A program made the position numbers and the translations under genes. A model generated the notes under the pieces. The model was given only the letters and a program-made list of their open reading frames with translations. It was not told the origin of the DNA and did no database searches. A stretch of 25,022 bases of DNA from a virus, in the IMG/VR virus record IMGVR_UViG_3300032289_001881, positions 1-25,022 of that record. The stretch is one strand, 5' to 3'. Position 1 is the stretch's first letter; the number at the start of each line of letters is the position of its first letter. This document shows, piece by piece, positions 1-25,022 of this stretch.

Positions 1-50
1 GAGTAACAAAAAGGTGCTTCACTATAGAGTTCGAATCCCGCTTCTCCGCA
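1..50 (+). tRNA. Possible 3' fragment of a tRNA (Ser-like), truncated or degenerate
   Basis: The stretch TTCGAATC (30-37) followed by a C/T-rich end CTTCTCCGCA resembles a T-loop plus the acceptor 3' strand of a serine-type tRNA. GGTG-CTT-CACT (13-23) could be the long variable arm of a class II tRNA. The T-stem 5' side (TAGAG) pairs poorly with CCCGC, and the 5' half of the gene is missing at the contig edge. It may be a decayed tRNA, an attachment-site remnant or a chance resemblance. Confidence 0.3.
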
Positions 51-147
51 CGGGGGAGTGTACGTGAAGTTAAATGGGTTCACATGGAAAACAGCCTTTA
101 TTTTTTCACTTTCAAACCACAGTCGATGAAACGCAATTTGCTTAACC

Positions 148-414
148 GTGATTAGAGATGCAAAACTTAGATTGAAGTTCGATACAACGCTCCCAGATGG
201 CCGACCCATTGCCGCTGAGATGATTGTACACGGACGATGGTACAGTGGCTGTATGGCCACATTAGAACAACCTGCCGAGGATCCAGAGATTGACTACGTT
301 CGTGTGGAAGCTGTCAACTTTGATCAGCACTACGCCGAACAAGTTTTAGACCAATGGCAGAACGAACACGGTCTTGTTGAAGAACACCCAGGTTGGGAAA
401 TTGATTACGATTAA
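148..414 (+). CDS. Hypothetical protein, 88 aa
   Basis: I do not recognise this protein. It is soluble, acidic towards the C-terminus, and looks beta-rich in the first half with the turn LPDGRPIAA. There is no signal peptide or membrane segment. The start is a GTG, because an in-frame stop lies shortly upstream and no ATG precedes the conserved-looking start of the ORF; this start is not certain. It ends 11 nt before the next gene, so the two are probably co-transcribed. Confidence 0.6.
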   Translation: MIRDAKLRLKFDTTLPDGRPIAAEMIVHGRWYSGCMATLEQPAEDPEIDYVRVEAVNFDQHYAEQVLDQWQNEHGLVEEHPGWEIDYD

Positions 415-425
415 AACCATTATGT

Positions 426-932
426 ATGTCAGGAGGACACTTTCATTACTATCAGCACCGTATAACAGAAATTGCGGATAGCATACAGGAGCTTATCGAC
501 ACCAACGGTGTAATACCACCGCAGACGGAAAAGCAAAAACTGTACGATGAAGAACCGTTCTATCGCGACTATCCTCCAGAGATTATCGAGGAGTTCAAGA
601 AAGCGGTAAGATGCCTCCATGAAGCGTTTATTCGAGCCAAGAGGATAGATTACTTGGTCTGCGATGATGATGGCGAGGATACCTTTTTAGAGAGCCTTAA
701 AGAGCAATTATCGGAGTTACCTCCGGTAATGCCAATCTTTAAGTTGAGGGTGTTTAACGAGGACGGCTCACTTGATGGCGAGTATGATGTCAACAAGATA
801 TTCTTGGGTGACAACGGTGAAATCAAAGGTGCCCTCATCATGTACTGCGGTGAAGAAACTTGGTTCTTCAATACGCCGGACGGTTACAAGAACAAGTACG
901 GTAACTTGACAGCCAAGTTGTATCAGTTTTGA
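426..932 (+). CDS. Conserved phage hypothetical beginning MSGGHFHY, 168 aa
   Basis: The N-terminal MSGGHFHYYQHRITEIAD and the segment RAKRIDYLVCDDDGEDTF (about residues 70-89) resemble a small protein family seen repeatedly in phages and some bacteria, with no function that I know. The C-terminal half (FKLRVFNEDG onwards) looks like a separate beta-rich addition. No catalytic motif is visible. ATG start; a hairpin follows the stop directly, so this gene probably ends a transcript. Confidence 0.8.
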   Translation: MSGGHFHYYQHRITEIADSIQELIDTNGVIPPQTEKQKLYDEEPFYRDYPPEIIEEFKKAVRCLHEAFIRAKRIDYLVCDDDGEDTFLESLKEQLSELPPVMPIFKLRVFNEDGSLDGEYDVNKIFLGDNGEIKGALIMYCGEETWFFNTPDGYKNKYGNLTAKLYQF

Positions 933-934
933 AC

Positions 935-968
935 AAGGGCCGTGTCTTAGGATGCGGCCTTATCTTTA
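935..968 (+). terminator. Hairpin terminator with one bulge
   Basis: AAGGGCCGTGTC (935-946) pairs with GATGCGGCCTT (951-961) around a TTAG loop, with one bulged G and two G-U pairs. A short T-rich stretch (TATCTTT) follows. It starts 2 nt after the stop of the preceding gene. Confidence 0.55.
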
Positions 969-971
969 ACC

Positions 972-989
972 TCAAAACTTACTATCATG
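972..989 (+). promoter_or_regulatory. A/T-rich leader, variant of the TCAAAA-CTAT start element
   Basis: TCAAAAC followed by TTACTAT, then C and the ATG at 987. It is a longer variant of the leader that precedes the genes at 4235, 6882 and 8339. There is no Shine-Dalgarno sequence. Confidence 0.4.
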
Positions 990-1352
990 GGTCAGCACAC
1001 TTTCTTTTACAAGGATGCCAATACTCTCCGGGAAAAGGTTGCCTTGGAACAAAGACTCAACATTCTTACAAAAAAACACGGGTTTATATTTCCCCCGGCG
1101 GAAGTCGTTATAGAGATGAACGCTATCAACGACAAAATCGATCAACTGGACGAGAACGAGGAATTAACTCGTGACTTGTTCAGAACCGGTAAACGTAACC
1201 CGGACGGTACTTACTACGAGAAGGATCTTCTGTCAAAGGAAGAAGTGTTCCAGTTCATGGAAGAAAACAAGGAGACTATCTTCTACTTTGACAAAGAAGG
1301 CTTCGACGAGTTCTGGGAGAAAAATCCCAATGGAGCTGTACGTCTTCAGTAA
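987..1352 (+). CDS. Conserved phage hypothetical beginning MGQHTFFY, 121 aa
   Basis: The pattern MGQHTFFYKD, a helical middle (EMNAINDKIDQLDENEE) and DLFRTGKRNPDGTY, followed by SKEEVFQFMEENKE, recalls a small phage protein family of unknown function. It is charged and soluble, with no signal peptide. A longer ORF in another frame starts upstream at 929, but it runs through the terminator hairpin and has no family-like content. The ATG at 987 sits behind the phage's usual A/T-rich leader. Confidence 0.8.
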   Translation: MGQHTFFYKDANTLREKVALEQRLNILTKKHGFIFPPAEVVIEMNAINDKIDQLDENEELTRDLFRTGKRNPDGTYYEKDLLSKEEVFQFMEENKETIFYFDKEGFDEFWEKNPNGAVRLQ

Positions 1353-1376
1353 TTTCATCACACTAAAATTTATCTT

Positions 1377-2024
1377 ATGGCTAAGGAATTTGATTATTGC
1401 CGGATTAGTAGCAAGTATCCAAAGAAATCGTTTATTGGCATTCGTGACGGTAAAGAAATTTACCTTACTGGTCCTTCATGGGATTGTGATTGGTACTGGG
1501 GCTTTGGATATTTGGGTAATGACAATGAGCATTATCATGTACGTAGCATAGTCAAAGAAAGCGGAAAGAACTTCCGTGATGCTCTTGTAGATTACTTTTG
1601 GGATAGTTTTGCCATACGTACATCCGACATCTGGAAGTTTGCGGAACTGTTCAAAACGTTTTATGCACTCAAAGAAACAGCAGAGGTATTGGGTCGCGGT
1701 GGATCACATCTTACAACCAATCCTTGTGCGGAGATTATCAAGAACCCGGACGAGGTAACTCGTATCAACCAAGTTGTGATACCGGCTATCTTTGAGGCTA
1801 TCTATGAGATTATAGAGCGCAACAAGGACAACAAGGAGAAATTCAAGAGAATTGTGGAGTTGGCTGTTAAAGGTGATACTCTTGAGATTGTAAAGTTTAT
1901 GATGAAACACCGGATTGCTCCGATGGACATCAACGGTATGGAGGGTATTACCAAACATAACTATGATGTAATTCACTCAAAGTACTACGAGGTATTTCGT
2001 GAGCAAGGAATCTTGCAAGAATAA
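1377..2024 (+). CDS. Conserved hypothetical with WDCDWYWGFGY motif, 215 aa
   Basis: The N-terminal part carries an aromatic block, YLTGPSWDCDWYWGFGYLG, followed by HYHVR. The middle has ETAEVLGRGGSHLTTNP. These blocks look like those of a conserved protein found in phages and Firmicutes/Bacteroidota genomes whose function I do not know. The last third is alpha-helical and charged. ATG start 24 nt after the preceding gene, behind the A/T-rich leader CTAAAATTTATCTT. A regulatory gap of about 300 nt follows, so this gene ends the first block. Confidence 0.8.
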   Translation: MAKEFDYCRISSKYPKKSFIGIRDGKEIYLTGPSWDCDWYWGFGYLGNDNEHYHVRSIVKESGKNFRDALVDYFWDSFAIRTSDIWKFAELFKTFYALKETAEVLGRGGSHLTTNPCAEIIKNPDEVTRINQVVIPAIFEAIYEIIERNKDNKEKFKRIVELAVKGDTLEIVKFMMKHRIAPMDINGMEGITKHNYDVIHSKYYEVFREQGILQE

Positions 2025-2119
2025 ATCCAAGTAGTCGAAACAAATGCTCAGTTTTTTTTGTTATGATCGCGTACAAATGGTGCATCCCCAGTACCAGAGT
2101 ACAATGTGTGTTTATTTCG

Positions 2120-2155
2120 AACGGTGTCGCAGTAATGTGGCACCGTTTACTTTTT
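2120..2155 (+). terminator. Strong rho-independent terminator
   Basis: AACGGTGTCGC (2120-2130) pairs with GTGGCACCGTT (2137-2147), an 11-bp stem including G-U pairs, around a 6-nt loop. TTTAC and TTTTT follow. It closes the unit that ends with the gene at 1377-2024 and opens the non-coding gap before nrdB. The stretch 2025-2119 has no recognisable gene. Confidence 0.8.
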
Positions 2156-2180
2156 GTATCAATCAGTTACGAAACAAATC

Positions 2181-2209
2181 TGTCGCAAGTATTGGATATA
2201 TTTGCGACA
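2181..2209 (+). promoter_or_regulatory. 29-bp palindromic promoter/operator, unit 1
   Basis: The arms TGTCGCAA and TTGCGACA (perfect 8-bp inverted repeat) are separated by 13 bp. The right arm overlaps TATATTTG (2197-2204), a match to the Bacteroides -7 consensus TAnnTTTG. No TTTG -33 box lies at the usual 19-21 bp upstream. That suggests an activator-dependent or repressed promoter for the nrdB unit; this is inference. Confidence 0.55.
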
Positions 2210-2235
2210 AAATCATATCAACCTATCTTATCATT

Positions 2236-2264
2236 TGTCACAAATGTTGTCTAAATTTGTGACA
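2236..2264 (+). promoter_or_regulatory. 29-bp palindromic promoter/operator, unit 2
   Basis: The arms TGTCACAAA and TTTGTGACA (perfect 9-bp inverted repeat) are separated by 11 bp. The right arm overlaps TAAATTTG (2252-2259), again a TAnnTTTG box, at the same offset (position 17) as in unit 1. The units have the same length, match at 22 of 29 positions by my count, and start 55 bp apart. A -33 box at normal spacing is missing here too. Confidence 0.55.
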
Positions 2265-2291
2265 GAACCTTTACCCTTCACCGGTTGTTTG

Positions 2292-2306
2292 TCAGGTTCA
2301 ACCTGA
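2292..2306 (+). promoter_or_regulatory. Perfect 15-bp palindrome before nrdB
   Basis: TCAGGTT-C-AACCTGA is a 7-bp inverted repeat with a single central base, 24 bp before the nrdB start codon. It could be a dimer-binding operator or a small leader hairpin. No T-tract follows, so it is not a terminator. Confidence 0.4.
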
Positions 2307-2330
2307 TTCATCAACTACAAACCACAATTC

Positions 2331-3299
2331 ATGGAAGTTCTACTTACACCCAATCCCAAACGCTTTGTTCTTCTACCCATTCAACATGATGCTGTCTGGG
2401 AAATGTACAAAAAAGCTCAAGCGTCCTTCTGGACAGCCGAAGAAATAGACCTCGGCGATGATCTGAACCACTGGAACAAGTTGACAGATGACGAGAAGCA
2501 TTTTGTCAAACACATTTTGGCTTTCTTTGCTGCATCCGACGGTATTGTCAATGAGAATTTGGCTATCAACATGTTGGAAACGGTACAAATCCCCGAAGCA
2601 CGGTGCTTCTATGGATTCCAGATTGCCATTGAGAACATTCACAGTGAAACCTACAGTCTGCTGATTGATACCTACATCAAGGATCCAGTAGAGAAAGACC
2701 GGTTGTTCAATGCTATTGAGACCATCCCTTGTGTACAGGAGAAAGCAAAGTGGGCTCTCAAGTGGATTGACAATGCTCCTACCTTTGCACACCGTCTTAT
2801 TGCTTTTGCAGCCGTCGAGGGTATCTTCTTCTCTGGTTCCTTCTGCGCTATCTTCTGGTTGAAGAAGCGCGGGTTGATGCCAGGGCTTACGTTCTCCAAT
2901 GAACTCATCAGCCGGGACGAAGGTATGCACACGGATTTTGCGTGTCTTATGTTCTCCATGTTGGAACAGAAACCGGCCAAAGCAGAGATTACGTCTATCA
3001 TTGCTGAAGCCGTGGAGTACGAGATACAGTTTATATCTGAAGCACTACCAGTGTCTCTCATCGGTATGAACGCGGACATGATGACCGACTACATCTACTT
3101 TGTTGCTGACCGGTTGTTGGTATCTTTGGGCTGCGAAAAGATCTACGATGTTCATAATCCGTTTCCGTGGATGGAAATGATCTCGTTGCAAGGTAAGACC
3201 AACTTCTTTGAGAAGAGGGTTGGTGAGTACCAGAAGGCCAACGTGATGAACAACAACGACCCGGAGAGTAAAAAGATCACCTTTGATACGGAGTTCTGA
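2331..3299 (+). CDS. nrdB: Class Ia ribonucleotide reductase small subunit (eukaryote-like R2)
   Basis: This is the beta subunit of the enzyme that reduces ribonucleoside diphosphates to deoxyribonucleotides; it holds the di-iron tyrosyl radical cofactor and works with a large subunit not seen in this window. It is full length (322 aa). By spacing against known R2 proteins the metal ligands are D70, E101, H104, E163, E197 and H200, and the radical tyrosine is Y108. The blocks [35 protein letters not shown] and [14 protein letters not shown] are those of the eukaryotic/Bacteroidota type. The C-terminus FDTEF fits the tail that docks on the large subunit. It starts behind the regulatory gap at 2025-2330 and is followed by a terminator, so it may be a single-gene unit. 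Confidence 0.97.
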
Positions 3300-3317
3300 T
3301 TAAAACTTGTAACTTTG

Positions 3318-3344
3318 AAAGGGGGATGGCAACGTCCCCCTTTT
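3318..3344 (+). terminator. Rho-independent terminator after nrdB
   Basis: AAAGGGGGA (3318-3326) pairs with TCCCCCTTT (3335-3343) around an 8-nt loop, and TTTTG follows the C-run. The hairpin contains the upstream ATG at 3326, which argues that the next gene starts later. Confidence 0.85.
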
Positions 3345-3364
3345 GTATTTTATCGCAAAAAGAA

Positions 3365-4216
3365 ATGATTCAGAAGCGTAACCTAAAGTCAATGGAAATC
3401 AAACCTTCCGGTAGATCTACGGACTTCCTGTCACCGAGTTTTATCTTTGGCTGCGGATTCAACTGTAGTTATTGTACTTGCAAAAGGCATATACCGGAAG
3501 GGGTGATTTACCATGAGAACGTGTCTGAGATGCTTACTGCTATCAACAACCACTGTTGGTTTGCAGATGTACAGAAGCCGAATCAGACCGACCCACACTA
3601 CGTTACTTACGACATTGGATGCAACACCGACATTGGTTTACACGCATCCAAGATACCGCTACAGACCATCTTTGACTTCTTTGTGAGTCACCCGATTGCA
3701 AAAGCTTCTTTTGCTACCAAATACGTGAACGACAAACTGCTTCAGTACAACCCTAAGGGTAAAGTACGAATACGGTTTAGTCTGATGCCGATTAAGTATT
3801 CAAATATACTTGAACCCAATACTTCATCCATCGAATCCAGGATAGACGCTATCGACAGATTCGTGGATGCCGGGTATGAGGTACACATCAACTTCTCACC
3901 GGTTATTGTTGAGGACGGTTGGTTGAAGGAGTACGAGGAACTCTTCCGTATGGTTGACAGAATCACCCATAAGAGCGGCGTAAAGGCCGAGGTGATATTC
4001 TTGACCCATAACGAGAAGAAACACGCTTACAACGTATCCCAAGGCCTTCCAGGGGAGGATTTACTCTGGAAACCTGATATTCAGGAGGACAAGGTATCTC
4101 AACACGGAGGGAAGAACATCCGGTACAACCGTTTTGTCAAGTCCAAGTTTGTGCAGCAGTTCACGGGGCTGCATGGAGGTATCATTCCGTGGAACACGAT
4201 TAGGTATATTTTCTAA
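3365..4216 (+). CDS. Radical SAM protein, spore photoproduct lyase-like
   Basis: The cluster motif CX3CX2C is present as C30, C34 and C37 (FGCGFNCSYC), which binds the 4Fe-4S cluster used to cleave S-adenosylmethionine. The surrounding KPSGRSTDFLSPSFIFG and the later YDIGCNTDIGL and ATKYVNDKLL segments look like the SplB/DNA-photolyase-like branch seen in phages. In that family the enzyme repairs UV-induced thymine dimers; whether this protein does so is inference. The start chosen is the ATG at 3365 (283 aa), because the ATG at 3326 lies inside the nrdB terminator. The ATG at 3392 is a second possibility. It stands between nrdB and replication genes. Confidence 0.8.
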   Translation: MIQKRNLKSMEIKPSGRSTDFLSPSFIFGCGFNCSYCTCKRHIPEGVIYHENVSEMLTAINNHCWFADVQKPNQTDPHYVTYDIGCNTDIGLHASKIPLQTIFDFFVSHPIAKASFATKYVNDKLLQYNPKGKVRIRFSLMPIKYSNILEPNTSSIESRIDAIDRFVDAGYEVHINFSPVIVEDGWLKEYEELFRMVDRITHKSGVKAEVIFLTHNEKKHAYNVSQGLPGEDLLWKPDIQEDKVSQHGGKNIRYNRFVKSKFVQQFTGLHGGIIPWNTIRYIF

Positions 4217-4219
4217 CCA

Positions 4220-4237
4220 TCAAAATCTATTGGTATG
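4220..4237 (+). promoter_or_regulatory. Leader element TCAAAATCTAT-N4-ATG
   Basis: TCAAAATCTAT ends exactly 4 nt before the ATG at 4235. The same element with the same spacing precedes the genes at 6882 and 8339. It probably replaces a Shine-Dalgarno sequence. Confidence 0.45.
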
Positions 4238-4603
4238 AAAGAGTTTAATATAAGAGAGTTCAACCGTCTTTGTGCTGAGTTGTTGGGGTTCAAATGTTTG
4301 GCTAATGACCAATATGAATTACCCGAAATGATGACCTTTAGCGCAAAAATTTGTCTCGAAGATATGCAGTATCATTCCGACTGGAACTGGATTATGTCGG
4401 TTGTGGAGAAGATTGTGTCGTTGGATATCTTGAGTTATTACGAACGCGAATACGATAGCATCAGTGAAACTTACAAATGTAAATTTTATCACAAAAAGGG
4501 TAATTTTAATATTGTAGCCGAAAGCAAATCGGAAAAAGATGCCGTTATTGATGCTGTTTGGCAGTTCCTTAATTGGTATAACCAAAACAAATCCATTTCT
4601 TAA
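4235..4603 (+). CDS. Small hypothetical, possible phage ABA-sandwich-like protein, 122 aa
   Basis: The layout of a compact alpha/beta protein with DWNWIMSVVEKI in the middle and EKDAVIDAVWQFLNWYNQ at the C-terminus recalls small phage proteins of the ABA-sandwich kind, in which a sample-wide substrate value and the final helix carry similar residues. The match is by eye and weak. No enzymatic motif is visible. It lies 18 nt after the radical SAM gene and 16 nt before the clamp gene, so it is likely co-transcribed with both. Confidence 0.75.
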   Translation: MKEFNIREFNRLCAELLGFKCLANDQYELPEMMTFSAKICLEDMQYHSDWNWIMSVVEKIVSLDILSYYEREYDSISETYKCKFYHKKGNFNIVAESKSEKDAVIDAVWQFLNWYNQNKSIS

Positions 4604-4619
4604 TCATTAATTCTATTTT

Positions 4620-5942
4620 ATGACCATTACCATTAGTCACGACTACGCATTGTGGTTGTTCACCACTTTGTCCAAGTTCATTCCCAAGAAACCACACTTG
4701 GTAATCATCGAGAATTGCGTCTTTGAGGTAAATCCAGAAATGATTGTTGTTCGGGCTACCAACATCTACGATGAAATTCGTATCAAGTTGCCGTTTCTGG
4801 AGTACAAACACGATTATTCCGGAACTACGTCCTTCTTGGTACCGGTAAAGGAACTCTTGGACATGCTCAAAGACTGTAAAGGTGCTTCCAGTATTAAGCT
4901 ATCTCCCCTTCAGGATCGGTTGCTTATGACTATTGACGATGTACAGCAAAGTGTTCAGATGGCAGACGTAAGTGAGTTTCCTTCAAAACTTAAGTTTGAC
5001 AGCGAAAGCATTGCTGCCTACAAAGTTGATAAGGAAGGTCTGTACGATGCTGTTGACAAGTGCTATCCGTTTACGGGTGATGATGAATTGCGTCCGGCAA
5101 TGGAAGGTATCAACTTTGAGTTTTACGCCAAGGATGACTTGTTCAGAGTTGCTGCTACCAATGCACACATCCTTTGTGTAAAGGATTATCCAGCGCAGTT
5201 TACTAAGTTTGATGAAAAGTCTTCCAAGACACGGGTTGTTGATCAGGTAAGTGAAGAATTTGAGGATGCTGAAGGCAACAAACAGGTAAAGTGGACAAGT
5301 ATTTACAGCAATCCCTTTATCAGTTTTATCCTCAACAAGGAGATGTCGGCGTTCTTATCTTACTTGTTCCTCAAAACTAAGAGTAAGAACAAAACGCTAC
5401 CGGTCAGCATCACCCAGTACAGGGAAGGCACTTTAGACATGTTGGATATTATGTACTCAACCCAGTCTTACGGAACTATTCGTATTATCAGCCGGTGCAT
5501 TGAATCCAAGTTTCCAGAGTATCCTGCCGTGATTCCGAATAAGGATGATGTAAACGTCGTTGTCACGGTTAAGTCGGATATGCTGAAAGACGCTATCAAG
5601 AAAGTCAAAGCTGCTGCTCCCAAGAAGACAGGTATGGTAGTATTCACTTTCACAGAGCATTTTGTTGAGCTTCGGGCAGAGGATATTGATCTTTGTAAGT
5701 TCGCAATATTCAAGTTTCAACCACTTGCGGCAAATTTCAGATCTGAAGTAAAGGGTAGAACCGAGTATAAGCTTGGGCAACCGTTCCGGATTGCGGCAAA
5801 CTACAAGTACTTGCTTACCCTCTTGGATAACTTTGAAGAGGTTGACATCTATTTGTTCACAGAATCCAAAGCCTTAATGTTCTATGATCGCTATGATCAT
5901 ACATCAATAGCTCTATCGATGCCGTTGATGCTTAGCAACTAA
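4620..5942 (+). CDS. dnaN: DnaN-type DNA sliding clamp (beta subunit), enlarged
   Basis: This is a ring-shaped processivity factor that tethers DNA polymerase to the template. The central domain carries LRPAMEGINFEF (157-168) and VAATNAH (177-183), and the third domain carries ESKFPEYPAVIP (295-306); all are hallmarks of bacterial beta clamps. The C-terminus ALSMPLMLSN matches the usual MPMRL ending. At 440 aa it is longer than the usual bacterial clamp of about 370. Part of the extra length is an acidic/basic segment around residues 192-260. The likely client is the family B polymerase at 8914-10800, whose C-terminus carries a clamp-binding peptide. No clamp loader gene is visible in the window. 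Confidence 0.9.
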   Translation: MTITISHDYALWLFTTLSKFIPKKPHLVIIENCVFEVNPEMIVVRATNIYDEIRIKLPFLEYKHDYSGTTSFLVPVKELLDMLKDCKGASSIKLSPLQDRLLMTIDDVQQSVQMADVSEFPSKLKFDSESIAAYKVDKEGLYDAVDKCYPFTGDDELRPAMEGINFEFYAKDDLFRVAATNAHILCVKDYPAQFTKFDEKSSKTRVVDQVSEEFEDAEGNKQVKWTSIYSNPFISFILNKEMSAFLSYLFLKTKSKNKTLPVSITQYREGTLDMLDIMYSTQSYGTIRIISRCIESKFPEYPAVIPNKDDVNVVVTVKSDMLKDAIKKVKAAAPKKTGMVVFTFTEHFVELRAEDIDLCKFAIFKFQPLAANFRSEVKGRTEYKLGQPFRIAANYKYLLTLLDNFEEVDIYLFTESKALMFYDRYDHTSIALSMPLMLSN

Positions 5943-6002
5943 TAGAAAGAGAGCCGTATTGGCAAGAGAAACCTATTTTTATCACAGTTAATCTTTATTT
6001 TT

Positions 6003-6425
6003 ATGAACCACAAAGTCAATCAAAACGGTAATCGCGTAATTGTTACGCAAGGTAAAGTTACTTCCTTCAGCGATGTTCGTGAAAACGTGAACGGTACTAA
6101 GTATCGTGTTGCAAACATCGAAATGTTGCTTGATGGAGGAGAGATCAGAGAAGCATCAGCTACTGTCTGGGAAACCAGTTTTCAAAAGTACAACATGAAG
6201 GTTGATGAAACCTACGTTGTTGAGATTGAAGAAACATCCGAAACGTCGGTGTACATCAATTTGCTGCCCTACAAACCCGCTTCCGAAAGAAAGCGTTTCA
6301 CCAACAGTGAGTTTGCAGATCTGTTTAAGTCGGCTGCTCCCATGACGGCCAAGACTTCTGCTAAAGGAGCTTTGGAGAACACGGAGTCTGTAATAAACGA
6401 TTTTGATGAGTTAGAAGATTTTTGA
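6003..6425 (+). CDS. SSB-like protein with acidic C-terminal tip, 140 aa
   Basis: The first 95 residues look like one OB-fold (VIVTQGKVTSFSDVRENVNGTKYRVANIEMLL ... YVVEIEETSETSVYINL). A low-complexity linker follows, and the chain ends DFDELEDF. An acidic tip with terminal Phe is the partner-docking tail of bacterial-type SSB proteins. I infer single-strand DNA binding in the replisome; sequence-level homology to SSB is not obvious. It follows the clamp gene by 60 nt, and a terminator stands after it. Confidence 0.6.
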   Translation: MNHKVNQNGNRVIVTQGKVTSFSDVRENVNGTKYRVANIEMLLDGGEIREASATVWETSFQKYNMKVDETYVVEIEETSETSVYINLLPYKPASERKRFTNSEFADLFKSAAPMTAKTSAKGALENTESVINDFDELEDF

Positions 6426-6458
6426 TTCCCGCCACGAACAAAGGCGCACACCTTGAAC

Positions 6459-6484
6459 AGGGGGAGGGTTTCCTCCCCCTTTCT
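6459..6484 (+). terminator. Rho-independent terminator after SSB-like gene
   Basis: A 9-bp stem, AGGGGGAGG (6459-6467) with CCTCCCCCT (6472-6480), a GTTT loop, then TTTCTTTC. Confidence 0.85.
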
Positions 6485-6504
6485 TTCATCCTAACTTTAC
6501 AGGT

Positions 6505-6834
6505 ATGTACAAAACAGAAAATATACTTTTGGTAATGGTTGTTTCTTTCATTGCAATGGTTATGCTTGGAAACTTTATAATCAAGGAACCTGCAAATAAA
6601 CCCGTAGCCAGAAGCATTATGATTGTTGTTGACAGCAACAACAGGTATCAAGGTATTTACAGCCATAAGTACCGGAACTGGAATCGTCACCGTACTCCAG
6701 ATACCTGTAGAATGTTTGAGGTAGAAGCAGTTCTACTGAAAGAAGAACTTAAGAAGAACAACAGCGGGTTTGACTTTCGGGTTATCCGCATCGAATATTA
6801 CGGAAAAACCATCCGTGATTTGAAACAATGGTGA
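6505..6834 (+). CDS. Small membrane-anchored hypothetical, 109 aa
   Basis: Residues 7-26 (ILLVMVVSFIAMVMLGNFII) form one clear transmembrane or signal-anchor segment. The remaining part is a charged domain containing IMIVVDSNNRYQGIYSHKYRNW and FRVIRIEYYG. No known family is recognised. It has no lipobox. It stands alone between a terminator and a promoter, so it may be its own transcription unit. TAACTTTA (6492-6499) before it is at best a weak -7 box. Confidence 0.7.
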   Translation: MYKTENILLVMVVSFIAMVMLGNFIIKEPANKPVARSIMIVVDSNNRYQGIYSHKYRNWNRHRTPDTCRMFEVEAVLLKEELKKNNSGFDFRVIRIEYYGKTIRDLKQW

Positions 6835-6850
6835 AAAATGTATAATTTTG
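6819..6850 (+). promoter_or_regulatory. Bacteroides-type promoter before the gene at 6882
   Basis: TTTG (6819-6822), a 20-bp spacer, then TAATTTTG (6843-6850). This matches the Bacteroides primary-sigma consensus TTTG-N19-21-TAnnTTTG, and the -7 box is intergenic. Transcription would start roughly 6 to 10 nt after the -7 box, leaving a short leader before the ATG at 6882. Confidence 0.7.
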
Positions 6851-6866
6851 CACCTATACGTTAACT

Positions 6867-6884
6867 TCAAAACCTATTTTTATG
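6867..6884 (+). promoter_or_regulatory. Leader element TCAAAACCTAT-N4-ATG
   Basis: The element is identical in layout and spacing to those before the genes at 4235 and 8339. Here it lies between a promoter and the start codon, so it is inside the transcript leader and is likely a translation signal. Confidence 0.5.
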
Positions 6885-7556
6885 GAAGAGATTGTAATCA
6901 GCAACAGATGTAAAAAAGCCGCTCGGATTTACTTTACCGTTATGCCGGAGAACGAAAACATGTTTCCCCCGGCAGTTATCCAAAGAGCCGAGAAAGAGTC
7001 TTTGAACATTTTTGACAACCGTTCCCTCAACCAAGAACTGGTTGCATCAGGGTTGTTCAATAACGTAAATGGTTCACTGGTCATTACGAAGAAGGGTATT
7101 ACTGTAGCCAAACAGGAGATTGAAAACTCCCAACAGTACCTGAAGCGTAACCAGAGAAACTATGTTGCACCAAAGCCTCAGTTCAACCCTGAATCTCGTG
7201 AGCAACCGATTAACTTCTTGCGGTTGGTCATGTCACTTGATCCGGGAAAGTTGATGTCGTTGTCTATTTACTGTCTTCAAGCTCTTCACAGTAGAGATGA
7301 ACACGATCGTTTGACCAAAGGTATTTGCGATGATACCCGTCTTCGTAGAGTACTGGAGAGTGCTATGAACGGTGGTACGGAAACAATCATCCCCAGAGCC
7401 AAAGACAAAAACGGTAAGTCGCTCACTGAGCGTACCGGTATGCTGTTTGGTCGGGAGTATGATCAAGATACTTTTGGTATTGTAATCTACAACCTTCTCA
7501 AAGACGGCGGTATGATCAGCGAATGCTGCGAGTATACCCCATTGCCAAAAGACTAA
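6882..7556 (+). CDS. Hypothetical protein, 224 aa
   Basis: I do not recognise this protein. Residues about 45-80 (SLNQELVASGLFNNVNGSLVITKKGITVAKQEI) have the look of a winged-helix or DprA-like helix-turn segment, which would fit DNA binding, but this is weak. The C-terminal half is helical with QALHSRDEHDRLTKGICDD and ends with an ordered IVIYNLLKDGG. No catalytic motif or membrane segment is seen. It has the best promoter in the window and its own terminator, so it appears to be expressed as a single-gene unit. Confidence 0.75.
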   Translation: MEEIVISNRCKKAARIYFTVMPENENMFPPAVIQRAEKESLNIFDNRSLNQELVASGLFNNVNGSLVITKKGITVAKQEIENSQQYLKRNQRNYVAPKPQFNPESREQPINFLRLVMSLDPGKLMSLSIYCLQALHSRDEHDRLTKGICDDTRLRRVLESAMNGGTETIIPRAKDKNGKSLTERTGMLFGREYDQDTFGIVIYNLLKDGGMISECCEYTPLPKD

Positions 7557-7561
7557 TCGAT

Positions 7562-7593
7562 TAAGGGGGCTGCCTTACGGTGGCCCCTTTACT
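7562..7593 (+). terminator. Hairpin terminator, 13-bp stem
   Basis: TAAGGGGGCTGCC (7562-7574) pairs with GGTGGCCCCTTTA (7579-7591), including G-U pairs, around a TTAC tetraloop. The T-run is inside the 3' arm. Confidence 0.75.
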
Positions 7594-7608
7594 ATTAAAC
7601 CTACTGCT

Positions 7609-8154
7609 ATGAGGTTCTACAAAAAATGGAAAACTGAATGTGGTCCTGGATACGAATGTCCGGAGGCTACTCCTACTGGTGTAAAAACTGCACCTTTTAG
7701 AATCAATGAGGAGGTGTATGTGGGCATCCAATACACCGATGGTAGTTCTACATGGTACAAACGAAGAAAAGCTTACAGAGAGGATCAGAGTACCATTAAA
7801 GCCAATGTAGAAGACTATGTGGCTAACTTTCACACCGACTCATTAGAGGCTTACAGAGTTGGTGACTATAGGGTTGATGAAAAGATTCGTGAACGGGAAC
7901 ACAAAGCCCGGAACGAGAGACATATACTAAAGATGGAGTTCCTAAAGGGAACCAAGTTAGAGGGAGCTAAGTACCTGTATGACTTTTATCGATCGATAAC
8001 AGCAGCCGGTAACGAGAAACTCTCACCAAAGCGGATGCCCAAGTACCTCTGGAACAGATGGTACGAGTGGAAGTCCAAGAACCCAGAGAAACATCATTAT
8101 CTAATTTCTAAAATCAAAGCTTATGAACAGTCTGGTAAGAGCAGTGATGCGTAG
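7609..8154 (+). CDS. Hypothetical protein, 181 aa
   Basis: Unknown. It is highly charged and basic in the C-terminal half, with a helical run (DEKIREREHKARNERHILKMEF) that could be a coiled coil or nucleic-acid-binding helix. The N-terminal part holds a small beta region (EEVYVGIQYTDGSSTWYKRRKAY). No cysteine cluster or nucleotide-binding motif is visible. ATG start directly after a terminator hairpin, so a promoter should lie close, but none matching the consensus is seen. Its 3' end overlaps the next small gene. Confidence 0.75.
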   Translation: MRFYKKWKTECGPGYECPEATPTGVKTAPFRINEEVYVGIQYTDGSSTWYKRRKAYREDQSTIKANVEDYVANFHTDSLEAYRVGDYRVDEKIREREHKARNERHILKMEFLKGTKLEGAKYLYDFYRSITAAGNEKLSPKRMPKYLWNRWYEWKSKNPEKHHYLISKIKAYEQSGKSSDA

Positions 8155-8314
8155 AGAAGGTATCACAAAAGAAGAGGCCATTGATTCTATCAAGGAAACA
8201 TTTCCGATGATGGATGACGGCCAAGATCCAGAGGAAATTCTGATAGATCAACTCGGTCTGAAACCGTATTATCTTGACGACTATCTCGCTATGTATGATA
8301 GAGAGACAGAGTAA
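8123..8314 (+). CDS. Small hypothetical, 63 aa
   Basis: A small acidic protein with sequence GITKEEAIDSIKETFPMMDDGQDPEEILIDQLGL, likely two or three helices. The 32-nt overlap with the preceding gene is long, but the ATG at 8123 has the phage's A/T-rich leader (AAAATCAAAGCTT). A second ATG at 8147 would shorten the overlap to 8 nt and give 55 aa. I cannot decide between them. Function unknown. Confidence 0.65.
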   Translation: MNSLVRAVMRREGITKEEAIDSIKETFPMMDDGQDPEEILIDQLGLKPYYLDDYLAMYDRETE

Positions 8315-8323
8315 TTATTCACC

Positions 8324-8341
8324 TCAAAATCTATAACTATG
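8324..8341 (+). promoter_or_regulatory. Leader element TCAAAATCTAT-N4-ATG
   Basis: Third exact-spacing copy of the leader: TCAAAATCTAT ends 4 nt before the ATG at 8339. Confidence 0.5.
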
Positions 8342-8917
8342 TCAAAAGACAGATTTGATTTTAATCTTGACGATGTATTCATTGACATCAAACTGGGTCT
8401 AAAAGTAACCAATTTGCGGCCGGATGAAAAACATGACTGGTACACCGGGGACGTAACTCGTGAAGATGGATCCGTTACGCAAAAGAACTATCAGTGGTGG
8501 GAGATTATGCATTTTGCCAATGCCAATGTTTTTGCAAAAGGTAAGCAGTATGTCTATCACGATAACTTCAAAGTGTACACCTGCACCGGTGAATACAGAG
8601 TTCAAGAAGACAAAGACACCGGTATAAAGAAACTCTTAGTCCTTGTTGAAGGCGGCGGATACCTCCTCTTCGATGAGCTGCATACTAATCTTACTCCGGT
8701 GTTTACAGACGAAGATGTCTTTGAGTTTAAGTCCAGTATCCGGGAAATGTACACGGCTCACATGTCAGCGTGTATAAACTTTGTTGCGGCCTTTCATCAA
8801 CTTTTGGATGTTGACAACGTTGAAAAAGATCCAGTCAAGAAAACTATTCACATCCTGGATTACTCCAACAAACTCAAAGATAGTCTTCACAAAACCTATC
8901 AGTACTTCGATAAGTGA
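8339..8917 (+). CDS. Hypothetical protein preceding polymerase, 192 aa
   Basis: Not recognised. It has an acidic N-terminus (FDFNLDDVFIDIKLGLKV), an aromatic middle (NYQWWEIMHFANANVFAKGKQYVY) and a helical C-terminus. Its stop codon overlaps the GTG start of the polymerase gene by 4 nt (GTGA), so the two are translationally coupled. A polymerase-associated role is possible but is inferred only from this position. Confidence 0.75.
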   Translation: MSKDRFDFNLDDVFIDIKLGLKVTNLRPDEKHDWYTGDVTREDGSVTQKNYQWWEIMHFANANVFAKGKQYVYHDNFKVYTCTGEYRVQEDKDTGIKKLLVLVEGGGYLLFDELHTNLTPVFTDEDVFEFKSSIREMYTAHMSACINFVAAFHQLLDVDNVEKDPVKKTIHILDYSNKLKDSLHKTYQYFDK

Positions 8918-10800
8918 AAGCTCTTGTTTACGACATTGAAACCTTAGCCAATGCGTTTGTCTGTTGTCTCTACAATATAGACCAAGACAAACGTAAGCAC
9001 TTTGTCGTACACGAGAAACAGGATTGTACTGAGTTCGTCCAATGGCTCAACAAGTATGCCTCCGGGTATCACTTCGTAGGATTCAACAACTTAGCTTTTG
9101 ATGCTCAGGTGATAGCGGCTATTGTCAAGAACCCCAAAATGAATGCCTATGACATCTACGCAAAAGCACAGTCGTTGATTGAGTCAAAGGATGAACTTGG
9201 TGACAAGACTAAGAGCAACACCGTCCCAGAGTGGAAGCTGCCGTTCAAACAGATCGACATCTACAAAATCAAACACTATGACTCGGATGCTAAACGTACA
9301 TCCCTCAAGTGGCTTGAGTTCTCGTTCAAACAACAGAACGTCATGGAGATGCCGATCCACCACACTGAACACGTAACCGTTGAACAACTGAATACGATCA
9401 TCGAGTATTGTTGGAACGATGTAGAAACAACCTACAAGGCTTATGAGTACTTCAAGGACGACATAGACTGCCGGATGCAACTGTCCCAGGAGTTCGGTAT
9501 AGACCTGACCAATGCATCGGAGCCACGGACGGTAAAACGGGTGTATGTATCGGAGTTATCAAAAGCCCTGAACATTTCCAAGGAAGAGATGGAAGAACGC
9601 TGCGAGGAGTATAAACGGAACATAAAGCCGTTCAAACCGACAATTTTGCCTCTAAACTACCAAGATCCGGTCTTTGAGGGGGTGAAGAAGCGGTTTTCAG
9701 ATACGGTGATTGATCCAGACAACATCAAAGGTTCTATCAACTTCTCCTACAAATGGAAGAATGTCAAGATGCATCACGGACTCGGAGGTCTTCACGCTTG
9801 TACCAAACAAGGTGTCTATACCAACGATAGGTTGACCATCTTAGACATCGACTTTACGTCCTACTATCCGTTCCTCAAGATTCGCAACGGTATCTATCCC
9901 CCGTACTATGGGCCGGAGTACTTAGAGATTTACGAAGGTTTCTTTCACAAGCGACAGAACTACCCCAAAGGTCATCCGTTGAACAACGGATTCAAGTTAA
10001 TGCTCAACGGATCATTTGGTCTGTTGATAGAGAAAAACTCCCCTATCAATTATCCACCGGGCGCAATGTTTGTGACCGTCAACGGACAACTGATACTCTT
10101 GTACATGTTGGAACAGATAGATAGGGTTGTAAGCGAACTGATAGTTCTCCAGTGCAATACCGATGGCGCAACCATTATGTTCCCCCACAATGAAATGGAG
10201 GCCGTTATGGAGCAACTGAGAGCCATTGAGGAGCTAACCCGTATTGGTATTGAAACAGTCGAGTACTCAAAGATGATTATCCGGGATGTGAACAACTACA
10301 TTGCAGTAACCACCAAAGGGAAGGCCAAACACAAAGGTGCGTTCGAAATCAAGAAGGAGATGCACAAGAACAACTCTTTTGCTATTATCCCAAAGGCCTT
10401 GGACGCATACTTTGTGGAAGGTGTAAAGGATTTTCGTGGATTCATTCGTGAGCACACGGACATCTTTGACTTCTTGGGTGCGGTAAAGAGGCGGAGTAAC
10501 TTCAACCTCGATTTTTATTCTATTGGGGATGACGGTGAACTATCTACGGAGGAACAGCAAAGGATCACTCGATACTTTGTGTCCAACAAGGGCGGTACAC
10601 TTGTCAAAGACTTCTCGGCAAAAGGCCAACGTCAAGGTAAAGTAAGACTGGAATCAGGTTGGACTATTACGGTAGCCAACAATCTAACGTCTTTTAACGC
10701 AACGGACTACGATATTGATTACACGTACTACTTTAAGGAGACGGAAAAGATTATTGAGAGCATCGAAGGCTCTTCTAACCAAATGTTGCTGTTCCAATGA
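8914..10800 (+). CDS. Family B DNA polymerase with 3'-5' exonuclease and C-terminal clamp-binding peptide
   Basis: This is the replicative DNA polymerase. The exonuclease domain shows Exo I YDIET (D7, E9), Exo II GFNNLAFD (D63) and Exo III YCWNDVETT (D169). The polymerase domain shows motif A DIDFTSYYP (311-319, catalytic D313), motif B KLMLNGSFG (361-369) and motif C CNTDGA (414-419, D417). GLGGLHA (289-295) stands where the YxGG linker motif is expected. The chain is 628 aa, short for the family. It ends NQMLLFQ; QMLLF (623-627) matches the bacterial clamp-binding consensus QLxLF. GTG start chosen because Exo I is only 6 residues in and the start overlaps the previous stop. Motif C has N415 where most family members have Asp. 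Confidence 0.93.
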   Translation: MKALVYDIETLANAFVCCLYNIDQDKRKHFVVHEKQDCTEFVQWLNKYASGYHFVGFNNLAFDAQVIAAIVKNPKMNAYDIYAKAQSLIESKDELGDKTKSNTVPEWKLPFKQIDIYKIKHYDSDAKRTSLKWLEFSFKQQNVMEMPIHHTEHVTVEQLNTIIEYCWNDVETTYKAYEYFKDDIDCRMQLSQEFGIDLTNASEPRTVKRVYVSELSKALNISKEEMEERCEEYKRNIKPFKPTILPLNYQDPVFEGVKKRFSDTVIDPDNIKGSINFSYKWKNVKMHHGLGGLHACTKQGVYTNDRLTILDIDFTSYYPFLKIRNGIYPPYYGPEYLEIYEGFFHKRQNYPKGHPLNNGFKLMLNGSFGLLIEKNSPINYPPGAMFVTVNGQLILLYMLEQIDRVVSELIVLQCNTDGATIMFPHNEMEAVMEQLRAIEELTRIGIETVEYSKMIIRDVNNYIAVTTKGKAKHKGAFEIKKEMHKNNSFAIIPKALDAYFVEGVKDFRGFIREHTDIFDFLGAVKRRSNFNLDFYSIGDDGELSTEEQQRITRYFVSNKGGTLVKDFSAKGQRQGKVRLESGWTITVANNLTSFNATDYDIDYTYYFKETEKIIESIEGSSNQMLLFQ

Positions 10801-10804
10801 AAAA

Positions 10805-11350
10805 ATGATGAATTTTTACAGAAACACTTGCTTTATTTTGGCAGTCTTAGTACTTTTGTCGCCCATCAAAAGTGACGGTAAGAGGTACCACAATTACTTC
10901 TGTTCAGTAAACAAAGTAAAAGGTCTGAAGAGAAGTGTCCGGTCAAATAATTATCCGGTAAAGATGTCAAAGAAAGACTGGGATGTACTGGTTCGTTGTG
11001 TAAGCAGCGAGTCCGGGTACTACTACCCAGACGCTTACAGGGTAGCACAGGTTATATTAAACCGTTGTGTAAAACAGCACAAGTCCGTAACTGAAATCGT
11101 CTATCAGAAGAAACAGTTCAGCGGAATTGGCAGTCGGCTATGGAATAGTACCGACAAAAAGCACATGAGTAAGATTCGCCGTATTTGTAGAAAGGTACTT
11201 ACGGGGAGAATACCCTGTGAACTGAAACTGGAGAGAAACATACTCTACTTTATGAACCCAAAGACCGCTAAAGGTACTTGGGCCGCAAAGATGAGGAAGG
11301 TCAAACCGGTAGCAGTATCTAAGAATAATCATCATTACTATTCAGAGTAA
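10805..11350 (+). CDS. Secreted cell-wall hydrolase, SleB-like
   Basis: Residues 1-25 form a signal peptide: a short basic start, the hydrophobic run CFILAVLVLLS, then SDGK. The mature part from about residue 58 matches the SleB-type hydrolase fold: LVRCVSSESGYYYPDAYRVAQVILNRC and VTEIVYQKKQFSGIGSRLW. E69 is the likely catalytic acid. The family cleaves peptidoglycan glycan strands. Here it is probably a Sec-exported lysin or a wall-remodelling enzyme. The longer ORF start at 10715 overlaps the polymerase and is not used; the ATG at 10805 is 4 nt past the polymerase stop, and a second ATG follows it. Its place among replication genes is odd. Confidence 0.85.
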   Translation: MMNFYRNTCFILAVLVLLSPIKSDGKRYHNYFCSVNKVKGLKRSVRSNNYPVKMSKKDWDVLVRCVSSESGYYYPDAYRVAQVILNRCVKQHKSVTEIVYQKKQFSGIGSRLWNSTDKKHMSKIRRICRKVLTGRIPCELKLERNILYFMNPKTAKGTWAAKMRKVKPVAVSKNNHHYYSE

Positions 11351-11397
11351 CGGAGTATTTCCAAAAAAGTATTTTATCACTTTAAAGTATTATCATT

Positions 11398-11916
11398 ATG
11401 CAAACTTTTGTAGCTTCCATCAAACTGCAACGCAGCAAAAGAAATTACCTGGTTGCCGTTACGGTTGACGAAACTTTTGTCAACATGTACAACAGTACCA
11501 ACAAGAACTTCGCTAATCGCGAATATTTGTTGTCGATGGAACTGGTTTCCCAAAGCGTATCGCTGCTGAAAGTCTTTCCTTCCAACAAGTTCGTGGCTAA
11601 GGTATTTGAGTCGCTTACCGAAGATCGTCGGGTTGTAGAACTGGATTCCATGTTTGCACCGGCGCTTATCGAGAGTGCCAAGATGGAAACCTTCTCTCCC
11701 CGCGCTTCAATTATGTTCTTCAACAACGGAACGTTCAAAGTCCGTTTCGAGAACATCTTTGAGAGCGGCAAACACTTTATCTGGGAGTCTAACATCATGT
11801 CGTTCAACAATGGTGTGATTTCCGTGGAAGCTATTACTACTTCGGAAGTCAATGAAGCAACCATTGATGTCCAAGATCTGGAAACGGAACAAGAGGTTCC
11901 GGCTCAAGATTTTTAA
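11398..11916 (+). CDS. Hypothetical with acidic C-terminal tip, possibly DNA-binding, 172 aa
   Basis: No known family recognised. The body (residues 1-145) looks beta-rich, with strands such as FVASIKLQRSKRNYLVAVTV and ASIMFFNNGTFKVRFENIF. The tail is acidic and ends QEVPAQDF. Tails of this kind end SSB proteins, and two other proteins in the window share the pattern. I infer a possible single-strand-binding or replication-accessory role. A/T-rich leader, ATG start, and a strong terminator after the stop. Confidence 0.65.
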   Translation: MQTFVASIKLQRSKRNYLVAVTVDETFVNMYNSTNKNFANREYLLSMELVSQSVSLLKVFPSNKFVAKVFESLTEDRRVVELDSMFAPALIESAKMETFSPRASIMFFNNGTFKVRFENIFESGKHFIWESNIMSFNNGVISVEAITTSEVNEATIDVQDLETEQEVPAQDF

Positions 11917-11933
11917 AGCGGAAGTGATAAACG

Positions 11934-11965
11934 GTGGGTGTGGTTATGCTGCACCCACTTTTTTT
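11934..11965 (+). terminator. Rho-independent terminator with 7-T run
   Basis: GTGGGTG (11934-11940) pairs with CACCCAC (11952-11958), followed by seven Ts. An in-frame GTG at its first base opens a longer ORF, which is why the next gene is placed at the later ATG. Confidence 0.9.
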
Positions 11966-11984
11966 GTCCCCTAAACCAACAGTA

Positions 11985-12437
11985 ATGTTCTACGTTGTCA
12001 AAGCTGAAAACGGTGTTCTCTCCTATGTAAACGAGAAGCACTCAACCTGTTCTTTCTACAAAGACGCGCTGTCTTTCAAAAGCCGGGAAGAGGCTCTCTT
12101 GTACTTTGAGAATTACCTGTCGGATCTATATCCGAATTGCGCCGTTATTTCGGACGAAGAGTTTTCACCTATCAAAATCTTAATTCATAAATCCATGAGT
12201 ACAATACACACTGCTGCTCTTCTTGGTCTTGCTGACCAACGAAAAGAACTTATTGAAAAAATGTTGGGTCTTTCCGAAACTCAACGTAAAAGCTGGGATT
12301 TCCTCAAAGAACAAGTTGAAGTCACCAACGACATGATGTATATCTGCATAGGCGTAAATGATGGTCAAGATGATGATGATGATGATGAAAAGGATTCTTC
12401 TCCCATTCTTCCCATCGACATCAACAGTGCCCTCTGA
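11985..12437 (+). CDS. Hypothetical, probable in-frame fusion of two small genes, 150 aa
   Basis: The ATG at 11985 is used because the ORF's upstream part lies in the terminator. Residues 1-60 (MFYVVKAENG ... ISDEEF) look like a complete small protein. Codon TCA at 12165-12167 follows, then CACCTATCAAAATCT, which is the phage's usual gene leader, then an in-frame ATG at 12195. The second half (MSTIHTAALLGLADQRKEL ... DINSAL) also looks complete, with helices, a run of six Asp and an acidic tail. One base change (TCA from TGA or TAA) would explain the joining. Neither half is recognised. The stop overlaps the helicase start by 1 nt. Confidence 0.65.
   Translation: MFYVVKAENGVLSYVNEKHSTCSFYKDALSFKSREEALLYFENYLSDLYPNCAVISDEEFSPIKILIHKSMSTIHTAALLGLADQRKELIEKMLGLSETQRKSWDFLKEQVEVTNDMMYICIGVNDGQDDDDDDEKDSSPILPIDINSAL
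12172..12197 (+). promoter_or_regulatory. Internal gene leader with ATG at 12195
   Basis: TCAAAATCTTAA, an A/T-rich stretch and ATG lie inside the open reading frame of 11985-12437. The block resembles the leader at 8324-8341, including the preceding TTCACCT. It implies independent translation of an 80-aa product from 12195. Confidence 0.5.
12369..12386 (+). repeat. Six-copy GAT trinucleotide repeat
   Basis: Six perfect GAT units encode an Asp run in the C-terminal part of the preceding gene. Such repeats can change length by slippage in steps of one residue. Confidence 0.9.
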
Positions 12438-13582
12438 TGCTGCGACATGAATTTCTGGAACAGCTGCAAAACAACATTGTCGATAAACTGGGTACATCTG
12501 GGACTGCGGAAGTAGCAACAGGTGTAGGTAAGACCTTCATTGCTTTTAAGTGGCTGTACAAGTATGTACCCAAAGGCTCTAAGGTATCCTTCTTTGCAGA
12601 AACTATAATGCGAGAGGAAACCATGAAGGATGAAGCGTTCAAGTTCAAGTGGATCTACAAAAAGGATCCGCTGTTGGACTACTACATCAGCTTTCATTGT
12701 TACCAAGGAGTACCGGAAACAGATTCGGTAGCCCATATCTACGATGAGGTACACGACATGTTGACACCGGTATTTGCAGATTGCTACTTCCAGAACAAAC
12801 CGGAGTACCGCATAGGTCTATCGGCGTATGTACCGGATACGTTTGTGGATAAAACCGATCCGTATTCCCTTACCAAGCGTCAATTGTTGGCACAGATAGC
12901 TCCTATCAAAGTTATCTATTCCCTTGAACAGGGAGTCCGTGACGGCGTTCTATCCCCCTATGAAATGAAGGTTATCGAGTATGAACTCGACAATACCTCT
13001 AAGCACATGATTGGTGGTACTAAGAACAAACCTACAGCTATGACGGAGCGGCAGTACCACGACTACTTCGAGAACCGTCGTAGAGCTGACTGGGCACAGA
13101 CTACTTACCGGATGTATTGCGGTCGTAACATCAAGACGCTTCTACAATCCAACCGTTCGGTGATACCCAAAGTCAAAGAGTTACTGCCCACAACCGGTAG
13201 AACTATTGTCTTTGGTGTTGATCTAAATGTTTTGGAAGCTATTGTACCGGGTGCAGTGGTGTGTTCCAAACGTAGTAAACTGGACAACGCTCGGATTGTA
13301 GAGCGTTTCAACAAGGGTGAGATTAATGTAGTCGGTTCTTACCTGATGCTAAAGCAAGGGATTACCCTTGAAGGAGTGGAAACCTGTATCATGGTTTCCT
13401 ATCACAGTACTAAAAAGGATTTCATCCAACGTGTAGGTAGGGTCGTTCGTTGGGCAGAGGACAAAAAGGCTAAGGTATTTATCTACTTGGTCAAAGACAG
13501 TCCGATGCACATGAAGTGGCTTACTTCTATGACGGAGAAAGACTTGGAAGAGACGGAAGTTAACTCAAACGATGATGTATGA
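12437..13582 (+). CDS. SF2 DNA/RNA helicase (DEVH type)
   Basis: An ATP-dependent helicase or translocase. Walker A is ATGVGKT (27-33), the DExH box is DEVH (103-106), motif III is near GLSA (127-130), motif V is LKQGITLEGV (305-314) and motif VI is QRVGRVVR (331-338), whose last arginines contact ATP. At 381 aa it is minimal: two RecA-like domains and a small acidic C-terminus. Such phage SF2 helicases are often thought to act in replication initiation or recombination. Start ATG overlaps the previous stop by 1 nt, and its own stop overlaps the next start (ATGA). Confidence 0.92.
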   Translation: MLRHEFLEQLQNNIVDKLGTSGTAEVATGVGKTFIAFKWLYKYVPKGSKVSFFAETIMREETMKDEAFKFKWIYKKDPLLDYYISFHCYQGVPETDSVAHIYDEVHDMLTPVFADCYFQNKPEYRIGLSAYVPDTFVDKTDPYSLTKRQLLAQIAPIKVIYSLEQGVRDGVLSPYEMKVIEYELDNTSKHMIGGTKNKPTAMTERQYHDYFENRRRADWAQTTYRMYCGRNIKTLLQSNRSVIPKVKELLPTTGRTIVFGVDLNVLEAIVPGAVVCSKRSKLDNARIVERFNKGEINVVGSYLMLKQGITLEGVETCIMVSYHSTKKDFIQRVGRVVRWAEDKKAKVFIYLVKDSPMHMKWLTSMTEKDLEETEVNSNDDV

Positions 13583-14115
13583 AAATCAATCGTGAATGGT
13601 TCGAGGGAGTATCTGAAACCCATGACCCGTGGCAACTAATAGCTTTGTTTATTGCTTACAAGAACCCGGAGTTGCGTACTCTGGATGACGGTGAGATACA
13701 GCTATTGATAGATACGGGATTGTTGGTCGCAGACTATCTAACGGGAACCTATGAGTGTGTAGATACACTATTCGAACAGGAGTTTGAGGATGAATCCTTC
13801 AAGTCGTTTGTCGATGACTATCGCAACTTGTTTTCCAAGAACAGTGTCCCTCTATGGGTTTATCGTCCTGGTATCATGGGCGATAAAAAGATGGTCGAGA
13901 AGAAACTCAAGGTGTTCCTCAAAACCGAGAAGTGTACCAAGGAACAGGTGTTGAAAGCTGTCAAGTACTACGTTTCCAATATTGCTGAAGGCCACATCAA
14001 GTACGTCCATGATGCCGATAACTTTATCAGCAAAAGTGGTAGGAGTGCGTTGAGAGCTATCATCGAGGAAATGGGAACCGACTACAAACCGTACCAGAAT
14101 GACACCATCCTTTGA
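13579..14115 (+). CDS. Hypothetical protein before DnaB-like helicase, 178 aa
   Basis: No family recognised. It is helical and charged, with EIQLLIDTGLLVADYL in the first half and EQVLKAVKYYVSNIAEGHIKYVHDADNFI in the second, followed by RSALRAIIEEM. It overlaps the SF2 helicase by ATGA and the DnaB-like helicase by 17 nt. Position immediately before a DnaB-type helicase is where some phages encode a helicase loader, so that is one option, but nothing in the sequence confirms it. Confidence 0.75.
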   Translation: MKINREWFEGVSETHDPWQLIALFIAYKNPELRTLDDGEIQLLIDTGLLVADYLTGTYECVDTLFEQEFEDESFKSFVDDYRNLFSKNSVPLWVYRPGIMGDKKMVEKKLKVFLKTEKCTKEQVLKAVKYYVSNIAEGHIKYVHDADNFISKSGRSALRAIIEEMGTDYKPYQNDTIL

Positions 14116-15091
14116 TGCACCGGTGCATATATCCATCAAGGATGTATTCCCCAAGCTGCACGGGGTTATCCCAGGTTGGATTCGTGGTAACTACTACTGC
14201 GTTACTGCATCTACCGGTGTCGGTAAGACCAAGTTCACCAAGTATGCGTTCGTGGAGCATTCCTATAAGCACTGTAAGAAGAACAACATCCCGCTGAAGG
14301 TCGTCTATTTTGCACTCGAAGAATCCAAGATCAAGTTTTGGAATACCATCCGCCTCGACATACTTAAACAGAAGTACAATATCGAACTGACCTACTATCA
14401 GTTTATGGGCTTCCACAAGGGTATGACCGAGGAGATAAATGAGATTATCAAACGGGAGATTGATCCGATCATCGAGGATATGCAGAAGTACGTAGAGGTT
14501 ATCGACTATGTTTCCAACCCAACCGGTATTTACCGTACCACCAGAAGCATATTGCTAAAGCTGGGTACTGTTTCATCCGGGGAAGAAACGAAAGATGAGT
14601 TTGGCAACAAGGAGGTTTCCTACACGTACACCTACAATCATCCCGATCAACAAGTACTGGTAATTGTTGACCACGTTTCTCTGATTTCTGGTGAGAAGGA
14701 TGCCGGCGGCAAGTACATTGAAAAGAGGGATGCAATGACAAAGTGGTCAGAGTATGTAGTTAGACACCTAATGTCCAAGTTCAACTGTATGGTTGTCAAT
14801 GTACACCAACAGGAAATGGCGGCGGAGAACAACGAAGCCTTCAAACTGGGTAGGATGGAACCGTCTTCCGAAAAGCTCGGTGACAACAAGACTATTGGTC
14901 GTGACTACACGGTTATCATTGGTCTGTTCAACCCCATCAAACACGGTTTGTACGACTACAAGAACTTGGATCTGCGGCCTTACGGAAAGCTGCATCGTTC
15001 GTTTCATCTAATCAAACACCGTGACGGTGAAGCGGATATAGTGGCACACATGAAGTTTGGCGGTTCATCATCTAAATTTGAGGAAATATGA
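14099..15091 (+). CDS. DnaB-like replicative helicase (SF4), RecA-core only
   Basis: The hexameric helicase that unwinds DNA ahead of the fork. Walker A is ASTGVGKT (37-44), ALEES (72-76) carries the catalytic Glu, Walker B is VLVIVDHVSLI (186-196), the H3 motif is VVNVHQQ (232-238), and PSSEKLGDNKTIGRDY (255-270) lies where DnaB has its DNA-binding loop and final motif. At 330 aa it lacks the N-terminal primase-interacting domain of bacterial DnaB. The primase gene lies 2 kb downstream. ATG start with a 17-nt overlap with the preceding gene; stop overlaps the next start. Confidence 0.9.
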   Translation: MTPSFDAPVHISIKDVFPKLHGVIPGWIRGNYYCVTASTGVGKTKFTKYAFVEHSYKHCKKNNIPLKVVYFALEESKIKFWNTIRLDILKQKYNIELTYYQFMGFHKGMTEEINEIIKREIDPIIEDMQKYVEVIDYVSNPTGIYRTTRSILLKLGTVSSGEETKDEFGNKEVSYTYTYNHPDQQVLVIVDHVSLISGEKDAGGKYIEKRDAMTKWSEYVVRHLMSKFNCMVVNVHQQEMAAENNEAFKLGRMEPSSEKLGDNKTIGRDYTVIIGLFNPIKHGLYDYKNLDLRPYGKLHRSFHLIKHRDGEADIVAHMKFGGSSSKFEEI

Positions 15092-15216
15092 AACGACGTA
15101 TCCTGAAACAGTTACTCGCTAATATTAAGCGATTAGAGAAAGAGAACCATGCCTTGAGAGTCTATTCTCAAAGCTTAGAGAACAGTGTCATGTACTTCAA
15201 ATCCAAATCACAATGA
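15088..15216 (+). CDS. Tiny basic coiled-coil protein, 42 aa
   Basis: A short gene bounded by ATGA overlaps at both ends: its start overlaps the helicase stop and its stop overlaps the next start. That double coupling is strong support despite the small size. The product begins MKRRILKQLLANIKRLEKEN, is basic and helical, with a heptad-like leucine/isoleucine pattern over about residues 5-35. Function unknown; it may bind the helicase encoded just before it. Confidence 0.7.
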   Translation: MKRRILKQLLANIKRLEKENHALRVYSQSLENSVMYFKSKSQ

Positions 15217-15422
15217 TTCAAATTGGAGACCGGGTTATTCACAAAAGAAGCGGACGGCGATTAGTTGTTATTTCCACCGATGTAAGTAGGTGCGAGGTAG
15301 CACTGATCATTGATGGTCGCGTAACGGAAACCTATTCGTACTTGTACGAAGAGTTGATTCCAGAGAAGATTGATGAATCCCATGACTTGGGAGATGTTTC
15401 TGACAGCGAAATTCAAAACTAA
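15213..15422 (+). CDS. Small SH3/KOW-like protein, 69 aa
   Basis: The start MIQIGDRVIHKRSGRRLVVIS has the small-barrel pattern of KOW/SH3-like domains, where a basic loop follows GDRV. ELIPEKIDE continues as an acidic tail. I cannot name a family. It is coupled to the tiny gene before it by ATGA. Confidence 0.7.
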   Translation: MIQIGDRVIHKRSGRRLVVISTDVSRCEVALIIDGRVTETYSYLYEELIPEKIDESHDLGDVSDSEIQN

Positions 15423-15423
15423 T

Positions 15424-15525
15424 ATGGATGCTTTGTCTATTGGAGTATTGGCTTTTATGCTATTGTTCGTAATTCTTTCATTAACCAACATCAACGATGA
15501 TGATTTTGATCGTTTTGTTCCTTGA
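15424..15525 (+). CDS. Tiny single-pass membrane protein, 33 aa
   Basis: It starts 1 nt after the preceding stop (TAATATGG) and reads MDALSIGVLAFMLLFVILSL, then TNINDDDFDRFVP. Residues 4-20 make one transmembrane segment and the tail is acidic. It overlaps the next small membrane protein gene by 29 nt in another frame. Very small hydrophobic phage proteins include holins, spanin-like and regulatory peptides, but no specific assignment is possible. Confidence 0.5.
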   Translation: MDALSIGVLAFMLLFVILSLTNINDDDFDRFVP

Positions 15526-15721
15526 GCGACTGGTAGTTGCTCTTCGTATGTTAAACGGTGAGTATGCCACCAAGACACTTTTCTGGGCACATTTACTGAT
15601 TCCGTTCTTTGCTACGGGAACGGATTTCTTTATCTTTGTATCGAACACCCTTTTCCTATTGAAACAGTCAAGAAAGGGCGTTGTAGAGTTTATTAAACAC
15701 ACGTACAATCAAATGCGTTAA
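15497..15721 (+). CDS. Small membrane protein, 74 aa
   Basis: Residues 2-17 (MILIVLFLERLVVALR) and 27-54 (TLFWAHLLIPFFATGTDFFIFVSNTLFL) are hydrophobic, consistent with one or two membrane segments. The C-terminus is basic (KQSRKGVVEF). A holin is possible in principle, because a wall hydrolase gene lies about 4 kb upstream, but size and topology alone cannot show it. A second ATG stands at 15500. It ends 2 nt before the Sak4-like gene. Confidence 0.6.
   Translation: MMILIVLFLERLVVALRMLNGEYATKTLFWAHLLIPFFATGTDFFIFVSNTLFLLKQSRKGVVEFIKHTYNQMR
15608..15638 (+). promoter_or_regulatory. Candidate Bacteroides-type promoter inside a gene
   Basis: TTTG (15608-15611), a 19-bp spacer and TATCTTTG (15631-15638) fit the consensus. 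It lies inside the small membrane protein gene, about 85 bp before the Sak4-like gene. Coding sequence often makes TAnnTTTG by chance, so this is a weak call. Confidence 0.25.
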
Positions 15722-15723
15722 TC

Positions 15724-16398
15724 ATGGCTACATCCATTGCAATTGTAGGTCACTCCGGTACCGGTAAGTCCACCTCTATCCTTCCCAATCCTGACCTGGG
15801 GATTAAAGGTCTGGATCCCCAAAAGACAGTTATTATCAACGTTGCGGAAAAGCCGCTGCCGACAAAAGGTTGGCGTAAAATGGTTCCTGAGAAGCACATC
15901 TTTCAGACTTCCAAGGTTTCCGAGATTGTTCCGTTGATCGAGAAGATCGGTGCCGGGGAAAACATTGAAGCTGTTGTCATTGACGATGCTCAGTACATCA
16001 TGGCCTTCGAGTATTTCGAGAGAGCTAAGGAGAACGGTTTTGGTAAGTTTACCGATATTGCGCAGAACATCACCAAGGTAATTACGGCTGTTCGTAGAAT
16101 CAAACGCAACATCCACGTATTCTTCCTTTGGCATCCGGAACGCAACGAGATTGGTGAGCTGAAGATGAAGACCGTCGGTAAACTGGTTGACACTGCTCTT
16201 ACTCTGGAGGGTTTGTTCACGACCGTTATTTACAGCGATGTAGATAAGACCGACAACGGTATTCAGTATCGGTTTGTCACCAACCATGACGGTAGATACC
16301 CGGCCAAGAGTCCCCAAGGTATGTTTCCAAGTTTGTACATCAAGAACGACCTCGGTTATGTAGTTGAGTGTACTCGTAAGTTTGACGACGGGGAGTAA
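15724..16398 (+). CDS. Sak4-like RecA-type ATPase
   Basis: A P-loop protein of the AAA_24/Sak4 kind: Walker A GHSGTGKS (9-16), Walker B AVVIDDAQY (83-91). VFFLWHPE (132-139) stands where the sensor strand would be expected. It is a single RecA-core domain of 224 aa with no extra domain. In the family, Sak4 proteins promote single-strand annealing and recombination and are helped by a cognate SSB. Here an SSB-like gene with acidic tail follows directly, which supports the assignment. Confidence 0.8.
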   Translation: MATSIAIVGHSGTGKSTSILPNPDLGIKGLDPQKTVIINVAEKPLPTKGWRKMVPEKHIFQTSKVSEIVPLIEKIGAGENIEAVVIDDAQYIMAFEYFERAKENGFGKFTDIAQNITKVITAVRRIKRNIHVFFLWHPERNEIGELKMKTVGKLVDTALTLEGLFTTVIYSDVDKTDNGIQYRFVTNHDGRYPAKSPQGMFPSLYIKNDLGYVVECTRKFDDGE

Positions 16399-16454
16399 CT
16401 ATATCTCCCAAATAGAGTTCATAGAGTTTTTATTATTTCCAAATTATTTTTATC

Positions 16455-17174
16455 ATGGCAGTCAATTTTAGCAACTTCAACGGTCTGAACAGAACCATCA
16501 GCAACAATAAGACGATGAAATTCAAGAATTGTGTTGCTGACACACGTCAATCTTCCAAAGGTACTACCTACAGCGTGTTCGAGGTAGAATTGGATTATGC
16601 ACCAGCTCAAGAGTACACCAAGAAGCTCCGTCAGTTTATCCCTGGAGAGGATGCCAACGAGAACAAGGTGCGCATCTTCACCAGTAACATCAACCAGTTT
16701 GCGATTGCCGCTATGGGTAAAGAGAAGTTTGCGGCTGTTGTGGGTGAAGCTACGTCCAAGAAGACGATGAACAACCTGGAGTATGCTACCTTTATCGCTG
16801 AACTGGTGCGTAAGCACACCAAAGTCGGTCAAGATGTGGAGCTGTTCCAAGTGTATTGCCCCAAGGACGGTGACGGTAGATACCACAACTGGTCTAAGAC
16901 GGACGGCTTTACGGTCAACCGCAGCAAGGTGTCGGACTCTGATGTGCTGTTCGACGGTGCTAAGGATGATAAAATCTATCGTTGTATCCCCCAAGATGTC
17001 ACCTACACCGGTACGTTCTATCGTTTCAACGGTGATGACAAAGTAGTGTTCGAGGAGTCTCCCAAGGCTGCTGCTTTCCGTGAACTCGCTCAAAAGCGTA
17101 TGGAACAAGCGCAGAACAATGATGCCCCTTCTTCCACGCCGTCCACGTCGATTGATACCGACAACGATTGGTAA
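16455..17174 (+). CDS. Large SSB-like protein with acidic tip, 239 aa
   Basis: The order of a core domain, a Ser/Thr/Pro linker (DAPSSTPSTSIDTD) and an acidic end with a terminal aromatic (TDNDW) fits a single-strand-binding protein. The core (FKNCVADTRQSSKGTTYSVFEVELDY and VELFQVYCPKDG) looks beta-rich and OB-like. It lies between the Sak4-like ATPase and the primase. I infer single-strand binding in recombination or replication. ATG start after an A/T-rich leader ending ATTTTTATC. Confidence 0.65.
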   Translation: MAVNFSNFNGLNRTISNNKTMKFKNCVADTRQSSKGTTYSVFEVELDYAPAQEYTKKLRQFIPGEDANENKVRIFTSNINQFAIAAMGKEKFAAVVGEATSKKTMNNLEYATFIAELVRKHTKVGQDVELFQVYCPKDGDGRYHNWSKTDGFTVNRSKVSDSDVLFDGAKDDKIYRCIPQDVTYTGTFYRFNGDDKVVFEESPKAAAFRELAQKRMEQAQNNDAPSSTPSTSIDTDNDW

Positions 17175-17189
17175 GTGGTACACAAATGG

Positions 17190-18137
17190 ATGGTTGTCGA
17201 TAGGATTGATGTCCGGCAGTTACTGTCGGAAGTAGATCAGTATGCGGCCTGGGGAAAGGTTGTCGGTAGGATTGTTGGTCCTAATGACAAGTTCACCAAT
17301 CCATTTCGGTCGGACAAGAACCCCGGTTGTACTCTTACGGAGTACGCCGGGGTAGTCCGATTAACCGACTGGGCTGATTCAACAACCCACGGTATGAACT
17401 TGGTAGATGCGTATCGAAAAGCGTTCGGACTTGGTTTTAGGGAAGCTTGTTCAGCTATTTACACAGGACATACGGGATTGATGACCGCCGCTGCAACCAC
17501 CATTAGTAAGAAAGGAAAAATCAAGAAGGAGAGTTCTTTTGTCTCGCGCAACTTTAATCGTTGGGACAAGGAGTACTGGTCAAAACGCGGTATATCAAAG
17601 TCCGATTTAGTTGACGATAGAGTAATCCCTTTGAGTAGGTTTACTATTTCAGGTGTAACCTACGAAGCACTGGAGCATACTTACGCTTTGGTGTTTCCTT
17701 CCGGACGGTTCAAGATTTACCAACCCTTTGCTGACAAAAGCATGAAGTGGTTTGGCAACATGACCAAGGAAGACTACTGGTTCATAGACGACTTTTTATC
17801 AAACGACCTAGTAATCACCAAGGGTTACAAGGAGCATCGTATCATCTACAACGTACTCAAGGACGTTTCTACGGCATCATTTAACGGCGAGGGGTATAGA
17901 CACCTGCCGGAGAAATTAGTATCCATGCTGCACCTATACAAACGCATCTGGGTACTGTACGATAGTGACGCTGCCGGGAAACAAGGCTGTTCTAAAGTAG
18001 TAGAAATGATACAAGCTTTGGGATTTGATGCGCGGTGTGTATATTTGCCACCAGACGAACCAAAGGATATTGACCTTATTATGGTTGACAAAGGAGAGAG
18101 CTATACTCGTGAACTACTAAAATCCATTTTGGTATGA
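17190..18137 (+). CDS. DNA primase with Toprim domain, no zinc-finger cysteines
   Basis: This protein makes RNA primers for replication. The N-terminal part NPFRSDKNPGCTLTEYAG (37-54) follows the pattern of the CHC2-type primase zinc domain, but the metal-binding Cys/His pattern is missing. The Toprim domain shows LVITKGYKEHRII (207-219) and LYDSDAAG (256-263), with acidic metal ligands D258 and D260, and DIDLI later. The Lys in TKGYKEH takes the place of the usual Glu, as in a plasmid/phage subgroup. The ATG at 17190 is chosen over the GTG at 17175; both are in frame. The stop overlaps the next start (ATGA). Confidence 0.88.
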   Translation: MVVDRIDVRQLLSEVDQYAAWGKVVGRIVGPNDKFTNPFRSDKNPGCTLTEYAGVVRLTDWADSTTHGMNLVDAYRKAFGLGFREACSAIYTGHTGLMTAAATTISKKGKIKKESSFVSRNFNRWDKEYWSKRGISKSDLVDDRVIPLSRFTISGVTYEALEHTYALVFPSGRFKIYQPFADKSMKWFGNMTKEDYWFIDDFLSNDLVITKGYKEHRIIYNVLKDVSTASFNGEGYRHLPEKLVSMLHLYKRIWVLYDSDAAGKQGCSKVVEMIQALGFDARCVYLPPDEPKDIDLIMVDKGESYTRELLKSILV

Positions 18138-18361
18138 GAAGATGTAGAACATGCGGAGAGTTTATGCATCAAGGTTACTACATAGAGGGTAACTGGTATT
18201 GTAGTGATCCTTGTGCTACCGATCCAGAAGTCGGCAACCAACAGTTGTTTAATGATCTTCAAGAAACTGGTCCTTGGGATGAGGCGTACTGGTCAACGGT
18301 CGTTGAGGATGAGGAGTGGGATGAGGAGGAAGAATTTGATGACGAAGAAGACGACTATTAA
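18134..18361 (+). CDS. Small zinc-ribbon protein with acidic tail, 75 aa
   Basis: C4 and C7 (CRTC), then C23 and C27 (CSDPC), form a compact four-cysteine zinc site. The C-terminal 25 residues are almost all Asp and Glu. It is coupled to the primase by ATGA and to the next gene by a 1-nt overlap. Because the primase has lost its zinc cysteines, a partner role is tempting, but it is only a guess from position. Confidence 0.75.
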   Translation: MRRCRTCGEFMHQGYYIEGNWYCSDPCATDPEVGNQQLFNDLQETGPWDEAYWSTVVEDEEWDEEEEFDDEEDDY

Positions 18362-19023
18362 TGGCTTACCTATTGGCTAATGTACCGCCGGTTGAAGTGT
18401 ACATCCGCAAGGAGTTTCTGTTGGACTTCCAAGAGGATAACGGTAAGCTGTTGGGAGTAGGTGAGTATGAGCCGGGGCACTGGATAACTACCAAGTCTAT
18501 CCCAAACCAAGCTTTGTACTTTGAAACGCTTATACATGAGTATGGAGCGTTGTACGACAAACTTCCCCTTCATGCTTTTGTGTGGAGGACGGACGTAAAG
18601 GTAGAAGAGCTATTGCCTCTTGATTACTTACAGCTTTGGGATTGTTTCTCATACAACATCGCCGTTATCCACAAGGAGAGATTGCGGAACGCCCGGTGTA
18701 AAGTAATGCTCAAAGACAGAAGTTTCATGTATGGGTACTACATGTTCACGATTGATTCGTGTGCATCAGATCCGGGTGAACTGGATGTTTCATGGGCAGA
18801 AACACCAAATGAACACAAGAGCTTCAACATTATCCGTCTTGACAACGGACAGTTTGCAGCTCAACCGAACAACCGGGTGTTGTTTATGCACCAGTCACAG
18901 ACACCGAGCGAATTGCTCAAAGTTCCTTATTTTAGGTTCTCCACCAAAAAGTGGGTATGCGAGAACCAAGACAGATGGTCTGCTGCCAAAGCAAAAGACT
19001 TTTGCTACACAGAGATTGATTAA
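18361..19023 (+). CDS. Conserved phage hypothetical, 220 aa
   Basis: The text KSIPNQALYFETLIHEYGALYDKLP, HAFVWR and LPLDYLQLWDCFSYNIAVI resembles a family widespread in tailed phages with no known function. No catalytic motif is apparent. A later part, MYGYYMFTIDSC, looks like a buried beta region. The start overlaps the previous stop by 1 nt. Confidence 0.8.
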   Translation: MAYLLANVPPVEVYIRKEFLLDFQEDNGKLLGVGEYEPGHWITTKSIPNQALYFETLIHEYGALYDKLPLHAFVWRTDVKVEELLPLDYLQLWDCFSYNIAVIHKERLRNARCKVMLKDRSFMYGYYMFTIDSCASDPGELDVSWAETPNEHKSFNIIRLDNGQFAAQPNNRVLFMHQSQTPSELLKVPYFRFSTKKWVCENQDRWSAAKAKDFCYTEID

Positions 19024-19041
19024 CCATTAAACCACATTTTT

Positions 19042-19359
19042 ATGCTTAAAGGAATCTTGTTCAGAATCTTTCGGATGTTCTTTGCTCAACTCACCTGGAA
19101 AGATGAGTCCAGTCCCGAAGATTATTTCATCTGCCATGTTGCCACACTGGGCAACTACTACATCACCATTGTCAATGACAAGGATGAACCTAACTGGAGG
19201 ATCTACTTCGAGCTTTGTTCTGAAACTGAGTTCTTAAACATGGAACAGTGGCGTATTGACGATGGAAGCATTGACGTAAATGATCTTGATAAAGCAAAAA
19301 GAGTTGCTCAAGAGACTTTGGAGAACTACATCTTCAACCAATACTTCAACGTACCATGA
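19042..19359 (+). CDS. Hypothetical protein, 105 aa
   Basis: Unknown. The N-terminus (MLKGILFRIFRMFFAQL) is hydrophobic and basic, forming an amphipathic or weak membrane helix; the rest is acidic, with WRIYFELCSETEF and a helical DLDKAKRVAQETLENYIF. ATG behind an A/T-rich leader (ACATTTTT). The stop overlaps the next start (ATGA). Confidence 0.7.
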   Translation: MLKGILFRIFRMFFAQLTWKDESSPEDYFICHVATLGNYYITIVNDKDEPNWRIYFELCSETEFLNMEQWRIDDGSIDVNDLDKAKRVAQETLENYIFNQYFNVP

Positions 19360-19760
19360 GTGATTTTGGTGAAAAGGCGTACAACTTAGCTGCCAAGTAT
19401 GCTAAATTGGTTAGTCCGGAAAGTGAAGCGGCAATGATAAAGTTTATTAAAGAGTCTTATCCGGACAAAGACTTTAGCAACATTACGTCTTTCCCTCAAA
19501 TGACGTTCTTGAACGGTTACTACTACGCAAAGTTTCTGGAAAGAACCAGTAAAAAAGATTCTTTGCTTGAACATCACTTGGAGTTTCCTTTCATCGAAAT
19601 GGTACGAGAGAAAGAGTACGATCCCAAAACTCGAACGTTTACTAAAAAGATAGACCGGTTGATCAAAGAGGGAACAACCGATCCTACACTGGTCTGTTTC
19701 TTTGCCGGTATGAAAACTTACGCAAAAGTCAAACGTCGTGAATCAGCAGCAGCTAATTGA
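19356..19760 (+). CDS. Hypothetical protein, 134 aa
   Basis: Not recognised. A small helical protein with SFPQMTFLNGYYYAKFLERTSKKD in the middle and a basic C-terminus (YAKVKRRESAAAN). Its 3' end overlaps the uracil-DNA glycosylase start by 23 nt. Confidence 0.7.
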   Translation: MSDFGEKAYNLAAKYAKLVSPESEAAMIKFIKESYPDKDFSNITSFPQMTFLNGYYYAKFLERTSKKDSLLEHHLEFPFIEMVREKEYDPKTRTFTKKIDRLIKEGTTDPTLVCFFAGMKTYAKVKRRESAAAN

Positions 19761-20415
19761 ACTGGTCGGTGAGTCTTGGGCCCCTTTTCTGGAAGAAGCC
19801 CTTACTCATCCGCAGACCGCAGAAATCAAAGCTGCTTACCGAAATGCCACATCGGTATTTCCATCAAAGAGCGCAAAGGACATATTCCGAGCGTTTAAAG
19901 AAACACCCAGAGAAAAGTTGTACTGCATCATCGTCGGTCAAGACCCATATCCTAACCGGGACTTTAAGGGTAATCCCTTTGCTACCGGTATAGCGTTCGG
20001 AGTAAACGAGGATCAACAATTACCCAAGTCGTTGCAGATAATCGACCACGGCTTAAAAGAATACCGTGGAAGCGGTATATCCGATAAGACTTTGGTGCGT
20101 CCGTCCAATGACGGTATGTTGTTCCTTAATGCAGCACTAACGGTTGAGGAGAACAAGATAGGTTCTCACCAAGATGTATGGAAGCCGTTTGTTCAAAGGG
20201 TGCTGAAGACTATTACGATCAACGACGGAGTAGCAGTTGTTCGTATGGGTAAGGCAGCTCAAAAGTTTGTGGTTGATGCCAACCACGTTATTGACTGTCC
20301 TCATCCAATGGCGGACTTTTACAACCCCGGACAAGAGTTGTTTAAGTCAAGTAAAGTGTTCGAAAAACTTGACAAATGGCTGGACTTTATGTACAACAGG
20401 AAGGCGATGTGGTGA
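19738..20415 (+). CDS. ung: Uracil-DNA glycosylase, family 1
   Basis: Removes uracil from DNA in base excision repair. The water-activating loop GQDPY (67-71, D69) and LFLNAALTVE (128-137) are clear, as is MGKAAQKFV. The C-terminal loop reads HPMADFY (189-195) with the family histidine, H189. The usual loop is HPSPLS, so the leucine-intercalation part is changed. At 225 aa it is of normal length. The start is a GTG, since no in-frame ATG gives a full N-terminus. Together with ThyX and the nucleotide kinase it suggests that this phage keeps uracil out of its DNA. Confidence 0.9.
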   Translation: MNQQQLIELVGESWAPFLEEALTHPQTAEIKAAYRNATSVFPSKSAKDIFRAFKETPREKLYCIIVGQDPYPNRDFKGNPFATGIAFGVNEDQQLPKSLQIIDHGLKEYRGSGISDKTLVRPSNDGMLFLNAALTVEENKIGSHQDVWKPFVQRVLKTITINDGVAVVRMGKAAQKFVVDANHVIDCPHPMADFYNPGQELFKSSKVFEKLDKWLDFMYNRKAMW

Positions 20416-20846
20416 TTTTTGTTCCGGGAAACGTACCCAGTTTGAAGAACAGTAGGGGCGTAGGTGCATTTGGACAAAGCTTCAATTCGAAGACCGTACA
20501 AAAGTACCTGCGCTCTTTTGGTATTCGAACGTACAGTTCTAAGAACAAGAAAGTATTACTGATGAACAAAAAGACCGAGAATGATTTTGCCAAGTTGTTT
20601 GAGGGAATTACCTTTGGACAACCGCTGCATATCGGTTTTCACTTTGTCAGAGGTACACGCCACAAGTTTGATTTTACCAACATCGTACAGATTATTGCCG
20701 ACTTATTCACGGCACACGGGTTTATCGAGGATGACAACATGGATTGTTTTATTCCTTACCCGTTAGAGAGAGAGGGTACATTTTATTCTTATGACAAACA
20801 AAACCCCGGAGTATGGTTAAGATTTTCCACGGAGAAGAAGAGCTGA
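20412..20846 (+). CDS. RusA-like Holliday junction resolvase
   Basis: Cuts four-way DNA junctions. FDFTNIVQIIADLFTA (86-101) and FIEDDNM (104-110) carry the acidic active-site residues D87, D97, D107 and D108 of the RusA fold, in the variant with Thr at the second Asp of the usual PDLDN. VPGNVPSLKNSR (4-15) is the typical start. I use the GTG at 20412, because it makes the common 4-nt GTGA overlap with the UDG stop. The ATG at 20376 would add 12 residues and a 40-nt overlap. Confidence 0.85.
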   Translation: MIFVPGNVPSLKNSRGVGAFGQSFNSKTVQKYLRSFGIRTYSSKNKKVLLMNKKTENDFAKLFEGITFGQPLHIGFHFVRGTRHKFDFTNIVQIIADLFTAHGFIEDDNMDCFIPYPLEREGTFYSYDKQNPGVWLRFSTEKKS

Positions 20847-21133
20847 AATTAGAAACACCTTCTTACTACAAGACCGTTTCGATTATCAACAAAACATTTG
20901 ACAAACCAGTAACGGTAGTGTTCGAAGAAGAGCCTTGGGCAAATGTTACGTTTTGGGCATGTGTTTTTAATAGCTCTTTGATTATCAAAAAAAAGAAAGA
21001 AAACGACTTGAAGAACGGTGTTTGTTTTTCAAAAAGTTCTGCCTTAGACATAGTGCTTCAATCACCAATTCGCATTGATGTCGAAACCACTTCTACTTTT
21101 AAATCCATTACTCAATCTTTCAACGATGAGTGA
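20813..21133 (+). CDS. Hypothetical protein, 106 aa
   Basis: Unknown. It is beta-rich in the first half (TVSIINKTFDKPVTVVFEEE), with a lysine run (IIKKKKENDL) near the middle. It overlaps the RusA gene by 34 nt, and no later ATG gives a full product. The stop overlaps the next start by 8 nt. Confidence 0.6.
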   Translation: MVKIFHGEEELKLETPSYYKTVSIINKTFDKPVTVVFEEEPWANVTFWACVFNSSLIIKKKKENDLKNGVCFSKSSALDIVLQSPIRIDVETTSTFKSITQSFNDE

Positions 21134-21353
21134 TCACATTTACCGGGTACATGATGTACTCTGGGGCAACACCCATTACTTTAAGTCTTGGGAGTCTGCG
21201 TTGAAACGTGCTCACCAAGAAGCCGACGAGTTTGACGAATGGGCCAATGAAAAACTGGATAGAACAATTCATCCAGAGGCTGAAGGAAACATCTGGTTTT
21301 CAAAGAAACACTTACAGGTTGTAATCATAGAGAAAGTATTTGTGAACGATTAA
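21126..21353 (+). CDS. Small hypothetical protein, 75 aa
   Basis: The product MSDHIYRVHDVLWGNTHYFKSWESALKRAHQEAD has a small alpha/beta look, with an acidic DEFDEWANEKLD. The ATG at 21126 is chosen, not the ATG at 21075, because it makes a short 8-nt overlap with the previous stop. Function unknown. Confidence 0.7.
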   Translation: MSDHIYRVHDVLWGNTHYFKSWESALKRAHQEADEFDEWANEKLDRTIHPEAEGNIWFSKKHLQVVIIEKVFVND

Positions 21354-21363
21354 AGGCTATTTT

Positions 21364-22365
21364 ATGACAGAGCAAGAGTATCGTAAGCTACCTGCTATCA
21401 ACCAATCTACGTTGAAGCAGTATGAGCATCATTATGTTCCCCGTGAGAGTACGGATGAGAACAAGATGTACGCCGACTACGAACCGGAATATACGGTCGT
21501 AGGAAACATTGTGGACGCACAGTTAACCGGTGGTGATCCCAATGAAAAGTATGTACGGATAAGAAAAGAACCGTCGGCGGTGGTCAAGAGTATTGTGACC
21601 TACCTCAAGAACAACAACCTTTCTCTGGAGCCGGAGAACGTTCTAACGGCCCCTGATGAACCGGAGTTCGATAAGCGCATCAAGGATGTAATCAAGAGGA
21701 CAACGGCCATTATAGAGCAAGGTGCGGAGTTTTATGATGCACTGTCATCCGGTAAGATTCCTGTTGCTGAAGACTTGTGGACTTTGGCGGATACCATTGT
21801 CTTCAACATGCAAACTAAAGAATCTACCGGTCAGTTCTTCAGAAACAACAAGGGTCACTTTTACCAAGCTATTGTGGTCGGCAATCTTCAGGTCGGAGGC
21901 CTGTTGGTGAAAAATTGTAAGTGTATGATTGACATCTTGGATGTTCAAAATGGTCGCGTTACTGTCATAGATGTAAAAACCACCGGTGAGAGTACGCTGT
22001 CGTTTCCTCGTAAGATTGAACGCTACGGCTATGATTTTCAGTTGGAGTTTTACAACATGATGGTTCACCAGAATATTGTAATGAACCACTGGAATATTGA
22101 ACAACCGGATCCAAGGATGGAAGCTCTGCGTCAAAACCGTAATAGTTTGCGGATGAACACGTGTTCTTACCTTTTGGTCGAGAGTACACAAAGTCCAGGG
22201 TATCCGTTGGCGTATTGTATCAAACACGAATTTTTGGGCAATGTAATTTACCGCATCAAAAAAGCAGCGCAGAACTATCTGTACGCAAAGCGGCACCCGA
22301 ATGAGTTGTGCACCAAAAGCTTTATTGATAACGGACACATTGTTGAGTATGAACCCCAGTCATGA
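21364..22365 (+). CDS. PD-(D/E)XK exonuclease, RecE/lambda-exo-like
   Basis: A nuclease that resects double-strand ends for recombination. KCMIDILDVQNGRVTVIDVKTTG carries the metal-binding D190 and D203-V-K205, the PD-(D/E)XK signature, and YGYDFQLEFYNMM (221-233) carries the following Gln motif. VGNIVDAQL (46-54) is where the family has its conserved helix. The N-terminus AINQSTLKQYE also resembles RecE/DUF3799-type exonucleases. With the Sak4-like ATPase and RusA it forms a recombination set. Confidence 0.85.
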   Translation: MTEQEYRKLPAINQSTLKQYEHHYVPRESTDENKMYADYEPEYTVVGNIVDAQLTGGDPNEKYVRIRKEPSAVVKSIVTYLKNNNLSLEPENVLTAPDEPEFDKRIKDVIKRTTAIIEQGAEFYDALSSGKIPVAEDLWTLADTIVFNMQTKESTGQFFRNNKGHFYQAIVVGNLQVGGLLVKNCKCMIDILDVQNGRVTVIDVKTTGESTLSFPRKIERYGYDFQLEFYNMMVHQNIVMNHWNIEQPDPRMEALRQNRNSLRMNTCSYLLVESTQSPGYPLAYCIKHEFLGNVIYRIKKAAQNYLYAKRHPNELCTKSFIDNGHIVEYEPQS

Positions 22366-22882
22366 TCTTAATCGTACACACCGGTACATTGCTCCGATGT
22401 TCTTTGCCGATCTCAAGAACAGTAGATCTGAGAAGCTGTTTGCCAATCGTCAGATTGTTGAACGGCCTCGGTATTACGTTCACCAGAACCGTAAAGATGT
22501 AATAGTCTGCGTTATGAAAGTATTGGATGCAGAACGCTTTGACAGTTCCATGAAAGAGTTGAGGAATGATCCTACGTATGTATCGGACAAGATGGTCAAA
22601 GGTGATTCCTTAAGGTCAATCGTTGTACTGAAAACACCGGCATGGATTAGAATCGACAAATTCTTGGAAGGTAAGTATTCACAGATAGCCACTATCAAAA
22701 TTCAGAAGGCGTGGTTCCCAGATTCTTACCTGAGAGAATATCGAGTAATGGTCAAAGACCCAAAGCTGGTAGAAGAGATAGCAAAAGCTCTTGACGTGAA
22801 TCCGAGTATCATCGGAGAGATGGATGAAATTCCACGTTTGGAGGAAGAGGTATTTAATTATCAACCAACACCAATACCATGA
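22349..22882 (+). CDS. Hypothetical protein, 177 aa
   Basis: Not recognised. It is charged with mixed alpha/beta content; LRSIVVLKTPAWIRIDKFL and YLREYRVMVKDPKLVEEIAKAL stand out. The ATG at 22349 is used: the earlier ATG at 22301 would overlap the exonuclease by 65 nt. The overlap from 22349 is 17 nt. The stop overlaps the next start (ATGA). Confidence 0.7.
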   Translation: MNPSHDLNRTHRYIAPMFFADLKNSRSEKLFANRQIVERPRYYVHQNRKDVIVCVMKVLDAERFDSSMKELRNDPTYVSDKMVKGDSLRSIVVLKTPAWIRIDKFLEGKYSQIATIKIQKAWFPDSYLREYRVMVKDPKLVEEIAKALDVNPSIIGEMDEIPRLEEEVFNYQPTPIP

Positions 22883-23535
22883 TTTTAATCACAGGGGAAA
22901 ACCGTATCGGTAAGACAACTTTTGCGAGGGAACTCGCAAAGTTGTTGAACCTGCCGGTTTATGGATTTGCGGACCAGGTTCGTGAAGACATCTATCGTCA
23001 GATTTATCGTTTCAAGTTTCATCATCTTCGTCAAGAGGATATATTCAAACACACCAATGAATGGATAAAGCTATTTGAAGTACATAGAAAAAGTCTTTGG
23101 AAGTTCTTGGATGAGAACACCGAGGTTAAGGAAAGACTTCGGGAGGATATTGTTGCTTATGCACAGTCCATGAAAGTGCTTCACGGAGATGACTACTGGG
23201 CGCAACGGTTGTTCAAAAATCACGATGATGCGAACAACGCTATCATCCATGACTTCCGGTTTGATGAGGAGTGGCACTCTATCATGGCCCAGAAGAACAA
23301 GAACAGGGGTAGTTACCATGTCAACCCGGACGGTCGTCCTATTGTTATTGTTTTGTACAACGGTCGGTGGGATAATGTACTTGATGGCAACAATTTGTTG
23401 TTCAGTGTAGATGTGCGAAAAGCTATTCTTAATGGTTGTATTGGCCATTACATGGACAAGGATAACCCCGAAGAGTTTATGGCTGCTGTTAAAGAGTGTG
23501 CTGATTACATCAAAAGAAATAACCTGGTCAAATGA
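22879..23535 (+). CDS. Deoxynucleoside monophosphate kinase-like protein
   Basis: A P-loop kinase, GENRIGKTT (6-14). FADQVREDIYRQ (31-42) matches the position of the base/sugar-binding helix of phage dNMP kinases, and DDYWAQRLFK with AIIHDFRFDEEW further along matches the family's substrate-closing block. The length of 218 aa fits. It would phosphorylate dNMPs in the same pathway as NrdB and ThyX. Coupled by ATGA to both neighbours. Confidence 0.8.
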   Translation: MILITGENRIGKTTFARELAKLLNLPVYGFADQVREDIYRQIYRFKFHHLRQEDIFKHTNEWIKLFEVHRKSLWKFLDENTEVKERLREDIVAYAQSMKVLHGDDYWAQRLFKNHDDANNAIIHDFRFDEEWHSIMAQKNKNRGSYHVNPDGRPIVIVLYNGRWDNVLDGNNLLFSVDVRKAILNGCIGHYMDKDNPEEFMAAVKECADYIKRNNLVK

Positions 23536-23999
23536 AAGCAATTTTTGTTATTGGTGTACCGCGTAGCGGTAAGACAGCATGGACACTTGAGCGAATGAAA
23601 GATGTCAAGAACGTCGTTAGAATCTGCAACGAAGACATCCGACTTGCTCTAACTGGTCTTGACAGAGATGCACTCACAAAAAGTGATCTCCGGCTAAAGG
23701 AAACCTTAGAGTTTATGATCCGGGAGTTCTGGAATGAACTTTCGTATCGAGGGGTAAACTTGATTTTTGACGACTGTAACTTGAATTGGAAAGAGCTGTA
23801 TGAAAAATCTACCGAACTGTCTTTGGCAGGTAACGAGGTAGAGTTTCACATAATGCCGCTCAACGATTTTAATCCGATTGACAGTAGAGATCACAAACAG
23901 CTCAAGAATTACAAAACCATGATAGAACGGTTGGATACCAAGTACTTCATGGACTTTTGTGATGCGTACGATGTAAGAGTTTATCACATCAAATCTTAA
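23532..23999 (+). CDS. Polynucleotide kinase-like P-loop protein
   Basis: The P-loop GVPRSGKT (8-15), the RICNEDIRLALTG block (30-42) and LIFDDCNLN (76-84) fit the kinase domain of T4 polynucleotide kinase and related AAA_33 proteins, which phosphorylate 5'-OH ends of DNA or RNA. There is no phosphatase domain. At 155 aa only the kinase core is present. Role in nick or RNA repair is inferred. Confidence 0.75.
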   Translation: MKAIFVIGVPRSGKTAWTLERMKDVKNVVRICNEDIRLALTGLDRDALTKSDLRLKETLEFMIREFWNELSYRGVNLIFDDCNLNWKELYEKSTELSLAGNEVEFHIMPLNDFNPIDSRDHKQLKNYKTMIERLDTKYFMDFCDAYDVRVYHIKS

Positions 24000-24003
24000 A
24001 CCC

Positions 24004-24261
24004 ATGTACATTCTACTTACCAGATCGGAGGATAACGAACATCCTCGAGTGTCTATCTTTTCTGACTTTGACTCAATGAATTTTGAGTACAATCTGTTTG
24101 TCGAAGAAAACATGATTGTGGATCCACCGAAGGTGGATAAGGATGAGTGGGATCAACCGGATAAATCTACAGCCTTCCTGTACCTCCGAGGACCCAAGCA
24201 AGAGCGATTCTATATTGAAATCGCAAAGAGAAATTGTCCATGTAACACAAAACCGTTCTAA
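24004..24261 (+). CDS. Small hypothetical protein, 85 aa
   Basis: Unknown. It starts MYILLTRSEDNEHPRVSIFSD, with a likely beta-alpha layout, and ends with KRNCPCNTKPF, a short Cys-x-Cys. The ATG at 24004 follows a leader CATCAAATCTTAAACCC. It ends directly at the ThyX start without a gap. Confidence 0.65.
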   Translation: MYILLTRSEDNEHPRVSIFSDFDSMNFEYNLFVEENMIVDPPKVDKDEWDQPDKSTAFLYLRGPKQERFYIEIAKRNCPCNTKPF

Positions 24262-25007
24262 ATGAACCTTCCTTTTGAACCAAGAGTTCTGGAGGATTCG
24301 GTTGCGGACACAGGAACTGGAACACTGGAGCGTCTAACGACGTTCCTTGTTCCTTTTCCGACTGTCAAGTTAGCCGAACTCCGAACCCATCGTACTATTG
24401 TACAGACCGAATCTGAGGAGTTTAGTCTTTCCTCCGGCGAGAACTACCTGTCGATGAACGCTAATTCCAGTAGAGCTATTCCCCTGGAGCGTCAGATCAA
24501 ACAGGTTGAGGAAATGCCGTTTGAACCTATTTGGACAATGAACCAAAAGGGTATGTCCGGGAAAGAAGCACCTAAGCAAATGGCTGATAGAGCTTCTCAA
24601 CAGTGGCACAGTGCCAGGGCTTTTGCACTTACCAGATCTAAAGCACTCTTGGACTTGGGTATTCATAAACAGGATGCTGCGCTGTTGCTGAACCCTTTCT
24701 CGTGGACGGTGTGTATCCTTACCGCTTCTGAATGGCATTGGGATCACTTCTTCAAGCTCCGGTGTGACGAAAACGTGTACCCGGCAGTTAGGGTTATTGC
24801 AGAGAAGATGAAAGAAGCCATGAGGGTTAGTTCGGTGCATTTTGTTCACGAGGGATGGCACACTGCTTTTAATCGTGAAACGAATCATATTTTAGCAGAT
24901 TGTCCGGTAAGTATGAATCCGGAAACCCGCAGGTTGGTCTCCAATGCCGTCTCAATGTCGATGTGTGCGATGATCAGCTACGACACTCACCAAAGGGAGG
25001 AGAGCTT
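24262..25007 (+). CDS. thyX: Flavin-dependent thymidylate synthase ThyX, 3'-truncated
   Basis: Makes dTMP from dUMP using methylenetetrahydrofolate and FAD. ELRTHR (39-44) and LSMNANSSRAIP (63-74) together form the ThyX motif of the phage subgroup, which normally reads as one block of the type THRxxSxNxxSSRAIP. Here about 18 residues (45-62, IVQTESEEFSLSSGE...) stand between the halves. HEGWHTAF and a C-terminal SMCAMISYDTHQ follow. The gene starts immediately after the previous stop. About 248 codons are real; the last codons before the contig end are adapter sequence. Confidence 0.88.
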
Positions 25008-25022
25008 AGATCGGAAGAGCAC
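25008..25022 (+). other. Illumina adapter sequence at contig end
   Basis: AGATCGGAAGAGCAC is the exact start of the TruSeq-type adapter. It is a sequencing artefact, not phage DNA, and it shows that the contig ended in adapter read-through. Confidence 0.93.

Follow-up and report, generated by a model that had tools for sequence, protein, structure and literature searches.

The locus examined here raises the question of which protein would read a pair of similar palindromes ahead of a phage ribonucleotide reductase gene, and what such elements might do for the phage. The gene, nrdB, lies in the window, meaning the whole 25,022-nucleotide (25-kb) stretch of IMG/VR record IMGVR_UViG_3300032289_001881 that was analysed. 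An earlier, sequence-only reading had interpreted the pair as a duplicated operator-promoter, perhaps a phage-specific switch controlling the nucleotide-synthesis unit.

Twin palindromes upstream of nrdB

As that reading described, two units of equal length with arms of the form TGTC-R-CAA and TTG-Y-GACA are present, exact at 2181-2209 and 2236-2264. Both are 29-bp palindromes (TGTCRCAA-N13-TTGYGACA) oriented toward nrdB, with starts 55 bp apart, located between a hairpin and the nrdB ATG (2331), which lies 66 nt downstream of unit 2. Its further details also hold: positions 5 and 25 exchange jointly between the units (G/C vs A/T), preserving the symmetry; TAnnTTTG occurs at an identical offset in both; and the -33 box is absent, as host abiE promoters, described below, likewise show no conserved element at that spacing. 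The features are as follows, with scores from the host-operator matrix introduced below and with L135 denoting the closest relative.

2119..2148, + strand: terminator-like hairpin of the upstream gene, 13 pairs then a T run (1 found vs 0.2 expected); visible in L135 too
2181..2209, + strand: predicted operator unit 1, CGC class, TGTCGCAAGTATTGGATATATTTGCGACA, arms TGTCGCAA...TTGCGACA; exact sequence, matrix score 34.6; kept in L135
2197..2204, + strand: Bacteroidota -7 box TATATTTG within unit 1, facing nrdB; TAnnTTTG as in host and phage sites
2236..2264, + strand: predicted operator unit 2, CAC class, TGTCACAAATGTTGTCTAAATTTGTGACA, arms TGTCACAA...TTGTGACA; exact sequence, matrix score 38.9; missing in L135
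2252..2259, + strand: Bacteroidota -7 box TAAATTTG within unit 2, facing nrdB; TAnnTTTG as in host and phage sites
2331..3299, + strand: nrdB, aerobic ribonucleotide reductase small subunit, downstream of the twin operators (Pfam PF00268, E 1e-116)

L135, a 79-kb record whose NrdB is 95% identical, conserves unit 1 and lacks unit 2, which makes the twin state a recent one. Among the nrdB relatives compared, L135 is the only one with the site, and nrdB loci at 62-69% identity carry no such palindrome; a nrd regulator site, or a general feature of phage nrdB genes, is thereby ruled out. The search among relatives that the earlier reading proposed thus found the element in the nearest relative and, as shown below, ahead of many other phage genes, but not at more distant nrdB loci. 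NrdR boxes of ribonucleotide reductase operons are tandem 16-bp AT-rich palindromes before nrd genes, and resemble the window arrangement in being tandem and so placed; compared by sequence only, the NrdR box is unlike the window units.

Some neighbouring features are recorded in their own right. In L135 (1696-3660), nrdB contains an in-frame intein-like insert after residue 103 (654 aa vs 322 aa in the window, where the gene has no insert). Immediately 3' of the window nrdB, at 3326-4216, lies a spore photoproduct lyase-related gene (radical SAM, PF20903), here in a phage. Window positions 1-50 resemble the 3' part of a tRNA gene truncated by the record end, and ARAGORN reports none.

The palindrome in Bacteroidota genomes

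A search of 85,000 bacterial and archaeal genomes with the extended palindrome returned 76 stretches, nearly all from Bacteroidota. In 61 of these 76 loci, an open reading frame of about 200 aa belonging to a single family lies directly downstream, its start usually 18-20 nt past the palindrome. This family is DUF6088 (PF19570, E 3e-64; PADLOC AbiEi, E 2e-67), and the gene that follows it usually encodes an AbiEii-type nucleotidyltransferase, the toxin. The AlphaFold model of a host DUF6088 protein (pLDDT 93) finds its best PDB match in Streptococcus agalactiae AbiEi (6y8q), followed by Rv2827c (1zel). By sequence family, by the fold of its winged helix-turn-helix (wHTH) and C-terminal domains and by its AbiEii-type partner, the host DUF6088 protein is an AbiEi-type antitoxin and autorepressor.

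In S. agalactiae, the AbiEi wHTH binds inverted repeats over the abiE promoter and represses the antitoxin-toxin operon (PMC3985639). Since it precedes an AbiEi-family gene, and since autorepression by way of inverted repeats at the promoter is established for AbiEi, the palindrome is, on comparative grounds, the self-operator of Bacteroidota abiE operons. The S. agalactiae operator resembles the window units in its TGTYGC-type inverted-repeat ends overlapping the promoter; it has the form TGTTGCTTTTA-N27-TAAAAGCAACA, whereas the window units are TGTCRCAA-N13-TTGYGACA and stand before nrdB with no abiE genes (PMC3985639). Rv2827c of Mycobacterium tuberculosis, an AbiEi-like antitoxin, has tandem sets of inverted repeats at its own promoter, which differ from the window units in sequence and spacing and form a chromosomal rather than a phage-borne operator (PMC7319586). 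AbiEi-type operators are therefore already known in Streptococcus and Mycobacterium; of the Bacteroidota class and its occurrence on phages no account was found in the openly searchable literature.

An unbiased sample gave a consistent picture. An even draw of 296 Bacteroidota genomes, made irrespective of the motif, contained 17 strong DUF6088 genes, and most of them (all but about one, L427) have an upstream 29-bp palindrome of the same architecture, some imperfect. The symmetric arm variants are TGTCRCAA, YGTCCCAA and TGTCAGAA, giving the classes CGC, CAC, CCC and CAG; exact CGC/CAC palindromes numbered 10 in these genomes vs 1 for the reversed control. In 43 of 50 host sites, TAnnTTTG lies in the gene-proximal arm.

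Operator class follows the protein. AbiEi residues 33 and 36, predicted to lie within the recognition helix (residues 32-44 of the AlphaFold model), predict the class in 63/63 distinct proteins with CGC or CAC operators (mutual information 1.00 bit): residue 33 is K in the CGC class vs mostly D/E in the CAC class, and residue 36 is S/N/A/Q/H vs R. In the CCC class the combination is E33/K36. When the recognition helix is left out of the tree, the class switches about six times and the residues switch with it, only two of these switches falling on well-supported branches, too few to give a sign test any power. Because operator position 5 co-varies with two recognition-helix residues in 63/63 genes, AbiEi almost certainly reads the palindrome, to judge from these sequences. 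Symmetry at positions 5/25 is complete among host sites (58/58) and frequent among distinct phage sites (85/97), compared with 22/40 chance palindromes. With so simple a code, linking residues 33 and 36 to operator position 5, specificity, cross-talk between AbiE systems and the matching of phages to hosts would become predictable.

A few host sites are not ahead of DUF6088: HipBA or McrBC is close to some, others follow the toxin gene of another AbiE type, and some further sites fall at contig or locus ends. At L210:4344 and L220:3596, both within defence islands, orphan operators that have no DUF6088 in their vicinity stand between McrBC-like genes on the upstream side and HipBA-like or XRE genes on the downstream side. 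The CGC/CAC palindromes L234:3952, 4125 and 5174, L243:4440, L258:1525 and L275:1977 are near-identical between species. Those of L234, L243 and L258 lie 79 nt past a toxin gene that belongs to another AbiE-type pair (292 aa + 266 aa), and in L275 the site occurs in a different setting; perhaps this is a mobile element with orphan operators. Two hits labelled as a cyanobacterial MAG (L251) and an archaeal MAG (L276) look like mis-binned Bacteroidota DNA.

Operator sites on phages

The host sites provide a measure for the window. A scoring matrix built from 57 host operators (mean 44.2, range 31.3-49.2) gives unit 1 a score of 34.6 and unit 2 a score of 38.9, both toward nrdB. No other place in the window exceeds -5.0, none in the reversed window exceeds -14.4, and the reversed-pattern scan yielded 60 chance palindromes that reach 28.0 at most; these controls exclude chance as the origin of the two units. 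There is no third site with three or fewer mismatches anywhere in the 25-kb window. Both units combine the 29-bp palindrome and its host-type inner pattern with an overlapping -7 box facing the start codon (TATATTTG and TAAATTTG), and their identity as AbiEi operators is strongly supported by sequence comparison. Host operators precede abiEi-abiEii and serve autoregulation, whereas nrdB occupies that position here; as neither DUF6088 nor an AbiEi-type wHTH was found in the window or in L135, the site is best described as a putative orphan operator rather than an abiE promoter. What stands of the earlier interpretation is an operator doubled over a Bacteroidota-type promoter before nrdB and presumably read symmetrically by a DNA-binding protein; its phage-specific character does not stand, since host AbiE (DUF6088/AbiEi) toxin-antitoxin operons use the same element as their self-operator.

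The basic pattern occurs at least 120 times in IMG/VR vs 60 for the reversed pattern, and as loose viral matches therefore include chance ones, the claims made here rest on matrix-filtered sites. With related contexts removed, there remain at least 68 independent sites on phages with scores of 28 or above, higher than any chance palindrome, and 31 of these 68 lie in no open frame of at least 60 aa vs 2 of 60 chance palindromes. CCC-class sites, predicted for phages from the host classes, gave 32 strict matches vs 0 in the reversed control, and five CAG-class sites were also found. The 35 strict viral matches are not independent: 27 come from one phage family, whose site apparently falls within coding sequence, 73 nt upstream of a gene, and which was counted as one site. 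In this family (L371-L395, L007, L015, L046, L056, L059, L078, L099, L109), the operator stands exactly 73 nt ahead of a 153-aa gene, and its arms alternate between CAC, CGC and hybrid forms.

The genes behind phage sites are unrelated to one another, encoding primase, RecA, GroEL, a ClpA/B-like ATPase, Hsp20, lysis proteins such as lysozyme, a MazG-like protein, a 2OG-Fe(II) oxygenase, a prohead protease, an HNH nuclease, a starvation-type regulator and NrdB. Control of the nucleotide-synthesis unit, as first proposed, is not supported, given such variety and the distant nrdB loci that do without the element. Where one gene lies close by, TAnnTTTG is found in the arm nearest to it in 42 of 59 phage sites (28 only there, 14 in both arms) and only in the far arm in six. 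Phage genomes usually carry a single site. Like the window, L080 (56 bp apart) and L002 (888 bp apart) have one CGC and one CAC unit, the L080 twin not being near a gene start, and a few phages have CAC and CCC sites far apart. Against annotated phages, Blastn of the window promoter region gave weak matches only, and short consensus queries matched Tenacibaculum phage pT24, with a weaker match to Maribacter phage Panino. By comparison with the host sites, the identity, class and promoter position of the window units can be assigned.

By the same comparison, AbiEi is absent from most operator-bearing phage records. DUF6088 is missing from 114 of 117 such records, many of which, the window included, are fragments, and from the complete genome of pT24 (234,670 bp), which has the operator. 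When the wHTH alone was searched for, both positive controls gave it, and the window, L135 and a further 33 records with operators, complete pT24 among them, yielded no domain of the AbiEi type. DUF6088 is present in three operator-bearing viral records, in one of them (G042) immediately behind the palindrome. Given that dozens of unrelated phages without AbiE bear an AbiE switch, usually before a gene of their own, these phages probably either respond to a bacterial defence regulator or interfere with it.

Possible roles of the phage-borne operators

On the strength of these comparisons, we consider it likely that the window palindromes are orphan operator-promoters, one CGC and one CAC, for host AbiEi, which would bind them, repress nrdB and in turn be titrated by them. 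In a host with AbiE, AbiEi would bind the phage units like its own promoter; because the operator overlaps the -7 box, repression of the phage gene is the expected outcome, and nrdB would be held low early in infection. As phage DNA copies rise, AbiEi would be soaked up and nrdB released once the copies outnumber it, and the same titration would derepress host abiE. In hosts without AbiE, the nrdB promoter would be active by default. One operator of each class, as in the window, L080 and L002, or the CAC and CCC pairs elsewhere, would fit the coverage of several AbiEi classes. Binding, repression, titration and any benefit to the phage are what we infer, and a promoter that a defence regulator can close offers no obvious advantage; moreover, some phage sites are not promoter-like, lying in open frames or, like the L080 twin, far from a gene start. 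A broader proposition is put forward more tentatively: Bacteroidota phages, lytic ones included, may carry orphan AbiE operators as DNA sensors or decoys that track AbiEi classes, the possession of both classes covering different hosts.

Alternatively, the sites would be pure decoys that only titrate AbiEi and disturb host AbiE, with any regulation of the neighbouring gene incidental. An operator that stays constant while the downstream gene varies, two classes at distant places in some phages, the apparently coding site of one family and a twin away from any start codon would all suit such a role; it is nevertheless improbable, as a -7 box lying close to the next gene and pointing toward it is retained at most sites, and the usual single site per genome is few for an effective sponge before replication. 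Slightly less probable again is a phage-encoded regulator of the same specificity. The three viral records with DUF6088, with the G042 gene directly after the palindrome, speak for it, and since many records are incomplete, a phage-borne AbiEi could lie elsewhere in the window phage, but the scarcity of DUF6088 and of the wHTH, extending to complete pT24, argues against it, and a single site per genome would be unusual for a phage regulon.

There is little likelihood that the abiE promoter was captured merely as a strong Bacteroidota promoter, with AbiEi binding irrelevant. The operator does include the -7 box, and phage sites retain the CTATATTTG centre; even so, the distal arm, dispensable for a promoter, stays symmetric at positions 5/25, and phage sites are not copies of one sequence. 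The chance that the palindromes act as an RNA hairpin in the nrdB leader is negligible: although unit 2 is able to fold (z -2.2), the host palindrome includes the -7 box and stops 18-20 nt short of the ATG, placing it mostly upstream of any transcript, and the arms co-vary with a DNA-reading helix. An RNA element was also rejected on its own terms, folding being weak and no Rfam match lying above threshold.

Should host AbiEi indeed read these sites, many Bacteroidota phages would couple a promoter of their own to the repressor that governs a toxin-antitoxin defence system of the host, or titrate that repressor, by a counter-defence or timing device consisting of an operator alone, to which gene-based searches are blind. 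Phage escape from ToxIN by a pseudo-antitoxin offers a parallel, in that the phage has its own copy of an element that controls a toxin-antitoxin system; there it is an RNA mimic of the antitoxin, whereas the window has a DNA operator. A host counterpart of the twin arrangement occurs in Flavobacterium sp. ZT3R18 (L207 and L227, on one contig), which has two adjacent AbiE loci that differ in operator class; each locus has a near operator of its own class and a distal operator of the other. This looks like cross-regulation between AbiE systems, and such two-class promoters provide a precedent from which the window twin could have been acquired.
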